DNA of 64,000 nt from Terriglobia bacterium. Its GTDB lineage: Bacteria > Acidobacteriota > Terriglobia > Bryobacterales > Bryobacteraceae. The notes under the pieces were generated by a model. The model searched no databases. It saw only the letters and a list, made by a program, of their open reading frames with translations, and was not told where the DNA came from. The DNA is taken from contig JAJPHN010000015.1 in NCBI GenBank assembly GCA_021325235.1, positions 1 to 64,000 on the forward strand. The letters are read 5' to 3'. Below are positions 1 to 64,000 of the stretch, piece by piece (the stretch's first letter is position 1; the number at the start of each line of letters is the position of its first letter). A program made the translations under genes and the position numbers.

Positions 1-1119
1 CGGCAGCATTACGACCGGGATCCGCGCTGGATTGCCAAGAAAGCCGAACTGCATCTAAAGAACAGCGGAATCGCGGATACGGCTTACTTCGGAGCGGAGG
101 CTGAGTTTTTCATTTTCGACAATATCCGCTTCGATCAGAACCAACACAGCGGTTTTTACTTTATCGATGCGGAGGAAGGACGCTGGAATTCGAGCCGGGA
201 GCAGAACAATCTCGGATACCGGCCTCGCTACAAGGAAGGGTATTTCCCGGTTCCGCCTACGGATCATTACCAGGATCTGCGCAGCGAGATGGTGGCGACC
301 ATGCTCGAGTGCGGGTTGACGATCGAGTGCCATCACCACGAAGTGGCGACGGGCGGCCAATGCGAGATCGACCAGAAATTCGACACGCTGGTGAAGTCGG
401 CCGACAACATGATGCTTTACAAGTACATCGTGCGGAATGTCGCCTACCAGTACGGCAAGACCGTGACGTTCATGCCGAAGCCGATTTTGGGCGACAACGG
501 CAGCGGGATGCACACGCACCAGAGCTTATGGAATGGCGGCAAGCCGCTGTTTGCAGGCGATAATTATGCCGGGCTCAGCCAGCTTGCACTCTGGTATATC
601 GGCGGGCTGCTGCGGCATGCGCGGGCACTTTCGGCGATTATTGCGCCGACCACGAACAGCTACAAACGGCTGGTGCCCGGATACGAGGCGCCGGTGAACC
701 TGGCGTATTCGCGGCGCAATCGTTCGGCGGCGTGCCGGATTCCGATGTATTCGAGCAGTCCGAAAGCCAAGCGGGTGGAATTTCGCCCGCCGGATCCGGC
801 GGCGAATCCGTACTTGGCATTCGCGGCGATGATGATGGCGGGGCTCGACGGGATTATCAACAAAATCGATCCGGGCGAGCCGCTCGACAAAGATATATAC
901 GATCTTTCGCCGGAAGAGATGAAGGCCGTGCCATCGATGCCGGGAACGCTGGATGAAGCGCTTACATGCCTGGAGGAAGACCACGAATTCCTGACCAAGG
1001 GTGACGTCTTTTCCGAAGAATTGATTGAGACGTTTATCGGTTATAAGCGGAAGGCGGAGGCGGAAGCTGTGCGGCTGCGTCCGCATCCGTATGAATTCGC
1101 GCTATATTATGATATCTAA
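1..1119 (+). CDS. glnA: Glutamine synthetase type I, 3' part (5' end outside window)
   Basis: Glutamine synthetase condenses glutamate and ammonia with ATP to make glutamine in the cytosol; type I enzymes are dodecamers. The frame is open from base 1, so the N-terminal beta-grasp part is missing and about 372 residues of the catalytic domain are present. Visible landmarks are [11 protein letters not shown] (metal-binding glutamate), [14 protein letters not shown] (ATP/metal site), [11 protein letters not shown] and the RVEFRPPDP metal-site block. The stretch [11 protein letters not shown] matches the region carrying the adenylylated tyrosine in the GSI-beta subgroup, so control by an adenylyltransferase is likely. 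The C-terminus [11 protein letters not shown] is typical of the family. The identification is secure; the true start cannot be seen. Confidence 0.96.
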
Positions 1120-1121
1120 TA

Positions 1122-1143
1122 AAAAAGTTGGGCCGCCGGGCCC
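1122..1143 (-). terminator. Rho-independent terminator for pheA
   Basis: Read on the minus strand, a GC-only hairpin (GGGCC, loop CGGC, GGCCC) is followed by AACTTTTTTATT, the layout of an intrinsic terminator. It lies about 30 bp beyond the pheA stop and just past the end of the convergent glnA gene. The stem is short (5 bp) but entirely G-C. The A-run that forms the T-tract lies directly after the glnA stop codon. Confidence 0.6.
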
Positions 1144-1172
1144 CGACAGCCGGGTTCGAGGTTGAGCGGACG

Positions 1173-2015
1173 TTACGGAGTCGGATAATAACTGCCAAGG
1201 AGCTTGAGGAACTCTGTACATTCCTTCAGATTTGTTAGCGCATTCCTGACGATTTCATCCTCGGCGCTGCCGAGGAAATCGACGTAGAAGAAGTACTCCC
1301 AGGGCTTGCCGCGCAGCGGTCTCGACTCAATTTTGGTGAGGTTGAGGTCGCGTAAAGAAAAGCACGCCAGAGCGCGGAACAGGGCCCCCGATCGATTTAC
1401 CGTTGAAAACACGATCGAGGTTTTGGGTTCCCCTTGTGCGGGGCGCAGCAGACGCTTCTGTTTCGTCAGCAGAAAAAATCTGGTAAAGTTCTCGCGAATA
1501 TCCTCGATATTCTCTTTAAGGATCACTCCGCCGTAGGTCTCGGCCGCAATCCGCGAGGCGATCGCCGCGGTATCGCGAAACTGATTTTCAGCCAGTGCCT
1601 TCACGCTTCCGGCCGTGTCGTAGTAGGGGGCCGGCTGAATTCTTCGATGACGTTCGAAGAACTTCTTGCACTGGTTCAACGCTACCGGATGCGACAGCGC
1701 GCGCCGGATCTGGCGGAGCGAAACGCCGGGCAGGGCGATCAGCTGGTGCGAGATGCGAATGCTGGTCTCGCCTGCGATTACAAAGTTATAGTCCAGCAGA
1801 TTGTCATAATTCTCATGCACACTGCCGTGCAGCGTGTTCTCCATCGGAATCACGGCATATTCAGCCTCTGCTTTATCGAGCGCTTCAAATACCTCTTTGA
1901 AGGTGGGCCGCGGATGCAGTTTGATACTCTCGCCCAGCAGCTTCCGGGCGGCCGAATGGCTGAAAGCGCCCGGTTCGCCCTGGAAGGCGACGCGCGGCGG
2001 TGTGTTCGGGGGCAT
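1173..2015 (-). CDS. pheA: Prephenate dehydratase with ACT domain
   Basis: This enzyme converts prephenate to phenylpyruvate in phenylalanine synthesis. The 280 residues hold an N-terminal dehydratase domain (about 7-185) and a C-terminal ACT regulatory domain (about 198-275). FQGEPGAFSHSAA near the start, the PMENTLHGSV block and NIEDIRENFTRFFL, containing the catalytic Thr-Arg-Phe, are diagnostic. ESRPLRGKPWEYFFYVD is the ACT motif that binds phenylalanine for feedback inhibition. There is no chorismate mutase domain, so it is the monofunctional form. It converges on glnA and is divergent from the XRE regulator. Start is the ATG at 2015. Confidence 0.95.
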   Translation of the reverse strand: MPPNTPPRVAFQGEPGAFSHSAARKLLGESIKLHPRPTFKEVFEALDKAEAEYAVIPMENTLHGSVHENYDNLLDYNFVIAGETSIRISHQLIALPGVSLRQIRRALSHPVALNQCKKFFERHRRIQPAPYYDTAGSVKALAENQFRDTAAIASRIAAETYGGVILKENIEDIRENFTRFFLLTKQKRLLRPAQGEPKTSIVFSTVNRSGALFRALACFSLRDLNLTKIESRPLRGKPWEYFFYVDFLGSAEDEIVRNALTNLKECTEFLKLLGSYYPTP

Positions 2016-2147
2016 TAAAGGACCTTTCCCTAGCAGCTACGAACGTGCGCTAGCTTCCATTGGCACGTCATAGGCGTGACTTATCAATCGAATTGAGGCC
2101 GGATGACCCGCCCCTGGACTTCTCGCTCATGGTACACTGCCACGGGT

Positions 2148-2165
2148 TGTTCCGAATTCGGAACA
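2148..2165. promoter_or_regulatory. 18-bp perfect palindrome, likely operator of the adjacent XRE regulator
   Basis: TGTTCCGAATTCGGAACA is a perfect inverted repeat centred 21-22 bp before the ATG of the XRE/S24-like gene. A weak -10-like TACACT lies just upstream (2133-2138). A palindrome this close to the start of a phage-repressor-like gene suggests autoregulation. No binding data exist, so the assignment is inference. Confidence 0.55.
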
Positions 2166-2177
2166 GAAAACAGATAA

Positions 2178-2987
2178 ATGGTCGTTGCAAGCCCACAATG
2201 GAAGACGGAAGATCCGGGCCGGCGACTGCGGCGTATCCGGGAACAATTGCGGCTGCGCTATCGCGATGTGGAAGAGGCGAGCCAGCAGATTGCGCGAAAT
2301 CGAGGCAACCAGGAATTCAGCGTCGGTCTGAGCCGCTTGGCGGATATTGAAAATCGGGGGACGATTCCCTCCCTGTACCGGCTGTATTCACTGTGCGTGA
2401 TTTACGGTTTGAAATTCGAGATGGTGTTGACCTGGTTCGGCATCGATCTGAACGAACTGGCTCTGGATGCGGCGCGGCTTTCGCTTCGGCAGACGCGGGT
2501 AATTGATTTCACAGCGGTGGATTCGGTGCTGCCGGAAGCGCCAATTGAGTTCAGCCGGGACCTCGATTTAACCAAAACGATTTATCTGAATCCTCACATT
2601 CGGCGTTGGGGAAAGCTGCCGCTTTCTGTGCTGGGCGGCTTAAATCTGAAGAAATATCGCTACGCTTTCATCGGAGTGGACGACTGGTTTATGTATCCGC
2701 TTTTACCGCCGGGATCGTTCGTGCAGATCGACGAAACAGAGCGGCATCCGGCGGAAGATGCACCGACCCAGGAACATGAACGGCCAATTTATCTGCTCGA
2801 GCACCGGCAGGGATTTCGCTGCGGCTGGTGCACGGAAACCAGCGGCCATTTGATTGTGCAGCCGCATCCGGAATCGAATCTGCGGGCTGAACTATACCGC
2901 TATCCGGGAGAGGTTGACGTAATCGGGCGGGTGATCGCAGTGGCTAAGCGTCTGGATTTGGCGAAGCGACGCCATACACGTTCCTGA
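2178..2987 (+). CDS. XRE-family regulator with S24-like C-terminal domain
   Basis: The 269-residue protein has an N-terminal helix-turn-helix region (about 12-75, RLRRIREQLRLRYRDVEEAS followed by LSRLADIENRG) like XRE/Cro repressors. The C-terminal third (about 165-260) resembles the S24 LexA/CI fold: PLLPPGSFVQID, a strand containing RPIYLLEHRQG, and EVDVIGRVIAVAKRL. Where S24 proteases have Gly-Asp-Ser-Met, this protein reads DDWFMYP, so the catalytic serine seems absent and self-cleavage is unlikely. Regulatory role and ligand are unknown. The last 44 bp overlap the convergent hypothetical gene. The short 5' region with a perfect palindrome points to self-control. Confidence 0.75.
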   Translation: MVVASPQWKTEDPGRRLRRIREQLRLRYRDVEEASQQIARNRGNQEFSVGLSRLADIENRGTIPSLYRLYSLCVIYGLKFEMVLTWFGIDLNELALDAARLSLRQTRVIDFTAVDSVLPEAPIEFSRDLDLTKTIYLNPHIRRWGKLPLSVLGGLNLKKYRYAFIGVDDWFMYPLLPPGSFVQIDETERHPAEDAPTQEHERPIYLLEHRQGFRCGWCTETSGHLIVQPHPESNLRAELYRYPGEVDVIGRVIAVAKRLDLAKRRHTRS

Positions 2988-3402
2988 GGAGGCCGAGTAT
3001 GGCTTCAAAGTCGGAGGTGTGTTTCTCGCGCTCCGGTCCCTGGATGGAAGCGGGCACGAGATTCTTATAGGGCGTCAGGCGAAGCCAGGCATCGATGAGT
3101 TCGTAGCGATCTACCTGATCAATGCCGGAGATATAAAGTTCGATGTCGGCCTTTTTACGTTCCAGGGGATAGGCGATCCACTCGGTAAAGACCTGCTCAT
3201 GGATGCGGCGGAGGGTGCGGCTGGCATCGAGGGCCCCGGCGATGCTCCCAGTAGCGCCGAAGTGCTCATATCTGCCAGTATCGGGATTACGGAGACCAGC
3301 AAGGTAGACAAGGCGACCGTAAGCGGTATCAATCTGCGCAAGGTCGCGATGACACACTTCAGCGACTTGGTGCTGAGCGTCTGGCGCTTTTCGGATTAGC
3401 AT
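2944..3402 (-). CDS. Hypothetical protein, convergent with the XRE regulator
   Basis: About 152 residues from the ATG at 3402, preceded by ACGGAG as ribosome binding site. The sequence starts MLIRKAPDAQHQVAEV and is soluble, with a central HFGATGSIAGALDAS stretch and mostly helical character. No family is recognised. An upstream extension to 3471 is possible but has no better ribosome site. It ends inside the 3' end of the convergent XRE gene, so their transcripts overlap. The composition looks like a real protein rather than a shadow frame, but no function can be given. Confidence 0.6.
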   Translation of the reverse strand: MLIRKAPDAQHQVAEVCHRDLAQIDTAYGRLVYLAGLRNPDTGRYEHFGATGSIAGALDASRTLRRIHEQVFTEWIAYPLERKKADIELYISGIDQVDRYELIDAWLRLTPYKNLVPASIQGPEREKHTSDFEAILGLLRNVYGVASPNPDA

Positions 3403-3481
3403 CAACTCCGTTTTCCTTACTCTCACACAAATGGAGGTCGGGAGCAAGGGAATCGGTACTACTAGGACCATACGTTCCGTT

Positions 3482-3523
3482 GCCGGAAAACGTGGATAAT
3501 ACTGGCTTTTCCCCGTTTTCGGC
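3482..3523. promoter_or_regulatory. Imperfect hairpin upstream of the repeat-protein gene
   Basis: Arms GCCGGAAAACG (3482-3492) and CGTTTTCGGC (3514-3523) pair over ten positions with one bulged G and a 21-nt loop. It sits about 60 bp before the ATG of the secreted repeat protein and could be an operator, a leader structure or a terminator of earlier transcription. Confidence 0.3.
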
Positions 3524-3581
3524 CCATCTACCGTACAGTGTAGGAGTTGTCAGCTCCACTATTAAAAGTTTAAATCAACTT

Positions 3582-3890
3582 ATGAAAAACACAATACTCG
3601 CCTCCGTAATTGCTTGCACCATGTTTCTGGGTGTGAGTTCGACCAGTTTCGCCGCCTCCTTTGATATTCCCGCTCCGGGTAAGGGTAAAGGCGTCCCGAT
3701 GGCGTATGACATTCCCGCTCCGGGTAAAGGCAAAGGAGTTCCGATGGTCTTCGACATTCCAGCACCCGGGAAGGGCAAAGGTGTCCCGATGGCGTTTGAT
3801 ATTCCTGCGCCTGGACCCGGCCCCCATGTGCCGATGGCCTATGACATTCCGGCACCCGGAAATGGCCCTGGCGTTCCGATGTTGTACTAA
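3582..3890 (+). CDS. Secreted protein of five tandem 15-residue repeats
   Basis: From the ATG at 3582 the product has 102 residues: a signal peptide (lysine, then a hydrophobic core, ending SFA before ASF, residues 1-24) and then nothing but five copies of a 15-residue unit, ending Leu-Tyr. Repeats 1-3 read F/Y-DIPAPGKGKGVPM; repeat 4 has GPGPH and repeat 5 has GNGPG in the variable centre. The start at 3582 is chosen over an upstream one because it places the signal peptide at the N-terminus. No family is known to me. Proline, glycine and lysine dominate, so an extended or disordered extracellular chain or a multi-copy peptide precursor is possible. Two membrane-protein genes follow on the same strand. 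Confidence 0.7.
   Translation: MKNTILASVIACTMFLGVSSTSFAASFDIPAPGKGKGVPMAYDIPAPGKGKGVPMVFDIPAPGKGKGVPMAFDIPAPGPGPHVPMAYDIPAPGNGPGVPMLY
3657..3881 (+). repeat. Five tandem 45-bp coding repeats
   Basis: Units are 3657-3701, 3702-3746, 3747-3791, 3792-3836 and 3837-3881. Repeats 1 and 2 differ at many third codon positions (GAT/GAC, AAG/AAA, GGC/GGA, GTC/GTT) while coding the same DIPAPGKGKGVPM. The array is therefore old, and the peptide rather than the DNA has been conserved. Confidence 0.9.
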
Positions 3891-3968
3891 GAGCGCATTT
3901 CGCGCCCGGCTCCTTCTCTTTTGCTGCTGCCTGTAGTACTATCCGAAGGAACGCGGATACCTAATTAG

Positions 3969-4766
3969 ATGAACTGGACGCAAGTTGCGTCCGGGTTGAG
4001 CGAATTACTCAGCCTGGTGCTCGTTATCCGGCTATTTTCGATGCGGCTCCATTCCGCCTATCGGGTATTCTGTGTCTTCTTATTATTCGAGGTGCTCACG
4101 CAGAGCTTTGTCTTCATCGAACGGTATACTGCGTTGAACGAGCTGCTCGACTACCGTGTCACGTGGCTGGTGGTGCAGGTGATCTCCTGGGTGGTATCGA
4201 TCTGGATGGTGTATGCGCTGCTGCGGGCCATTATGGATAAGCTGCCTGGGATTCTTCGATTTTCACGGCGCGTCTTGAACGTGGCGCTGGTGCTGGCAGT
4301 GGCGGTCAGCGCTGTGAGTGGGGGGCCTGAGTACTGGGCATCGGGCGCGTCGAGCGCCAGTGCACGCCTGAATTACCTGGTGGGGGTGGGCCTGGTTCTT
4401 TCGCGCATGGTGGCGACCATCTGTGTGCTCACGTTGCTGGTGACTTTGCTTTTCATTCTGTGGTTTCCGGTGCGGATGCCGCGGAATCTGGCGATGTTCA
4501 GCGTCGGCTTTGCGGTGTATTTTTCGGCCAAAACCTTTTTGCTGCTATTCCACAATTTCTGGTCTCATCAGAACGCGACGCTGGTAACCGATATTGTGAC
4601 GCTGATACTCAGTGTGTGCCTGCTGTACTGGATTTTGTATCTAAATCCGAGCGGCGAGTTGGTACAGGTCACACTCGGGCACAGCTGGGGACGGGAGAAA
4701 CAGACCGGCCTGCTCAAGGACCTGGAGCACTTAAATGCGGTGCTGGGCCGGGCGGGGCGCGGCTAA
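3969..4766 (+). CDS. Multi-pass membrane protein, unknown function
   Basis: The 265 residues contain about six or seven hydrophobic helices, for example around 10-27, 35-52, 67-86, 100-120, 140-165, 175-195 and 205-225. A short polar tail rich in charged residues follows (GREKQTGLLKDLEHLNAVLG). There is no recognisable catalytic or transporter motif. It lies 78 bp after the repeat protein and 126 bp before another membrane-anchored protein on the same strand, so a shared role is possible but unproven. ATG start at 3969 without a clear ribosome site. Confidence 0.65.
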   Translation: MNWTQVASGLSELLSLVLVIRLFSMRLHSAYRVFCVFLLFEVLTQSFVFIERYTALNELLDYRVTWLVVQVISWVVSIWMVYALLRAIMDKLPGILRFSRRVLNVALVLAVAVSAVSGGPEYWASGASSASARLNYLVGVGLVLSRMVATICVLTLLVTLLFILWFPVRMPRNLAMFSVGFAVYFSAKTFLLLFHNFWSHQNATLVTDIVTLILSVCLLYWILYLNPSGELVQVTLGHSWGREKQTGLLKDLEHLNAVLGRAGRG

Positions 4767-4892
4767 TCCCCGCATTCCGATCAGAATGAGGCTATTTTGG
4801 CGCGAAATTTTACATCAGAAAACGAGCGAATGCGAGAAAAAGGCTTGAACATTCGTTTGGCTTCAGGTACTGTATAAGCTACGGAGAACTGC

Positions 4893-5423
4893 TTGACGTT
4901 GGCTCTAGTACTAACGCCGCTATTACTCGTAGGACTTTTGATTGCCCTGTTTGTACCCGTGCTGGTCAAACTGCTCCAGAAGTGCCGCGCACAAGACCTC
5001 AGCTCGGAATGGCTGGACAACTTCTCGGTTGCGTCGTACTACCCGATGGAAGGGCTCCTCAGCAACGAGGATTTCAGCTTCCTGAGCCGCCAGCCGGGTT
5101 TTGATCTCTCACTCTACCGCAAGCTGCGACGCGAGCGGCTGCACATCTTTAAACAGTATCTGAATCGCGCGATTGCCGACTTCCACCGGCTGGACACGAC
5201 CATCAAGCTCCTGGTGGCTTCGTCGCAGGAGGACTGCTCGGATATTGCATCGCGCCTGGTCGGACTGCGGCTGCGGTTTAGCATCGCTGTGCTGCAGGCC
5301 GAGATGAGCTACCGTCTGTGCCTGATTGGCTTCCAGTTTCTTGCCGTGCGGTCGCTGATCGGCCGTATGGAAGAGATGAACGTTCAGCTCAACGCTTTGC
5401 TGGCCGCGCGGGCAGCAGCCTAA
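4893..5423 (+). CDS. Single-span membrane-anchored helical protein
   Basis: Starts with TTG at 4893 behind ACGGAGA, a good ribosome site. The 176 residues have one N-terminal membrane helix (about 4-28, LVLTPLLLVGLLIALFVPVL) and a cytoplasmic, largely alpha-helical remainder (KLRRERLHIFKQYLNRAIAD and similar), without a catalytic motif. A possible promoter precedes it: TTGAAC at 4845-4850 and TACTGT at 4868-4873 with 17 bp between. Function unknown; the gene converges on the SprT-like gene. Confidence 0.6.
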   Translation: MTLALVLTPLLLVGLLIALFVPVLVKLLQKCRAQDLSSEWLDNFSVASYYPMEGLLSNEDFSFLSRQPGFDLSLYRKLRRERLHIFKQYLNRAIADFHRLDTTIKLLVASSQEDCSDIASRLVGLRLRFSIAVLQAEMSYRLCLIGFQFLAVRSLIGRMEEMNVQLNALLAARAAA

Positions 5424-5436
5424 GACTCTCAGCAGC

Positions 5437-5482
5437 ATTCCTGTCGGCCCGTTAGCAGGCGACCGTTCTGGCCGACAGGAAT
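5437..5482. terminator. Perfect 13-bp inverted repeat between convergent genes
   Basis: ATTCCTGTCGGCC (5437-5449) and GGCCGACAGGAAT (5470-5482) are exact reverse complements with a 20-nt loop. The right arm is also the last codons of the minus-strand SprT-like gene. Its place between two convergent stops suggests a bidirectional terminator, although no T-tract follows either arm. Confidence 0.5.
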
Positions 5483-6183
5483 CGCTTCAACTCGCGCTGT
5501 ACTTCTTCGAATCCTTCGAATTGCTTCTCAGCCAGTTTGAACTCACGGGTGTGCACGCAGCGGCGCGCTCCCCGATGCTCGGTGGGAAATCGCAGGTGGA
5601 GCATCTCGTGGAAGAGCACGTATTTCACGACGCGTTCGGGAGCGTGAGGCGAATCGAGCAACCGGCTCAGCACGATGGTGTGATGCGAGGGATCGTAATG
5701 GCCGAGGATGGTACGCGAGGGCCTCCGGCTCCAGCCGAGACGGGGCCTGGCCATGAGGCCGTAGAAGTAAGCAAAGTTCAGATCTTCAAATAGCTGGCAC
5801 AAGTCGTAGGTAGAACCCGCCGGATCGAGGACCAGCTTGCGTCCCCGGGTCTGCTGGACGGTATGGAGATGGCGCCGCACTTCGGGACGGTTGAGATAGC
5901 GGCGATAGCGGGCGAGCGAATTGCCGTCCGGCTGCCGCCGAAAGAGCTTGGAGATCAGGATGGAGGCGAGGGCCTCCTGAATCGGGGCGGGAGCATCGCG
6001 CAGAACGTCGCTGATGACGACGGTAAGAGTTCCATCCTCGAGCCGGATGCGGCTGTTGGCGTTGGCATACTTGCGAAACTCGACGCGCACTTCGGGCGGT
6101 GCGGTGCGGGGCTTTAAAGCGCGAAAAACACGCAAGTAAATCTGCTCTATCGATTCAAAGAAAAGAGCGCTCTCGACTTGCAT
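5452..6183 (-). CDS. SprT-like zinc metallopeptidase-domain protein
   Basis: 243 residues with the zinc motif in YVLFHEMLHLRFP (HEMLH, about residues 190-194). Before it are a conserved LFEDLNFAYFYGLMARPRLGW block and an LGHYDPSHHTIVLSRLLD strand, the layout of the SprT/Spartan-like domain. The N-terminal 100 residues are family-specific, and a C-terminal helix (FKLAEKQFEGFEEVQRELKRF) follows the histidine region. SprT-like domains are cytosolic zinc proteins; the substrate here is unknown. The gene is divergent from fabH, with about 90 bp between them. Confidence 0.75.
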   Translation of the reverse strand: MQVESALFFESIEQIYLRVFRALKPRTAPPEVRVEFRKYANANSRIRLEDGTLTVVISDVLRDAPAPIQEALASILISKLFRRQPDGNSLARYRRYLNRPEVRRHLHTVQQTRGRKLVLDPAGSTYDLCQLFEDLNFAYFYGLMARPRLGWSRRPSRTILGHYDPSHHTIVLSRLLDSPHAPERVVKYVLFHEMLHLRFPTEHRGARRCVHTREFKLAEKQFEGFEEVQRELKRFLSARTVAC

Positions 6184-6271
6184 TTTCCCCCAACTGTAAC
6201 ATGGTGATTCGGGTACATTCGCGCGCGGCGCAGGCGCGAAACACTCAAATCCCGGCCGAAGGAGTTCAGTT

Positions 6272-7261
6272 TTGCGGAGAGCCAGAATCAGCTCGCTTGG
6301 ATGCTACGTTCCGCCTGGTGTTCTGACGAACGACGATCTCTCGAAGATGGTCGAGACGAATGATCGATGGATTGTGGAACGCACCGGGATACGCGAGCGG
6401 CACATCGCGGAGGCCGGGATGGCAACTTCCGACATGGCGGTGAAGGCGGCGCAGGTAGCTCTGGAGCGGCGAGGGATCGGCGCGGGCGAGATCGATGCCA
6501 TTATCGTCTCGACCGTCACGCCCGATATGCAATTTCCCGCAACCGCATGCCTGGTGCAGGACCGGCTGGGAGCGGCCAAGGCCTGGGGATTCGATTTATC
6601 GGCTGCCTGCTCGGGCTTTTTGTATGGGTTAACGACGGCGGCACACCTGGTGGGCGGCGGAACCCATCGCTATGTACTGGTGATCGGCGCGGATACGATG
6701 TCGAGGATCATCGATTATCAGGACCGCGGGACCTGCGTGCTGTTTGGCGACGGCGCGGGCGTATTTCTGGTCGAGGCGGCAGATGACGGCGAGGACGCAG
6801 GATACATCGGGCACCTGAACCAGATTGACGGCTCGGGCGCGCCGTATCTCTGCATGCCGGCGGGCGGAAGCCGGAGGCCGGCCAGCGCGGAAACGGTGGC
6901 GAACCGGCTGCACTACGTCAAACAGGAAGGCAACCAGGTCTTCAAGTTCGCGGTACGGAAGATGCAGGAGGTCTCCGAGGAGCTGCTGGCGCGGCATGGA
7001 TTCAGCGGGTCGGATGTAAAGCTGCTGATTCCGCACCAGGCAAACCGGCGCATCATTACGGCGACGGCCGAGCGGCTGGGCCTGGCGCCGGAGCAGGTGA
7101 TCATCAATCTCGACAAGTATGGCAACACCACGGCGGCCACCATTCCGCTGGCCACGCGGGATGCCGTCTGCACGGGGAAGCTGAACAAGGGCGACCTGGT
7201 GCTGTTCGCGGCGGTAGGGGCGGGTTATACGGCTGGGGCGGTGCTGTGGCGCTGGGGGTGA
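6272..7261 (+). CDS. fabH: 3-oxoacyl-ACP synthase III (beta-ketoacyl-ACP synthase III)
   Basis: FabH starts fatty acid synthesis by condensing acetyl-CoA (or a branched acyl-CoA) with malonyl-ACP. The 329 residues carry the Cys-His-Asn triad: Cys113 in DLSAACSGFLYG, His255 in LLIPHQANRR and Asn285 in DKYGNTTAATIP. NDRWIVERTGIRERH near residue 30 is another family signature. The start is a TTG at 6272 with AAGGAG at 6259-6264, which decides the start. It stands alone, without plsX or fabD neighbours, so it may be an additional copy. Confidence 0.93.
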   Translation: MRRARISSLGCYVPPGVLTNDDLSKMVETNDRWIVERTGIRERHIAEAGMATSDMAVKAAQVALERRGIGAGEIDAIIVSTVTPDMQFPATACLVQDRLGAAKAWGFDLSAACSGFLYGLTTAAHLVGGGTHRYVLVIGADTMSRIIDYQDRGTCVLFGDGAGVFLVEAADDGEDAGYIGHLNQIDGSGAPYLCMPAGGSRRPASAETVANRLHYVKQEGNQVFKFAVRKMQEVSEELLARHGFSGSDVKLLIPHQANRRIITATAERLGLAPEQVIINLDKYGNTTAATIPLATRDAVCTGKLNKGDLVLFAAVGAGYTAGAVLWRWG

Positions 7262-7373
7262 GGGTTGCGCTGTTCGGGACGTTCTAAGTAAGGACGGCGA
7301 AAGAGCCAAAGAATACGCATTTCGCCGCATTTTTAAAGAGCGGAACGGTTTTGCTGAAATCTCGGGCGGATTG

Positions 7374-7402
7374 TTGACGAAGGTTGTTCCTTTCGCTATG
7401 CT
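7374..7402 (+). promoter_or_regulatory. Sigma-70-type promoter of the PEP-CTERM gene
   Basis: TTGACG (7374-7379) and TATGCT (7397-7402) are separated by exactly 17 bp, about 40 bp before the ATG at 7442. The expected 5' leader contains a small inverted repeat, GTCCGT (7404-7409) with ACGGAC (7423-7428), which could fold near the ribosome site. Confidence 0.6.
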
Positions 7403-7441
7403 TGTCCGTAATTTAAAGGACGACGGACAAATATCAATTTC

Positions 7442-8245
7442 ATGCGAAAGTCTTCTCCGGCAATTGATTCGTGTTTTCCGCTGTTACGCAAATTTCTGAC
7501 CCGGACGGCCGTTGCTGCCGCCGGGCTGGCCGTGGGCGTTTCTGCCCAGGCAAGCAGTCTGGTTGTGAACGGGAATTTCCAGCAGCTGCTGAAACCGGGC
7601 GTTGCGTCCGAGTTTGGAAGCCGCTATTCGTCCCAGCAGGTCACCGGATGGACGACAACCGGCTACAACTTCGTTTTCACGCCTGGCTCGGCCGATACGA
7701 CTTACGCGCTTGGGCAATGGGGAAAAGTAGGGCTGTGGGGACCCGGCAACGGATCGAACAACGGGCTTCCCAAGGCCAGCCCCGCGGGCGGGAACTTCAT
7801 CGCAATGGACGGCGGCTCCGGGCAAGGCGCGCTGCTGCAGACGATCAGCGGACTCACGCCCGGTAAGGCCACCGATGTCTCGTTCTGGTGGGCTGGCGCA
7901 CAGCAGTTTGGCTATACCGGCGGGACGACCGAACAGTTTCGCGTGAGTCTGGGCTCGGTATCGCAGTTGACGCCGGTGCTGCACAATTCGAGCCACGGTT
8001 TCACCGGCTGGAAGCACGACGTGATGACGTTTATTCCGACCAGCAGCACGGAGGTGCTGTCGTTTTTCGCGATTGGAACGCCGGCGGGCGTGCCTCCGTT
8101 TTCGCTGCTCGATGGTGTCACGGTGAACGGGTCGGCACCGGAACCGGCTACCTGGACGCTCGGTTTGACCTGTCTGCTGGGCTTGACGGTGCTGGGCTGG
8201 CGCCGGAAACGGGCACTGCAGACAGCGCGCATTTCGAAGACGTAA
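7442..8245 (+). CDS. PEP-CTERM sorting-domain secreted protein
   Basis: 267 residues: an N-terminal signal region (hydrophobic AVAAAGLAVGVSAQA, residues about 23-37), then a beta-rich extracellular domain beginning SLVVNGNFQQ, as in DUF642-like proteins. The C-terminal sorting signal (PEP at about 233-235) has a hydrophobic helix TLGLTCLLGLTVLGW and the basic stop RRKR. PEP-CTERM proteins are processed by an exosortase and usually linked to exopolysaccharide or biofilm. No exosortase is in this window. The promoter directly upstream suggests a single-gene unit. Confidence 0.85.
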   Translation: MRKSSPAIDSCFPLLRKFLTRTAVAAAGLAVGVSAQASSLVVNGNFQQLLKPGVASEFGSRYSSQQVTGWTTTGYNFVFTPGSADTTYALGQWGKVGLWGPGNGSNNGLPKASPAGGNFIAMDGGSGQGALLQTISGLTPGKATDVSFWWAGAQQFGYTGGTTEQFRVSLGSVSQLTPVLHNSSHGFTGWKHDVMTFIPTSSTEVLSFFAIGTPAGVPPFSLLDGVTVNGSAPEPATWTLGLTCLLGLTVLGWRRKRALQTARISKT

Positions 8246-8309
8246 TTTTTCGCGACATTCGGGGCGTGCCGGTTCGCGGGGAACGGGCGCGCCCGCTTTG
8301 AATTCCGTT

Positions 8310-9200
8310 ATGCAACCGCAGCATGTTCCGGCCCCGGAGGTCTGGATGATCGCCAAGCAGCTGGTGCGGCTGGCTGTCTGGCTGGTGCTGCTGGCGGTCA
8401 TTTTCGTGCCGCTGGAACGGCTGTTTGCGCTGCATCCGGAAAAGGTGTTTCGCAAAGGGGTGGCCACTGACGTTGCCTATTACTTCCTGAGCAGCCTGGT
8501 CCCCGGCTTTTTGCTGGGTGTGCCGCTGGCAGGAGTAGCGTGGGCGGCTCACCGGCTGATTCCGGCGGCGGTTGTGGGGACCGTGGCTTCCTGGCCCGTG
8601 TGGCTGCGAGTGGCGGCGGCGCTGGTGGTGGGAGAGATTGGATTTTACTGGGGACACCGCTGGAGTCACGAAATTCCGCTGCTCTGGCGCTTTCATGCGA
8701 TTCATCACAGCGCCGAGCACATCGATTTCCTGGTGAATACCCGGGCGCATCCGGTGGATCTGGTGTTTACGCGACTGTGCGGGCTGGTGCCGCTTTATGT
8801 GCTGGGTCTGGCTGCGCCGCTCAAAGGCAGCGCCAGTCTGATTCCGCTACTGGTACTGCTGCTTGGTGCGCTCTGGGGCTTCTTTATTCACGCCAATCTG
8901 CGCTGGCGGTTCGGGCCGTTGGAGTTTTTGGTCGCGACTCCGGCGTTCCACCACTGGCATCACACGAATGACGGTCCGGCCTATATCAACAAAAATTATG
9001 CGCCGCTGCTGCCGTGGGTGGACCGCGTGTTCGGGACGTTGTATCTGCCGCGGGACCGGCGGCCGGAGCGGTACGGGATAGAAGATTCGCTGGCGGCGGG
9101 GCTTGTCGGCCAGCTGGTGGATCCATTCGTGCCTCGGGCGGCGGGGCGACCGGCAGCACGCAGCAACGAGACCGCGGAAATCGATGTGCCTCGCGCATAG
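8310..9200 (+). CDS. Sterol desaturase / fatty acid hydroxylase superfamily membrane enzyme
   Basis: About 296 residues with several membrane helices and the histidine clusters that hold a di-iron centre: GHRWSHE, FHAIHHSAEHID and FHHWHHTND. These are the motifs of the fatty acid hydroxylase/sterol desaturase family, which oxidises membrane lipids or related small molecules. The substrate cannot be told. ATG at 8310 is used; a TTG at 8298 in frame would add four residues and neither has a strong ribosome site. It converges on the aldehyde dehydrogenase gene. Confidence 0.85.
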   Translation: MQPQHVPAPEVWMIAKQLVRLAVWLVLLAVIFVPLERLFALHPEKVFRKGVATDVAYYFLSSLVPGFLLGVPLAGVAWAAHRLIPAAVVGTVASWPVWLRVAAALVVGEIGFYWGHRWSHEIPLLWRFHAIHHSAEHIDFLVNTRAHPVDLVFTRLCGLVPLYVLGLAAPLKGSASLIPLLVLLLGALWGFFIHANLRWRFGPLEFLVATPAFHHWHHTNDGPAYINKNYAPLLPWVDRVFGTLYLPRDRRPERYGIEDSLAAGLVGQLVDPFVPRAAGRPAARSNETAEIDVPRA

Positions 9201-9241
9201 CGATGGCCGTGCGCACACAGATTCGGGCGCAAAGTTGTGTC

Positions 9242-10771
9242 TTACCCGATATCGAAGCGGACGCCTTGCGCGAGCGGCAGGTCGCTGCCGTAGTTGATGG
9301 TGTTGGTGGCGCGGCGCATGTACGCCTTCCAGCTATCGGAGCCGGATTCGCGTCCGCCGCCGGTCTCTTTTTCACCTCCGAACGCGCCGCCGATCTCGGC
9401 TCCTGAAGGGCCGATGTTCACGTTGGCGATGCCGCAGTCGGAGCCTTCGGCCGAGAGGAATTTTTCGGCTTCGCGGAGGTCGTTGGTGAAGATTGAGGAA
9501 GCGAGGCCCTGCGGAACGGCGTTGTGGAGGCGGATGGCGTCTTCGAAATCCCGATAGCGGAGGACGTAGAGGATCGGCGCGAAGGTTTCGCGGCGGACGG
9601 TTTCGGTCTGCGCGGGCATTTCGACGAGGGCGGGACGGACATAGAAACCATCCGGGAGAGAATCGATGCGGACGCGTTCTCCGCCGATGACTTCCCCGCC
9701 CTGCTCGCTGGCTTCGGCGAGACTTTTCTGCATGGCTTCGAAGGCGCGGGCGTCGATGAGCGGGCCGACCAAGGTGCCGGGTTCGCGCGGGTCGCCGATG
9801 GGCACGCTGGCGTAGACATTTTTCAGGCGGTCCAACAGCTTTTCGGCGATGTCTTCGTGAACGATCAGGCGGCGCAATGTCGTGCAGCGCTGGCCGGCGG
9901 TACCCATCGCGGCAAACGCGATGCCGCGCAGGGCGAGCTCGAGATCGGCCGAGGGGCAGACGATCGCGGCGTTGTTTCCGCCGAGCTCGAGCAGGCTGCG
10001 GCCAAACCGTGCGGCAACGCGCGGACCGACCTGCTTGCCCATAGCGGAGGAGCCAGTGGCGGAAACGAGCGGCACGAGCGGATGGTCGACCAGCGCCTCG
10101 CCTTCCTCGCGCGCGCCGATCACAACAGAAGAGAGACCATCCGGCAGGCCGCCGAAGCGTTTCGCGGCACGCTCGAAAAGCGACTGAGTGGCGAGCGCGG
10201 TGAGCGGAGTTTTTTCGGACGGCTTCCAGACGCAGGCATTGCCGCAGACGAGGGCTAGCGCGGCGTTCCAGGACCAGACCGCTACCGGAAAATTGAAAGC
10301 CGAGATGATGCCGACCACGCCCAGCGGATGCCAGGTCTCCATCATGCGGTGCATGGGGCGTTCGGTGGCGATGGTCAGGCCGCAGAGCTGACGCGAAAGA
10401 CCGGCGGCGAAGGTGCAGATATCGATCATCTCCTGCACCTCGCCGAGACCTTCGCTCAGGATCTTGCCGGCTTCGATGGTGACCAGCCGGCCTAACGCGT
10501 CTTTGTGTGTGCGCAGTTCTTCGCCGAGCAGACGGACCAATTCGCCGCGGCGTGGGGCCGGCACTTTGCGCCATTCGAGAAATGCCTGCTGGGCGCGTTC
10601 GATTGCGCTACGGGTTCCGGCGGCGCCAGCGACACCGCAGGAGGCGATTTGCTCGCCGCTGATGGGAGAGTGAACGGGCAGCGAGCCACGTTCGTATTGC
10701 GATGCCGGAACACCGAGCTCCTCTAAAATCTTGCGCGCTTCTTCGGCTACGCCCGCCACTGCTACCGCCAC
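9242..10771 (-). CDS. Aldehyde dehydrogenase, ALDH7/aminoadipate-semialdehyde type
   Basis: The 509-residue protein from GTG at 10771 (ribosome site GGAAGGAG) is a full NAD(P)-dependent aldehyde dehydrogenase. FNFPVAVWSWN, ELGGNNAAIV with the catalytic glutamate, and GTAGQRCTTLRRL with the nucleophilic cysteine are all present. The C-terminus (IGGAFGGEKETGGGRESGSD) closely resembles the ALDH7 (antiquitin/AmaB) group, which oxidises alpha-aminoadipic semialdehyde in lysine breakdown. A longer open frame reaches 10984 but would run into the divergent permease gene. The divergent amino acid permease fits an amino acid catabolic role. Confidence 0.88.
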   Translation of the reverse strand: MAVAVAGVAEEARKILEELGVPASQYERGSLPVHSPISGEQIASCGVAGAAGTRSAIERAQQAFLEWRKVPAPRRGELVRLLGEELRTHKDALGRLVTIEAGKILSEGLGEVQEMIDICTFAAGLSRQLCGLTIATERPMHRMMETWHPLGVVGIISAFNFPVAVWSWNAALALVCGNACVWKPSEKTPLTALATQSLFERAAKRFGGLPDGLSSVVIGAREEGEALVDHPLVPLVSATGSSAMGKQVGPRVAARFGRSLLELGGNNAAIVCPSADLELALRGIAFAAMGTAGQRCTTLRRLIVHEDIAEKLLDRLKNVYASVPIGDPREPGTLVGPLIDARAFEAMQKSLAEASEQGGEVIGGERVRIDSLPDGFYVRPALVEMPAQTETVRRETFAPILYVLRYRDFEDAIRLHNAVPQGLASSIFTNDLREAEKFLSAEGSDCGIANVNIGPSGAEIGGAFGGEKETGGGRESGSDSWKAYMRRATNTINYGSDLPLAQGVRFDIG

Positions 10772-10819
10772 GAGAGACTCCTTCCCTACCAATATGGCAG
10801 TACCTTGGTATGGGAACAA

Positions 10820-12163
10820 ATGCCCATCGACGAGGCGGACGCCAGCCCCGAAGTGATCGCAAAGCCGAGGCTCGCGCGCGAGATCCGGCTCATCGATCTG
10901 GTTCTGTTCAACATCGCCGCTACGCTCGGGCCGCAGTTGATTCCGGCGTTTGCGCACGTGGGGCCGGTGGCGATTCCGCTGCACATGGCCGCGGCGGCCT
11001 TTTTCTTTTTTCCAACGGCGCTGGTGGTGGCAAACCTCTCAAAGCGCTTCCCGGGCGAGGGCGGATTTTATGTCTGGACGCGCGAGGCGTTTGGTGAAAA
11101 ACATGCCTTCATCTGCGGCTGGTGCTGGTGGCTGAGCGTGCTGCTGTTTCTACCGACGCTGGTGCTGATGGTGGTGGGAATGGCCTGGCAGGCGGCGAAT
11201 ATCGCAGGTGAGCGTTGGCAACTCGCGGCGGAACTCGGCGCGCTCTGGGCGTCAGCGCTGCTGAATATTCTGGGCCTCCGGTTGAGCAGATGGCTGGGCA
11301 ATATCGGAGGCACGATGATCTATGCCGGCAGCGCGATTGTGTTCTTCGCCGGGCTGGCGATGCTGGTTACGAGAGGTTCGGCGACATCGTTCCGTTTCGA
11401 TGCCGTGCTGAACATGAACCGCGTGAGCCTGTGGGCGCAGATTGCGTTTGCCTATACGGGGCTGGAGCTCGGAACGCTGATGGGCGGCGAGATCGTGAAT
11501 CCGAGGCGGACGGTTGCGCGAGCGGCTTTTCTTGGGGCAGCGGCGGTGGCGATTGGCTATGCGGCGGGGTCGTGGTCGCTGATGCTCGTTTTGAAGCCCG
11601 AAGAGATCAATCCGATCAGCGGGATGGTGCAGGTGGCATCGCGGGCAGGCGGGCAGCTTGGGCTGGGATGGCTTGGCCTCTGCACGGCCATCGTTCAGGT
11701 GGCGGGCATTTTCGGGAAGCTCAGCACCTGGAGCGCAGGGGCGGCACGAATGCCGCTGAGTCTCAGCATGGACGGACTGTTTCCGGCGGTGTTCAAGACT
11801 GTTCATGCGCGCTGGAAGACGCCCTGGGTTGCACTGGCGGTGCAGGCGGTCGTCTGTTCGATTTTTCTGCTTTTCACTCAGACCGGAGAAACGATGCGCA
11901 GCGGCTGGCAGCTGCTGATGGATCTGACGATTGTCGTAACATTTGCTCCGTATATCTACATTTTTCTGGCGGGCTGGCGCTTCGGGCAACGTGCCAGCGG
12001 CGTTTCCGGGCTGCTGGTGACGCTGCTTGCCATGGGATTTGCCTTAGTTCCGCCCGAAGGCGCGCGATCCGTGTTATCGTTCGAGTGCAAAGCGCTTGGG
12101 GGGTCAATTTTTCTTGTCTTGCTGGGCTTATTGGCGTTTCGTCCGGCCCGGCACGGGACGTAG
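10820..12163 (+). CDS. APC-superfamily amino acid permease
   Basis: About 447 residues with some twelve hydrophobic segments. The first helix region LIDLVLFNIAATLGPQLIPA and the following FPTALVVANLSKRFPGEGGF match the amino acid-polyamine-organocation family. It would import an amino acid or related amine across the inner membrane; the specificity is not visible. ATG at 10820 is preferred, with an in-frame TTG at 10805 as alternative. It is divergent from the ALDH7-type gene over about 50 bp, suggesting a shared control region, and its end overlaps the frame of the next gene. Confidence 0.85.
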   Translation: MPIDEADASPEVIAKPRLAREIRLIDLVLFNIAATLGPQLIPAFAHVGPVAIPLHMAAAAFFFFPTALVVANLSKRFPGEGGFYVWTREAFGEKHAFICGWCWWLSVLLFLPTLVLMVVGMAWQAANIAGERWQLAAELGALWASALLNILGLRLSRWLGNIGGTMIYAGSAIVFFAGLAMLVTRGSATSFRFDAVLNMNRVSLWAQIAFAYTGLELGTLMGGEIVNPRRTVARAAFLGAAAVAIGYAAGSWSLMLVLKPEEINPISGMVQVASRAGGQLGLGWLGLCTAIVQVAGIFGKLSTWSAGAARMPLSLSMDGLFPAVFKTVHARWKTPWVALAVQAVVCSIFLLFTQTGETMRSGWQLLMDLTIVVTFAPYIYIFLAGWRFGQRASGVSGLLVTLLAMGFALVPPEGARSVLSFECKALGGSIFLVLLGLLAFRPARHGT

Positions 12164-12182
12164 ACTGGCAGGGTTCGCCGGG

Positions 12183-13328
12183 ATGCTGGCGGCGGGTGTG
12201 CTGATTTCTGCAAGCGCCTACGGGCAGTTGCCTGTGAGCGCCGAATCCGCCGCAGAAGCGCAGCGCGTCCTAGCCAGTGAGAAAGCGGCTTCGCTCGACT
12301 GCCATCTCGAAACGCGCAAGCCGTTTCTTGATTTTTCGTTTCGATACGAGATCGGTTATATCGTGCGCTGCGGATTGGGGCAATTTCGGGGAAATGAAGC
12401 CAATCTCAAAATCCTGCTGCGGGTAACGCCGCTGCACAGCGCGCCGGTCATTCTCGAACAATCGTTTGGCGTTCCGAGCGCTCCGGAGAACCTGCGAGAC
12501 CGGATCAATTTCAAACATTTTCGGTCGGACATTCAATTCAGTGGAGTTTACGCGGCGGGCGAAGGGACGTACGAAAACGAGCTGCTGGTGGTGGATGGAA
12601 CCAACCGGGCATTCCGCAAGAAATGGCGGTCGCGGACCGAGGGCTGGGCGGAAGGCGAGACGTCGCCGATGTTGCTGAAGCCCTTGGCGGTGGAGTCGAT
12701 TTCGGTTCCCGTGTGGGAAGGCCTTACAAAGAACAGCCGGGGTTTGCGCTTGACGCTGCTACTCGATGCGGCTCCGGTAATGCCGAATTCGGCCACGCTG
12801 CGGGCCTGGGACCGGGCGTTTCTGGTGGGCGCTGTTTCCTCCGTGCTGCGGCAACTGCCGCTGGCTTCGGTACGGCTGATCGCGTTTAATCTCGATCAGC
12901 AACGGGAGATGTTTCGCGACGAGCAGTTTGAAGCGTCGGGGATTGCGGCGCTGGCGAACCGGCTGGAAGCGGTGGAGCTGGGAACGATTGCGGTGAATAC
13001 TCTGCAGCGCGATAAGGGCTGGGCGGAACTGTTGAACCGGCTCATTCGCGAGGAATGCGAGCGCGAGCCGCCCTCAGACGCGGTGGTATTTGTGGGTCCG
13101 GCACAGCGGTTTCGCACGGGTTCGGATGCCGCTGAGCTTAGAGTCGCATCCGATACCGCGGCACCTTTTTTCTATTTCGAATATGTGCCACATCCCGGGA
13201 GCGAATTTCCGGATGCGATCGAGCGAGTGATCAAAGATGCGCACGGCAGCGTGTTCCGGCTGCACTCGCCGCAGGATCTGGCGGATGGTCTGGCGAAGAT
13301 GCGGCGGAGTCTGCGGCACAGCCGGTAA
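12183..13328 (+). CDS. Exported hypothetical protein, VWA-related type
   Basis: From the ATG at 12183 the product has 381 residues and a signal peptide (LAAGVLISASAYGQ). The central part contains LRLTLLLDAA, LRQLPLASVRLIAFNLD and SDAVVFVGPAQRFR, reminiscent of a von Willebrand A-type Rossmann fold as in acidobacterial VWFA-related proteins. A proper MIDAS Asp-x-Ser-x-Ser is not visible. The C-terminus is basic. It follows the permease gene closely (19 bp) and may be cotranscribed. Function unknown. Confidence 0.6.
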   Translation: MLAAGVLISASAYGQLPVSAESAAEAQRVLASEKAASLDCHLETRKPFLDFSFRYEIGYIVRCGLGQFRGNEANLKILLRVTPLHSAPVILEQSFGVPSAPENLRDRINFKHFRSDIQFSGVYAAGEGTYENELLVVDGTNRAFRKKWRSRTEGWAEGETSPMLLKPLAVESISVPVWEGLTKNSRGLRLTLLLDAAPVMPNSATLRAWDRAFLVGAVSSVLRQLPLASVRLIAFNLDQQREMFRDEQFEASGIAALANRLEAVELGTIAVNTLQRDKGWAELLNRLIREECEREPPSDAVVFVGPAQRFRTGSDAAELRVASDTAAPFFYFEYVPHPGSEFPDAIERVIKDAHGSVFRLHSPQDLADGLAKMRRSLRHSR

Positions 13329-13402
13329 ACAGCGCGAGGGGATCACTCTTCGCGACGGCTGGCCGCTTCCGCTCCCGGCTTGAGTATGATGTGTTTGCCG
13401 AG

Positions 13403-14800
13403 ATGCCACAACTCCATCCCGATCGCTTGTTTCCCGCCGATCCCGAGACTCGTTCCATTGCGCGGCGCCTGTACGAATCGGTAGCGCATTTGCCGATCAT
13501 CAGCCCGCATGGGCATACGCAACCGCAGTGGTTTGCGGAGAATCAGCCGTTTCCCAATCCGGCCGAGCTGTTGATCGTTCCGGATCATTACATCTATCGA
13601 ATGCTGTACAGCCGGCGCGCGATTCGGATGGAGGATCTGGGGCTCAAGGGCACAAAAGGGCTTGAGCCTCGCGAGCTGTGGCGGAAATTTGCGGAGCATT
13701 ATTACCTGTTTCGCGGCACGCCGACACGGCTCTGGCTCGATTACGCGTTTGAGACGTTGTTCGACATCCGCGAGAATCTGTCGGCGCAGACGGCAGATCT
13801 TTTTTACGACCGAATTTCGGAAAAGCTTGCGTTGCCGGAGTTTCGGCCGCGCGCGTTGTACGAACGATTCCAGATCGAAGTGCTGACGACAACCGATTCA
13901 GCCATTGATTCGCTGCCCTATCACCGGGCCATTCGCGAATCGGGATGGCATGGAAGAATTCTGCCAACGTTCCGGCCGGATGCGGTGGTGGATCCGGACT
14001 TCTCGGGCTTCGCAGAGAACGTCGCGCAGCTCGGGACGCTTTACAACGAAGATACGCAGAGCTGGGATGGATATCTGAGAGCGTTGCAGAAGGCGCGGGC
14101 GCACTTTAAACAGCTTGGAGCGACTGCAACCGATCACGGTCATCCCACTGCGAATACGGCGAATCTGGAACGCGAAACAGCTGCTGCGCTGTTTCGTACT
14201 GTTTTGGGCGGTTCCGCTTCTGCCGACGAGCGGGAGCAGTTTCGCGCGCAGATGCTGACCGAGATGGCGCGCATGAGCGTCGAGGACGGACTGGTGATGC
14301 AGATTCACCCGGGGAGCTTCCGCAATCACAACGAGAAGCTCTACCGTGAATACGGGCGCGACGTGGGCGCGGATATTCCGACTCCGACCGATTACGTGCG
14401 CGGGTTGAAGCCGCTGCTCGACCGGTTTGGCAATGAGCTGAATCTGAGCATAATTCTGTTTACGCTGGACGAATCCGCTTACGGGCGTGAACTGGCGCCG
14501 CTTGCGGGGCATTACCCTGCTCTGCTGCTGGGGCCGCCGTGGTGGTTTTACGACAGCCCGGAGGGAATGATGCGCTTTCGCGAGTATGTGACCGAGACGG
14601 CAGGGTTCTACAACACGGTGGGTTTCAACGACGATACGCGTGCGTTTCTCTCGATACCGGCGCGGCACGACGTGGCGCGGCGGATGGATGCGGCGTTCCT
14701 GGCAAAGCTGGTAGTTGAACATCGAATCGAAGAAGACGAGGCGTTTGATCTGGCGTTCCAGCTGACGAACGGACTGGTGCGAAAGGCATACCGGCTTTGA
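13403..14800 (+). CDS. uxaC: Uronate isomerase (glucuronate isomerase)
   Basis: UxaC interconverts D-glucuronate/D-fructuronate and D-galacturonate/D-tagaturonate, the entry step of hexuronate breakdown. The 465 residues show the amidohydrolase-like metal site ISPHGHTQPQWF near the N-terminus, LTTTDSAIDSLPYH, TFRPDAVVDPDF and the C-terminal GFNDDTRAFLSIPARHDVARR block. These, and the length, match the family. ATG at 13403 is used; a GTG at 13391 in frame is possible. The stop overlaps the start of the transporter gene (TTGA), so the two are translationally coupled. Confidence 0.93.
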   Translation: MPQLHPDRLFPADPETRSIARRLYESVAHLPIISPHGHTQPQWFAENQPFPNPAELLIVPDHYIYRMLYSRRAIRMEDLGLKGTKGLEPRELWRKFAEHYYLFRGTPTRLWLDYAFETLFDIRENLSAQTADLFYDRISEKLALPEFRPRALYERFQIEVLTTTDSAIDSLPYHRAIRESGWHGRILPTFRPDAVVDPDFSGFAENVAQLGTLYNEDTQSWDGYLRALQKARAHFKQLGATATDHGHPTANTANLERETAAALFRTVLGGSASADEREQFRAQMLTEMARMSVEDGLVMQIHPGSFRNHNEKLYREYGRDVGADIPTPTDYVRGLKPLLDRFGNELNLSIILFTLDESAYGRELAPLAGHYPALLLGPPWWFYDSPEGMMRFREYVTETAGFYNTVGFNDDTRAFLSIPARHDVARRMDAAFLAKLVVEHRIEEDEAFDLAFQLTNGLVRKAYRL

Positions 14801-16113
14801 GCAGTGCGGCCGATGAGAAAACGAGAATAGCCGAGCCCGCTCCGGGGCGCATGGGGCGCGTGCGCTGGACGATCTGCGCGCTGCTCTTTCTGGCAACCTC
14901 CATCAACTACATGGACCGGCAGGTGCTCGGGATCCTGGCCCCGGTCCTGCAGCACGATATCGGCTGGACGGAAAAGGAATACAGCTACATCATCATGGCG
15001 TTTCAGATTGCCTATGCGGTGGGTCTGATCGTAGCGGGTCGCATGGTGGACCGCCTCGGCACGCGCATTGGATACGCCGTCGTGATGGGCATCTGGAGTG
15101 TGGCGGCGATGGCTCATGCGCTGGCGCGCTCGGCGCTCGGCTTCGGTATTGCGCGCTTTTTTCTTGGTCTGGGCGAATCGGGCAATTTCCCGGCAGCGGT
15201 CAAAACAACGGCCGAATGGTTTCCGCAGAGCGAGCGATCGCTGGCCACGGGCATCTTCAATTCCGGCGCCAATGTGGGCGCGGTGCTGGCTCCGGCGATT
15301 GTGCCGATCGTGACGCTCAGGTTTGGCTGGCGTGCGGCGTTTCTGACCACTGGCATTTTCAGCCTGAGCTGGATTGTGTGGTGGCTTTGGCGCTATCGAG
15401 TGCCATCGGAGCACAAGCGCGTGACGCGGACCGAGTACGAATACATTCATCGCGACCCGCCGGCGAGCGTTGCGCGGATTCCGTGGAGCCGCCTGGCTAC
15501 GATACGCCAGACCTGGGCATTTTCACTGGCCAAGTTTCTGACCGATCCGATCTGGTGGTTTTATCTGTACTGGCTTCCCAAATTTTTCGACAGCAAATTT
15601 CATCTGGGCCTCTCGCATCTCGGGCTTCCGCTGATTCTTGTGTACAATTTTTCGGCGATTGGCAGCATTGGGGGCGGCTGGTTACCTGCATTTTTCCACC
15701 GGCGCGGAATGCCGATGAAGCGAGCGCGGTTTGCCGCGATGCTCACGATGGCGCTGGCCGTGCTGCCGATCTTTTTCGTGGGACAGCTCTCGAATGAGTG
15801 GGCTTCGGTCGGGTTGCTGGGACTCGCGACAGCGGCGCACCAGGGATGGTCCGCGAATTTGTATACAACCGTTTCCGACATGTTCCCGCGCGAGGCCGTG
15901 GGCGCGGTGGTGGGTATTGGCGGGATGATGGGCTCGGTCGGTGGCGTATTGTTTTCGTGGACCGTCGGCAGTTTACTCAGCCAGACGCACAGCTACGCCT
16001 TGCTCTTTGCCATGTCGGCGAGCGCGTATCTGGTGGCGCTCGCCGTGTTTCGCCTGCTGGCGCCGAGACTGGAGCCGGTGGTCATCAGAGGTCAGGCTGC
16101 CGGCATCTCGTAA
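14797..16113 (+). CDS. exuT: MFS hexuronate transporter (ACS family)
   Basis: 438 residues, twelve predicted membrane helices. The motif ATSINYMDRQVLGILAPVLQ in the first helix and GLGESGNFPAAVKTTAEWFP in the fourth/fifth helix region are typical of the anion:cation symporter family (ExuT/GudP/DgoT). Its TTG start overlaps the uxaC stop codon. Together they form a hexuronate import and isomerisation unit. The last 22 bp overlap the convergent YCII-like gene. The ExuT assignment rests on the family and on uxaC; galactarate or galactonate cannot be excluded as substrate. Confidence 0.85.
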   Translation: MSSAADEKTRIAEPAPGRMGRVRWTICALLFLATSINYMDRQVLGILAPVLQHDIGWTEKEYSYIIMAFQIAYAVGLIVAGRMVDRLGTRIGYAVVMGIWSVAAMAHALARSALGFGIARFFLGLGESGNFPAAVKTTAEWFPQSERSLATGIFNSGANVGAVLAPAIVPIVTLRFGWRAAFLTTGIFSLSWIVWWLWRYRVPSEHKRVTRTEYEYIHRDPPASVARIPWSRLATIRQTWAFSLAKFLTDPIWWFYLYWLPKFFDSKFHLGLSHLGLPLILVYNFSAIGSIGGGWLPAFFHRRGMPMKRARFAAMLTMALAVLPIFFVGQLSNEWASVGLLGLATAAHQGWSANLYTTVSDMFPREAVGAVVGIGGMMGSVGGVLFSWTVGSLLSQTHSYALLFAMSASAYLVALAVFRLLAPRLEPVVIRGQAAGIS

Positions 16114-16436
16114 AGCTGGCGCAATTCGCATTCGCCTTCGCCTACAATCTGCAGCCATTCCTTCAGCCGGTCGAGCGCTTCTTCTTTCGAATTTGCCTTG
16201 ATGATGGCGAAGCCTCCGACCACTTCCTTTGTCTCGGTGAACGGACCGTCGGTAATCGTGATGGTGCCGTTATCGTTACGAACGCGTGCCCCTAGAGCGC
16301 TCGGCATGCAGCCTTCGGTCGCGACCAGCCAGCCGGCTTTCATCGCGTCCTCGACGATTTTGCCCATGTTTTCGATTTCTTCGGGCGAAGGGGGCCGGTT
16401 TGTCTCGACGGTCTTGTAGATGCTGAGGAATCTCAT
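16092..16436 (-). CDS. YCII-related (DGPF) domain protein
   Basis: 114 residues beginning MRFLSIYKTVE, with TITDGPFTETKEVVGGFAII, the DGPF signature of the YCII-related family, and a C-terminal ELRQLYEMPAA. These are small dimeric ferredoxin-like-fold proteins of uncertain role, often next to ECF sigma factors; none is nearby here. The ATG overlaps the stop of the upstream paralogue by four bases (ATGA), so the pair is translated together. Its end overlaps the convergent exuT by 22 bp. Confidence 0.85.
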   Translation of the reverse strand: MRFLSIYKTVETNRPPSPEEIENMGKIVEDAMKAGWLVATEGCMPSALGARVRNDNGTITITDGPFTETKEVVGGFAIIKANSKEEALDRLKEWLQIVGEGECELRQLYEMPAA

Positions 16437-16873
16437 CGTTGTTCTCCCGCGCCGGGCTTGCTTTTTGCCACTCGCTCCTCGAGTGCGCGCGCATGGTCGA
16501 CAGCGGGGCTGGAGGCGAAGTCGTCCAATTCGAAAAATTGGCGGAGCTCGATTTCTCCGCTTCCGTCCTCCTGTGGTGCGGGAGCGCGGCGCGCCCAGTC
16601 CAGCGCTTCTTCGTAGGATTTGGCCTGAATGATCCAGAATCCTGCGACCAATTCCTTCGTTTCGGCGAAAGGACCGTCGATCACGGTCGGCTTGCCGCCG
16701 GAATACTGAATGCGAGCGCCTTTTGAGCTTGGCTTCAATCCGGTTGCTTCGAGGAGCATGCCGGCATCCACCAGTTCCTCGTTGTATTTGCCCATGCGCG
16801 CGATCAGCTCTTCGCTCGGCATGACGCCGGCTTCGGATTCCTTGCTGGCTTTGACGATCATTAGGAATTTCAC
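16433..16873 (-). CDS. YCII-related (DGPF) domain protein, longer paralogue
   Basis: 146 residues starting MKFLMIVKASKESEAG, with TVIDGPFAETKELVAGFWII and IELRQFFELDDF. It is a paralogue of the adjacent 114-residue protein with an extra C-terminal tail (VDHARALEERVAKSKPG). The two genes share an ATGA junction. A ribosome site GGAGAAGTTAAG precedes the ATG. The family is well recognised but its activity is not known. Confidence 0.87.
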   Translation of the reverse strand: MKFLMIVKASKESEAGVMPSEELIARMGKYNEELVDAGMLLEATGLKPSSKGARIQYSGGKPTVIDGPFAETKELVAGFWIIQAKSYEEALDWARRAPAPQEDGSGEIELRQFFELDDFASSPAVDHARALEERVAKSKPGAGEQR

Positions 16874-16959
16874 TTAACTTCTCCTTGATTTGAGACTTGC
16901 TGTCTTCTGCAGGGTGGTCGAACGCGATCGCGGGCAATCGACAGCGCAGCAAAGAATTT

Positions 16960-18402
16960 TTAGTGGCCGGTGAAGGGGGTGGATGGTGCGCCGAGCGAAT
17001 CGGCGTTGGCCAGCCTCGGCCAGCGCAGGCCATAGAACGCGACCACCAGGAAACAGAGGGCTGGAACGATGAAGCCGCGCGACATATCGAACTTGTCCGC
17101 AACCAAGCCCATCAGTTTGGGAAGGATGGCGCCGCCCATGATCGCCATCACGATGAATGCCGACGCTTTCTTGGCGTGTACGCCGAGACCGAAAATGCCG
17201 AGCGCAAAAATCGTCGGGAACATGATCGACATGAAGAAATAGGCGAGGAAAATGCACGCGACCGATAACCAGCCGAGTTTCAGGAAGATGATCAGACATG
17301 CGAGCACGTTGGCGATGCCATAGAAGGCGAGCACGCGATGCGCGGCAAACTTCTTCACGAGGCCGGAGCCTGTAAAACGGCCAATGAGAAAGCAAACGAG
17401 TCCAAGCGAAGCCAGATTGGAAGCGCCTTTGTTGCTGATGGCGAACACGCCATTGCGATTCTCGAACCAGCCGCTGAGCCAGCTGCTGAGAATGCCGGCG
17501 TGGGAAGAGAGATTGTCGAGAGCGGCGACCCAGGAAGCGTGAATCGCCGGAACTTCCGACGTCATGTAGTTGATGAAGAAGCTGAAGATTCCAGCCTGAG
17601 CCGCGACGTAAAAGAATTGCGCAGCAACCGCCACGACGAAGTGCTTGTGCGACCAGATGGAGTGCGAAACGCCGGGATCGTTGGTGTCGAGCTGGTAATC
17701 GTCTTCGGAGGCGATATCGGGCACGTTGGCGAAAAAGAAAACCGCGGCGAGCACCAGCACCACGATGCCGATGAACATGTACGGGATGTAGAGCGTCTGG
17801 CTCCCGGTGCTGCGGCCGGAGGCATCGGTTGAATAGAAATACATGCCTCCGATGATGGGGCCGAGAATCCAGCCGACGCCGTTGGTAGACTGCGCGAGGT
17901 TGATACGCGTGGCGGCATAGCGCTGGTCGCCCAGCACGGTCGTATATGGGTTGGCGATGGTCTCGAGAAAGGTGAGCCCGGTCGCGATGATGCAGACCCC
18001 GGCGAGGAAGGCGATGAATGCCGTATCGGCGGAGACGCTGCCGGTATGAACGAGATCGTTGATGCGGGTAGCGGGAATGAACCAGAAGCCACCGGCTGCC
18101 ACCAGCAGTAAGCCGACGATAATGCCGCCTTTGTAGCCGAGTTTGCGCGCGAGCCAGCCGGCCGGAAGCGACATCAGAAAGTAGCCGAGATAATGGGCAA
18201 ACTGCACCCAGGCCGACTGCGCTTTGTTGAGGTGAAGCTCGTCCTGAAAGTGCTTATCCATCACGTCGATCATGCCGTTGCAGACGCCCCACAAAAAAAA
18301 GAGCGAGGTGACCAGAAGGAAGGTGAAGGCAAGGTTGCGGCCGTTGCGGGTGAAAAGTCCGCCCCGCTCGGCAGCGGCGGTTCGCGAGATTGCTTCCGGC
18401 AT
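16960..18402 (-). CDS. fucP: FucP-type sugar:H+ symporter (MFS)
   Basis: 480 residues with twelve membrane helices. The motif FFLWGVCNGMIDVMDKHFQD in helix 1, QFAHYLGYFLMSLPAGWLARK and FLETIANPYTTVLG are characteristic of the FucP/GluP group of major facilitator sugar transporters (L-fucose, glucose/galactose, N-acetylglucosamine). It imports a sugar with protons across the inner membrane. No fucose catabolic gene is adjacent, so the exact sugar is open. The gene stands between the YCII pair and the sensor kinase, all on the minus strand. Confidence 0.85.
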   Translation of the reverse strand: MPEAISRTAAAERGGLFTRNGRNLAFTFLLVTSLFFLWGVCNGMIDVMDKHFQDELHLNKAQSAWVQFAHYLGYFLMSLPAGWLARKLGYKGGIIVGLLLVAAGGFWFIPATRINDLVHTGSVSADTAFIAFLAGVCIIATGLTFLETIANPYTTVLGDQRYAATRINLAQSTNGVGWILGPIIGGMYFYSTDASGRSTGSQTLYIPYMFIGIVVLVLAAVFFFANVPDIASEDDYQLDTNDPGVSHSIWSHKHFVVAVAAQFFYVAAQAGIFSFFINYMTSEVPAIHASWVAALDNLSSHAGILSSWLSGWFENRNGVFAISNKGASNLASLGLVCFLIGRFTGSGLVKKFAAHRVLAFYGIANVLACLIIFLKLGWLSVACIFLAYFFMSIMFPTIFALGIFGLGVHAKKASAFIVMAIMGGAILPKLMGLVADKFDMSRGFIVPALCFLVVAFYGLRWPRLANADSLGAPSTPFTGH

Positions 18403-18449
18403 GAACCTAAATCTATCTCATGCAGTGAACGCGGAATGGAGAACGTCGC

Positions 18450-19781
18450 TTACGCCGCGAGCGGGAGCGAGACTTGGAAGACGCATCCGCCGGCTGGTTT
18501 ACTCTGCAATTCGATCGAGGCATTGTGGCGCTCGATAATGGCCTGGGCGATTGCCAGACCGAGCCCGAAACCACCGGAGTCCTTGCTACGGGAGCTATCG
18601 ACACGAAAGAAGCGCTGAAAGACGCGACTGCGCGCTTCCTCCGGAATTCCGATTCCGGAGTCCTCGACGCGCAGCGTGACGCGGTCGTTCTCGTGCTCCA
18701 GGGCAACACGAATAGCGCCTCCGGCCGGCGTGTACTTAATGGCGTTATCGAGCAGAATGACCAGCATGCGCCGCAGGTCGGCCGCGCGTCCGGCAACTCT
18801 GATCGATGCGGGCGGAAGCGCGCACTCGAGCCTGATCTCTTTAGCGGCGGATAAGGGCGCCAGATCCGAGCAGACGTTGTCGACCAGAGTTCTGAGCTCC
18901 ACCAGCTCGAGCGTGGGAACGTCTTCTTCGGCGTCTGCGCGCGCTAAGAACAGCAGGTCTTCGATGAGCTGCGTCATGCTCTCCGACTCGCGCTGGATTT
19001 TTTCGAGTGCGGCCCTGTACTCGGCTTCGGGCCGTGGTTTGCGCAGGGCGTTCTCGGCCGCCAGGCGAATTATTGCGACCGGTGTGCGCAGTTCGTGCGA
19101 TGCGTCGGCGGTGAAGCGTGAGATGCGCGTGACGGCCGCCTCCAGACGCGCCAGCATGCCGTTCCAGGTTTCGGTAAGGCGCTGCAGTTCGTCGCGTGTT
19201 GCGGGAACCTCCAGGCGTGCCGAAAGGTTGCGGACGCCAATGGTGCGTGCGCGTTCGGTGATGCGATCGACCGGGGCCAGGGCTTTCCCGCTCAGCCAGT
19301 ATCCGCCGCCCGCCGCGACCATGACGAAGACCGGCACCGCGAGAGCGAGCAACCAGCCGAGAAGCGAAACGGCGTGTGCTGCGGATTGATCGGATACTGC
19401 CAGCTCGGCGCGGACCGGACCGCGCTCAAGGGCGATGCTGCGGGTAGTGGTCAGCTCATGCTTGTGCTTCCAGCGCCGCCGCCCGTTGTTGTACAACACT
19501 CTGCCGCTCGCGTCGAAGACGGTGAGCACGTGTTCCTGCGGCATCGATTTTGAGAACTCGTCCATTTCGTGGATGAGATTCGGCGCGTGACCGCGCTCTT
19601 CGATGTGCAGATATTCTTCGAAGCCGCGCGCCTGATTTTCGAGCGCCGTTTGCAGATCGGTATAGAGCAGATGGCGCAGAGTGAGCCAGACAAACAGGCT
19701 AAAGGCGATCAGGCCGAGCGACAGCACGGCGGTGTACCACACAGTTAGGCGGGTGCGGACCGGCAGCTCGCGCAAATTCAT
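18450..19781 (-). CDS. Sensor histidine kinase (HAMP-HisKA-HATPase)
   Basis: 443 residues. Transmembrane helix 1 is at about 14-36, a periplasmic sensor region at 40-140 and helix 2 at about 142-162. These are followed by a HAMP linker, HisKA with His229 in SHELRTPVAIIRLAAENAL, and an ATPase domain with NAIKYTPAGG, VEDSGIGIPEEA and GFGLGLAIAQAI. The layout is that of CusS/heavy-metal-type sensor kinases. Its start overlaps the response regulator stop by four bases. The partner efflux operon is transcribed divergently from the regulator, so it is the likely target. Confidence 0.92.
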   Translation of the reverse strand: MNLRELPVRTRLTVWYTAVLSLGLIAFSLFVWLTLRHLLYTDLQTALENQARGFEEYLHIEERGHAPNLIHEMDEFSKSMPQEHVLTVFDASGRVLYNNGRRRWKHKHELTTTRSIALERGPVRAELAVSDQSAAHAVSLLGWLLALAVPVFVMVAAGGGYWLSGKALAPVDRITERARTIGVRNLSARLEVPATRDELQRLTETWNGMLARLEAAVTRISRFTADASHELRTPVAIIRLAAENALRKPRPEAEYRAALEKIQRESESMTQLIEDLLFLARADAEEDVPTLELVELRTLVDNVCSDLAPLSAAKEIRLECALPPASIRVAGRAADLRRMLVILLDNAIKYTPAGGAIRVALEHENDRVTLRVEDSGIGIPEEARSRVFQRFFRVDSSRSKDSGGFGLGLAIAQAIIERHNASIELQSKPAGGCVFQVSLPLAA

Positions 19782-20452
19782 TCGCCCTCCTCGAGAGCGT
19801 AGCCGACCCCGCGCACGGTACGAATGAGGCGGGGCATGCCGGGCGCTTCGATCTTGTTGCGCAGGAGGCGAATGAAGGCATCGAGCGTGTTCTCCTCGAT
19901 ATCGGCGTCGTAGCCCCAGACGGCTTCGACTATGGCGCTGCGCGAAAGCACCCGGCCCTTGTTGCGAAGCAGCAGCTCGAGAAGACTATATTCGCGGCGG
20001 GTAAGAGCGATCAAGCGGCCAGCGCGAGTGACACGGCGCGTGGAGGTATTGAGCACTAACCCGCCGGCCTCGATCGATACAGAACGGGGAATATCGCCGC
20101 GGCGGCTGACGGCTCGCACACGCGCTAGAAAAACGTCCAGCGAGAAGGGCTTGGTCAGGTAGTCGTCGGCTCCGGCATCGAGAGCACGGACGATGTCGCG
20201 CGGGGTGTCGCGTGCGGTCAGAATCAGAAGCGGTGTCTGGATGCGGGCTTTCCTGAGCTGGCGCGCGACTTCAAATCCGTCCATACCCGGCAGCATGATA
20301 TCGAGCACGATCAGATCGAAACGGCCGGCCAGCGCGGTGGAGAGCGCGTCGTTGCCGTTGACGGCGAGAGTGACGATGTGGCCTTCGTCGCTGAGAGCGG
20401 AATGCAGAAGTCCCGCCATGGAGGGTTCGTCTTCGACGGCCAGGATATGCAT
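19778..20452 (-). CDS. OmpR-family response regulator
   Basis: 224 residues: a receiver domain (1-115) with acidic pocket EDE at 7-9 and phospho-acceptor Asp51 in DLIVLDIMLPGMDG, and a C-terminal winged-helix domain (about 125-222; LTRREYSLLELLLRNKGRVL, VRGVGYALE). It is phosphorylated by the cotranscribed sensor kinase. The divergent efflux operon has a direct repeat with 11-bp period in its upstream region that would suit binding of this protein family. Confidence 0.94.
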   Translation of the reverse strand: MHILAVEDEPSMAGLLHSALSDEGHIVTLAVNGNDALSTALAGRFDLIVLDIMLPGMDGFEVARQLRKARIQTPLLILTARDTPRDIVRALDAGADDYLTKPFSLDVFLARVRAVSRRGDIPRSVSIEAGGLVLNTSTRRVTRAGRLIALTRREYSLLELLLRNKGRVLSRSAIVEAVWGYDADIEENTLDAFIRLLRNKIEAPGMPRLIRTVRGVGYALEEGE

Positions 20453-20508
20453 AACGGTCGGAACTCCTATTTTCGCGAGTTGAAGCCGAAGCCGTGGGGG
20501 CGCGTCAC

Positions 20509-20527
20509 TTTTCAGGATTTTTTCAGG
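20509..20527. promoter_or_regulatory. Direct repeat with 11-bp period, candidate response-regulator box
   Basis: TTTTCAGG occurs at 20509-20516 and again at 20520-20527, spaced one helical turn apart, between the response regulator start and the efflux operon. OmpR/PhoB-type regulators bind such head-to-tail repeats. This also argues that the TolC-like gene starts downstream of it. Confidence 0.45.
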
Positions 20528-20550
20528 CGTTGTTGCTCCAATGGAAGCGA

Positions 20551-21879
20551 TTGCCCAAAAAGCTAGCTCTCAGTCTGCTCGCTCTGGCAGCAACGGCGAG
20601 CGCTCAGACGATCACGATTACTCTAAACGATGCGATTGCGCGCGCGGAAAAGTACGGGATGCAGATTCAAACGGCCAATATCGCTGCCCAGCTCGCGCAT
20701 GAGGATAAGAAGCAGGCCAACGCAGCGACTCTTCCTTCTGCAAACCTGCTGAACCAGTTTATTTATACGGAGGGGAACGGCACTCCATCCGGTGTCTTCG
20801 TGGCCAACGACGGGGTGCACGTTTACAACGAGCAGATTCAGGCACACGAAGAGCTGCTTTCGCTGGCGCGCCGCGGCGAAGTGCGGATGGCGGCGGCGGC
20901 CGAAGCAGTGGCCAGGGCGAAAGCAGATGTGGCGGCGCGCGGGCTGCGCAGCACCGTCGTTCAGGACTATTTCGCCATCGTTTCGGCTGAACGCAAACTG
21001 CGCAACGCGGAGCGCAGCCTGGACGAAGCGCGGCAGTTTGTGGATATCACGCAGAAGCAGCAGCAAGGCGGAGAAGCGGCGCGCGCCGATGTGATCAAGG
21101 CGCAGATTCAGCAGCAGCAGCGCGAGCGCGATGTACAGGATGCGCGGCTGGGCGAGCAGAAAGCAAAGATTGCGCTGGCGGTTCTGATCTTCCCCACGCT
21201 GCAGATCGATTATGCCGTAGTGGACGATCTGGCTCAGGTCGGGTTGCTTCCGCCCGAGCCCGAAGCAGCGGCACAGGCGCGCGCCAGCAATCCCGACCTG
21301 CGAGCCACACGCGAAGCGCTGAACCAGGCGAAGATCGGAGTAAGTGTGGCGCGCTACGCATATCTGCCATCGCTCGGGCTCGACGTCTTCTACGGCATCG
21401 ACGCCAACCAGTTTGCGTTTCGCAGCGCCAACGCAGAAGATACGGGCCGCAGCACGTTGCCGCATTTCGAGATACCGTATCGCCAGAACCTGGGCTATTC
21501 GGCCATGGCGACGCTCAATATCCCGCTCTGGAACTGGGGCTCGATTCACAGCAAAGTGAAGCAGGCGCAGCTGAAGGAAGAACAGGCTGAGCTGGATCTG
21601 TCGACCACACAAAAGCAGGTACAGGCCGACCTCGCCACTGCCTACCAGGAAGCGAAAGCGGCGCTGGCGCAAATCGAATCACTGCGCTCTTCGTCGGATC
21701 TGGCGAACGAGAGTCTGCGGCTGACGGTGCTGCGTTATAAGGCCGGCGAAGCGACGACGCTCGAAGTGGTGGATGCGCAAACGACTGCCAACGCAGCGCG
21801 CGGCGCGTATGACGATGGCCTGGCGCGGTATCGAATTGCGCTCGAGAATCTGAAGACCCTGACAGGAAACGTGCAGTGA
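20551..21879 (+). CDS. TolC-family outer membrane efflux protein
   Basis: The outer membrane channel of a tripartite efflux pump. From the TTG at 20551 (GGAAG five bases upstream) the protein has 442 residues and a proper signal peptide (LALSLLALAATASAQ). Long coiled-coil segments rich in Gln/Glu/Ala (for example HEELLSLARRGEVRMAAAAE and QQQRERDVQDARLGEQKAK) and the duplicated OEP layout fit TolC. A longer frame from GTG 20494 would put the signal peptide 20 residues in and cover the candidate regulator box. The stop overlaps the adaptor start (GTGA). Confidence 0.9.
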   Translation: MPKKLALSLLALAATASAQTITITLNDAIARAEKYGMQIQTANIAAQLAHEDKKQANAATLPSANLLNQFIYTEGNGTPSGVFVANDGVHVYNEQIQAHEELLSLARRGEVRMAAAAEAVARAKADVAARGLRSTVVQDYFAIVSAERKLRNAERSLDEARQFVDITQKQQQGGEAARADVIKAQIQQQQRERDVQDARLGEQKAKIALAVLIFPTLQIDYAVVDDLAQVGLLPPEPEAAAQARASNPDLRATREALNQAKIGVSVARYAYLPSLGLDVFYGIDANQFAFRSANAEDTGRSTLPHFEIPYRQNLGYSAMATLNIPLWNWGSIHSKVKQAQLKEEQAELDLSTTQKQVQADLATAYQEAKAALAQIESLRSSSDLANESLRLTVLRYKAGEATTLEVVDAQTTANAARGAYDDGLARYRIALENLKTLTGNVQ

Positions 21880-23153
21880 AGACATCGGCCTTGTTTTTCT
21901 TTGCCTCTGCCATCTGGCTCGCCAGTTGTTCGAAACCTTCCGAACAGGCCGCGCCGTCGGCAACTGACGAGGCTGCGGCTGCGCCCGTACAGGTTGAAAT
22001 CGCGAAACGGGCGGCGATGCATTCCTATGTCACGGCGGAAGGAGTGCTCTATCCGCTCAAGCAGGCGAACATCATGCCGAAGATTAGCGCGCCGGTTGCT
22101 CGGTTCTTGGTGCAGCGCGGAGACCACGTGCGCGAAGGACAGCTCGTAGCCGTTCTCGAAGACCGCGATCTGGTGGCATCGGCACAGGAGAGCAAGCAGC
22201 TTTACGATCAGGCACAGGCCAATTATCAGAACACGCGCGCAGCGGTGATGCCGGACGATCTGACAAAGGCGAAAGCAGACGCGCAGGCGGCGAAAGAAGC
22301 GCTGGATGCGGCTCAGCGGGTCTACGACAATCGCGTTGCGCTCTACAAAGAAGGCGCGCTGGCACAGAAACTGGTGGATGATGCGAAGGTCGCGCTCGTT
22401 TCGGCACGAAGCGCCTACGATACGGCCGAGCAGCATCTCGAATCGCTCCAGACGGTGGGGCGTACGGAGCAATTGAAAGGCGCGGAGGCGCAGGCAGCAG
22501 CCGCCAAAGCGCATTACGAGAGCGCGGCGGCGCAGGTTTCGTATGCGGAAGTGCGCAGCCCGATGACCGGCGTGGTTTCGGACCGGCCGCTGAACGTGGG
22601 GGAGATGGCGAGTGCGGGTTCGGCGCTGCTGTCGGTCGTGGATCTCTCCCATGTAGTGGCGCGCGCCAGCATTCCGGTGGCAGAAGCGGCACTCATCGCA
22701 AAAGGACGTCCGGCGACGATCAGCGGCGGCGGTGTTTCGCTCGATGGCAAGGTGACGGTGGTCAGTCCGGCAGTCGATCCGAACACTACGACGGTTCAGA
22801 TCTGGGTCGAGGCGGCCAATCCCGGCGAGAAGCTCAAACTCGGCTCGACGGTGCAGGTCTCGATTGATGCGGGTGAGGTGCCGGATGCGGTGGTTATACC
22901 AGCCGACGCACTGCTCTCCTCAGACGAAGGCGGCGACAAGGTGATGATCGCCGGCGCGGACGGCCGTTCGCACGAACGCGCGGTTAAGGTCGGTATTCGC
23001 TCGGGCGATGATGTGCAGATATTGAGCGGAGTCAAACCCGGTGAGCAGGTGATCACCGTGGGTGCGCTTGGCCTCGACGACAAGGTCAAAATCGAGATCA
23101 CGAAACCGGGCGCGGAGGGTGGCGACAAGGACGCGGGAGATAAAGACAAGTGA
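21876..23153 (+). CDS. RND efflux periplasmic adaptor lipoprotein (MFP/HlyD family)
   Basis: 425 residues starting with GTG at 21876, overlapping the TolC-gene stop by four bases. The N-terminus ends in the lipobox LASC (Cys18), so it is anchored in the inner membrane facing the periplasm. Beta-barrel and lipoyl parts (VQVEIAKRAAMHSYVTAEGV; VRSPMTGVVSDRPLNVGEMA) flank a long alpha-helical hairpin (about 95-205). It bridges the RND pump to the outer membrane channel. The C-terminal tail is unusually rich in Lys/Asp/Gly. Confidence 0.92.
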   Translation: MKTSALFFFASAIWLASCSKPSEQAAPSATDEAAAAPVQVEIAKRAAMHSYVTAEGVLYPLKQANIMPKISAPVARFLVQRGDHVREGQLVAVLEDRDLVASAQESKQLYDQAQANYQNTRAAVMPDDLTKAKADAQAAKEALDAAQRVYDNRVALYKEGALAQKLVDDAKVALVSARSAYDTAEQHLESLQTVGRTEQLKGAEAQAAAAKAHYESAAAQVSYAEVRSPMTGVVSDRPLNVGEMASAGSALLSVVDLSHVVARASIPVAEAALIAKGRPATISGGGVSLDGKVTVVSPAVDPNTTTVQIWVEAANPGEKLKLGSTVQVSIDAGEVPDAVVIPADALLSSDEGGDKVMIAGADGRSHERAVKVGIRSGDDVQILSGVKPGEQVITVGALGLDDKVKIEITKPGAEGGDKDAGDKDK

Positions 23154-26100
23154 GCGTGCTCTCACCCGCCCCGCCAGTGAACGAAATCGAAGAAGGCTCC
23201 GGTCATTGGACCGCGCGTTTTCTTAAATCGATCCTCTTCATCATCGTCGCGCTGGGAGCGCTCGGCGTTTATCTGGCGCTCCGAATTCCCATCGCGGTCT
23301 TTCCGCAAACCAATTTTCCGCGTATTGTGATCGCGGTCGATAACGGCGTCATGCCCATCGATCAGATGCAGGTGGTGATCACACGGCCAATCGAGGAAGC
23401 GGTGAACGCCGTTCCGGGGCTGGATCATGTGCTCTCCATTACGAGCCGCGGATCGGCCGAAGTGGATCTGTTTTTCAACTGGAATGTGGACATGTTCCAG
23501 ACGCTGCAGTACGTGAATGCCGCGATCGCCCGCATCCAGCCGACTTTGCCCAACACGGCCAGCATCAACACCAATCGGCTGACATTCGCGGCGTTCCCAA
23601 TCATGGGCTACAGCATGACGTCCTACACGCTGCCGCAAACCAAGCTATGGCAGCTTGCGACGTACACCGTGAAGCCGCAGATCAATCGGCTGCCGGGCGT
23701 CTCCACGGTGGTGATTCAGGGAGGCCAGGAACCTGAGTTCGAGATTCAGCCGGATCCGGGCAAGCTGGTCGAATCACAGATCACCGTCCCAAATCTTCTC
23801 GATGCCATCGCCCGCAGCAACATCATTGATTCGCCTGGACTGGTGGAGCACAATCATCAACTGGTCCTGAGTCTCGTCAGCGGGCAGGTGCACAGTGCTG
23901 CCGATATCGGCGCAATCGTGGCCAAAACCACAGCCGGCGGAACTCCGATCCGGATTCGCGATATCGCCACCGTCGCTCCGTCGGTAAAGCCGGTTTATAC
24001 GATCGTGACGGCCAACGGCAAACCCGCGGTTCTGCTGAATATCTACCGGCAACCCGACAGCAACACCGTCGCGGTTGCCGATGCGGTGCACCGCGGCATG
24101 GAAAACCTGGCGCACAGGCTTCCGGCTGGTATCAAAATCGAGCCATTCTACGACCAATCGAGTCTGGTGAGCGCATCGATGAAGAGCGTGCGCGACGCGA
24201 TTCTGATCGGTGTCATTCTCGCAGCAGTCATTCTGGTGCTGTTCCTGCGCGACTGGGGCACCTCGGTCGTCGCCGGACTCGTGATTCCGGTCACGATGGC
24301 GATTACGTTTATCGTGCTCAAAGCGATCGGCCAGAGTTTCAACCTGATGACGCTCGGCGGACTGGCGGCCGCGGTCGGCCTCGTGATCGACGATGCGATT
24401 GTCGTGGTCGAGAACATCGTCCTGCATCGCGAAGCGGGCCAGACGCGCGCCGAAGCGATCCGCCGGGCGATCCGCGAGATACGAGTTCCGCTGCTGGGCT
24501 CGACGATTACACCAATCGTTGTTTTTCTGCCGCTGATCACGATTACTGGCGTCACGGGCACGTTTTTCCGTGCGCTCGCGATTACGGTTGCCGCGGCGCT
24601 GCTGACTTCGCTCGCGCTGGCGCTCACCTGGACGCCTGCCTTGAGCCATCTGCTGCTGCGTTCGCGCCCGGGCAGCGGTTCCGCGCGGACACCGGAAAAC
24701 GGCCGCATCATGACCCGGCTTGTATCGTGGTATGAACATGCCGTGAAGGCCGCGCTCGCACGGCCCGTGCTGCTGATTGCCAGCTGCGCTGCGCTGGTTC
24801 TGGTCTCGTTCTTCTGCTATCGCGGGCTCGGCACCGACCTGCTGCCCTCGATGGACGAGGGCGGCTTCGTGCTGGATTACCTGATGCCTGCGGGCTCGTC
24901 GCTGGCCGATACGAACCGCGTGCTGACCGGAGTCGAGAAGATTCTGCACAGCATACCGGAAGTGGCAAGCACGTCGCGCCGCACCGGGCTGCAGCTTGGG
25001 CTGGCAGCGGTAACGGAAGCGAATACGGGCGATATCTCGGTCCTGCTGAAAGACAAGCGCGATCGCGGTGTGGATGAGATCATCGCCGACATCCGCGACA
25101 AAGTGAATAAACAGTACCCGCAGCTGGACACCGATTTTCACCAGGTGCTGGAGGATATGATCGGCGATCTGACGGGTTCGCCCGAACCGATCGAGATCAA
25201 GCTGTTCTCGGAGAACTACGATCTGCTGAAGATCTGGGGTCCGCGGGTTGCGGATTCCATCAAAACCATACCGAGCGTCAAGGATGTCAAGAACGGGATC
25301 GAAGATGCAATCAGCGGTCCGGCGATTACGTTCAAAGTGGACGAGGGTGTGGCGGCACGCGCCGGCTTCACACCGCAGGAAATCGAACTCGATGCCAGCG
25401 CGATCTTCCAGGGCGAACCCGCGCCGGTTCCGATGGTGGTCAACAACCGCCCGTACACGCTGCGTGTCACGTTTCCGCCTGCCACACGCGCTTCGCTCGA
25501 CGCGATTCAAAACACGCTGCTTGTCAGTTCTACCGGTAAAGTCGCCACGCTCGGTACGCTGGCGACGATACAGAACGATCCGGGCCAGGCGGAGATCCGC
25601 CGCGAGAATCTACAGCGCGACGTGGCCGTAACCGGTCGCTTCGAGGGGATCAGCCTGGGCGGGGGCATGGCGCTTGTACAGCAGAAAGTGGCCGCGCTTC
25701 ATGTGCCGTCCGGGATCCGCGTGATCTATGGCGGAAGGTATCAGCAGCAGCAGCAATCGTTCCATGATCTGCTGTTTGTGCTCGCCGCGGCCATTGTGCT
25801 TCTTTTCATCGTGCTGCTGCTCGAATTCAGCAGCTTCGCCGCGCCGGTCGCTATTCTTTCATCCGCGCTGCTCTCGACTTCGGGCGTGTTCTTCGCGTTG
25901 CTGATCACGGGCGTAACTTTCAACATCTCCAGCTTCATGGGGCTGATCATGGTAGTCGGTATCGTCGCCAAGAACGGCATTTTGCTGCTCGACGCCGATC
26001 AGAAATTCCGCGCGGAGGGCGCCACTCCGCGCGAAGCGATGATTCAGGCCGGAGAGCGCCGGCTGCGACCGATTGTGATGACAGCGCTCGCCACCGTGGC

Positions 26101-26248
26101 CGGCATGATTCCGCTTTCGCTTGCTATCGGGGCGGGCTCGCAGATGCTTCAGCCGCTCGCGATCGCGGTGATCGGCGGCATTCTCGCCTCCATGGTGCTG
26201 TCGCTGTTAGTGACGCCCACGGTGCATTATCTGCTTGCCCGGAAATAG
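23150..26248 (+). CDS. RND efflux pump inner membrane subunit
   Basis: 1032 residues, the usual AcrB/MdtB length, with twelve membrane helices in two halves and two large periplasmic loops. GLVIDDAIVVVENI carries the proton-relay aspartate pair of helix 4 and VVGIVAKNGILLLDAD the lysine of helix 10. GTG start, four-base overlap with the adaptor gene. The two-component system next door looks metal-type, but the periplasmic methionine triad of copper/silver pumps was not identified, so the substrate is undecided between drugs/lipids and metal. Confidence 0.93.
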   Translation: MSVLSPAPPVNEIEEGSGHWTARFLKSILFIIVALGALGVYLALRIPIAVFPQTNFPRIVIAVDNGVMPIDQMQVVITRPIEEAVNAVPGLDHVLSITSRGSAEVDLFFNWNVDMFQTLQYVNAAIARIQPTLPNTASINTNRLTFAAFPIMGYSMTSYTLPQTKLWQLATYTVKPQINRLPGVSTVVIQGGQEPEFEIQPDPGKLVESQITVPNLLDAIARSNIIDSPGLVEHNHQLVLSLVSGQVHSAADIGAIVAKTTAGGTPIRIRDIATVAPSVKPVYTIVTANGKPAVLLNIYRQPDSNTVAVADAVHRGMENLAHRLPAGIKIEPFYDQSSLVSASMKSVRDAILIGVILAAVILVLFLRDWGTSVVAGLVIPVTMAITFIVLKAIGQSFNLMTLGGLAAAVGLVIDDAIVVVENIVLHREAGQTRAEAIRRAIREIRVPLLGSTITPIVVFLPLITITGVTGTFFRALAITVAAALLTSLALALTWTPALSHLLLRSRPGSGSARTPENGRIMTRLVSWYEHAVKAALARPVLLIASCAALVLVSFFCYRGLGTDLLPSMDEGGFVLDYLMPAGSSLADTNRVLTGVEKILHSIPEVASTSRRTGLQLGLAAVTEANTGDISVLLKDKRDRGVDEIIADIRDKVNKQYPQLDTDFHQVLEDMIGDLTGSPEPIEIKLFSENYDLLKIWGPRVADSIKTIPSVKDVKNGIEDAISGPAITFKVDEGVAARAGFTPQEIELDASAIFQGEPAPVPMVVNNRPYTLRVTFPPATRASLDAIQNTLLVSSTGKVATLGTLATIQNDPGQAEIRRENLQRDVAVTGRFEGISLGGGMALVQQKVAALHVPSGIRVIYGGRYQQQQQSFHDLLFVLAAAIVLLFIVLLLEFSSFAAPVAILSSALLSTSGVFFALLITGVTFNISSFMGLIMVVGIVAKNGILLLDADQKFRAEGATPREAMIQAGERRLRPIVMTALATVAGMIPLSLAIGAGSQMLQPLAIAVIGGILASMVLSLLVTPTVHYLLARK

Positions 26249-26251
26249 TCT

Positions 26252-26842
26252 CTAACTGGCCAGAGGGAGCGCCGGCGGCCTTGCTTGGCGGTGGCGGATT
26301 AGCGGGTGCAATCCTTTCAAAGCCGGGGTGTTCCTGCCGCATTCACACCGGCTCGAATCGATCGTTCCGGTGTACCCTGTGTAAGCTTGGGCGATCCGGC
26401 CAGTTTCATAGACGATTTCATTCTCGATGCAGTGGGCCTCTATGCCGGGCTGCAGATGCCACCCATTGTGCAGCTCGCATTCGCCAGCCAGCAGCATGCA
26501 GCCGGGCGCCACGATTATCTCGTAAACAGGAACCCCGAAAACGCGCCAGAGCTTGTGACGGAGAGCGTCGTCGATGACCGGAGTGCCGACATCGGTCAAG
26601 GCATAAATGGCGCGATCCACGGTAGTGAGCAGGATGTCGCCTTTCTCCACCGCATCTGCGAGGCGCGTGAGATCGTAAGCGTAGCCGATGAGCACGCTCG
26701 GCTGAAATGCCTCCAGGCGGTTCCAACTGCCGCGCGCGATGGGCTCAGCGCCGTAAAATTCGGGCAGCACGGAGATCTGCGCCGACTTGATGCTCGGCGG
26801 CAAGGCGAATGGAAGGGAAAGAGAACGGCCCCGCGATTTCAT
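26252..26842 (-). CDS. Short PaaK/CapK-like protein, probably degenerate
   Basis: 196 residues. Segments FQPSVLIGYAYDLTRLADAV, ALRHKLWRVFGVPVYEIIVA and LAGECELHNGWHL follow the order of conserved blocks in the phenylacetate-CoA ligase/CapK adenylating family (usual length above 400). The ATP-binding loop and the C-terminal lysine domain are missing. Either a trimmed family member with a new role or a decaying remnant. The frame is intact and the gene converges tightly (3 bp) on the RND pump gene. The resemblance is by eye and would need a profile search. Confidence 0.5.
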   Translation of the reverse strand: MKSRGRSLSLPFALPPSIKSAQISVLPEFYGAEPIARGSWNRLEAFQPSVLIGYAYDLTRLADAVEKGDILLTTVDRAIYALTDVGTPVIDDALRHKLWRVFGVPVYEIIVAPGCMLLAGECELHNGWHLQPGIEAHCIENEIVYETGRIAQAYTGYTGTIDSSRCECGRNTPALKGLHPLIRHRQARPPALPLAS

Positions 26843-26910
26843 ACCAGCACGTAGTAGAAGTGGGCGGAAGCCGATAATCTTCGCAACGGAAGAGCATTTA
26901 GCCTGAACGT

Positions 26911-27387
26911 ATGAAGACCAATGCGGTTCGCGTCCTTGATCAGCACAACGTCTCGTATGAATTGCGCGAGTACGCCGTGGACCCGGATGATCTTTCAGCA
27001 GAAACGGTCGCGGGCAAAATCGGATTACCCCCGGAGCAGGTCTTCAAAACGCTTGCCGTGCGCACGGATACCGGCGATCATTTTTTCGCAGTCATTCCGG
27101 GTAATTACGAACTGGATCTGAAAGCCTTTGCGAAAGCGGCGGGCGCCCGAAAGGCGGAGATGGTGCCTCTGCGGGATGTTCAGCCGCTCACCGGGTACGT
27201 TCGCGGCGGAGTGACGGCGATTGCGGCGAAAAAAGATTTTCCAGTAATCGTGGACGAGACCGCGCTGCTGTTTGAAACGATTTCCGTCTCAGCCGGTGCG
27301 AGAGGCACACAGATTCTGCTTGCTCCGGCCGATTATCTTCGTCTCACTAAAGCACGTACGGCGGCCATTTCGCGCCAGAAAAGTTAG
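26911..27387 (+). CDS. ybaK: Cys-tRNA(Pro)/aminoacyl-tRNA deacylase, YbaK family
   Basis: 158 residues of the YbaK/EbsC fold, a trans-editing factor that hydrolyses Cys-tRNA(Pro) in the cytosol. MKTNAVRVLDQHNVSYELRE, IGLPPEQVFKTLAVR with the conserved lysine, FAKAAGARKAEMVP, LTGYVRGGVTAIA and the Gly-rich SVSAGARGTQILL are family hallmarks. It is a single gene, divergent from the PaaK-like ORF and convergent with the amidohydrolase, whose stop codon is 4 bp from its own. Confidence 0.93.
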   Translation: MKTNAVRVLDQHNVSYELREYAVDPDDLSAETVAGKIGLPPEQVFKTLAVRTDTGDHFFAVIPGNYELDLKAFAKAAGARKAEMVPLRDVQPLTGYVRGGVTAIAAKKDFPVIVDETALLFETISVSAGARGTQILLAPADYLRLTKARTAAISRQKS

Positions 27388-27391
27388 GCGG

Positions 27392-28306
27392 CTAGGCAGG
27401 TTTTAACACCGTTTCCAGGTTGGCTTGAAAAATCAGCTGAGCCTGCTTTGCATCCAGACCGAGCTCATAGAGTGCTTTGGCTTGCTGCTCGAAGACGGGC
27501 CGCTGCCAGCCACGGGGAAAAAAGCTGGAATCGGTGCCGAACAGTAATCGCTCCGGACCGAGCAGGTCGAGAGCGCGCCGAAAGACCGCGCGCAGGTCGA
27601 GTCCTTCGTAGAGCATCCAGCGGTTCGAGCTCGAGGTGTCCAGATAAACGTTGGGACAGAGGTCGGCCAGCATCAGAGCTTCGCGAAACATGCCGGCGCC
27701 GAAATGGGGCACGATGAAGCGGATCTTCGGAAAATGCAGCGCGACCGGATGCAGATGCAGCGGATCGGAATAGCGCAGATCAAACTGGCTCGGCAGTCCG
27801 AGCCTTTTCCGCACTCCTACACTTAACGCGCCGCAATGGACGAACGCCGCTTTGCCGTGGTCTGAGATAAGTTCGAACATCGGAACCAGGCGCGGATCGG
27901 CGATCGAATAGGTGTGCATGGCGGGAAAGAAACACACGCAATGCAGATTCGGATTGCGCACAGCCGAAGCCAGCCGGCGATTTGAATCGGGCTGCAAGGG
28001 ATCGAAGATGAAAAGCCCGTAGAAGCGATCCGGATAAGCGGCTACGGCAGCTGCAACGCTTGTTTCGTCGGCATGTGTGCTGGCGATCAGACAGGCTCGG
28101 TCAACGCCGTGCGCGGTCAGCTCTGCCTGCCAGCGCGCGCCCAACTCGACCGGATCCGGATTCGGGATCTCCCAATTGAGCAACGGCGCGAGGGCGGCAG
28201 CGTCCGCTGCTTTTTTCTGCCGTGCGAGGCCCTGATAGAAATTGTGCGAAAAGAAATGAACATGCGCGTCGTTGACCGCCAGCGCGCCCCAGGGTGTCTC
28301 GATCAT
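27392..28306 (-). CDS. Amidohydrolase family 2 (TIM-barrel metal hydrolase/decarboxylase)
   Basis: 304 residues. Metal ligands of the Amidohydro_2 family are visible: HVH in NDAHVHFFSHN, His in AAFVHCGAL, His in FIVPHFGAGM and the Asp in LLFGTDSSFFPRG. The family covers hydrolases and decarboxylases such as ACMSD-type enzymes, so the reaction is unknown. It lies two bases downstream of the CoA-transferase subunit B gene on the same strand and is probably the last gene of that catabolic operon. Confidence 0.82.
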   Translation of the reverse strand: MIETPWGALAVNDAHVHFFSHNFYQGLARQKKAADAAALAPLLNWEIPNPDPVELGARWQAELTAHGVDRACLIASTHADETSVAAAVAAYPDRFYGLFIFDPLQPDSNRRLASAVRNPNLHCVCFFPAMHTYSIADPRLVPMFELISDHGKAAFVHCGALSVGVRKRLGLPSQFDLRYSDPLHLHPVALHFPKIRFIVPHFGAGMFREALMLADLCPNVYLDTSSSNRWMLYEGLDLRAVFRRALDLLGPERLLFGTDSSFFPRGWQRPVFEQQAKALYELGLDAKQAQLIFQANLETVLKPA

Positions 28307-28308
28307 TT

Positions 28309-28980
28309 TTAAATTGTGATGGTTTGCAAATTGTCGCTGATCAACAGGCGCGCTTCGGTCGCCTGCTGAACATCGTCGGGCGTTAAACCGGGCGCGACTT
28401 CGTCGAGACGAAGGCCGGCTGGCGTCACCGTAATGACGGCCATTTCGGTGATGATCGTATCCACGACTCGCAGCCCGGTAATCGGCAGCGTGCAGCGGTG
28501 CAGAATTTTCGGTGCACCCGTGCGCGTGGTGTGTTCCATCGTGACGATCACACGGCGCGCGCTTGCCACCAGGTCCATCGCTCCGCCCATACCCTTGATC
28601 ACTTTTCCCGGAACCATCCAGTTGGCGAGAGTGCCCTCTTCGTCGACTTCCATGGCACCCAGGATGCTCAGATTGATGTGACCGCCGCGGATCATAGCGA
28701 ATGACTCGGCGCTCGAAAAATAGGCGGAGCCGGGCAGTTCGGTCACAGTCTCTTTGCCCGCGTTGATCAGGTCGGGATTCTCTTCGCCGGGAAACGGATA
28801 AGGGCCCACTCCAAGCATCCCGTTTTCCGACTGCAGAATGACTTCGATGCCCGGCGGCACATGATTGGCTACGAGCGTCGGCATACCAATGCCGAGGTTG
28901 ACATAGAATCCGTCGCGGAGTTCGAGCGCGGCGCGCCGCACGATGCGCTCGCGCTTTTTTGCATCGATTTCGCTAGGCAC
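28309..28980 (-). CDS. scoB: 3-oxoacid CoA-transferase subunit B
   Basis: 223 residues from GTG at 28980 (GGGAG upstream), overlapping the subunit A stop by eight bases. [16 protein letters not shown] and the catalytic glutamate in [14 protein letters not shown] mark the beta subunit of succinyl-CoA:acetoacetate CoA-transferase, which activates acetoacetate or similar 3-oxo acids with succinyl-CoA. The frame stays open upstream to 29040, but this would lie wholly inside scoA. Works with the adjacent scoA product as a heterotetramer. Confidence 0.92.
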
Positions 28981-29677
28981 TTTGACGCTCCCGAAGAGTC
29001 CGGCGCTCGATGCGGCGCTCGTATTTCGCACCCTGGACAATTCGCTGCACGTAGATGCCGGGTGTAATCACGTGATCAGGATCGATCTTTCCCGGTTCGA
29101 CCAGCTCTTCCACTTCCGCAATCGTGACTTTCGCGGCCGCCGCCATCATCGGATTGAAATTGCGCGCTGTTTTGCGATAAACCAGATTGCCCAGACGGTC
29201 TCCGCGCCACGCTTTGATCAGCGCATAGTCGGCCGGCAGGGCGCGTTCCAGCACGTACGAGCGGCCATCGAACTCACGCACTTCTTTTCCCTCCGCTACC
29301 ACGGTTCCGACGCCGGCTGGTGTGAAAAAGGCGGGAATACCGGCACCGGCTGCGCGGATCCGCTCGGCCAGCGTGCCTTGCGGGATCAGCGTCACTTCCA
29401 GCGTCCGCGCAATCACCATCGATTCGAGCAACCGGTTCTCGCCGACATAGCTGCCCGTATGCGCCGCGATCATTCCGGCTTCGAGCATTTTGCCCATGCC
29501 GAAGCCGTCGATACCCAGGTTGTTGCTGATGGTTCGAAGATTCTTGACGCCGGTCGCGATGAGTGCGTCAATCAGATTTTCGGGGATGCCGCACAGCCCG
29601 AAGCCGCCCACCATAACGGTTGCGCCGTCGGGGATGCCGGCGACCGCCTCGGCTGCCGAAGCGTAAACTTTGTTCAC
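28973..29677 (-). CDS. scoA: 3-oxoacid CoA-transferase subunit A
   Basis: 234 residues. [18 protein letters not shown], the CoA-binding glycine loop, [27 protein letters not shown] and [20 protein letters not shown] match the alpha subunit of 3-oxoacid CoA-transferase. It lies 41 bp downstream of the HMG-CoA lyase gene. HMG-CoA lyase releases acetoacetate, which this enzyme activates to acetoacetyl-CoA, so the genes form a short pathway in the breakdown of leucine or ketone bodies. Confidence 0.93.
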
Positions 29678-29718
29678 CGATCGTTAGCTCCGGTGGTGAT
29701 GATAACAGCCGTGATCCG

Positions 29719-30594
29719 TCAACTAACCCGGGATGCCAGCGCGTTCCGAATCATCTGGCCGGCCGCTCGCACTTTTTCGAGATCGACTCCGGTCTCGATC
29801 TCCATACCGCGCAGCATGTAGAGCACAGTTTCGGTGGCAACGTTGCCGGCAGCGCCGGGCGCGTATGGACACCCGCCGAGTCCCGCCACTGAGCTATCGA
29901 CCGCCGCCACTCCGAGTTCGAGCGAGGCATAGATGTTCGCCAGCGCCTGCCCGTACGTGTCGTGATAGTGAACAGCGAGCTTGGTTATGGGAACGGCGGC
30001 GGCAACGGCCTCGAGCATGCGCTGCGCTCGTAGCGGAGTTCCCACGCCGATGGTGTCGCCGAGTGACACTTCGTAGCAGCCGAGTTCATCGAGAGCCCGC
30101 GCAACCCGCGCCACATCCGTCAACGCGACCTCGCCTGAGTAGGGACAGCCGAGCACGCAGGAGACATAGCCGCGTACCGGGATATTCAAAGCACGCGCCT
30201 GGCTTGCGACCTCGCCCGCTCGCTCGAGGCTTTCCGCGATGGAGCAGTTGATGTTGGCATGGGAAAAGGCCTCTGATGCGGAGACAAACACCGCCACTTC
30301 GTCGGCCTCGCACTCAGCCGCTTTCTCGAGACCCTTCAAATTGGGAACGAGCGCGCTGTAGCGAACGCCCGGCCGCCGCGCAATCTGTCGAAAAACTGCT
30401 TCGGTGCCGGCCATCTGCGGAACCCATTTGGGTGAAACGAAGCTGCCGCACTCGATGTGTTTCAGCCCGGCATCCGCGAGTGCCTGGATCAGTCCGACAC
30501 GCGTTTCCAGCGGCACAGGCTGAGGTTCATTTTGCAGGCCGTCACGCGGGCCGACTTCGACAATTCGTACGCGCGCTGGCAACGCTGCGGTCAA
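29719..30594 (-). CDS. mvaB: Hydroxymethylglutaryl-CoA lyase
   Basis: Cleaves HMG-CoA to acetoacetate and acetyl-CoA. 291 residues starting at a TTG (30594) that overlaps the stop of the upstream small ORF (TTGA). VRIVEVGPRDGLQNE at the N-terminus, the substrate strand YVSCVLGCPYSGEV, LGDTIGVGTP, the metal-binding HYHDTYGQALAN and GLGGCPYAPGAAGNVATE, which holds the catalytic cysteine loop, identify the family with little doubt. The operon continues into scoA, scoB and the amidohydrolase. Confidence 0.95.
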   Translation of the reverse strand: MTAALPARVRIVEVGPRDGLQNEPQPVPLETRVGLIQALADAGLKHIECGSFVSPKWVPQMAGTEAVFRQIARRPGVRYSALVPNLKGLEKAAECEADEVAVFVSASEAFSHANINCSIAESLERAGEVASQARALNIPVRGYVSCVLGCPYSGEVALTDVARVARALDELGCYEVSLGDTIGVGTPLRAQRMLEAVAAAVPITKLAVHYHDTYGQALANIYASLELGVAAVDSSVAGLGGCPYAPGAAGNVATETVLYMLRGMEIETGVDLEKVRAAGQMIRNALASRVS

Positions 30595-30749
30595 GCGTCC
30601 GCCTCATCCTGCCACCGTTTTTTGTGCTTCGGCTGCTCGCGTTCCTGACGTTCGTCAAGAGCGCGGGCCGGCTTGGGAGCGCCCACCCGCTTCCGCGCCA
30701 CCGCTTTGACCCTTTTTGCTTTGCTCGGGCGAGGCCGTTTGTTCGCCAT
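30591..30749 (-). CDS. Small basic protein, 52 residues
   Basis: ATG at 30749, ribosome site GGAAG about nine bases upstream, stop overlapping the TTG start of mvaB by four bases. The product is rich in Lys/Arg (begins MANKRPRPSKAKRVKAVARK, ends KHKKRWQDEADA), consistent with nucleic-acid or ribosome binding, but no family is known. It starts only three bases after the stop of the DUF892 gene. The tight spacing on both sides favours a real gene over chance. Confidence 0.45.
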   Translation of the reverse strand: MANKRPRPSKAKRVKAVARKRVGAPKPARALDERQEREQPKHKKRWQDEADA

Positions 30750-30752
30750 GCA

Positions 30753-31301
30753 TCAGCTTCCGACCCGATCGTCGGCCATCTTGGTTTCGACAGCCGGATC
30801 GACTTCGGTTACGGTAAGCATGTTGAATGCGATTTTCGACCGGGATGGAAGCAGATACCAAAGCTTCTCGGCCATGATCCGCTCTTCATCCTGAATAGCT
30901 CGCGCGAGTGCCTCGGTATCGGGATCGCCGGCTGCCCGCGCTACGTTGGCGAGCGCTTCGTAGAAAGCGATTTCGGCCGTTTCGGCGGTATACCCGGCGA
31001 TTAGATTACGCAGTGCTCGCTCTTCAATCGTGTGTACCGCCTGCGGCAGTTTTGGTGCATGTTCAAAGAAGGAAGCTAGTGGATTCCTGGCGTGTTCAGA
31101 GCCACCGAGCGCCGTCAATCGCGCGGCCAGCCGCTCCTGCTGCGAACGGGTTTCACCCGCGTGGAGGCGAAAGAGTTCCTGGATCTCGCTATCGTCCGAG
31201 GCGGCCGCCGCGAATTCTTCGAGCTGTGCTTCGATCGCCTTCTCGGCGGTTATCGCCTCGTCCAGATAGCGGCGGAGGACCTGATTTCCGGTTTCAGCCA
31301 A
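30753..31301 (-). CDS. Ferritin-like DUF892 (YciF-type) protein
   Basis: 182 residues, almost wholly helical. EAITAEKAIEAQLEEF, ELFRLHAGETRSQQERLAARL, NLIAGYTAETAEIAFYEAL and AIQDEERIMAEKLWYLLP show the repeated glutamates of a four-helix ferritin-like bundle, as in the DUF892/YciF stress-protein family. Exact metal binding is not established. It lies between a small helical protein gene and the small basic ORF on the same strand. Confidence 0.7.
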   Translation of the reverse strand: MAETGNQVLRRYLDEAITAEKAIEAQLEEFAAAASDDSEIQELFRLHAGETRSQQERLAARLTALGGSEHARNPLASFFEHAPKLPQAVHTIEERALRNLIAGYTAETAEIAFYEALANVARAAGDPDTEALARAIQDEERIMAEKLWYLLPSRSKIAFNMLTVTEVDPAVETKMADDRVGS

Positions 31302-31321
31302 TGCGGAATCTCGTTGCGAAC

Positions 31322-31585
31322 TCAGGCTGCCATCTGCTGGCCGGAATTGGGCCAGATCCCGAGCTCAATGAACTCCTCTTCAAAGCGCTGCTGTTCGCGA
31401 GGATCGTGCGACGGCCGCATCACGCGGCAGCACTCGCGCAAAGCTTCCTCGAGCGGCTTCTGAGCGGCTTCATCGCCCAGAACCACACGTATGAGTTCCC
31501 GCGCCGAGGCGCGCGCCTGCTCTGCACTTTTCGCAAACATCATCGCCTCGTAGCGATCGTTGATCATCTGGGTGCGGCGGTTCAT
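31322..31585 (-). CDS. Hypothetical helical protein
   Basis: 87 residues from ATG 31585, chosen because GAGGAA lies just upstream; another ATG at 31597 would add four residues. Sequence MNRRTQMINDRYEAMMFAKS then AEQARASARELIRVVLGDEA; acidic, helical, no known domain. It is the first gene of the minus-strand cluster leading to DUF892, the basic ORF and mvaB. Confidence 0.55.
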   Translation of the reverse strand: MNRRTQMINDRYEAMMFAKSAEQARASARELIRVVLGDEAAQKPLEEALRECCRVMRPSHDPREQQRFEEEFIELGIWPNSGQQMAA

Positions 31586-31606
31586 AGCGTTCCTCATTCA
31601 TTGGAC

Positions 31607-31693
31607 GCGGTATAGCAGTTTTTGATTCGGTTGCGTATTATACCGCGCGATTTTTTCGACCTACCCGGGCAAGCTACTTGGAAGCTGCTCGGG
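31607..31693. promoter_or_regulatory. Divergent control region with two inverted repeats
   Basis: Between divergent genes. First repeat: GCGGTATA (31607-31614) and TATACCGC (31639-31646), exact 8-bp arms 24 bp apart. Second: CCCGGGC-A-AGCT (31664-31675) and AGCT-GCTCGGG (31683-31693), an 11-bp stem (one G-T pair) with a bulged A and a 7-nt loop. Neither is followed by a T-tract, so operator or leader roles are more likely than termination. Confidence 0.4.
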
Positions 31694-31745
31694 CCAAACA
31701 GCAAACGATTGTAACGTTTGAGCCGGTACTGTGTCCAGTTAGCGG

Positions 31746-32069
31746 ATGTCCGAATACGACCTGCGCTCTGCTTTTCCGCTCAACGATAAGGAATTCGTCG
31801 TACATGATAAGCGCTGGATCTGCCGGCTGGCCGAAGTCTCCGACCAGCGGCCGCAGCTGGACCGGCTTTCGTGGTACCTGGTTTTCGAGAGCGACAAGCC
31901 GGGCGGGAAATCAGAACCGGAAGAGATTCGAAAACTCGAGATCGTTACCCCTGCTACCGAAATCCTGGAACAAGGCTGGGGTGACGATCTGCCCGACCGC
32001 CTGGTCGAATGGCTCATGACGAATGAACAGGACGGGCGTGTGGAATGGTTTACAGAGGAAGAGGAGTAG
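31746..32069 (+). CDS. Hypothetical small soluble acidic protein
   Basis: 107 residues starting MSEYDLRSAFPLNDKEFVVH. It has a mix of predicted strands (RLSWYLVFESDKPGG) and a very acidic C-terminus (VEWFTEEEE). No signal peptide, membrane helix or known motif. It is divergent from the DUF892 cluster and ends 24 bp before the tRNA-Lys gene on the other strand. No function can be assigned. Confidence 0.55.
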   Translation: MSEYDLRSAFPLNDKEFVVHDKRWICRLAEVSDQRPQLDRLSWYLVFESDKPGGKSEPEEIRKLEIVTPATEILEQGWGDDLPDRLVEWLMTNEQDGRVEWFTEEEE

Positions 32070-32093
32070 CGAACCGCTGGTAGGGCAGAATAG

Positions 32094-32166
32094 TGAGCCG
32101 GCCGGGACTCGAACCCGGGACCACCGCATTAAAAGTGCGATGCTCTACCAACTGAGCTACCGGCCC
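32094..32166 (-). tRNA. tRNA-Lys (UUU)
   Basis: 73 nt on the minus strand: acceptor stem GGGCCGG/CCGGCTC with discriminator A, D-arm GCTCAGTTGGTAGAGC, anticodon stem-loop TCGCA-CTTTTAA-TGCGG with anticodon TTT, and T-arm CCGGG-TTCGAGT-CCCGG. The CCA end is not encoded. Confidence 0.95.
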
Positions 32167-32257
32167 GTTCGATAACACGGTCAGGATAGCATTCTGAGTG
32201 GATGAGCCTGTCTCAGCGTATAAGCCCGAGTTTTGCAGCGAGGCGCAGATTGGGGTG

Positions 32258-32962
32258 ATGCGGGTCCTCGTGCTCTCGCCTCATCGCGACGATGCTGTTT
32301 TTTCGCTGTTCTTCACGTTATCGGAGTTGAGCCGCCGCGGCGCTCAGATTTCCGTGCGCAATTTCTTCACTGACAGTAATTACGCACCACATGCCGGTAC
32401 ACACGATGCTGCAGCTGTCAGCCAGATTCGCAAGCGCGAGGATCGCGCGGCGCTGCGGCGCATCCATTCCGGCGTTCGAGTGCTCGATTCGGGGCTCCTC
32501 GATGCACCGCTACGGCTTGGCATTCCGGCACGACAGGTCTGCTACACCGAGGTCCGCGAATGCGACATCGCGCTGCTGCGCAGTTTCATCCGGCCACAAG
32601 CTGCCGATCTTGTTTTCGCACCGCTCGGGCTGGGCGGCCACGTCGATCACCGGACGGTGAGGCAGGCAGCGTTGCTGGAGTTGTCGCGCAAACGGCTTGC
32701 ATTTTATGAAGATCTGCCCTACACCATGTGGAGCCAGGATCAGCTGCCATCTTTACTTGGTGAAATCGAGCGGCAGCTTGACACGATTCTTAAGCCCGCT
32801 GAGGTGCAGCCGGATCAGAGCTTTTTCGAAAAACGCAGCGCCTGCGCCCGCTATCGTTCGCAGATCCGGATGGACGAAGCGAATGCCATGGCAGCATGGT
32901 CGCGACGCCATGGTACAGCTGAGCGCATCTGGCTTCCTCGCGGCGTGCGTTTGCCGTTATAA
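32258..32962 (+). CDS. PIG-L/LmbE-family deacetylase
   Basis: About 234 residues from the ATG at 32258, just behind TTGGGGTG; an upstream ATG at 32198 would add 20 residues. MRVLVLSPHRDDAVFS carries the His-x-Asp-Asp zinc/catalytic motif (with Arg where Pro is usual) and GLGGHVDHRTVRQA the third ligand His-x-x-His. The family removes N-acetyl groups from sugars or sugar conjugates (LmbE, MshB, BshB). Substrate unknown. It is followed by the convergent ergothioneine gene egtD. Confidence 0.85.
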   Translation: MRVLVLSPHRDDAVFSLFFTLSELSRRGAQISVRNFFTDSNYAPHAGTHDAAAVSQIRKREDRAALRRIHSGVRVLDSGLLDAPLRLGIPARQVCYTEVRECDIALLRSFIRPQAADLVFAPLGLGGHVDHRTVRQAALLELSRKRLAFYEDLPYTMWSQDQLPSLLGEIERQLDTILKPAEVQPDQSFFEKRSACARYRSQIRMDEANAMAAWSRRHGTAERIWLPRGVRLPL

Positions 32963-32982
32963 ACGGGAACAGCAAGTCCGGT

Positions 32983-33924
32983 TTACTCTGCTCGCCAGAG
33001 CGCTTCCGCGAATGGCCATTCGGAATCGATCCAGATGTTCAGTTCTTTGAACCCGGCACCTCGCGCCAGCCCTGCCAGTTCATCGCGCAGGAACTTGTGT
33101 GACGACTCGGTCCAGATCGTCTCTCCGGCTTCGAACAGGAACTCCGATTCGAGCGCGCCCACCCAAACCCGCTGTGCACGCGAGGAAACCAGGTGCATCT
33201 CGATCCGGCGGGCGTCCGCATTCCAGCGCGCTTCATGGGTGAAGGAGCGCAGATCGAAGTCTGCCTGCAGTTCCCGATTCATTCGACCCAGCAGGTTCAG
33301 GTTGAACGCGGCCGTTACACCGGTTGCGTCGTCGTAGGCCTCCAGCATGCGATCCACATCTTTGACGAGATCGAATCCGATCAGGAAGCAGTCGCCCGGC
33401 CGAAGGGTCGTACGAACGGTGGTGAGGAAAGGAATGATTTCCGCGCGATCGAGATTTCCGATGGAACTGCCCAGGAACAAGAGCAGGAGCGGCGCCTCGG
33501 ATCGTTTGCGCCGGATTGTCCGGAGGCCGTCGACCCAATCGGCATGAACCGCCTCAACGCGCGCCAGCGTACCCAGTTCGCGTTTGCAGGTGGCCAGCGC
33601 CGCATCGGAAACGTCGATCGGATGATAAACCGCATCTCGGCCTGCCGCTTCCAGAATGTGCCTGGTCTTGCGGCCGCTTCCGCTGCCGAGTTCGCATATC
33701 GTTTCGAAATCGCCCGCGTCGATAATCGCGCGAGCGTGCCGTGCAATCAGCCGCTCATCCGCCCGCGTCAGCCCGTATTCGGGCAAAAGCGTGATCGCCT
33801 CAAATAGAGCGCTGCCCAGATCGTCGTAGAGGTATTGCGGCGAGAGCTTCTTCACACTGGCCGATAAGCCTTCCGCAACGTCGCGCGCAAAAGCAGAGAG
33901 GACCGGAACCGAAGCGATCCCCAC
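32983..33924 (-). CDS. egtD: L-histidine N(alpha)-methyltransferase (ergothioneine synthesis)
   Basis: 313 residues. EgtD trimethylates histidine to hercynine using S-adenosylmethionine. LSPQYLYDDLGSALFEAITL, PEYGLTRADERLI, the AdoMet loop ICELGSGSGRKTRHIL, VHADWVDGL and LFLGSSIGNLDRAE are characteristic, as is the late FNLNLLGRMNRELQADFDL. It starts three bases after the egtB stop, so the two genes form an operon that makes hercynine and then its sulfoxide. Cytosolic. Confidence 0.93.
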   Translation of the reverse strand: MGIASVPVLSAFARDVAEGLSASVKKLSPQYLYDDLGSALFEAITLLPEYGLTRADERLIARHARAIIDAGDFETICELGSGSGRKTRHILEAAGRDAVYHPIDVSDAALATCKRELGTLARVEAVHADWVDGLRTIRRKRSEAPLLLLFLGSSIGNLDRAEIIPFLTTVRTTLRPGDCFLIGFDLVKDVDRMLEAYDDATGVTAAFNLNLLGRMNRELQADFDLRSFTHEARWNADARRIEMHLVSSRAQRVWVGALESEFLFEAGETIWTESSHKFLRDELAGLARGAGFKELNIWIDSEWPFAEALWRAE

Positions 33925-33927
33925 GCG

Positions 33928-35142
33928 CTAGTTCTCCACCAGCCGGAACTTCGCGTACATGTAGGGATAATCGCCGCGAAACCAGTTGCGGAACGAGCGC
34001 CGCAGCAGCCGCGCCGCAGTTCTGGCTGAGCCGCCCTTCATCACATAATGCTCGCCGTCGAAGAAATTCGCCGAATAGCCCGGATAAGTCGAACGCGCTT
34101 CAAAGCCGGGCAGCGGTCCGAAGACAGTGCTGGTCCATTCCCACCCATTTCCGACCAGTTGTTGCACTCCGAACTCCGATGCGCCTGCCGGCGTCGCATC
34201 CACCGGCTCCGGGTCCCAGCGCCGAAAATCGAAATTGCCGTGCTCGGCGGAAGGCGCGGCGTTGCCCCACGGATATTGCTGGTTTTTCGCATAGGCTGCG
34301 CGATGAAACTGCGGTTCTGTCATCAGGGACTTGCCCGCCCAGCGCGCATATTCGGAGGCCTGTTGCTGGGTCACGTAAACCGGCCAATCGAGCGGCAACG
34401 GAATTGTTTCGAACATGCCGCGATATAGCACTTCGTTACCGCGTTTGATCCAGAAATGCGGCATCGGTCCACCTCCTTGCACATAGCGCAGATACTCGCC
34501 GTTGGTTATGGGCAACTTCTGCATGCGGAAAGAAGGCACATCCACGTGCGTTTCGTTGTACTCGTTGTCCCAGCCAAAGACCTCGTCCTGCGGCTTGCCC
34601 AGAACCGCTTCGCCGCCAGGAATTTCGACATAGACGTTTTCTGGGGGCGTGCGCGAATCGCGTTCGAGTTTCCGCTCGCCTGCGGTTTGCTTCAGAGCGT
34701 AGTCGAAATTGTGGAACATGTAGGCCAGCGTTTCGAGATGCATCAGCCGGTGCTCGAGCGCCATTGCAACTGTGTCTTCGGAAGCCTCGTGCCAGTACCT
34801 GTCCACATGCTCGCGGCAGCGCTCGACGTATTGCCGGACACGCTCGAGTGAAGGCCAGTCGCCCGGAGTATCTTTCGGCAGGTGCGCCGAATCCGGGTCG
34901 ATGCCTGCCTGAAACAGCGCGTCGAGTTCCGGATCGAAAGAAGGAATGCCGAGGCCTTCGCGGCAAATCTGAATGGAATCGAAACCATCCAGGTGGCCGA
35001 TATAGAAGATAACCCGATGCCGCTCCGCGATGGGCCGCTCGTATAGAGCTTCGGGCCGCAGTACCGCGAACAAGCGATCGCTTTCCCGGCGCGCTGCTCG
35101 CAATTCTCCCAGTAGGGTGTTCGTTGCTTCGAGTACAGGCAC
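33928..35142 (-). CDS. egtB: Ergothioneine biosynthesis sulfoxide synthase
   Basis: 404 residues: an N-terminal DinB-like helical domain and a C-terminal formylglycine-generating-enzyme-type domain. The iron ligands are visible: His50 in FYIGHLDGF and His131/His135 in EHRLMHLETLAY (His-x3-His-x-Glu). Later blocks include NGEYLRYVQGGG, PWGNAAPSAEHGNFDF, LVGNGWEWTSTVFGP and KGGSARTAARLLRRSFRNWF. The enzyme joins hercynine to cysteine or gamma-glutamylcysteine with oxygen. No egtA or egtC is next to it, which would fit direct use of cysteine. Confidence 0.93.
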   Translation of the reverse strand: MPVLEATNTLLGELRAARRESDRLFAVLRPEALYERPIAERHRVIFYIGHLDGFDSIQICREGLGIPSFDPELDALFQAGIDPDSAHLPKDTPGDWPSLERVRQYVERCREHVDRYWHEASEDTVAMALEHRLMHLETLAYMFHNFDYALKQTAGERKLERDSRTPPENVYVEIPGGEAVLGKPQDEVFGWDNEYNETHVDVPSFRMQKLPITNGEYLRYVQGGGPMPHFWIKRGNEVLYRGMFETIPLPLDWPVYVTQQQASEYARWAGKSLMTEPQFHRAAYAKNQQYPWGNAAPSAEHGNFDFRRWDPEPVDATPAGASEFGVQQLVGNGWEWTSTVFGPLPGFEARSTYPGYSANFFDGEHYVMKGGSARTAARLLRRSFRNWFRGDYPYMYAKFRLVEN

Positions 35143-35171
35143 GTTCGGTTGGATGCCGAAACGTCGGGCTA

Positions 35172-35195
35172 AATAGCAGAATTAATTCTGCTATT
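35172..35195. promoter_or_regulatory. 24-bp perfect palindrome between cca and egtB
   Basis: A perfect inverted repeat without spacer, left half AATAGCAGAATT, lies between the cca stop and the egtB start, both minus strand. As RNA it would fold into a stem followed by TTTAGC, a weak terminator for cca. As DNA it could be an operator for egtBD. AT-rich in a GC-rich region. Confidence 0.5.
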
Positions 35196-35198
35196 ACC

Positions 35199-36506
35199 TC
35201 AATCGAGTACCGTCCGCGCTACCTGCAAGGCCTGCTCGCGGGTGTGGATCTCGCCTTCGAGTTGCGCCGTTTCCGCGGCTTCGAGCGCTTTCCCAAATGC
35301 CGGACCGGGGCGATAACCGGCTTCAATCAGGTCCCGTCCGGTCAGCAAACGGGGTGGCTGCAGCTCTTCGCGATCCAGCTCCTGCATCTTCTGCCGAACG
35401 AAGTTGTAGGCCTGCAGATAGCCGTTGCTCGAAAGACAATCAAGTCGATGGAGTTCGAGGTGTTCATCGAAACGCGGTAGGCAGAGGAAGCGTTTCAGCG
35501 TGCTGAGCCGCATCTGCTGAACATCTTTGAAGCGCATGTGGTTTGCCACCAGCGAGACCACCTGTTCGGCGGGTTCGTTTGGTAATTTCAGCCGAGCCAG
35601 GATGTTCCGAGCCATTTCCGCCCCGACCTCAGCATGGTTGTTGAAACGAATCCGGTCGGAAACCGAAAAAGTCGGCGGCTTGCCGACATCGTGTAGAAGG
35701 ACGCCGAGAGCCAACGTCGGAGTCGGACGGCGGAGTTGCTCGAGCATCAGGAGCACATGGGTCCACACATCTCCTTCCGGGTGGAACTCGGGTGGTTGCG
35801 CCACACCTTGAAAGGCTTTGACCTCGGGCAGCACCTGGGCGAGGAGGCCGACCCCATCGAGCAACTCGAAACCGCGCCGGGCATTACCCTCGGTCAGGAT
35901 TCGAATCAGCTCGTCGCGGATTCGCTCGGCGGAAATGCGCTGGATGGCGGGCGCCTCCGCCCGGAGCGCGGCCATAGTGGCCGGCTCAATCGAAAAATCG
36001 AGCCGCGCCGCGAACCGGACCGCTCGCAGCATCCGCAGATGGTCTTCGCGAAAGCGATCGCGCGGATTGCCGATCGCGCGAATGATGCGGTTTGCAAGAT
36101 CCTGACGACCGCCGGTAAAATCGAGCACCTCGCCGGCTACCGGATCCTCCATCAGTGCGTTGATGGTGAAGTCCCGGCGCTGGGCGTCGCGTGCCGGATC
36201 CGTTTCAAAGTGCACCGCATCCGGGCGACGGCCGTCCGAGTAAGTACCTTCGCTGCGAAACGTGGCAACTTCGACATGCACACCCGGTTCACGGCGCACC
36301 AGGATGACGCCGAAATGCGCACCGACCAGCTGAGCGCCGGGAAAATACGCTGCAATCTGCTCAGGCCTGGCGTCGGTTCCGACGTCGAAGTCCTTGGGTG
36401 CGATCCCGAGCAGACGATCGCGTACGCAGCCACCCAGCAGGAGGGCGCGATGGCCGCGAGCCTGCAGAAGCTGGATGATCTCGAGCGCTAACGTTTCGCG
36501 CGTCAC
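35199..36506 (-). CDS. cca: CCA tRNA nucleotidyltransferase / poly(A) polymerase family
   Basis: 435 residues. The N-terminal nucleotidyltransferase head has LLGGCVRDRLLG and the metal motif DFDVGTDA (Asp-x-Asp), RRDFTINALMED, FREDHLRMLRAVRFAARLDF and ISAERIRDEL, followed by an HD domain with GVLLHDVGKPPTF. It adds or repairs the CCA end of tRNAs; the nearby tRNA-Lys lacks an encoded CCA. It could instead be a poly(A) polymerase, which shares these motifs, but the HD domain favours the CCA enzyme. It lies 18 bp after a small zinc-ribbon-like gene on the same strand. Confidence 0.88.
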   Translation of the reverse strand: MTRETLALEIIQLLQARGHRALLLGGCVRDRLLGIAPKDFDVGTDARPEQIAAYFPGAQLVGAHFGVILVRREPGVHVEVATFRSEGTYSDGRRPDAVHFETDPARDAQRRDFTINALMEDPVAGEVLDFTGGRQDLANRIIRAIGNPRDRFREDHLRMLRAVRFAARLDFSIEPATMAALRAEAPAIQRISAERIRDELIRILTEGNARRGFELLDGVGLLAQVLPEVKAFQGVAQPPEFHPEGDVWTHVLLMLEQLRRPTPTLALGVLLHDVGKPPTFSVSDRIRFNNHAEVGAEMARNILARLKLPNEPAEQVVSLVANHMRFKDVQQMRLSTLKRFLCLPRFDEHLELHRLDCLSSNGYLQAYNFVRQKMQELDREELQPPRLLTGRDLIEAGYRPGPAFGKALEAAETAQLEGEIHTREQALQVARTVLD

Positions 36507-36524
36507 GAGAAATTCGAATTGGGG

Positions 36525-36797
36525 TTAGCGCCCGGCGGCCTTTTCCGATGCCTGCTGCGCTCCGGCTTCGCTTGCGACTTTCGCAGCCGCAGCGGCCTGC
36601 GCCTCAGCTTCCGCCTTCTTCAGTTCCTTCTTGGAAGGGGGCGCCTGTTCATGGCGATAGTCGTGATCGTGATAGCAAGTACGGCAGCGGACTTTAGCAG
36701 CCTGACCGTCCACCAGCGACACAATCGAGTGGTTGGTAATGCGGCGGCACTTGATACAGTGATCATCGATCACGTCGCCTAATCGCATTTCGTCCAT
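36525..36797 (-). CDS. Hypothetical small zinc-ribbon-like protein
   Basis: 90 residues. The N-terminal half has two Cys pairs, CIKC and CRTC (about residues 14-17 and 38-41), with a nearby HDHDYRH stretch, resembling a small zinc ribbon. The C-terminal half is a low-complexity Ala/Lys/Glu helix (KKELKKAEAEAQAAAAAKVA). It precedes cca by 18 bp and is likely cotranscribed. Nucleic acid binding is possible, but the exact role is unknown. Confidence 0.65.
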   Translation of the reverse strand: MDEMRLGDVIDDHCIKCRRITNHSIVSLVDGQAAKVRCRTCYHDHDYRHEQAPPSKKELKKAEAEAQAAAAAKVASEAGAQQASEKAAGR

Positions 36798-36870
36798 GAG
36801 GGTCCGTTATTGGGGAGTATATCAGGTAAGTGATGGGCGGAGCGTCTGTTAGACTGTGAATTCAGGACAC

Positions 36871-36946
36871 GGCCAGGTAGCTCAGTTGGTAGAGCGCAGC
36901 CCTGAAAAGGCTGGCGTCGGCGGTTCGATTCCGTCCCTGGCCACCA
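36871..36946 (+). tRNA. tRNA-Phe (GAA), integration site of the element
   Basis: Acceptor GGCCAGG/CCTGGCC, discriminator A at 36943, encoded CCA at 36944-36946. Anticodon stem-loop CAGCC-CTGAAAA-GGCTG gives anticodon GAA, and the T-arm contains GGTTCGATTCC. The stop codon of a tyrosine integrase lies 69 bp past the 3' end, the usual arrangement when an element inserts into a tRNA 3' end and restores it. Confidence 0.96.
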
Positions 36947-36993
36947 AATTCTAAAGAACTTAGTGACAACCAGAAACATACGGTTTTAATCGT

Positions 36994-37011
36994 CCGAACA
37001 ATATCCGAACA
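36994..37011. repeat. CCGAACA direct repeat between tRNA-Phe and integrase
   Basis: CCGAACA at 36994-37000 and 37005-37011, 11 bp apart, in the 69 bp between the tRNA 3' end and the integrase stop. Such short direct repeats on one helical face can be arm-type integrase sites. Confidence 0.35.
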
Positions 37012-37015
37012 TCGG

Positions 37016-38122
37016 TCAGCCGACGTTCGCTTTTTCGGAATTCTCCTGTTCCATCAGTTTCCAGATTTCCCGCGCCGTGCTGCCCGTCTTCGCCAAATGC
37101 TTCCGCGCCAGCTTGGCGTAACGTTCGGTCATCTTGATATTCGAGTGGCCGAGGATTTTAGCGAGTTCGTAGAGGTCACCGCCATTCATCATGTACCAGG
37201 ACGCAAACGTGTGGCGCAGATCGTGAAATCGGAAATCTTTGATGCCGGCTCGTTTGAGCACGCGTTCAAAGCTTTTTTCTAGTCGCTGTCGCCCGCTTGT
37301 CGCTCCCGGTTTGGGCGGGAAAATTTGATCCTCTCCAATTACGGCGGGGTAGCGCCGCAACTCGCTGGCGAGTTCTTCCGGCATCGGTACGTAACGCATT
37401 TTGCCGCCCTTCAGCTTGGATCTCACCGCCAGTAGCCCCTCTTTATACATCACGTCTTGCCACTTGAGACCAAAGATTTCGGCCATACGCATCCCGGTTG
37501 TGAGAGCGATTAGCACAATTAGCCTCAAACGGTAGAACGTCTTGTTGATTGCGCGTGTGCCTTTCCGGTACTGCTTCGCATCGAGCGCCCCTTTGAGGCT
37601 CCGAAGCTCGTCCTCGGATAGATACCGGTCACGCTGGTCATCCGGCCTCTTCACCTCCACTTGATCCGCGGGGTTCCGATCAATGCCGGTCTCTTTCGAC
37701 CAAATGGATGACGCCTTCTCCATCATGTGGTGCATGACATTGAAATGGCGTAACGCCGTTCCTTCCGAAAGGCCGTGGACGGTGGTGAGTTTCTCGTACC
37801 ACGCATTCACAGCGTCGCCGTCCACCTCGCGCACGAACAACCGACCCAAATTGGATCGGATGCCTTCGACGATGCTTTTCTCCCGGCTTGCCGAGCGCTT
37901 TTTGCTAGCATATTGCGTCCAATAGCGGTCAATTAGCGCCGACATCCGAAAGTTGACATCCCGCTTAATATCGAGGTGCCGGTTCTCATCTCGAAGCGAA
38001 AGCTTCTTCCGCTCAATCTTCTTGGCAAGCTCATATGAGCCGTGTACCGTCTGGCTCTTGTTTCGACCTCCTTCCCTCCAACGGATCTCAAATACTCCAT
38101 CGGACACTTTGTGAATAGACAC
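37016..38122 (-). CDS. int: Tyrosine recombinase / integrase
   Basis: 368 residues of the phage integrase family. An N-terminal arm-binding region and SAM-like core-binding domain precede the catalytic domain. Active-site residues are visible: Arg212 in TTGMRMAEIFGLKW, His300-x-x-Arg303 in FHDLRHTFASW, His326 in ILGHSNIKMTERYAKL and the nucleophile Tyr335. It would integrate the element at the adjacent tRNA-Phe. It is the last gene of the minus-strand row and is preceded by the excisionase-like gene. Confidence 0.95.
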   Translation of the reverse strand: MSIHKVSDGVFEIRWREGGRNKSQTVHGSYELAKKIERKKLSLRDENRHLDIKRDVNFRMSALIDRYWTQYASKKRSASREKSIVEGIRSNLGRLFVREVDGDAVNAWYEKLTTVHGLSEGTALRHFNVMHHMMEKASSIWSKETGIDRNPADQVEVKRPDDQRDRYLSEDELRSLKGALDAKQYRKGTRAINKTFYRLRLIVLIALTTGMRMAEIFGLKWQDVMYKEGLLAVRSKLKGGKMRYVPMPEELASELRRYPAVIGEDQIFPPKPGATSGRQRLEKSFERVLKRAGIKDFRFHDLRHTFASWYMMNGGDLYELAKILGHSNIKMTERYAKLARKHLAKTGSTAREIWKLMEQENSEKANVG

Positions 38123-38136
38123 TCATGCTTCTCCTT

Positions 38137-38355
38137 TCAGTCAATGGTTTCGATCGCGTTTTGTTCAACTAAGCGCTCCAGCGCTCGTATATCGAACCGC
38201 AACGCTCGACCAACCTTGACGCAGGGAAGCTCCCGCAACCTGGCTTTCTTGTAGACGGTGTCTATTTCGAGGCCCAAGTATCGGGCAGTCTCCCTGACAT
38301 TCAGGAGCCGCCTACCGATGTTTTCATTTAACACAATTGTGGCCTTGCTTGCCAT
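38137..38355 (-). CDS. Excisionase / AlpA-like helix-turn-helix protein
   Basis: 72 residues from the ATG at 38355 with GGGGTGG about eight bases upstream; an earlier GTG at 38367 is possible. RRLLNVRETARYLGLEIDTV and ELPCVKVGRALRFDIRALERLVE form the MerR-like winged helix found in excisionases and AlpA regulators. It would control integrase direction or element gene expression. It sits 14 bp before the integrase gene. Confidence 0.8.
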   Translation of the reverse strand: MASKATIVLNENIGRRLLNVRETARYLGLEIDTVYKKARLRELPCVKVGRALRFDIRALERLVEQNAIETID

Positions 38356-38407
38356 CTGCGATTCCACCCCGATGATGTATTTTCAAAGAGTAAAAAGAGA
38401 CCCCCTG

Positions 38408-38719
38408 CTAGGAAATGCCTCCCTTGCCGTTTACAGGGACTGCTTGCCTACCAGGTATTCCGAAAGTAGATGACCGGGCGCGACTCTGAAATTTGCGCTC
38501 TGCAGACTCCAGCCTTTCCAATGCGTCGAGTAACTGGAGACCAACTTCCTGCATTTGCTCAGTCTGTGACCCGAACTGCTCGCTATGTTTGATTGCAAAC
38601 CGGATTCGATCCATGGCGACACGCGCCTGGTATGCCAATTCGAATTCCATTGGCGTAGGCTGGGCCTGCGCTTTGGCATCGATGATCTGTTTAATCTGCT
38701 TCATCACTTCCGAATTCAT
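38408..38719 (-). CDS. Hypothetical helical protein of the element
   Basis: 103 residues from the ATG at 38719, which overlaps the previous stop as ATGA. Sequence MNSEVMKQIKQIIDAKAQAQ then helices (AYQARVAMDRIRFAIKHSEQ) and a basic, probably unstructured C-terminus ending VNGKGGIS. No known family. Tight coupling to the ribbon-helix-helix-like gene suggests a joint role, perhaps in DNA processing for transfer. Confidence 0.55.
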   Translation of the reverse strand: MNSEVMKQIKQIIDAKAQAQPTPMEFELAYQARVAMDRIRFAIKHSEQFGSQTEQMQEVGLQLLDALERLESAERKFQSRARSSTFGIPGRQAVPVNGKGGIS

Positions 38720-39021
38720 AAAGCCTTCCTCTCCCCGAGCCATTTATGAAGAGCGCTGTTCGCAAGCTCGGTGACCGTGCAGCGGCGTCGTTTAGCTGCC
38801 TTACGCAACCGGCCGTTGGCAGTGATCGAGATAACCGCTGTCATTCCGCGAGTCCTGCGGCCCACTGCAACTGGAATGAGTTCGATGTTTCGCAAATCGA
38901 AAGATAATAGCGCTTGATCAATGTATTTCGACAGCTCGCCGTGATAGCGCATTAACGTTCGGAGCCGGTTGTTGACCTCGGCACTCAGGCGGAGGAATAG
39001 TCGCACTCTTCGTCCCTTCAT
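38716..39021 (-). CDS. Ribbon-helix-helix-like DNA-binding protein
   Basis: 101 residues. RRVRLFLRLSAEVNNRLRTL followed by HGELSKYIDQALLSFDL looks like a beta-strand plus two helices of the ribbon-helix-helix fold, and a second basic segment (NGRLRKAAKRRRCTVTELAN) looks like another such unit. In conjugative elements such proteins often belong to the relaxosome. It begins 15 bp after the trbI stop and is coupled to the next ORF. Confidence 0.6.
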   Translation of the reverse strand: MKGRRVRLFLRLSAEVNNRLRTLMRYHGELSKYIDQALLSFDLRNIELIPVAVGRRTRGMTAVISITANGRLRKAAKRRRCTVTELANSALHKWLGERKAL

Positions 39022-39036
39022 GTCGGCTCCTTTCGC

Positions 39037-40578
39037 TCAGTGACTTGTGTTGTAAGTTGCCGGTGTGAAGCTGCTCCGGTGATGGAGCTGCCCTGGCGGT
39101 TGGGCAGGCAACGGATTTGCTTGCAATGCCTGATATGGCGCGTCGAATAACATGTCGCGATTGACACGAACTGTGAACTGATAACCGGTTGGGACTTTGA
39201 TCGTGGGTTGCACGTTCATGTTTCGCTGCGTAATCATCGCTCCGGTCTGGCTCATTTCTTGGCCGACCGCAGCGCCCGCTGTGCTGCTCAAACTTGGATA
39301 TGTCAGGGCGCTTTGTGTGTTGCGCTGTGAAAGACCGAAGGCAGCTGAAAAGGCGCTTGTGAGCGCGGCGAAGCCAAAGAGCCGTTTGTAATGATGATCT
39401 ACAGCGAAGCGCAGCCCGGAATTACCGTGTGCATCCAAACCGACCATTCCATTGATATCCACTGAGGAAGCATCCGGGAAGATAATCCTGTCCCAGACCA
39501 CTTGAACCCCGTCCTGGCCATAAGAAATTCGCGAATCGTATTTGCCGATCAAACGCGATCCTTGCGGAATGAGGAGGTATCGCCCAGTGGCCGTATCAAA
39601 AACGTTCGAAGTAATTAGCGCCTTTATGTCGCCCGGCAAATCGGAGTTCAGATTCTGTTCCAACACTGCCGGAATTTCCCACCCCGCTTTAATTTCGTAT
39701 GGACTCAGCGGCGGCATTCGTGTTGATTGAAGATAATCGTCTGTCTTTTGCTTTTGTGCCGCTGTGAGGAAGGCCGCTTTGGTCGTTTGCATATTCTGAG
39801 CTTCATAATCGGCATCGTTTCGGGAACCGCCGGTTGGGAAGGAAGCCCGCACGGTGGCCGGGCTATTGGAGTCATGGCCGCTTATCGACTGACTTAGTGC
39901 TGCAATCCGGGCCAGGTCATCATTGCCCTGCTGTTGCGCAGCGACATTCGATGCCGAATCGAACGAGGCAGCACCGCCACCCGATTTGATGTTGGTCGGC
40001 GAAATCATGGCCTCCTGCTCGCGCTGGTATTCAGCGGCAATGCGCTGTTCCTCAGGGGTTGGCTGTGCAGGTGTCGATGTTGCCGAAACCGGGGCGTATC
40101 CCGCCTGGCGAATGGCTACACCACCCTGGGCGTATTGAGTGCATGGCTGGCCAGTATCGGGATTAAATCGGTACGGTTGGCCGGTATGCGGATCGAAGCC
40201 GCATGTCGCAGAAGTCGACGATGCAGTCCGGCCGCCTGTGTCTGGGGGCTGCAATTGGTTCGGATCATTACGAACCAACGGCGCGTTGCCCGATGGTATG
40301 TCCTTTTCCACCTCGTTTGCCGATGCGGTTGCAGGCGCGACCACTTTCGGCAGACCGGAATCACGGGCCGCTAGCTGCGCACGCATCTGACGGCGGTATC
40401 CTCCATAAGCGAAAAGCCCAAGCAAAACAATCGCGATAGCGCCGACTGCGATACCCGCCCGCTTACTCACCCTCGCCGAGGTATGAGGCTTGGGATGGAG
40501 ATCGAGTCCAGCGGGCGACTCGATTGGCTTCATCGCCGGTGCTTTCTTGGCGCTGTTATCCTTTGGGCTGCTGCTCAC
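39037..40578 (-). CDS. trbI: TrbI/VirB10 core-complex protein of conjugative transfer
   Basis: 513 residues: a cytoplasmic N-terminus, one membrane helix at about 44-60 (AGIAVGAIAIVLLGLFAYGG), a long proline/glutamine-rich periplasmic linker (about 80-280) and the C-terminal VirB10 beta-barrel domain (IKAGWEIPAVLEQNLNSDLP, LIPQGSRLIGKYDSRISYGQ, GLDAHGNSGLRFAVDHHYKR). It spans both membranes in the type IV secretion core. The start overlaps the end of trbG by 23 bp. Confidence 0.93.
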   Translation of the reverse strand: MSSSPKDNSAKKAPAMKPIESPAGLDLHPKPHTSARVSKRAGIAVGAIAIVLLGLFAYGGYRRQMRAQLAARDSGLPKVVAPATASANEVEKDIPSGNAPLVRNDPNQLQPPDTGGRTASSTSATCGFDPHTGQPYRFNPDTGQPCTQYAQGGVAIRQAGYAPVSATSTPAQPTPEEQRIAAEYQREQEAMISPTNIKSGGGAASFDSASNVAAQQQGNDDLARIAALSQSISGHDSNSPATVRASFPTGGSRNDADYEAQNMQTTKAAFLTAAQKQKTDDYLQSTRMPPLSPYEIKAGWEIPAVLEQNLNSDLPGDIKALITSNVFDTATGRYLLIPQGSRLIGKYDSRISYGQDGVQVVWDRIIFPDASSVDINGMVGLDAHGNSGLRFAVDHHYKRLFGFAALTSAFSAAFGLSQRNTQSALTYPSLSSTAGAAVGQEMSQTGAMITQRNMNVQPTIKVPTGYQFTVRVNRDMLFDAPYQALQANPLPAQPPGQLHHRSSFTPATYNTSH

Positions 40579-41638
40579 GTGTGATCTCTACTTTCTGGGC
40601 CTTTTTCCCGGCACCGAGTATGAGTCGTGCGCGGTCAAACACGCGATCCACGATGTAGGTCTGCTGCTGAACGCGGTAGTTAGTCATTTCGCCCTTGCCG
40701 TCCGGCCCTAGGACAAGCAAAGCCGGAGCTTCGCGGTTTTGCATCTCCGGGCGCATTTGGATATAGGTCTTCGCACCGTCATCAAACACGCGGATCGGCC
40801 GGATTTCTGCGTTTCCCCCGCTGACCTTATAGTTGAAATTCAGCTTGTCTGCCGTAACGATAGCGGGCGCTATCTGTGCATCAGTTTTCCGTTCCTGAGC
40901 CTGAGCAATCAGGTGCTCCTGCCATTTCCGGGCGTTTTCCTCTTCCGGGTAGCTGAATGCCACACGCGCCACGTACTCCTGCGGCTTTGAAACGAGGCGG
41001 ACGTAGTACGCGCGCCGATCCGTAGTGATGAGAAGATTCGTGTCCAGTCCAGGCTCTTGCGGCTTCAGCACGATGACGGACGTCGCATCTTCACCCTGCC
41101 CGTACACGGCCGGCGAGACGTTCCAGCGGACGGAATCGCCGATTTGCGGCTCGCCGATTATCTTCTCGCCCGGCTGCAATTCAATCGTGCATACGCGCAG
41201 AGGAGCGCAGACGATAACCGGCAGACCCGCGCCGTACGCATACAAAACACGACCATCTCTTCCCGATGCCGGCTCATTTTGTTGTGCGCGCCAAGTTTCG
41301 CTCGCGCGCACGACTTCGAGTGCTGTAGGGCCTAAGGGCACGTCCGTGCGAGGGTGATCCTTCGGAGCCTTATTAGCCCCCAAGGCAGTTGGACCTGGCG
41401 TTCCGCTTGGCACCGGAGGACTGCCATAATTTTGCGAGCCCATTGCCGTGGGGTCTTCTAGAAGTCGAAGCTGGTTTCCAAAATCGTATTTCTGCAGCAG
41501 CGACGGCGCTGGCGGTACGCGCTTAACCTGAATAGGTGCGTTAGGTAAGTTGGGCACGGGCGCCGGAGATTGGGCAAATGCCTCCATTGATATGCAAGCC
41601 GTAATCGCCAACACGGTTGAATAAGATCGTTTATTCAT
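40556..41638 (-). CDS. trbG: TrbG/VirB9 core-complex protein
   Basis: 360 residues from ATG 41638 (GAGGG ribosome site), with a signal peptide (YSTVLAITACISMEAFAQ). The middle part, VLYAYGAGLPVIVCAPLRVC and LQPGEKIIGEPQIGDSVRWN, and the C-terminal beta domain (FNYKVSGGNAEIRPIRVFDD, KTYIQMRP) match VirB9/TrbG, the periplasmic part of the type IV secretion core that binds VirB10. Belongs to the trb operon between trbF and trbI. Confidence 0.93.
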   Translation of the reverse strand: MNKRSYSTVLAITACISMEAFAQSPAPVPNLPNAPIQVKRVPPAPSLLQKYDFGNQLRLLEDPTAMGSQNYGSPPVPSGTPGPTALGANKAPKDHPRTDVPLGPTALEVVRASETWRAQQNEPASGRDGRVLYAYGAGLPVIVCAPLRVCTIELQPGEKIIGEPQIGDSVRWNVSPAVYGQGEDATSVIVLKPQEPGLDTNLLITTDRRAYYVRLVSKPQEYVARVAFSYPEEENARKWQEHLIAQAQERKTDAQIAPAIVTADKLNFNYKVSGGNAEIRPIRVFDDGAKTYIQMRPEMQNREAPALLVLGPDGKGEMTNYRVQQQTYIVDRVFDRARLILGAGKKAQKVEITREQQPKG

Positions 41639-41661
41639 CGTTCCCTCTCTTCCCCTTCGAA

Positions 41662-42351
41662 TTAAAGAACTTTTGACCAACTCGCAGCGGTGACATACAA
41701 GCCCAACGGATTGATGCGTGCCTCACGCTCGTCGCTCGGTGGATTCAGCGCAATTGTGAACGTTCCCTTCCAGTGGTCGGTAGACTTCACGTTTCCGTAC
41801 AGATCGCGCGACGTCTCGATCCAATCCACTTCGAAAGTCCGGTCGCTAGTCGGCAACACGGATTTGACATCGACAGACACCGTACCTGTTTGCGCCCGCT
41901 TGAACGGAGGATCATTCCGGTAATACTCGCTAATGAACGTCTGAGCGCTAGAGCCGCTCGCGATCTGAGCGTATACACGATCGATTGCCCGCCGCTGCGC
42001 GATGCCGTCGGTTGTCACCATCCGCAAATTTTCAATCCAGTCCTGAATGACGGCGCGCCGCAAGCGTTCATCTCCGGGTGAAGTCTGTTCAGCCAAACCG
42101 GAGGCGACGGGCCGCCCGAGGCTATCAATCAGGACAACGAATGGAATCACCCGCGAGCGCGCGGACAGCCAGACCGTTCCTGCGGTCCCGAGAAGCGCGA
42201 CCAGCGCGCAGAGCATCGCAACGGTACGCCAGTTCCGAGCGCGTGTGATGAATTCGCCGTAGCGTTCATCCCACTCTCTGCGGGCGGCAAGGTAAGGATT
42301 ATAGACTTCGCTCGCTGCGCTGGAGTTGGCGTTTTTCAGTGCAATTCCCAT
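41662..42351 (-). CDS. trbF: TrbF/VirB8 inner membrane assembly protein
   Basis: 229 residues from ATG 42351. NPYLAARREWDERYGEFITR is the TrbF N-terminal signature, followed by one membrane helix (about 44-62) and a periplasmic VirB8-type domain (SVDVKSVLPTSDRTFEVDWI, HWKGTFTIAL). VirB8 proteins nucleate assembly of the transfer channel. Lies 23 bp upstream of trbG and 20 bp after the trbL stop. Confidence 0.93.
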   Translation of the reverse strand: MGIALKNANSSAASEVYNPYLAARREWDERYGEFITRARNWRTVAMLCALVALLGTAGTVWLSARSRVIPFVVLIDSLGRPVASGLAEQTSPGDERLRRAVIQDWIENLRMVTTDGIAQRRAIDRVYAQIASGSSAQTFISEYYRNDPPFKRAQTGTVSVDVKSVLPTSDRTFEVDWIETSRDLYGNVKSTDHWKGTFTIALNPPSDEREARINPLGLYVTAASWSKVL

Positions 42352-42371
42352 GAATTCGATACCTCCCAAAA

Positions 42372-44015
42372 TCATTCGCTGTGATCAATTGGCATCCGCG
42401 GCGGCTGGGTGTGCGGAGCTGCATCGCTTGGCAATCCTCGGAATCGTGGGCCTGCATTTCGTAACCGCCGTGCCGCGCCGGAAAAAGTTCGTTCTACGCG
42501 TTGTGCACCCGATGCCAGCATTTCCCGGCGCTTCGGTGCGGGGGGGTTTGGTTTTACGCCGATGACGGAACTGGCCGATTCAGGTGCGGAACCGGATGCG
42601 CCATGCGAACCGTCGCCCACAGGTTCGCCAGACACGCTGGCTTGATCGCTGGCACCAGCGCCATTGCCTGGCGAAGCCGATTGAGCACGCGACGCAACCG
42701 GGACTGAATAGGAGCGAAAGCCCGCAGCCGGACGCTGCGCTTCGAAACCCGAACCGGCTAAACCTTCGCCGTCCAATGATGACAAAACAGATCGCACGGG
42801 CGCTGATGACCCCGCGCTTGGAGTTGGTGGAGGCGTCGCGGCGGCACCGCGGCTAACTGTCATGCTCGGTTGTTTTGGGCCGCCATTAGCTGATGCTCCT
42901 ACGGGCAGACTTCGTGGCGGAGGAACGCTTCCCGTCGAACTCGCCCCGCCGATGCCCAGGAGTGAGCGGGATGCCGCTCCCCCGCCGAGAGTAGTACCAG
43001 CGCTGGTGCCTGGGGCAGCGGTAGCGCCGGCAACGGCAGCAATCGCGCTCGCACCGACGGAAGCGACCATTGCGGCGCCGCCCACCACGGCCGTTCCCGT
43101 GGAAACCAAATCGCCGCCAGAAAGAGCCGGAGATCCGCCAAGGACAGCGGCGAACAATTTCGGCACCTGCCAGCAGAGCGCCATAAATATGAGTCCGGCG
43201 CCCATCACGTCAAATGCGGTCATACTGGGGTTCGGCGAGGTTCCGATACCGTTCGCCTCACTGAGCCAGCCGTTTGAGAGGTTCAGGCCAGCCGCGATCA
43301 GCATGTAGAGGATCATGATTTTCACGCCCGTCGAGACGCCGAGGCCGATATAACGCTCCACGTAGGGCGTTGTCCATCGGGAGCCTCCGAAGCCCAGAAA
43401 AATCACGCCAGCCGACACGACCAGGTAACTTTCAACAATGGCGACGATGTACTGGATGGTGATTGCAGTGAAGCCCAGTACGACCAGCGCCGCTGCGATC
43501 ATGACAGCGATAGATGTCGCTGGATTGGTAAAAAAAGCTGATGTGCTGGCGGCTCCCATGAGCGCCCCCGCGATATTTAGGCCCGTCATGAAAACATCAG
43601 AGGGCGCGAGTCCCTGATTACCGCTGATGCCTGCGGCAGCGCCGCCGAGCTGGCTAAAGCTATCGATGATTGCGGGAATCCACTGCCGGCCATAGAGCAG
43701 TAACGCATAAAATGCGCCGAGCCACATGATTTTGCGAATGAGCGCGGAAGTCCACGACTGTAAATCGGATTTCTCCAGCGCCATGACCGCCGCACTCCAG
43801 GCGAATTCAATCATGGCTAGAAGGGCGAAAAGGGTATTCGCGTAAGGCCAGATGTTCGTAATCCAGGTGATTCGGAAGTTCCGATACTGTTGGAGAATCT
43901 GACTCGGGTTGTTGGAGGAAATTTGTGCGCTGGCAGATGGCGCGCAACACAGCGCGACCGCGCATATGCCCAGTGCGATCCAACATGGCCGGAGCTTGTT
44001 ACTGCGAATGGACAC
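42372..44015 (-). CDS. trbL: TrbL/VirB6 polytopic membrane protein
   Basis: 547 residues: signal peptide (LGICAVALCCAPSASAQ), then six or more membrane helices (about 45-320) with conserved WKSxxx-like and GGSRWTTPYVERYIGLGVST segments typical of TrbL. A long Ser/Ala/Gly/Pro-rich C-terminal tail of more than 200 residues follows and is probably disordered in the cytosol. TrbL/VirB6 forms part of the inner membrane DNA channel. It is the largest non-ATPase gene of the operon. Confidence 0.92.
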   Translation of the reverse strand: MSIRSNKLRPCWIALGICAVALCCAPSASAQISSNNPSQILQQYRNFRITWITNIWPYANTLFALLAMIEFAWSAAVMALEKSDLQSWTSALIRKIMWLGAFYALLLYGRQWIPAIIDSFSQLGGAAAGISGNQGLAPSDVFMTGLNIAGALMGAASTSAFFTNPATSIAVMIAAALVVLGFTAITIQYIVAIVESYLVVSAGVIFLGFGGSRWTTPYVERYIGLGVSTGVKIMILYMLIAAGLNLSNGWLSEANGIGTSPNPSMTAFDVMGAGLIFMALCWQVPKLFAAVLGGSPALSGGDLVSTGTAVVGGAAMVASVGASAIAAVAGATAAPGTSAGTTLGGGAASRSLLGIGGASSTGSVPPPRSLPVGASANGGPKQPSMTVSRGAAATPPPTPSAGSSAPVRSVLSSLDGEGLAGSGFEAQRPAAGFRSYSVPVASRAQSASPGNGAGASDQASVSGEPVGDGSHGASGSAPESASSVIGVKPNPPAPKRREMLASGAQRVERTFSGAARRLRNAGPRFRGLPSDAAPHTQPPRMPIDHSE

Positions 44016-44071
44016 ACATCTCCTGTTGCGCCCCTTAAGCGCGCTTTATTGACCGTTTCAGGAACTGTTTC

Positions 44072-44428
44072 TCAGTGCCAACCTGGGCCGAATTTCTTGC
44101 CGTCTGATTTCAGCGGGTTCTGCCGTTGGCGGTAAAACATGGAGGCATTCTGCGCCGCCGTGCAAACGCGCCCTTCGGTGGTCGCGGACCAATTTGCATC
44201 TGCACGGCCGCGAACCGGCTTGCACATGTCATCGACCTGCATCGCCAGATCCTCGTGCTTTCGTAGCCAGTCTTCGATTTGCGGGGCCGGTGTTGAGGAC
44301 AAATTTCCTGCCCCAGCCCGCTCGACTTTGTCCACAATTTCGCTGTGGGGTTCTGGCTGAGTACATGCAGCGGCGATCAGCCAGAACATCGAACATAGAG
44401 CGATTCCCGTGAGGTGCCGCAACTTCAT
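44072..44428 (-). CDS. Lipoprotein in the trbK position (possible entry exclusion)
   Basis: 118 residues starting MKLRHLTGIALCSMF. A hydrophobic stretch leads to AAAC (Cys22), a permissive lipobox, so it is probably a lipoprotein. Its place between trbJ and trbL is that of trbK, which codes for an entry-exclusion lipoprotein in IncP-type systems, but it is longer and shows no clear similarity. Four other Cys could form disulfides. The last ten residues DGKKFGPGWH closely match the C-terminus of TrbJ. An alternative ATG at 44440 overlaps trbJ. Confidence 0.7.
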   Translation of the reverse strand: MKLRHLTGIALCSMFWLIAAACTQPEPHSEIVDKVERAGAGNLSSTPAPQIEDWLRKHEDLAMQVDDMCKPVRGRADANWSATTEGRVCTAAQNASMFYRQRQNPLKSDGKKFGPGWH

Positions 44429-44430
44429 GG

Positions 44431-45144
44431 CTAATTCCATCCTGGACCAAATTTCTGACTGTCGGACGATGCAGGGCTGTACGTGAAAAATCGCTGAGCC
44501 GCGGCCTGGCTTGCGGCCTGCTGCTGAACCATGGCAGCTTGATAAGCCTGCTTGCTCGACATGTCCGCGATCATCAATTGTCTCAATTTCATAAGTTGCT
44601 CGACCTGCTGTTCGGCGATGGTTCCCACGGTTTGCATTGCCTCTAAGCGGCCGGTAGAGCTCTGCAGGGAGGCCCTGAGCGAGTTGATGACGGCCTGTTC
44701 CGTTTGAAGCTGCTGTCCTTGTAACCCGGCAGCGCGAAGCGTGCCAAGCGTGGTGTCGAGGGAGGTCTGCGCCCAATTCCGATATTGTGTGTAGAACGGA
44801 CCGGTGTTGTAGCCGTAACCGGGATAAGTCTGCCGAAATAGTTGGTCCACGTTCCCCAGTGAATATGCGAGTGCTTGGCCACCTTGGACGATTGTCGCGA
44901 GCGCATTTATGTCGTTCGTAATTGCGCCGAAGGTATACCCCGACACCGAGCGCGTGTTTTTCAGCATGTCCGCGTACATATTTAATTCGTTCGCGAGCTG
45001 CTGGCCCTGGCGGATGTACTGCATGACCAATTGCGCATGGTTCAACAGTTGGGTAATCTCTGTCGCGAACGCCCCGGCCTGAACGGGTTGCGGGGCTTGA
45101 AGCGAGAGCAGCGAAATCAGCACTATGGTTAAGCGCTTGCGCAT
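44431..45144 (-). CDS. trbJ: TrbJ/VirB5-like conjugative transfer protein
   Basis: 237 residues from ATG 45144 with GAGGAGGAA upstream. A signal peptide (TIVLISLLSLQAPQPVQA) is followed by a helical periplasmic protein: FATEITQLLNHAQLVMQYIR, QQLANELNMYADMLKNT, GYTFGAITNDINALATIVQG and long Gln-rich helices. These match TrbJ (VirB5 counterpart, pilus tip or mating contact). The C-terminus SDSQKFGPGWN is shared with the next gene's product. The start overlaps the end of trbE by 16 bp. Confidence 0.92.
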   Translation of the reverse strand: MRKRLTIVLISLLSLQAPQPVQAGAFATEITQLLNHAQLVMQYIRQGQQLANELNMYADMLKNTRSVSGYTFGAITNDINALATIVQGGQALAYSLGNVDQLFRQTYPGYGYNTGPFYTQYRNWAQTSLDTTLGTLRAAGLQGQQLQTEQAVINSLRASLQSSTGRLEAMQTVGTIAEQQVEQLMKLRQLMIADMSSKQAYQAAMVQQQAASQAAAQRFFTYSPASSDSQKFGPGWN

Positions 45145-47624
45145 ACCGTTTCCTCCTCGGGTTGATAACAAAAGCTCGCGGCACTTTCGAGCCCCTGGTA
45201 GTACTCCGCCCACTCCGGCAAGCCTTTGAACCGGAGCCATTCGGTTCGCCACGAATCGGGATATTCATTCATGACAGTCTCTACAATTTGGCGCTCCTCC
45301 CGGCCGTTCACGCCAACCCAGGAAAGTGCGACTTTGCCGATCCCGAAATTCACCAGGCGGCGGCCGAGCTTGCTAACCACGTAATAGTGCTGTTTCGGAA
45401 TACTTACCTGAAGAATGTCTAACTCCCGTTCATTCAGCCCGAGGCGCGCGTAGAATTCTCGTGATGCTGGATTTTTTGCTTCGGCATTTGGCAGCAGAAT
45501 CTTTGTCGGGCAGTTTTCGAGCACAACATCAGCAATCGGCGAATTCGCGATATCACTAATCTGTTGAGTTGCCATAACGACAACAGCGTTCTTACGCCGC
45601 ATCGTCTTCAGCCAGTCTCTGAGGCGATCACGGAAGAGCTCATGCTGGAGATAAGACCATGCTTCATCGAGCAGGATGAGCGTGGGCGAGCCATCGAGTC
45701 TCTGCTCGATTCTCCTGAACAGGTATAGCAGGACCGGAATCACAGCCTTATCGTCCAATTGCAGAAGATTCTCTGTCTCGAATGCCAGCATTCGGCCATC
45801 TCCGAGGCAATCGTAATCGGCATCGAGAAGCGTTCCGAGAGGACCTGTCACGGTGAAGTGCTGGAGAGCTTCCCGGATTTCGAGATCTTGCACGTTAGCC
45901 GATAATTCTGTCAGCGTTCGCGTTGGCGAAAGCCGGAGCTGGATGACAGCCTCCGCAACGGCGTTCCTGTGCTTTGGAGTGAACCGCAGCCTGCTCAGCG
46001 CGCAGAGAATTTCAATCCAACCAACGGCCCATGCAACATCCGCCTCAGCGTCGATATCGCGGAGCGGGCAAAAAGACAACTCCGACTCGGGACCGGCCAG
46101 ATCGTAGAATTCGCCGCCCAGCGCCGCCGTAAGCATCCAAATCGAATAGCCTCTATCGAACGCGAAGACTTGCGCTCGCGGATACCGGAACCATTGAGCC
46201 GCGATCAGGCCGAGGGCCGTCGACTTGCCGGCGCCGGTAGGCCCTACGATCAGTGTGTGGCCCAGATCGGAAACGTGGAGATTAAACCGGAATGGAGTCG
46301 CGCCGGTTGTTGCTCCATAAAGAAGGGGCGGGCTGCTCTTCGGCATGAGTGGGCTGGGGTTTTCTCGCAGGCCCGCCCAAACTGAGGTAATCGGCATCAT
46401 GTCCGCCAGGTTCAGCGTATGCAAGAGAACGCGGCGCACATTCGAATAGCCGTCTCCCGGCAGGGACCCGCGCCATGCTTCCAGCGCATTGACATCTTCG
46501 ATGCGGCAGGAAAATCCCAGGTTCTGAACGGTCTTCATCACCAGCCTCGTGTTCTCGTAAAGCCGCTCGGGATTCTCGTCGAGGCATACGATATTGGCGC
46601 TGTATTGGCAGAACTGCACATCGCCTGCGGCTGCAACGCCCATCGATTGCTCTGCATCCGCGGCCATTTCCTGAGCGTGAATGTCAATCGCGCCGCTGTG
46701 CGTTCGCAAAATCTGATCCTTCCAGCCGCGGATCTTGGAGCGCCATTTCTTGCGATGTTTGTCGAGCAGGCGTCGGGCCTCCTCCGGGTCGATAAAAATC
46801 GCGCGCGTGTTCCAGCGGTACTCAATCGGGAGCTCATCGAGCTCGCGCAGTATTCCGGGCGAACTCATGCGAGGGAAGCCGTCAATGGCCACCACAGAAA
46901 TGTATTTGCGCCCGATGCGAGGTTCTATGCCGCCATAGAGATCCTCGCAAGCGAGTATCTCGTTCAGGTAGCACGGTATCTCCGGCAAAGCGAACGGATG
47001 ATCCACGCCGCTGACGCACCGGCGCAGATATCGGAGCAGCCGGTCATAAACATGCTCCCGACCATAATCATCAACGGTGCTGATGCTCCGCAGCCGCTCT
47101 GTCTGGAAGAGTTGTCCGAATACATTCTCAAACGCATCCAGCTTTAGCCGGAAGTGATCGAGGTGACGCGCAGCGGCCCGGTTAGCGTTGGCTGCTCCGC
47201 TGCCTTCGAACAGCCAGCCTTTTACCCGTTCCTCCATTTCGGGTGGGGGCAGATATGTGAGCGTCAAGAAGTATTCACTTTCAAAGTGAGCGCCTTCTGC
47301 CATGAATTGCTGCCGCCGTTCATCATCGATAACACGCGTAACCGGTTCGGGAAAGGCGTCCGAGTCCGGGTAGCCGGGCGCGCAGGAGCGAATTGCATCG
47401 CACTGCATCATCCAGCCGGAACCGAGGCGCAATACCTGATTCAAACGGGCGCTCAGCGCGTCCATTTCAGCGGCAGCGGCCGACATCATGTCCGGGCCTC
47501 GATAGGACCAGCCCGCGAGTAGTGAGCCATCCTGCTGCAGAAGAATGCCATCCTCGACTAACGCGTACGGAAGCAAGAGATCCGCGAGTCCGCGGGGTTG
47601 AATCCGATTTTCATTGCGTTGCAT
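45129..47624 (-). CDS. trbE: TrbE/VirB4 ATPase
   Basis: 831 residues from ATG 47624 (AAGGA eight bases upstream). An N-terminal CagE/TrbE domain (QPRGLADLLLPYALVEDGIL) is followed by a RecA-like ATPase domain with Walker A VGPTGAGKST (about 460-469), Walker B LILLDEAWSYL and ATQQISDIANSPIADVVLEN. VirB4 ATPases power pilus assembly and substrate transfer at the inner membrane. Full length for the family, no frameshift. Confidence 0.95.
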   Translation of the reverse strand: MQRNENRIQPRGLADLLLPYALVEDGILLQQDGSLLAGWSYRGPDMMSAAAAEMDALSARLNQVLRLGSGWMMQCDAIRSCAPGYPDSDAFPEPVTRVIDDERRQQFMAEGAHFESEYFLTLTYLPPPEMEERVKGWLFEGSGAANANRAAARHLDHFRLKLDAFENVFGQLFQTERLRSISTVDDYGREHVYDRLLRYLRRCVSGVDHPFALPEIPCYLNEILACEDLYGGIEPRIGRKYISVVAIDGFPRMSSPGILRELDELPIEYRWNTRAIFIDPEEARRLLDKHRKKWRSKIRGWKDQILRTHSGAIDIHAQEMAADAEQSMGVAAAGDVQFCQYSANIVCLDENPERLYENTRLVMKTVQNLGFSCRIEDVNALEAWRGSLPGDGYSNVRRVLLHTLNLADMMPITSVWAGLRENPSPLMPKSSPPLLYGATTGATPFRFNLHVSDLGHTLIVGPTGAGKSTALGLIAAQWFRYPRAQVFAFDRGYSIWMLTAALGGEFYDLAGPESELSFCPLRDIDAEADVAWAVGWIEILCALSRLRFTPKHRNAVAEAVIQLRLSPTRTLTELSANVQDLEIREALQHFTVTGPLGTLLDADYDCLGDGRMLAFETENLLQLDDKAVIPVLLYLFRRIEQRLDGSPTLILLDEAWSYLQHELFRDRLRDWLKTMRRKNAVVVMATQQISDIANSPIADVVLENCPTKILLPNAEAKNPASREFYARLGLNERELDILQVSIPKQHYYVVSKLGRRLVNFGIGKVALSWVGVNGREERQIVETVMNEYPDSWRTEWLRFKGLPEWAEYYQGLESAASFCYQPEEETVCASA

Positions 47625-47635
47625 GCGAGTGATCC

Positions 47636-47953
47636 TTATCTCCAACGGGAAGGATGTGAAAGGCACGAGCTGAATAGACCGCTTTTTGCCGGGTAAAACG
47701 CCCGATATCGTATGTGCCGCATATAAACCTGACGCAGCATTGGATCGGCTTTACCCATGCGCTGCAGAACAGCAACCGCGCCTAGCCAGAGTGCCACTGC
47801 AAGAAGAATCCCCCAGAGCGTCGCGAGGCTGAAGGCCAGAGCAACAGAGATTAGGAGCATTACTAAGACCAGTTCCCGATCCCCGCCAAGAATCTGGTTT
47901 GGCCGGTTCGCCGACTGGTGAATCATGATTTCTCTGGGTACGTCTGCGGTCAT
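47636..47953 (-). CDS. trbD: TrbD/VirB3 inner membrane protein
   Basis: 105 residues: IHQSANRPNQILGGDRELVL is the TrbD signature, then two close membrane helices (about 30-62) and KADPMLRQVYMRHIRYRAFY. VirB3-type proteins work with the VirB4 ATPase encoded 11 bp downstream. A shorter start at 47926 is possible. Confidence 0.93.
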   Translation of the reverse strand: MTADVPREIMIHQSANRPNQILGGDRELVLVMLLISVALAFSLATLWGILLAVALWLGAVAVLQRMGKADPMLRQVYMRHIRYRAFYPAKSGLFSSCLSHPSRWR

Positions 47954-47956
47954 GCT

Positions 47957-48295
47957 CTACACCACCGCCGCATTCACGCCGAATGCGCTCGCGAGCATGG
48001 GCGCGGCGAAGACGAGAACAGAGACGACCAAACCGACCATACAAGCCCGTCTTCCGAACTCGGTGAGTTCGCCGCCCCAAAGCATCGTTCCGCCCGCGAT
48101 AGCGATACCGATGAGACCGATTGCGTATGCCACCGGCCCCGTAAGCGAGGTGGCGATTAACTGCATCGGCCGCTCCCACGGCAGATTGCCGGAAGTGGCT
48201 GCGTTGAGCTTTACGCTGAACGCCCAAGCCAGAGCCAAGGGCGTCCCGAGCTTTGAAGCAACGTTCGAACGCCTTGAAATCAAAGAATGTTTCAC
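47957..48295 (-). CDS. trbC: TrbC/VirB2 pilin
   Basis: 112 residues from GTG 48295, chosen because GGAGG lies eight bases upstream; the open frame runs further into trbB but without support. Two hydrophobic helices (about 50-78 and 86-107, AYAIGLIGIAIAGGTMLWGG and MVGLVVSVLVFAAPMLASAF) and a short basic loop GELTEFGRRAC are the standard VirB2/TrbC pilin layout. It would form the conjugative pilus. Confidence 0.88.
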   Translation of the reverse strand: MKHSLISRRSNVASKLGTPLALAWAFSVKLNAATSGNLPWERPMQLIATSLTGPVAYAIGLIGIAIAGGTMLWGGELTEFGRRACMVGLVVSVLVFAAPMLASAFGVNAAVV

Positions 48296-48323
48296 GAATA
48301 AACCTCCAGGTTGATGTTTTCCT

Positions 48324-49352
48324 CTAAACGTGCTCGACCAGGTATTGGCCATTGGCATACCCGGTGACGAGCAAAAGCTCTCGAACCTTCCGGCCTGCGG
48401 CGAGTTGCGGCTCGCCATCAATGAAGACAACCAGATCCACCGCCTCGGCAATCAGTGTTTGCTGCGGGGCGCTGATAGCCTCTGCCACCAGGCTTTCAAG
48501 CCGAATCAAACCGCTCACGGCATCGTTGGCGTGCACGGTGGCCATGCCACCTGGATGACCCGTGTTCCATGCTTTTAACAGCGTGTGAGCTTCAGCGCCG
48601 CGGACCTCGCCGACAATAATTCGGGTCGGCTGCAGGCGCATACAGGCGCGCAGGCATTGGAGCATCGTCACATTGCCGACTGCGCGCAGATCCAAATAGT
48701 TTTCCGCTGGGCATTGAAGCTCTGTCGTGTCTTCTATCGAAATCACCCGGTCATGCGGTGTAAGGGCCGCGAGGGTACCGAGACATGCGTTTACGAAGGT
48801 GGTTTTTCCGCTTCCGGTGGAACCCACCACGAGAATGTTCTTTTTCGCGCATATAGCGGCGCGGATAATATCGCCGTGTTTCAGGCCGCGAACCGAGTCG
48901 AGAAAATCGTCGTGCACTCGGATGTGATTGAGCGGATCGCTCTTTTCGGTGAGGATGCCCGCAGCTTCATACTCCTCTAACGGAAAGATGCGGCGAGGGC
49001 GCAAGCGAATAGCAAATACCGGGCGACGCACGACAGGCGGCACGATGCCCTCGAAACGGCTTCCGTCAATGGGAAGTTCCGTTTCGAGAATCGGATGATC
49101 GTGATTCAGCACCGTACCACGCCATGCCGCAATGGTGTTCAACGCGCTCGACGCCTGAGGCGCAGACATCTCCCCAGTGCGGTTGAAGCCTTCGCCCATT
49201 CGCTTGACCCAGACCGACCCATCGGGATTGAGCAGAATATCCTCCGCGAAAGCGTCGGTTAGGAAGGCCAGGATCTGATCGCCAAGCTCGCGCCTTAGTT
49301 TGGTTTCCAGGCGGTTTTGATGCTCGTCATGAACAACCGCGAGGTTTGGCAT
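48324..49352 (-). CDS. trbB: TrbB/VirB11 secretion ATPase
   Basis: 342 residues of the hexameric traffic ATPase family: LLNPDGSVWVKRMGEGFNRT in the N-terminal domain, Walker A VVGSTGSGKTTF, the Asp box ISIEDTTELQC, LRLQPTRIIVGEVRGAEAH (Walker B) and GHPGGMATVHANDA (His box). It is the first gene of the trb operon; the promoter should be in the 200 bp upstream. Works at the inner membrane to energise pilus assembly and DNA transfer. Confidence 0.95.
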   Translation of the reverse strand: MPNLAVVHDEHQNRLETKLRRELGDQILAFLTDAFAEDILLNPDGSVWVKRMGEGFNRTGEMSAPQASSALNTIAAWRGTVLNHDHPILETELPIDGSRFEGIVPPVVRRPVFAIRLRPRRIFPLEEYEAAGILTEKSDPLNHIRVHDDFLDSVRGLKHGDIIRAAICAKKNILVVGSTGSGKTTFVNACLGTLAALTPHDRVISIEDTTELQCPAENYLDLRAVGNVTMLQCLRACMRLQPTRIIVGEVRGAEAHTLLKAWNTGHPGGMATVHANDAVSGLIRLESLVAEAISAPQQTLIAEAVDLVVFIDGEPQLAAGRKVRELLLVTGYANGQYLVEHV

Positions 49353-49556
49353 CTATCGTTGCTCCGTTGGCGGGCCAGCTCTCGATCCCGGCCTCTAAGT
49401 ACTAAGAGACGGAAAGAGGCGGGTGAGGGACGGCGGGCAGAAAGTTTTTTCGCGGAGCGCTTGGTTTTCTGCGACTCTTATGCCCCTGAGTCGTTTTGCT
49501 AACCAATGGGTGCGCCAAATGCGACACCGTCATCATGCGATTAACAGACTTCCTGG
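49353..49556. other. Region upstream of the trb operon
   Basis: 204 bp without a gene. On the minus strand a weak promoter pair, TTGGTT and CATAAG with about 18 bp spacing, lies near 49490-49520. No palindrome or repeat stands out. Confidence 0.3.
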
Positions 49557-50816
49557 TCAGCGGCCATATTGTTCGACGGTCGCCTCAGGCACGTTGCCGT
49601 TATCCAGTAAGGGTGCGTTCTCGTCTTTCAGATTCTTGTCGAGAAATTCGCGGACATATCTCTCGATAAGGTCCAGATTGTGCAGTACCTCGCCTTTTAC
49701 AGGGAATCCGTCCTGCCCCGCGAAAAGCAGCGGAATGTCGCTGAAACTTGGGTGCGCGATTCCGGGGGAACGTAATACGACGTCATAGCTTCCGGGGCGA
49801 GAACTCTGAAGCTGCTCTTCTTTTTTCTTGAAATACGCGGCGTGCTCGGCGGGCGTACCGGCCGTCTTTGATGCTGGGTGATAGGCCTCAAGAAACAGAA
49901 GTGGCTGCTTCAAGGTCGCGTGGTCCGGATACTCGGGAAGAGCGGCTATGGGAGGCATCCCACCATCAAGATCTACGCAGGCCTTAAAGCGGCCGTCGAG
50001 CTGACAGGCGCGCGCCGCAAATTCGGCGCCCGCTGAGTGACCCATTGCCGCGACACGGTTCAGGTCAATTCTGCCGGCGAGAAGAAACTGTCCAGTATCG
50101 CCCTTTTCCGCCGTCATGCGATCCAGCACGAACCGAACGTCGGCAGCTCCCTCACTAATTAAGTCCGAGGTATGCGCCACCATCCACTTAAATTGCTCGT
50201 CGGGAGTTAGTCCCGAAGGCATCGGCTCTTTGTGCCTCAGAACAACCCGGCCGTCAGGAAACCAAACAGCCAAAGCAATATAGGTGTGCTCGATAGAAGC
50301 AACCACGTATCCTCGGCTCACGAGATCCTCAATGAGACAAGTGTAGTTAAAACTCGTGCTGCCGAGGCCATGGGAGAAGATAATTACCGGGAATTGCCGT
50401 GGACTGTTTGCCACCCGCGCGCGTTCGGCAGCATGCGAGAAAATCGAGCCCGAAACCATTGCTGGCCACCTGCTGCCAAATTCCTGACGCATGCGGGCCT
50501 GAACTTCCGGTAGCGCATCCATGCGCTGTCCACCAGGAATGTAAAGCCCTTTCGCGTCCGCAGACTTTACGGAGGTTGGATACCAAAAATAAACCATCAA
50601 CTCGCGATGAGCTTTTGGCTCCAAGGAATACTGGTCCGGACGGGAGGTGTCGACCCAGCGATAGCCAACCCGTCCGATGCCAAATGGACCAGAAGGGACA
50701 GGTATTTTGGGCAATGCATCCGTGAGTTGTTCCGTTTGCATATTGCGAGCTTGGCCAAAAGCGGCGCAAAAACCCGCTATAAGACCAATGAGGATGACAT
50801 GCGTTATGCGTTGCAT
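49557..50816 (-). CDS. Exported alpha/beta hydrolase, PAF-acetylhydrolase-like
   Basis: 419 residues with a signal peptide (HVILIGLIAGFCAAFGQA). The hydrolase core shows VIIFSHGLGSTSFNYT (oxyanion region), the nucleophile Ser261 in AAMGHSAGAEFAAR, an Asp in ACVDLDGGMPP and a His in SPGIAHPSFSD, the order found in the platelet-activating-factor acetylhydrolase type II and dienelactone hydrolase families. It likely hydrolyses an ester in the periplasm. Lies 38 bp downstream of the slipin gene. Confidence 0.82.
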   Translation of the reverse strand: MQRITHVILIGLIAGFCAAFGQARNMQTEQLTDALPKIPVPSGPFGIGRVGYRWVDTSRPDQYSLEPKAHRELMVYFWYPTSVKSADAKGLYIPGGQRMDALPEVQARMRQEFGSRWPAMVSGSIFSHAAERARVANSPRQFPVIIFSHGLGSTSFNYTCLIEDLVSRGYVVASIEHTYIALAVWFPDGRVVLRHKEPMPSGLTPDEQFKWMVAHTSDLISEGAADVRFVLDRMTAEKGDTGQFLLAGRIDLNRVAAMGHSAGAEFAARACQLDGRFKACVDLDGGMPPIAALPEYPDHATLKQPLLFLEAYHPASKTAGTPAEHAAYFKKKEEQLQSSRPGSYDVVLRSPGIAHPSFSDIPLLFAGQDGFPVKGEVLHNLDLIERYVREFLDKNLKDENAPLLDNGNVPEATVEQYGR

Positions 50817-50854
50817 TTCTTCAAGTCACTTAAGTCGTTCATGTGGCGTTTCCC

Positions 50855-51730
50855 TTAGGTCATCGAGCCCTTTGCAAGTGCCGCAGTCGCCAAGTTTCCG
50901 CCCAGTCCCATGGTTTCGACTGCGGAGGAAGGCACAATGACCATAGAACCGCGTTCTTTAATGGCTTCATACAGCATGTTCATGGCCCGTAAATGTAACG
51001 CGACCGGATTGTCTTTGTATGTGGACGCTGCTTGCAGGAACTTATCTGAAATCTCAGTTTCTGCCTGGCCGAGAATGTTGCGCGCCTGGCGTTCCCGTTC
51101 GGCCTGAGCCTGGCGCGACATCGCATCTTCGAGCGCCTGAGGAATCCGCACGTCCCGGATCTCGACTGACTGCACGGTAATACCCCAGGAATTCGTCTTC
51201 TCGTCCAAAATGCGCTGTAACTCACGGCCGAGCGATTCGCGCTCGGTAATCATTTGTCCTAGCTCGTGGCGACCAATCGACTCCCGCAAGCCGGTTTGAG
51301 CACTCATAGTGATCGCTTGAACGAAGTCTTCAACTTCGAGAATCGATTTCTCTGCATTCCATACCAGCCAAAACACAATCGCATCCACATTCACTGGCAC
51401 GGTGTCGCGAGTCAGTGTCGATTCCGCCGTTACGCTGGCTACCCGAACTCTCTGGTCGACAAATCGGCTAAGGCTGTCTACGACTGGAATGATGTGGAAC
51501 ATTCCTGGCCCCCGTAAGCCGATGTAGCGGCCCAGGCGCAGCACTGCCACTTTTTCCCACTGGTCCGCTACTTTGATGGAAAATAATAGATACGTACCGA
51601 TTGCGATTCCGACGTACATAGGTGTCCGGCTATTCGTCGCAACCATCAACGCTGATCCAGCCGCAAGCGCGATGACAAATAGCGCTACCGCGATGCCGCT
51701 GATCTGGTGTTTATTTCGATCTCGCCACAT
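50855..51730 (-). CDS. Slipin / SPFH (band 7) membrane protein
   Basis: 291 residues from ATG 51730 (GAGGAGA upstream). Two close membrane helices (about 10-50) precede the SPFH domain: VAVLRLGRYIGLRGPGMFHI, VTAESTLTRDTVPVNVDAIV, SAQTGLRESIGRHELGQMIT and VQSVEIRDVRIPQALEDAMS, then a coiled-coil region and C-terminal SMVIVPSSAVETMGLGG. Slipins form membrane microdomain scaffolds. Seven bases separate it from the GntR gene. Confidence 0.92.
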   Translation of the reverse strand: MWRDRNKHQISGIAVALFVIALAAGSALMVATNSRTPMYVGIAIGTYLLFSIKVADQWEKVAVLRLGRYIGLRGPGMFHIIPVVDSLSRFVDQRVRVASVTAESTLTRDTVPVNVDAIVFWLVWNAEKSILEVEDFVQAITMSAQTGLRESIGRHELGQMITERESLGRELQRILDEKTNSWGITVQSVEIRDVRIPQALEDAMSRQAQAERERQARNILGQAETEISDKFLQAASTYKDNPVALHLRAMNMLYEAIKERGSMVIVPSSAVETMGLGGNLATAALAKGSMT

Positions 51731-51737
51731 AACAATT

Positions 51738-52154
51738 TCATCTCCTCTTTTTACCCGCAATGAGTTGACTCTCTTGCAATCGCTCGATTAGATCCTCAAC
51801 AGTGAACCCGGCCGCGCCCGCACGTGACATGAATTCGTCAATCAGTTGATTCAAGCGTCGTTGCCGCTCGTTTTCATCCCGCCCCACTTTCTTGGTGCTG
51901 ATGAAGGTTCCGGTACCCTGTTGGGTGTCTAGAATGCCGCGAATTTCAAGCTCCCGGTAGGCTCGTATAACTGTGTTCGGATTCACGGACAAATCAACTG
52001 CCAACTGCCGGACCGTCGGAAGCTGATCACCGCAGACCAGCGCACCCGCTGCAATCCCCCCGTTCACTTGGTCAATGATCTGGCGGTAAACAGGAACGCC
52101 GCTATGGTGGTCCAGGCGAAACCGGAAGTGCTCTGGTCGTTTGGCGGACGGCAT
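51738..52154 (-). CDS. GntR-family (YtrA-type) transcriptional regulator
   Basis: 138 residues: FRFRLDHHSGVPVYRQIIDQ, then the winged helix-turn-helix GDQLPTVRQLAVDLSVNPNT and ELEIRGILDTQQGTGTF, and only a short C-terminal helical part, as in the YtrA subgroup. Such regulators usually repress their own operon. The ATG lies only about nine bases after the predicted -10, so the mRNA may be almost leaderless. It heads a three-gene unit with slipin and esterase. Confidence 0.9.
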   Translation of the reverse strand: MPSAKRPEHFRFRLDHHSGVPVYRQIIDQVNGGIAAGALVCGDQLPTVRQLAVDLSVNPNTVIRAYRELEIRGILDTQQGTGTFISTKKVGRDENERQRRLNQLIDEFMSRAGAAGFTVEDLIERLQESQLIAGKKRR

Positions 52155-52162
52155 CTGTTCTT

Positions 52163-52191
52163 ATATTGTTCTAGTCAACTAGCACAGTCAA
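52163..52191 (-). promoter_or_regulatory. Promoter with embedded palindrome, GntR autoregulation site
   Basis: On the minus strand TTGACT (52191-52186) and CAATAT (52168-52163) have 17 bp spacing. The spacer is filled by a near-perfect 20-bp palindrome of form TGTnCTAGTnnACTAGnACA (52167-52186). A repressor bound there would block RNA polymerase directly. Confidence 0.6.
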
Positions 52192-52507
52192 GAATTTTTT
52201 TAATCGTGTGTGCCGAGCAACTTCGGCACGGAGCTAGAAGTTGAGACTTCCTCGCGCACAAAACAGGTCTGTGACGAGCGGTCGTCACGAGCTTTCTTCG
52301 ATTCGGTTGTCGAACTGAACACGCGACCGCCCGCGCCCTGCTAACGGGAGTTCGGGCTAGAAATATTACGCATTTCGTTACGAAAGCAAGCAACCCTCCT
52401 TTTGCAACTCGGGGCGGCTTTGTGCCGTCTAAACAACACATTGAGAGCGTTCGTGGCCGTCGTTGGCCACGAAAGTGTTGGAGTTGCGATGTAGCGAGGG
52501 CAAACCG
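52192..52507. other. Divergent intergenic region before the CHAT gene
   Basis: About 310 bp between the GntR promoter and the CHAT-protein start at 52508. The part nearest the GntR gene is AT-rich (AATTTTTTTAATCG). No clear second gene, tRNA or strong hairpin was seen. The CHAT promoter should lie here but no convincing -35/-10 pair was found. Confidence 0.3.
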
Positions 52508-55291
52508 ATGCTGTCTCCGGTATTACATGCCCTGTCCTCAAGCCGCGGCTCGAAACCGCGCACTGTCTTTGCCGCGGCACATGGGCTGTCGCGGTCCAGG
52601 CGAAAAGGTTGTACGCGCTTCCGGCTCGGACCTCTGCTCCTCCTCTTCATGGCTGTCTTGGCGCACGCCGCCAACGCAACCGATGCCGACGCATTGCTCG
52701 CGAGGGCGGATGATCTAGTCGAAGTCGGCAATTCGGTTAAAGCTCGGCCGCTGTATGCCGAAGCCGAACGGGAATTCCATGCCCGAGGTAACACAAGGAA
52801 AGAGCTTTACGCCAAATTCGGTCGTTTGCACCGGGATGTGGAAACCGGATCGTACGCGGCAGTCGCGCAGGAAGTCGAGCGCGATTTGCAGAATCCTGTG
52901 GTCCAGAGCGATCCCATGCTGAAGATCAGGGGCCTTGCTCTGAAGGGCGTTATTGATCTAAACATCAACACGGCCGGGGCGCAGGACGATTTTTCGCAGA
53001 TCGCAGCCATTGCAAAATCCATTGGAGATCAGAAATGGGAGAACCGGGCAGCAGGGCAGCTTGGCATTGTCGCCGGAGTAAATGGTGACATCGGCACAGC
53101 GGCGGTCGCGTTGGTAAAGGCGATTGGCACTGCCGAGGCGCTCCATGATGTCGAGGGGCAAATCTGGTTCTCAACATGGCTCGCGAATGGGATGACTGTG
53201 AATGGAAGGGCGGACAAAGCGATTGCTGTTTTGGATCGTGCGATAGCTGCGGTTCCGAAAGATCCTGAGGCAGGTTTTCCCGTCCAGTTGTATATAGCCA
53301 AAATTCGCGCGCTCGTCGCGCTCCCGGTGAACACTCACCCAGAGGCACGCAGCGAGGCACGGCGACTAATCGAAACCGCCCTCAAGTATTCGCGGGAAAA
53401 CGACATACTTGGGGCTCAGTGCGAGCTCCTGAATCAGGCTGGGTTGCTTTCGATGGGAGCGCACGATCTGAGCGGCGCGGAAAAATATTTCGGCCAAACA
53501 GTCGATGTGGCGAAACGGGCCTACCTGCCGCGTATGGAAGCCGCCGGATATCTCCAGCTCTCGAAGGTCTACGAAGGCCGCGGTGATTTCGATAGAGCGG
53601 AGACGGCAATCGATAGCGCGATACAGCAGGCTCGTCTGGTACAAGAAGGGCTTTATTTGCCTGTGTACCTGGCGCAGAAGGCAGAGATCGAAGGTGCTCG
53701 CGGCAACCTGCAGCGCGCGGATCAGTTGTACGGCCAGGCTTCGGATCTGGTCGAGGGAATGCTTGTGAACGCTCCAAGCTCGCAGGTAAAGAGCTCGATG
53801 ATTGCGGCATTGAGTGATATTTACATTGGACACTTCCGGCTGGCATTGGAGCGGCTCCACGACACGGCGAACGCACTTGAAATCGCCGAGACCGCTCGCG
53901 GGCGTGCTCTCGTGGATTCGATGCGATACGCAAGCAACTCGACCACTTCCAGCAGAACGTCGCCGGCTGAGCGCCAGATTGCGGCGATACAGACGCGCTT
54001 TCGCCAAGAGTCGTTGTCGCCTGATGAGACTAAGGCATTACTGGCGAAGCTGGAGGATGCCTACGACAAACTTGCTCCGATTGAGTATAAGAGGAGCCGC
54101 CCCGAGATGAGGATGGCCCGGCGGCCTCCGGTCTCTATTCCGGCGCTGCAACGCTCATTAACGCCGGGGGAGACACTCGTCGAATATGTTCTCGATAACG
54201 AAAGCGAATCGCACGCGATTGAAATCACTTCCACCGATGTTCGGGTTCACGCGATTCCGGGGAAGGCGGAAGTTACGGCCCTGTGCCAAAAGTTCGTTCA
54301 GGCGATTAAGGACCAAAAGGACGCATCAGAACCAGGCCGCGAGCTTCTTGAACGCGTCGTTCTGCCCGCTATCGCTGGTAACCCATCTTCGCTAATCGTC
54401 GTGCCCGACGGCGCACTCAATCTGGTTCCGTTTGCAGCCTTGCCGGACCGGAATGGCGGATATCTGTTGCGCTCAGTGGTCGTCAGTATGGCGCCGTCGG
54501 CGACGGTCTTCGAGATGTTGAGAACGGCGAGGAGGCAAGTACAACCGCAGCGCCCGTTTCTCGGTGTTGCATATAGTGCGGGCGGACCGGCCGGTCCGGG
54601 CGGAAAAGGCTATATCGCGTCGCGCGGGCTGGAGTTGGGCCTTAATTTCAACTTGGCACATCTGAAACCTCTACTGTTCGCACGAGATGAAGTAGAATCA
54701 GGCGCGCGAATTTTTGGCGCGGGCAGCTTGGTTTTGCCGGACGACAAGGCTACGGAGTCCGCCTTAAAAGCACTTCCGTTGCAGGACTTCGAAGTTATTC
54801 ACTTGGCTCTGCATGGTTTTGGTGATGTAGTGGAGCCGGACCGGGCAGGGCTTGTGCTCGCTCCCGGCGGTCCCAACGAGGACGGCCTCTGGCAGGCACG
54901 CGAAATCCGACGCTCGCGGCTGGATGCCGATCTTGTGACTCTTTCGGCGTGTGGGACAGGAACCGGCAGGCTTCAGGGAGAAGAGGGCATTATGAACCTG
55001 GCGCGAGCCTTTCTCATTGCCGGCGCGAAGAGTGTCGTCGCCAGTTTGTGGGAAGTGGATGATCGCTCAACGGCGACGCTGATGAAGCATTTCTATGAGC
55101 AAATTGCGGCGGGCCGGACCGTTGCTGACGCGCTTCGAGACGCTCAGCTCAAGATGCTAACGGAATTCGGATCAGGTTTTCAGCCTTATTACTGGGCAGG
55201 ATTTACGGTAATTGGAGATGGCAGGAGGGAAATCAACCTTACCAAAACCGAGCCGGTTGTCGACGGGCCAGCGCGCGGCAATATTCGATAA
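52508..55291 (+). CDS. TPR-CHAT caspase-like protease
   Basis: About 927 residues from ATG 52508 (GAGGG upstream); a TTG at 52463 would add 15. A basic N-terminus and hydrophobic LGPLLLLFMAVLAHAANA suggest export or membrane anchoring. Residues about 75-480 are tetratricopeptide-like helix pairs (for example GYLQLSKVYEGRGDFDRAET). The C-terminal CHAT domain has the catalytic dyad His in HLALHGFGD and Cys in LVTLSACGTGTG (784 and 830 counted from 52463), followed by LARAFLIAGAKSVVASLWEV. CHAT proteins are caspase/separase-type peptidases, several of which act in defence or regulated cell death. The last 70-80 bp overlap the S41 peptidase gene. Confidence 0.9.
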   Translation: MLSPVLHALSSSRGSKPRTVFAAAHGLSRSRRKGCTRFRLGPLLLLFMAVLAHAANATDADALLARADDLVEVGNSVKARPLYAEAEREFHARGNTRKELYAKFGRLHRDVETGSYAAVAQEVERDLQNPVVQSDPMLKIRGLALKGVIDLNINTAGAQDDFSQIAAIAKSIGDQKWENRAAGQLGIVAGVNGDIGTAAVALVKAIGTAEALHDVEGQIWFSTWLANGMTVNGRADKAIAVLDRAIAAVPKDPEAGFPVQLYIAKIRALVALPVNTHPEARSEARRLIETALKYSRENDILGAQCELLNQAGLLSMGAHDLSGAEKYFGQTVDVAKRAYLPRMEAAGYLQLSKVYEGRGDFDRAETAIDSAIQQARLVQEGLYLPVYLAQKAEIEGARGNLQRADQLYGQASDLVEGMLVNAPSSQVKSSMIAALSDIYIGHFRLALERLHDTANALEIAETARGRALVDSMRYASNSTTSSRTSPAERQIAAIQTRFRQESLSPDETKALLAKLEDAYDKLAPIEYKRSRPEMRMARRPPVSIPALQRSLTPGETLVEYVLDNESESHAIEITSTDVRVHAIPGKAEVTALCQKFVQAIKDQKDASEPGRELLERVVLPAIAGNPSSLIVVPDGALNLVPFAALPDRNGGYLLRSVVVSMAPSATVFEMLRTARRQVQPQRPFLGVAYSAGGPAGPGGKGYIASRGLELGLNFNLAHLKPLLFARDEVESGARIFGAGSLVLPDDKATESALKALPLQDFEVIHLALHGFGDVVEPDRAGLVLAPGGPNEDGLWQAREIRRSRLDADLVTLSACGTGTGRLQGEEGIMNLARAFLIAGAKSVVASLWEVDDRSTATLMKHFYEQIAAGRTVADALRDAQLKMLTEFGSGFQPYYWAGFTVIGDGRREINLTKTEPVVDGPARGNIR

Positions 55292-56486
55292 AACCGTCGA
55301 GAAGGTCACGAAATACTACTTCGATCCGGCCTATAACGGTACGGATTGGCCGCGGCTGGCAAAAGAGAGTCGCGAGCGGATCATTGCGGTCGAAGATGCC
55401 GATGAATTCGAGCTTGCAATGCACGACCTGGTTCGGAAACTTCGAACCAGCCACACCGGTTTTTTTCATCAATCTGTGCGGCGGGTTCCCGCCAGGCTTG
55501 CAATTGGCGCGACTTTTCGCAAAGTTGATGACGGCAATGGGAAACCAGCCTGGATCGTGCAAGACGTGCATGAGGGCGGCCCGGCGGATTTGGCGGGATT
55601 GAAACCGCTGGACGTGCTTGTCGGCGTGAATGGCGGGAGCATCACTCCGCCCGAGCAGCCCATGTTTCCAATGGGCACGCTTGCAGATTTGACGGTACAG
55701 CGAAATTCGCATGACCTCACATTGAAAGTGACCGTGCCGGCACCCAGGACCCGCAAGCAACCGTATTCGGAGCCCAAAGCGGTCAGCTTCTCAAAGCTGG
55801 ACGGGAACATCGGATATCTGAAAGTGAGCATCCTTCCGGGATTGCTCGGGCTGGATGTTGCGCGTCAGATTGATGCGGCGGTAACCGGGCTTGCCGATTG
55901 CGAGCGGTTGATTCTTGATCTTCGCGGGCACCTCGGCGGCGGGCTAGGTGTGCTCCGGCTCATGAGTCATCTGACTCCTACAAAGCTTCCGATCGGTTAC
56001 ACGGTAACCCGCAAAATGGCGGAGCGCGGATACACGAAGGAGGAACTGCGGAAACTGGATCATCTTCCGACAGAGAAGCCGAACCCGCTCGCGATTCTAA
56101 GCATGGCTCTGAAATTCGCCGGGCGAGATCCCTCCGTAGTTCTCGTCTCGGAGGGCTCGGGAAAGCAAAAGTGGCACGGGCGGATTGTGATCCTGACAAA
56201 TGAGCACACAGTCAGCGCCGGTGAGATGGTGTGCGCATTTGCCCGCGAAAACAATCTCGCGAAGATTATCGGTACCGAAACGGCGGGACGGCTGATTCCC
56301 GGCTCCGGCTTCAAGGTTGGCCACGGATACATGGTGATAATGCCGAAGGCCGCGTACATCACCTGGGGCGGACAGAGATTGGAAGGCTGCGGCATTCAGC
56401 CAGACGTAACCGTGCCGTGGTCACCGTTTACGGATGGCAGAGATAATCAGCTTGAATGCGCGATAGGAGTGGTGCGGGATCTATGA
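55218..56486 (+). CDS. S41-family peptidase with PDZ domain
   Basis: 422 residues from ATG 55218; a TTG two codons earlier is the alternative. An N-terminal helical part (about 15-80) ends in RTSHTGFF, a possible catalytic-His region. A PDZ-like domain (about 95-175; IVQDVHEGGPADLAGLKPLD) and the C-terminal protease core follow, with LILDLRGHLGGGLGVL, the nucleophile serine in NEHTVSAGEM and GTETAGRLIPGSGFKV. No signal peptide is seen, unlike most S41 proteins. It begins inside the CHAT gene in the +1 frame, so translation is coupled or joined by frameshifting. Its 3' part recurs twice downstream. Confidence 0.88.
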   Translation: MAGGKSTLPKPSRLSTGQRAAIFDKTVEKVTKYYFDPAYNGTDWPRLAKESRERIIAVEDADEFELAMHDLVRKLRTSHTGFFHQSVRRVPARLAIGATFRKVDDGNGKPAWIVQDVHEGGPADLAGLKPLDVLVGVNGGSITPPEQPMFPMGTLADLTVQRNSHDLTLKVTVPAPRTRKQPYSEPKAVSFSKLDGNIGYLKVSILPGLLGLDVARQIDAAVTGLADCERLILDLRGHLGGGLGVLRLMSHLTPTKLPIGYTVTRKMAERGYTKEELRKLDHLPTEKPNPLAILSMALKFAGRDPSVVLVSEGSGKQKWHGRIVILTNEHTVSAGEMVCAFARENNLAKIIGTETAGRLIPGSGFKVGHGYMVIMPKAAYITWGGQRLEGCGIQPDVTVPWSPFTDGRDNQLECAIGVVRDL

Positions 56487-56581
56487 ACAAGCGTACAGGC
56501 TGGCGTTTCGTCTGGCACGCTTCCGTATCATCCCCGCGTATCGGTTGGCCATAATAAATGCGTCGTCGCTGGAGTCGCTGC

Positions 56582-58978
56582 CTACTCCATTCGCAAGCAT
56601 TCGGCCGGGTCAATCTGCGTTGCTCTCCAAGCCGGTATGCTGCATGCAGCGAAGCCAACGCATAACATCGTGCACGCAACCGAAAGTCCGGTGACCCAGT
56701 CATAAGGCGTGATTCCGATCAAGAGACTGCGGAGTAGCGGAGTGACGGCATATGCCAGCGGCAGCCCGATAAAGAGGCCAGAAAGGATCATCCCCGAAGT
56801 CTGGGCCAACGTCGTGCGAAAGATGTCGATGCGATCCGCTCCAAGAGCCATCCGCAATCCAATTTCCCGCAGTCTTTGCGCCATAGCGTACGCTGAGACG
56901 CCATAAATACCAATTAGTAGAAGGCAAATGCCCGCAGCGGAGAGATATCCGATTATTTTCGCTATGGCCGTTGAACTCGCCATCCGCTGCGTAAGCCAGC
57001 TTTCCAGTGATTCAACCGCATCGATCTGGGCCTCGCGCTCCAAATCCAACGCGAGCTTCCGCACTTTCGCGCCCAACACGCTGACTTTTCCGTTCGTGCG
57101 CGCGATTATCGTCATAGTGGCTGAGGGGAATTGTTCAGCCGAAAGGTATATGGTTGGCGTCGGCCTCCAAGCGGTACCCTCTGGTCGCACGTCGGCTGCT
57201 ATTCCAACTACCGTGATCCAATCTCCGTGGCCAAGGCTGAAGCGATGCCCAGTTACGTAGTCCAGGTCGATGTTGAACTTTCGCGCCATCGTCTCATTTA
57301 CAACCGCTGCCCTCGGCTGATCGAGGCCGTCTCGAAACGTGATTTCGCGGCCTTTCAGTAGGCGAATCCCCAATGTCCGAAGGAATTTAGGTTCTACGCG
57401 AAATCGGCATGCCGTCACGCCTTTTCGCGGGTCGTCATTGGATCGCCCTTCGATTCGAATCGAAACCAAGGAGCTACAGGGTCCTACTGGAAGAACGTCG
57501 CTCGCTGTGACGTGTTTTATGTTCGATTGCTTTGAGACTGACGCAACGAGTTCGCGGTAGTATGTGGCGGTACGCACCGGCGAAGAATATTTCTGCTCGG
57601 GGAGTGCGATACGGGCGAGCAAAAGATCTTCCTTGTCAAAACCCGGTGAGGCATCGAGCTGGCGTTGCAAGCTACGGATTAGTAGACCAGCGGCCATCAG
57701 CAGCACCATGACAACCGTGATCTGCACTATGACAATAGCTCTGAAGATGCGCTGATTATTTGTGGCAGTTCCGCGACCGCCACTCTGGATGACCTCCATC
57801 GGTTTTTCCCGATTTACGGACCACATTGGGGCAATGCCGCTCAGGATGCCGGCGATCAGGGAGTCAAGCGCGGTGTACAGAAGCGCACTAACGTTGAGCT
57901 GCATTGCACTAATCCTGGGCGTTCCTGGTGGCACAATGCTCTTCAAAACGGGAATGCCGACATACGCGACAGCAACGCCAATAATGCCGCCGCCGAAGGC
58001 GAGCAGCAGACTATCCCAGAATAGAAGGAGCCGAAGATCATTTCCAGTCGCGCCAAGCGTTGCTCGAATCGCCAATTCTTTCCGTCGAGCCACTCCTCGG
58101 GAAAGCAAAAGGCTTGCGACATTTGCGCAAGCGATGAACAGCACCAATGAAACGGCAGCTAATGCGGTTGCGGCTCCGACCCGAGCGTTGCGGGGGATCA
58201 AGAAGTCTTCAAGCGTAGTCGCGTAGGCATCCCACCCCAAATTTGTTTCTGGCGATTCCTCCTCAAGCCGCGAGGAAATGCTTGTAATCTCTGTCTGAAG
58301 CTGCCGTACGGTGGCCTGAGGCCTGATTCTCCCAATTACTGAGTACACGCGGTTATCACGACGATTCGAGTCCGAGGGAGGTGCTTCTAAGGGCAGGAAT
58401 ACATCGGGGTGACTATACAGGAAATCGAAGTCGGGGTACAGTACGGCAGCCACTGTGAACTGTTGACCATTCAGATCAAGGATTTGACCGATAATGGACG
58501 ACATACCGCCGAATTCCCGGTGCCAGAAGCCATCGCTAACAACGATGGATCGTGAGAAGTCAGTATCGCTGCTTTCGGGAAGGCGGCCGAGTTGAGGTTT
58601 GGCGCCGAGTACTGCAAACAGATCGAAGGTCGCATCGACGCATTTCACGGATTGAGCGCCGCCTGTGCCGATTCGCATCTGCTCGAATCGAAACAGAACT
58701 AGTGATTCGAGTGCCGCCGCGTGTTTCCAGTCCTCGGCATCGCGCCAAGACACCGCACCAAACTGTGCCGTCTTGCCGCCGTGACTCTCTGCTAACCACA
58801 CGAGCCTTTCCGGGTGTGCATACCCCAAAGGTGTTTTCAGGTAAGCATAGACACCACTAAAAATCGCTGTGTTTACACCGATTCCGATTGCCAGTGTTAG
58901 GGCCGCCGCAACCGCCAGCAATTTATTGCGGCTTATAGATCGGACTGCGAATTTGAGGTCGCGTAGATTGAAATGCAC
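56582..58978 (-). CDS. MacB/FtsX-like ABC permease, ADOP type
   Basis: 798 residues. Starts MHFNLRDLKFAVRSISRNKL, then a first membrane helix, a MacB-type periplasmic core (about 50-240), an FtsX permease block (VSLVLFIACANVASLLLSRG), a second periplasmic domain and a second FtsX block (GIYGVSAYAMAQRLREIGLR MALGADR). The C-terminus PAWRATQIDPAECLR is typical of acidobacterial duplicated orphan permeases. No ATPase subunit is adjacent. Unlike the other copy here it lacks the N-terminal prefix domain and has no PadR partner. Lies 59 bp after the methyltransferase gene. Confidence 0.88.
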   Translation of the reverse strand: MHFNLRDLKFAVRSISRNKLLAVAAALTLAIGIGVNTAIFSGVYAYLKTPLGYAHPERLVWLAESHGGKTAQFGAVSWRDAEDWKHAAALESLVLFRFEQMRIGTGGAQSVKCVDATFDLFAVLGAKPQLGRLPESSDTDFSRSIVVSDGFWHREFGGMSSIIGQILDLNGQQFTVAAVLYPDFDFLYSHPDVFLPLEAPPSDSNRRDNRVYSVIGRIRPQATVRQLQTEITSISSRLEEESPETNLGWDAYATTLEDFLIPRNARVGAATALAAVSLVLFIACANVASLLLSRGVARRKELAIRATLGATGNDLRLLLFWDSLLLAFGGGIIGVAVAYVGIPVLKSIVPPGTPRISAMQLNVSALLYTALDSLIAGILSGIAPMWSVNREKPMEVIQSGGRGTATNNQRIFRAIVIVQITVVMVLLMAAGLLIRSLQRQLDASPGFDKEDLLLARIALPEQKYSSPVRTATYYRELVASVSKQSNIKHVTASDVLPVGPCSSLVSIRIEGRSNDDPRKGVTACRFRVEPKFLRTLGIRLLKGREITFRDGLDQPRAAVVNETMARKFNIDLDYVTGHRFSLGHGDWITVVGIAADVRPEGTAWRPTPTIYLSAEQFPSATMTIIARTNGKVSVLGAKVRKLALDLEREAQIDAVESLESWLTQRMASSTAIAKIIGYLSAAGICLLLIGIYGVSAYAMAQRLREIGLRMALGADRIDIFRTTLAQTSGMILSGLFIGLPLAYAVTPLLRSLLIGITPYDWVTGLSVACTMLCVGFAACSIPAWRATQIDPAECLRME

Positions 58979-59037
58979 ACCTCACTCCTCAATTCGCTAT
59001 TGTGCCGCTTGAGAGTGAGCTCCGGGCCGCCTATGCT

Positions 59038-59655
59038 TTATAAGCTGTTTCGGCGAATGATCGCGAACCAGGCCTTCGGCCCGCCTTCGGAGAATGAAAT
59101 CCCCTCCAAGTCGGGGCGGACATCCAGGAGCGTTGCCCGGATGTTCTCAACCGCCCAAGCACCATGAAAAGCCGCGTGAATCTCTCTCTGCGAGACACGC
59201 CGGGGGCCGTGACTGCCAGGCTCTTCATCGCAGAAACACAATAGCAACAACCGTGCCCCTGGTTCGGTCACGTGGGTAAGCCCCGCGACGTACTGTATGC
59301 GATCCTCGTCGGAGAAGACGTGGAATAGACCGCTGTCGATTACGGTGGCGAATCGCTTGTCCCAATCCCCGAGTTCCAACGCATCTTTCACCTGGAATTC
59401 CACCGTCAAGCCACGCTCGTCCGCTTTGCGGCGAGCTATGCGGATCGCTTCGTCGACGAAATCGATCCCGGTGACTTGGTGTCCGCTAGCGGCCAGAAAG
59501 AGGGCGTTCTCGCCCGTGCCGCAGCCGGCATCGAGAACCGGGCTAATGACCAGATCGACCGATTCGGCGCTGGCCGCTTGCGGCTTTCCCATGTCCCAAG
59601 GTGGCTTGCCAGCGTAGGAGTTTTCGAAATGGCTGCGATCGTGCAAGTTGCTCAT
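59038..59655 (-). CDS. Class I SAM-dependent methyltransferase
   Basis: 205 residues. FENSYAGKPPWDMGKPQ at the N-terminus and the AdoMet loop VLDAGCGTGENALFLAASGH, then TGIDFVDEAIRIARRKADER and FATVIDSGLFHVFSDEDR, match small-molecule methyltransferases related to the TehB/thiopurine group. Substrate unknown. It is the first gene of the minus-strand pair with the ADOP permease and starts 36 bp from the truncated S41 copy at 59691. Confidence 0.85.
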   Translation of the reverse strand: MSNLHDRSHFENSYAGKPPWDMGKPQAASAESVDLVISPVLDAGCGTGENALFLAASGHQVTGIDFVDEAIRIARRKADERGLTVEFQVKDALELGDWDKRFATVIDSGLFHVFSDEDRIQYVAGLTHVTEPGARLLLLCFCDEEPGSHGPRRVSQREIHAAFHGAWAVENIRATLLDVRPDLEGISFSEGGPKAWFAIIRRNSL

Positions 59656-59690
59656 GCAAGATTCCTATCTCGGATTTTAATTGGCCGTGC

Positions 59691-60007
59691 CACGGGCGCA
59701 TTGTGATCTTTGAAACGAGCACACGGTCAGCGCCGGAGAAATGGTCTGCGCATTCGCCCGCGAAAACAACCTCGCGAAGATTGTCGGGACCGAAACGGCG
59801 GGACGGCTGATTCCCGGCTCCGGCTTCAAGGTCGGCCAGGGATACAGGGTGATAATGCCGAAAGCCGCGTACATCACCTGGGGAGGGCAGAGATTCGAGG
59901 GCCGCGGCATTCAGCCCGACGTGGTTGTGCCGTGGTCGCCTGAAGCGTACGCGGCCGGCAAAGATAATCAGCTTGAGTGCGCGATGCGACTGGTAAGCGA
60001 AGTCTGA
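59691..60007 (+). pseudogene. Truncated, frameshifted S41 peptidase fragment (copy 2)
   Basis: Nearly identical to the last 105 codons of the S41 gene at 55218 (alignment starts at CACGGGCG, equivalent to 56175). A one-base loss just upstream of the serine region brings TGA into frame. An open stretch from ATG 59741 codes 88 residues (GTETAGRLIPGSGFKVGQGY ...), ending VSEV rather than VRDL, as copy 3 does. It lacks the N-terminal, PDZ and most of the catalytic part, so it cannot be an active peptidase. Confidence 0.85.
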
Positions 60008-60170
60008 ACGCCATCAAGCTGGTTTCCCGGCGAAACCAACCTTTTGAAAAGGCTTTGCACAAAGCTGTTGCGCTGTTGCTGAACGATTTCGTTCTGCAAT
60101 ACCGTTCAGGAGTGCGGAAATGGGGAAAACGCGATCAGCACTGTTCTTGCGCAAGGCCTCCTTTAGGCAC
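60008..60170 (+). repeat. Repeated 3' flank of S41 copy 2, matches 63775-63935
   Basis: Shares with the region after copy 3 the runs TTGCACAAAGCTGTTG and GCTGAACGATTTCGTTCTGC, plus GAAAACGCGAT, in the same order. It is non-coding and extends the homology beyond the S41 stop. The S41 gene at 55218 lacks this flank. Confidence 0.75.
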
Positions 60171-60231
60171 CTCGTCTGCTTTGAAAAAACCATGCTTCCC
60201 CGGGCGTGCTTTGATGCGCAGGAACACAGTT

Positions 60232-60255
60232 GTTTACTATAGGCATAGAGTAAAC
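60232..60255. promoter_or_regulatory. Inverted repeat upstream of PadR gene
   Basis: GTTTACT (60232-60238) and AGTAAAC (60249-60255) are exact 7-bp arms around ATAGGCATAG, eight bases before the PadR ATG. PadR regulators commonly repress their own operon through such sites, so this is a likely autoregulatory operator. Confidence 0.5.
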
Positions 60256-60263
60256 TAGGGGTA

Positions 60264-60617
60264 ATGGCAATTCGCAACAAAATTGAGGAAGACCGGAGCT
60301 TGTTTCCCGGCGCCTTAGAAATGATGGTCCTCCAATCACTTCGGAGGAAGCCAATGCACGGATATGCCTTGGTGCAACACATCAAACAGCAATCGAACGA
60401 ATTGCTGCAAGTGGAGGAAGGATCTCTCTATCCCACGCTCCAGAGATTGTTGAAGGCGAATCTCGTGAAAGCCGAGTGGCAAACGTCGCAAACCAATCGG
60501 CGTGTACGGACGTACCAAATCACGGCGGCAGGAGTGAAGCATCTGGATCGAGAAAAGTCGCGGCTGCACCGCATGCTGCAGGGCATCACATTAGTTTTGT
60601 CCCCGGCCGAGTCGTGA
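60264..60617 (+). CDS. PadR-family transcriptional regulator
   Basis: 117 residues. ALEMMVLQSLRRKPMHGYAL, LLQVEEGSLYPTLQRLLKAN and RVRTYQITAAGVKHLDREKS form the PadR winged helix, with a short C-terminal dimer helix. PadR genes placed directly before ADOP permease genes are typical of Acidobacteriota. It most likely represses this two-gene unit in response to an unknown small molecule. The stop is 10 bp before the preferred permease start. Confidence 0.92.
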   Translation: MAIRNKIEEDRSLFPGALEMMVLQSLRRKPMHGYALVQHIKQQSNELLQVEEGSLYPTLQRLLKANLVKAEWQTSQTNRRVRTYQITAAGVKHLDREKSRLHRMLQGITLVLSPAES

Positions 60618-60627
60618 GGTGATTGCG

Positions 60628-63243
60628 GTGAACTGGCTAAGGGAAATATTGACGAGGAACCGCTTTAAGGACGAAGCGGCAGAAGAGATTGAACAGCACC
60701 TTCTGGAACGCTCGGAGGCGTTGATGGCTGAAGGCTTGAGCCATGCAGAAGCATACAGTCAGGCCAAGCGGGAATTTGGTAATGTCACTCTCATCAAGGA
60801 GCAGAGCCGGGAGACCTGGGGCTGGCCGACTCTGGAATCCTTAACCGGAGACGCTCGGTTTGCTTTACGCTCTCTCCGCCACAATCCTGGATTCTCGGCG
60901 TTGACAATCCTCATTCTGGCGCTTGGAATCGGTGTGAACGCGGCCATCTTCAGCGTCGTTCATGGTGTGATCCTTCGGCCGCTCAGTTATCGTGATCCGA
61001 GTCGTTTGGTCTCGATCAGTATGACTTGGCCCGATGGTGACAAGTATGGTCAAATTTCCGGGCCTGATTTTCTCGATTTCAACTCGCAGAGCCCTGCTTT
61101 TGAATCCACGGCGGCATACGCCAGCGACGTAATCAGCGTCGTCACGCGCGGACACAGCGAATACAGTGGTGCCTCAGCCGTTTCGGAACACTTTCTGCAG
61201 ACTTTGGGCGTGCAACCTTACGCCGGACGCCCATTCTTAGCGAGCGACTTTGTCGGAAAACCGAGAGTGGCGATGGTGAGTGGTGGTTTTTGGATACGAC
61301 ACTTCGGCGATGTCCCTTTTAGTCCTGGTCAGACTCTGAAAACCGCCGGCGTTCAGCTTGAGATTGTCGGCCTGTTACCCAGTGGTTTCCACTTCCCGGA
61401 GTCGAGCCATACGGAAATCTGGTTCCCGTTCTTTGAGTCGTTGAGAGATGTCAATCGCGGGGCTCACAATTATCAAGCGGTCGGGCGACTGAAGCCGGAC
61501 GTTTCCATCAAACAGGCACAAGCGCAGCTCACGGCGATTGCGGAGCGGTTGCAAAAAGAGCATCCACGTACCAACAAAGGTGCGGGCGTATACGTGACCA
61601 GCCTAACGAACTTCAACGTACGCGACGTCAAGGTCAGCCTCTACATTTTGATCGCAGCCGTTGGTCTGGTCTTGCTGATCGCGTGCGCAAACGTCGCAAA
61701 TCTTTTGCTGGCCCGAGGTAGTGGGCGGCTACGGGAACTCGCTGTCAGATCGGCATTGGGCGCTAATCGAATGAGGATTGTTCGGCAGCTCTTTACCGAG
61801 GCTCTGATCTTGGGAGGCGGTGGCTGCGCATTCGGGGTCCTGTTAGCTGAGGGCATTCTGCCGGCGCTCCTCGCCTTGGCTCCGGGTTATATTCCACGGC
61901 TGAATGAAGTAAAGATCGATCTTACGACGTTGTGGTTCTGCGCGGGATGTGGATTGTTGGCAAGCATTTTATTCGGAATGGCGCCCGCTCTCCAGGGCTG
62001 GCGGGTAGATCCAAATCACGACCTTCGAGCGAACGGCGCGCGCGGCGTCGTTGGAACGGGCCGGCTGCGATATGCATTTGTAACTGCTCAGATCGCTTTC
62101 TCGATGGTGTTACTGGTCTCTGCGGGCCTTCTTCTGCGCAGCTTTTCGGAAACGGTAACCCTGGATCTAGGCTTCAAACCTGGAAGGTTATTGGTAGCGC
62201 ATATTAGCACGCCTTCGGGAGACGCGCGACAAGCAACGGACAAAATTTTCAAGCCGCTGCTTGAACAACTGTCCGAAGACCGGCGTTACCAATCTGTGGC
62301 ACTGGCCCATGGACTGCCAGCTCAGCCGGAGAGTCGCTCGACGGCTGAATACATTGTCGAGGGGCAGACGCTGAATGACATGACCAACAGCGCGCCCCAA
62401 GCCGGTGATAGCGTTGTTTCGGGATCGTACTTTTCCACACTTGGCATTCCACTGCTTGCTGGGCGGGTCTTTTCCGAGCACGATAATGCAAGCTCGAACC
62501 CGGTGGTGATAGTGAATCGAGCTTTCGTTAAGCGATCGTACCCAACCGGAAACCCGATCGGCAGAACGGTTCGTGCTGGGTTTGATCTTCTATCCATGAA
62601 TAAATGGGCCACGATTGTCGGCGTCGTTGCCGATGCTCACATGGATGGTCCGACGCAGACGTCAATACCGGAAATTTACTTCCCGTTCCTTCAACACCCG
62701 CGTCAGGAATTGGATCTGATCGTCCGCGACGATGGACAAAACTCGGTGGAGGACGCGTCGTTCTTGCGTTCAACTATTCGGGGCTTTAATAGTGAGGTTG
62801 CGGTGAAGATTACGACGATGGAAAATCACTTGGACGAAGTGGTCTCGACACCGCGCTTCAGCAGTATCATGACTGCAGCGTTTGCTGGATTGGCGATTTT
62901 GCTGGCCAGCATCGGTATATATGGCGTCATCAGTTATTCCGTTTCGCGGCGAACAGCTGAAATCGGAGTGAGGATGGCCTTGGGTGCGGACCGCTGGGAG
63001 ATTGTGCACATGGTGTTGCGAGAAGCTCTAAGCCTTTGTGGGATTGGGCTCGTCATAGGGTTGGGAGGGGCGGTAATCGCAGCCCGTCTGCTTCAATCGC
63101 AACTGTTTCACGTCTCAGCCGCAGACCCGTCTATTTACATCGCCGTCCTTGTGACGCTTGCAGCAGTCGCTCTCGTAGCCGGTTGTGCTCCGGCGTTGCG
63201 TGCATCTGCTGTAGATCCCTCGGAAGCTCTACGACAAGAATAG
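60628..63243 (+). CDS. MacB/FtsX-like ABC permease with prefix domain, ADOP type
   Basis: 871 residues from GTG 60628 (VNWLREIL, with GAGGTG upstream); GTG 60619 would add three. Residues about 8-65 are the cytoplasmic permease prefix domain (DEAAEEIEQHLLERSEALMA). Then LTILILALGIGVNAAIFSVV begins the first MacB-FtsX unit, with LIAAVGLVLLIACANVANLL and LALAPGYIPRLNEVKIDL, and a second unit ends in LASIGIYGVISYSVSRRTAE IG and GCAPALRASAVDPSEALR. No ATPase is nearby. It forms a unit with the PadR gene, flanked on both sides by S41 fragments. Confidence 0.9.
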   Translation: MNWLREILTRNRFKDEAAEEIEQHLLERSEALMAEGLSHAEAYSQAKREFGNVTLIKEQSRETWGWPTLESLTGDARFALRSLRHNPGFSALTILILALGIGVNAAIFSVVHGVILRPLSYRDPSRLVSISMTWPDGDKYGQISGPDFLDFNSQSPAFESTAAYASDVISVVTRGHSEYSGASAVSEHFLQTLGVQPYAGRPFLASDFVGKPRVAMVSGGFWIRHFGDVPFSPGQTLKTAGVQLEIVGLLPSGFHFPESSHTEIWFPFFESLRDVNRGAHNYQAVGRLKPDVSIKQAQAQLTAIAERLQKEHPRTNKGAGVYVTSLTNFNVRDVKVSLYILIAAVGLVLLIACANVANLLLARGSGRLRELAVRSALGANRMRIVRQLFTEALILGGGGCAFGVLLAEGILPALLALAPGYIPRLNEVKIDLTTLWFCAGCGLLASILFGMAPALQGWRVDPNHDLRANGARGVVGTGRLRYAFVTAQIAFSMVLLVSAGLLLRSFSETVTLDLGFKPGRLLVAHISTPSGDARQATDKIFKPLLEQLSEDRRYQSVALAHGLPAQPESRSTAEYIVEGQTLNDMTNSAPQAGDSVVSGSYFSTLGIPLLAGRVFSEHDNASSNPVVIVNRAFVKRSYPTGNPIGRTVRAGFDLLSMNKWATIVGVVADAHMDGPTQTSIPEIYFPFLQHPRQELDLIVRDDGQNSVEDASFLRSTIRGFNSEVAVKITTMENHLDEVVSTPRFSSIMTAAFAGLAILLASIGIYGVISYSVSRRTAEIGVRMALGADRWEIVHMVLREALSLCGIGLVIGLGGAVIAARLLQSQLFHVSAADPSIYIAVLVTLAAVALVAGCAPALRASAVDPSEALRQE

Positions 63244-63330
63244 GCTGAATCGGGAGTCCCTTTTACAGTGGTTTTGGTAAGTTGCATAAACGTTTAGGCA
63301 AAGGTGATCTTGATGGCTCCTTCCTGTATC

Positions 63331-63774
63331 CGGAAACTGGATCATCTTCCGACAGAGAAACCGAACCCGCTGGCGATTCTAAGCATGGCCCTGAAATTCG
63401 CCGGGCGAGATCCCTCCGTAATTCTTGTCTCAGAAGGTCTGGGCAAACAGAAGTGGCACGGCCGCATTGTGATCCTGACCAATGAGCACACGGTCAGCGC
63501 CGGTGAGATGGTTTGCGCGTTCGCCTGCGAAAACAATCTTGCGAAGATTGTCGGTACCGAAACGGCAGGACGGCTGATTCCCGGCTCCGGCTTCAAGGTC
63601 GGCCACGGACAGATGGTAATCATGCCGAAGGCCGCGTATATCACCTGGGGCGGGCAGAGATTCGAAGGTCGTAGCATTCAGCCGGATGTGTTTGTGCCGT
63701 GGTCGCTGGAAGCATACGCCGCAGGGCGGGATAATCAACTTGAGCGCGCGATGGGAGTGGTAAGTGAAGTCTGA
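63331..63774 (+). pseudogene. Truncated S41 peptidase fragment (copy 3)
   Basis: Matches the S41 gene from codon 280 to the end (CGGAAACTGGATCATC, equivalent to 56049) and stays in frame for 148 codons, keeping the serine motif NEHTVSAGEM and GTETAGRL. The N-terminal, PDZ and His regions are missing. An open frame can start at GTG 63304 (MILMAPSCIRKLDHLPTE), but this joins unrelated sequence, so a functional product is doubtful. Ends VVSEV like copy 2. Confidence 0.8.
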
Positions 63775-63935
63775 GAGTCCTCGTCAAGCTGGATTCGCGC
63801 GGCCGAACCCGGCCTTGAAGAGGCTTGCACAAAGCTGTTGCTGAACGATTTCGTTCTGCAATACAGTTCTGCAATGCGGAAATCGAGGAAAACGCGATTA
63901 ACACTGTCGTTCTTGCACACATCCCTGGTTTGCGC
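63775..63935 (+). repeat. Repeated 3' flank of S41 copy 3, matches 60008-60170
   Basis: Non-coding sequence after the copy 3 stop that aligns over its length with the flank of copy 2, with small insertions and deletions. Within it TTCTGCAAT occurs twice (near 63857 and 63869). Confidence 0.75.
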
Positions 63936-63948
63936 AACCACGATTGAC

Positions 63949-63971
63949 CAAGATCACCCTGATCTTGTTTC
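63949..63971 (+). terminator. Possible intrinsic terminator
   Basis: CAAGATCA, loop CCC, TGATCTTG (63949-63967) is an exact 8-bp stem with a short loop, followed by TTTC. The T-tract is short. It would end transcription coming from the PadR-ADOP side. Confidence 0.45.
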
Positions 63972-64000
63972 GGAAATCTCATGGGCCCGGGGCAGACCAA

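Follow-up and report, generated by a model that had tools for sequence, protein, structure and literature searches.

Yeast alpha-factor precursors are secreted proteins that hold several copies of a short peptide, KEX2 sites are dibasic pairs, and in the ComD system the peptide gene is linked to a membrane receptor gene. The fungal KEX2-processed repeat proteins (KEPs; PMC9769878) are secreted precursors of this kind that are cut at KEX2 sites and whose functions are largely unknown. RRNPPA systems combine a small secreted peptide gene with a helix-turn-helix regulator nearby (PMC9765709), and ComD and HPK10 are multi-helix membrane receptors of peptide pheromones (PMC4873836). Among the titles and abstract openings of open-licence articles in PMC, no description was found of a peptide combined with a seven-helix protein of the type considered here, nor of acidobacterial peptide signalling.

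The locus considered here lies in a window of 64,000 nucleotides (positions 1-64,000, forward strand, of contig JAJPHN010000015.1, assembly GCA_021325235.1) from a Terriglobia bacterium of the Bryobacteraceae. Its predicted secreted precursor resembles KEPs in carrying several copies of a short peptide; unlike KEPs, the units lack dibasic pairs, tandem genes are a further source of copies, and a gene for a seven-helix protein is linked. The peptide gene lies near a helix-turn-helix regulator as in RRNPPA systems, from which the locus differs in that no TPR receptor domain was found among the Pfam matches of the regulator's homologues, a stand-alone seven-helix protein is linked and the host is acidobacterial. 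In contrast to receptors of the ComD, HPK10 and AgrC type, the seven-helix protein carries a short C-terminal helix and lacks a kinase domain. Its seven helices and predicted N-out, C-in orientation would match those of G protein-coupled receptors (GPCRs) and microbial rhodopsins, yet neither structure nor sequence comparison with solved proteins gave a significant match.

A predicted precursor with five repeated units

The precursor gene is composed as follows:

3582-3890, plus strand: multi-copy secreted peptide precursor (predicted), 102 residues; an open reading frame with counterparts at the equivalent position in relatives
3582-3656, plus strand: putative signal peptide MKNTILASVIACTMFLGVSSTSFAA, from composition, cleavage site placed by eye; relatives start similarly
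3657-3701, plus strand: unit 1 SFDIPAPGKGKGVPM
3702-3746, plus strand: unit 2 AYDIPAPGKGKGVPM
3747-3791, plus strand: unit 3 VFDIPAPGKGKGVPM
3792-3836, plus strand: unit 4 AFDIPAPGPGPHVPM
3837-3881, plus strand: unit 5 AYDIPAPGNGPGVPM, followed by LY and the stop codon

A 25-residue start, resembling a signal peptide by composition only (N-terminal Lys, hydrophobic core, Phe-Ala-Ala), precedes five 15-residue units with the consensus [S/A/V][F/Y]DIPAPG-x-G-x-x-VPM and a final Leu-Tyr. An earlier note on this DNA had described this layout, and it is borne out by the open reading frame and by Tandem Repeats Finder, which calls a repeat of 45-bp period at 3658-3881 (5.0 copies, score 147) and, in a shorter call, at 3660-3805 (3.2 copies, score 187). 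Cysteine is absent after the signal peptide. None of the pairs KR, RR, KK and RK occurs within or between the five units, and no cleavage motif common to all units was seen.

The same note held that the copies differ mainly at synonymous sites. Across the five units, variable columns fall at third codon positions 12 times, at second positions 5 times and at first positions 4 times; for units 1-3 alone the figures are 11, 2 and 1. The claim stands in full for units 1-3 alone (pairwise pN 0.06, pS 0.53-0.79), as units 4 and 5 carry real replacements, GPGPH and GNGPG taking the place of the GKGKG stretch, and pairs that include them give pN 0.11-0.26 and pS 0.47-0.79. Equal synonymous and non-synonymous change had been named as the observation that would overturn it; pN lies below pS in all 10 unit pairs, 4 of which have reached saturation in synonymous distance. 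These counts indicate that the peptide is kept while its DNA drifts and that the units are not recent duplicates.

Searches with the precursor sequence returned, from its own genome, itself and two matches at E 0.12-0.22 only, and from other relatives weak low-complexity matches (best E 0.0016), none of them convincing. A pattern search of genome contigs confirmed none of 44 pattern stretches as relatives. The window precursor matched no Pfam family at E 1 and nothing above cut-off in NCBIfam, and six relatives likewise gave nothing above cut-off in NCBIfam. The search of the repeat that the earlier note had proposed thus found no convincing sequence relative in its own or related genomes and no known Pfam or NCBIfam family. 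The note's remark that no family with this unit was known is true of the letters; a family nonetheless exists, and was found through gene order.

Peptide genes at the equivalent position in related genomes

The precursor gene sits between a minus-strand gene for a 175-residue protein and the gene for a membrane protein of 265 residues. The surrounding genes are:

2178-2987, plus strand: helix-turn-helix (XRE-type) regulator, C-terminal part S24/LexA-like by eye
2944-3471, minus strand: 175-residue protein divergent from the peptide gene, no Pfam family found
3969-4766, plus strand: seven-helix membrane protein, 265 residues, putative peptide sensor, from family profile, model, loop charges and conservation
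4893-5423, plus strand: 176-residue protein with an N-terminal helix and a helical domain, putative transducer, start codon uncertain

Within the genus, the seven-helix protein was matched in 15 of 17 genomes searched, at 16 loci altogether. The gap upstream of its gene holds a small predicted secreted protein with its own proline-rich unit at all 16 (15 by search, and L035, with a non-ATG start, by reading the gap). Genus precursors carry one to nine unit copies: eight of a KFEPPIPEPGNPYPPTMA-type unit in one, four of FNPPLPHPGSPYPPLLIG in another and nine of a DGPLPDPNSPNPPYA-type unit in a third, the others having single cores. Across these loci the unit is replaced from one species to the next as position and design stay.

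In the family as a whole, the seven-helix profile matches 194 of 237 genomes and 67 of 76 genera, mostly once. Upstream DNA was examined at 80 loci outside the genus (three from one genome), which represent the upper part of the match list and not a random sample. A precursor was accepted by a fixed criterion, namely a same-strand open reading frame of 30-290 residues within 800 bp upstream with a basic residue near its start, a hydrophobic core and a Pro/Cys core pattern, and a locus was assessable with at least 400 bp of upstream DNA. A precursor was found at 59 of 76 assessable loci, as against 0 of 76 on the opposite strand, 2 of 78 downstream on the same strand, 0 of 78 downstream on the opposite strand and 1 of 77 further downstream. 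Reading the gaps adds five (L080, L086, L111, L113, L120), which brings the count to 64 of 76.

The remaining 12 loci have no peptide gene beside the seven-helix gene. In 11 of them the upstream neighbours differ, and in the other (L150) the contig ends 470 bp upstream; at three with different neighbours (L094, L132, L153) the seven-helix gene follows what we take, by eye, to be a VWA-like protein. The 175-residue protein gene was found in ten of these 12 genomes, with one or more peptide genes beside it in seven, a cut contig in one and none seen in two. A search was also made with the regulator, which is better conserved: in the best 80 of its 205 matches, whose carriers include Bryobacteraceae, Candidatus Solibacter, Candidatus Sulfopaludibacter and KBS 96, a peptide was flagged at 66 loci, although two of those flagged (L271, L278) are clearly something other than peptides, and no fewer than three of those unflagged (L208, L218, L247) match contigs in which a peptide had previously been seen. 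Many of these records overlap genomes already counted with the seven-helix profile. Gene order in the window's family is conserved over housekeeping genes too, so that adjacency within this family alone proves little.

The same pair of genes in a second family

The seven-helix profile, run against 297 genomes of the phylum at E 1e-6, gave six matches, two in the window's family and four weak ones in another family (f11). Secreted peptide genes lie upstream in three of the four f11 loci (3, 4 and 1 genes), and the fourth (L171) gave no result. An f11 query found the seven-helix protein in 149 of 200 f11 genomes and in 61 of 79 genera. Among the 30 best f11 loci, which are better-scoring matches and not random draws, all 28 that could be assessed have one to six peptide genes upstream, as in an example with six genes ending in IVPIPVCPPDDPNACGM; the other two have too little upstream DNA, and one of these (L288) shows the end of a peptide gene. 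Eight more distant f11 loci comprise four clear cases (L323, L328, L329, L330), two doubtful ones (L326, L327) and two with none.

The seven-helix profiles of the two families align with a probability of 98.2. The regulator and 175-residue protein profiles match only 1 of 17 f11 loci (9-12.5 kb), and the 176-residue protein profile matches none of the 17. The peptide and seven-helix genes thus keep together although their surroundings change, and they are likely to be the core pair.

In one f11 precursor (L313) a single protein contains four cores AMPIPTCSPGAKCH in tandem; here the multi-core form probably arose independently.

Core sequences, copy number and selection

The relatives take three forms: single-core proteins, which consist of a signal peptide and a short tail and total about 36-40 residues, multi-core proteins, and several tandem genes. 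Copy number is therefore raised either by repeats inside one precursor (3, 5 or 9, for example) or by tandem genes. In 11 codon-aligned tandem arrays (nine of the window's family and two of f11, with L142 and L148 left out), pN/pS is 0.041 for the mature part and 0.268 for the signal peptide, and mature pN is zero in eight; the pairs from any one array depend on each other, and the mature boundaries were set by hand. These values replace a gapless count from the C-terminus (mature 0.089, signal peptide 0.435) that could mis-pair codons.

Since relatives are single-core, multi-core or arrays of genes with near-identical mature ends, the functional unit would be one core. The suggestion of the earlier note that the protein is a precursor cut into short peptides gains strong support from these single-core, multi-core and tandem-gene relatives, and that the gene encodes a multi-copy secreted peptide precursor is, on the sequence comparisons, very probable. 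Its alternative suggestion, a proline-rich low-complexity surface or matrix chain in which the repeats act as spacers, would fit the Pro/Gly/Lys content and the variation of repeat number between species. Single-core relatives of only about 36-40 residues and the strong purifying selection that tandem genes show in their cores make that reading hardly credible, because a structural repeat protein is not expected to work as one unit. A leader peptide that serves only to regulate the seven-helix gene was also considered, and is rejected by selection on the mature end, by the tandem genes and by loci at which the seven-helix gene is elsewhere. The related species present a multi-copy precursor in evolution at one equivalent locus, as single core, tandem cores and tandem genes.

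Most first precursors outside the genus, 60 of 71, have a CxPC core, of which NPLPTCNPCPFVR and DIPQPECWPC are examples. Such cores could bind metal, which would make the product a metal- or redox-active periplasmic peptide and the seven-helix protein a device for taking up or sensing the metal, and one f11 peptide gave a weak, below-cut-off match to a bufferin metallophore model (E 0.038). We consider this improbable, as the window precursor is Cys-free beyond its signal peptide and 8 of 15 genus precursors lack Cys beyond residue 22, with position, palindrome and partner unchanged.

The seven-helix protein and its neighbours

The model of the 265-residue protein (pLDDT 85.3, pTM 0.80) has seven long helices and a C-terminal helix. 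Over 98 homologues the net charge of loops 1, 3 and 5 and the tail is +1.25, +0.94, +1.41 and +1.13, compared with +0.19, -0.23 and +0.12 for loops 2, 4 and 6, from which an N-out, C-in orientation is predicted. With an inside/outside split set by hand, the predicted cytoplasmic half is the more conserved (0.506 vs 0.313, p 3e-15), a property that is not unique to receptors. The best Foldseek matches in the PDB include rhodopsins and GPCRs and are not significant (best E 0.08). VIA-align superposed the model on ADGRV1 over 196 residues with Z 13.1 and rmsd 4.2, though helical bundles can reach a Z of about 13 by chance. No PDB chain matched the profile by sequence at E 1, no Pfam family was found for the window protein, and 23 homologues gave one match only, to DUF2678. 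The model suggests a receptor-like arrangement. Pfam searches of seven window proteins revealed neither an exporter nor a kinase.

Of 80 loci, 70 have the 176-residue protein detected close to the seven-helix gene; as these include several whose upstream neighbours differ, it may be the transducer. Its model (pLDDT 92.6) matched no solved fold (best Foldseek E 1.4), and its profile found no PDB sequence at E 1. Many homologues of the 175-residue protein have about 152 residues, so its real start is probably further inside. Beyond the 176-residue protein gene lies a gene for an SprT-like metallopeptidase in 46 of 80 loci; nothing ties it to the peptide.

A palindrome upstream and a candidate regulator

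One further feature precedes the precursor gene:

3474-3491, plus strand: putative operator, the palindrome GTTCCGTTGCCGGAAAAC, 108 bp ahead of the start codon

In the window's family the consensus is GTTC(C/T)G-N4-(C/T)(A/G)GAAAA. Of 86 loci scanned, 76 have the palindrome 72-147 bp (mostly 105-115 bp) ahead of the first peptide gene, a count made on the loci that defined the consensus. Shuffled sequence reaches the score in 0.4 percent, and a downstream control in 0 of 66. A further 20 loci had peptide strings that were new to the analysis (L267 and L281 excluded), and 13 of them reach a score of 11/13 or more. In 13 tandem arrays it stands before the first gene in eight and before a later gene in none. 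The f11 palindrome differs, being a 14-bp GTTACYTYRGTAAC in 24 of 27 loci (shuffled sequence, 4 percent). In many f11 loci (L284-L307) a second recurring element around TGGACTTA, noticed by eye, follows the palindrome and is perhaps part of the promoter.

The exact pattern occurs at 34 sites in 16 of the 17 genomes of the genus. The peptide locus accounts for 15 of these sites (in 15 genomes) and 19 lie elsewhere, as against 6 for a reversed control. Reading 16 of the 19 showed no recognisable peptide gene behind any of them; some fall inside other open reading frames. The idea of an operator private to the peptide gene is weakened by these off-locus sites, and the palindrome may have other targets. 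Three genus genomes (L180, L190, L200) have in common an extra copy beside a similar open reading frame, possibly a second target or a coding coincidence.

The nearby helix-turn-helix regulator is the natural candidate for binding the palindrome GTTCYGNNNNYRGAAAA in the window's family. Thirty homologues searched against Pfam at E 0.1 matched HTH_19 (29), HTH_31 (28), HTH_3 (18) and Peptidase_S24 (1), no TPR domain being among the matches; its profile found nothing better than E 0.02 among PDB sequences. In the C-terminal part, relatives have WSMYP, at what we take to be the position of the LexA serine. The window protein has WFMYP there and CxWC is nearly invariant, so peptidase activity is unlikely in the regulator.

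Sites of 14 bp with this geometry are common targets of XRE regulators. In an RRNPPA-like scheme the peptide would be re-imported and would act on this regulator, leaving the seven-helix protein as an importer or processing factor, and regulator, 175-residue protein gene, palindrome and peptide do stay together where the seven-helix gene is elsewhere. The absence of the TPR domain from those Pfam matches and the near absence of the regulator from the 17 f11 loci leave this scheme distinctly unlikely.

A proposed signal and sensor

The sequences themselves show how the precursor is built, that its core is under selection, that it occurs throughout the family, that it is linked to the seven-helix gene in two families whose neighbourhoods differ, and that palindromes are present. 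From these we infer secretion, cleavage of the units, binding, signalling and which protein binds the palindrome. The precursor would be exported by the Sec route, and the mature product, five near-copies of a 15-residue peptide, would probably be cut apart outside the cytoplasm. Outside the cell it would serve as a signal specific to the species. The neighbouring seven-helix protein would sense this signal and could relay it by way of its C-terminal helix and conserved cytoplasmic loops, in the window's family perhaps to the 176-residue membrane-anchored protein. The palindrome 108 bp upstream would probably be the point at which expression is controlled, and the nearby helix-turn-helix protein perhaps exerts that control. 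On balance, we favour a signal precursor sensed by the seven-helix protein, by a narrow lead over its not being so. The wider proposal, that two large Terriglobia families use hypervariable, species-specific peptides read by a kinase-free, GPCR-like seven-helix receptor, is put forward tentatively, as possible rather than probable.

The earlier note had left open whether the peptides are signals or antimicrobials. Bacteriocin immunity usually involves a linked membrane protein, bacteriocin loci are usually patchy, and Acidobacteriota are among the commonest soil bacteria. A proline-rich, bacteriocin-like product, with the seven-helix protein conferring immunity or self-protection, would account for multi-copy precursors, which raise yield, and for units that differ strongly between species. 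It sits poorly with a seven-helix protein found in 194 of 237 genomes, mostly once and at a stable place, and with the 49 of 71 precursors outside the genus whose last 18 residues have no net positive charge; we judge it unlikely. A signal fits better because of that widespread partner and because the peptide gene keeps its upstream palindrome.

Correlated change between peptide and seven-helix protein was examined at 50 loci. Peptide distance showed no partial correlation with the outer half given the inner half (r 0.026, p 0.34), and the reverse, inner given outer, gave 0.391 (p 0.002). The housekeeping neighbours FabH and SprT correlate with the peptide as well or better, at 0.498 and 0.468 on fewer pairs, vs 0.447 for the seven-helix protein. 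Both results count against the proposed sensor, the test for specific ligand-receptor coevolution being negative. The partial correlation of the seven-helix protein given the regulator (0.330, p 0.002) is not used as support, because the regulator (0.270, p 0.004) and the 175-residue protein (0.282, p 0.006) are likewise positive given the seven-helix protein.

The wider proposal, if true, would amount to a form of bacterial peptide signalling that differs in design from the quorum-sensing systems known so far. If the preferred reading, a signal with a seven-helix sensor, is true, two large families have in common a module that sequence search has overlooked as the peptide varies by species. 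At least one carrier of the module, KBS 96, is probably a cultured strain, as its record bears no metagenome label, and this would make the idea open to direct testing with synthetic peptides.

Two minor observations concern the window's own genome. Another contig (L173) encodes a second, divergent seven-helix paralogue (E 9.4e-21), upstream of which lies a small secreted Pro/Ser/Gly-rich open reading frame. At 7442-8245 of the window an open reading frame ends in what, by eye, is presumably a PEP-CTERM-like sorting signal, PEPATWTLGLTCLLGLTVLGWRRKR.
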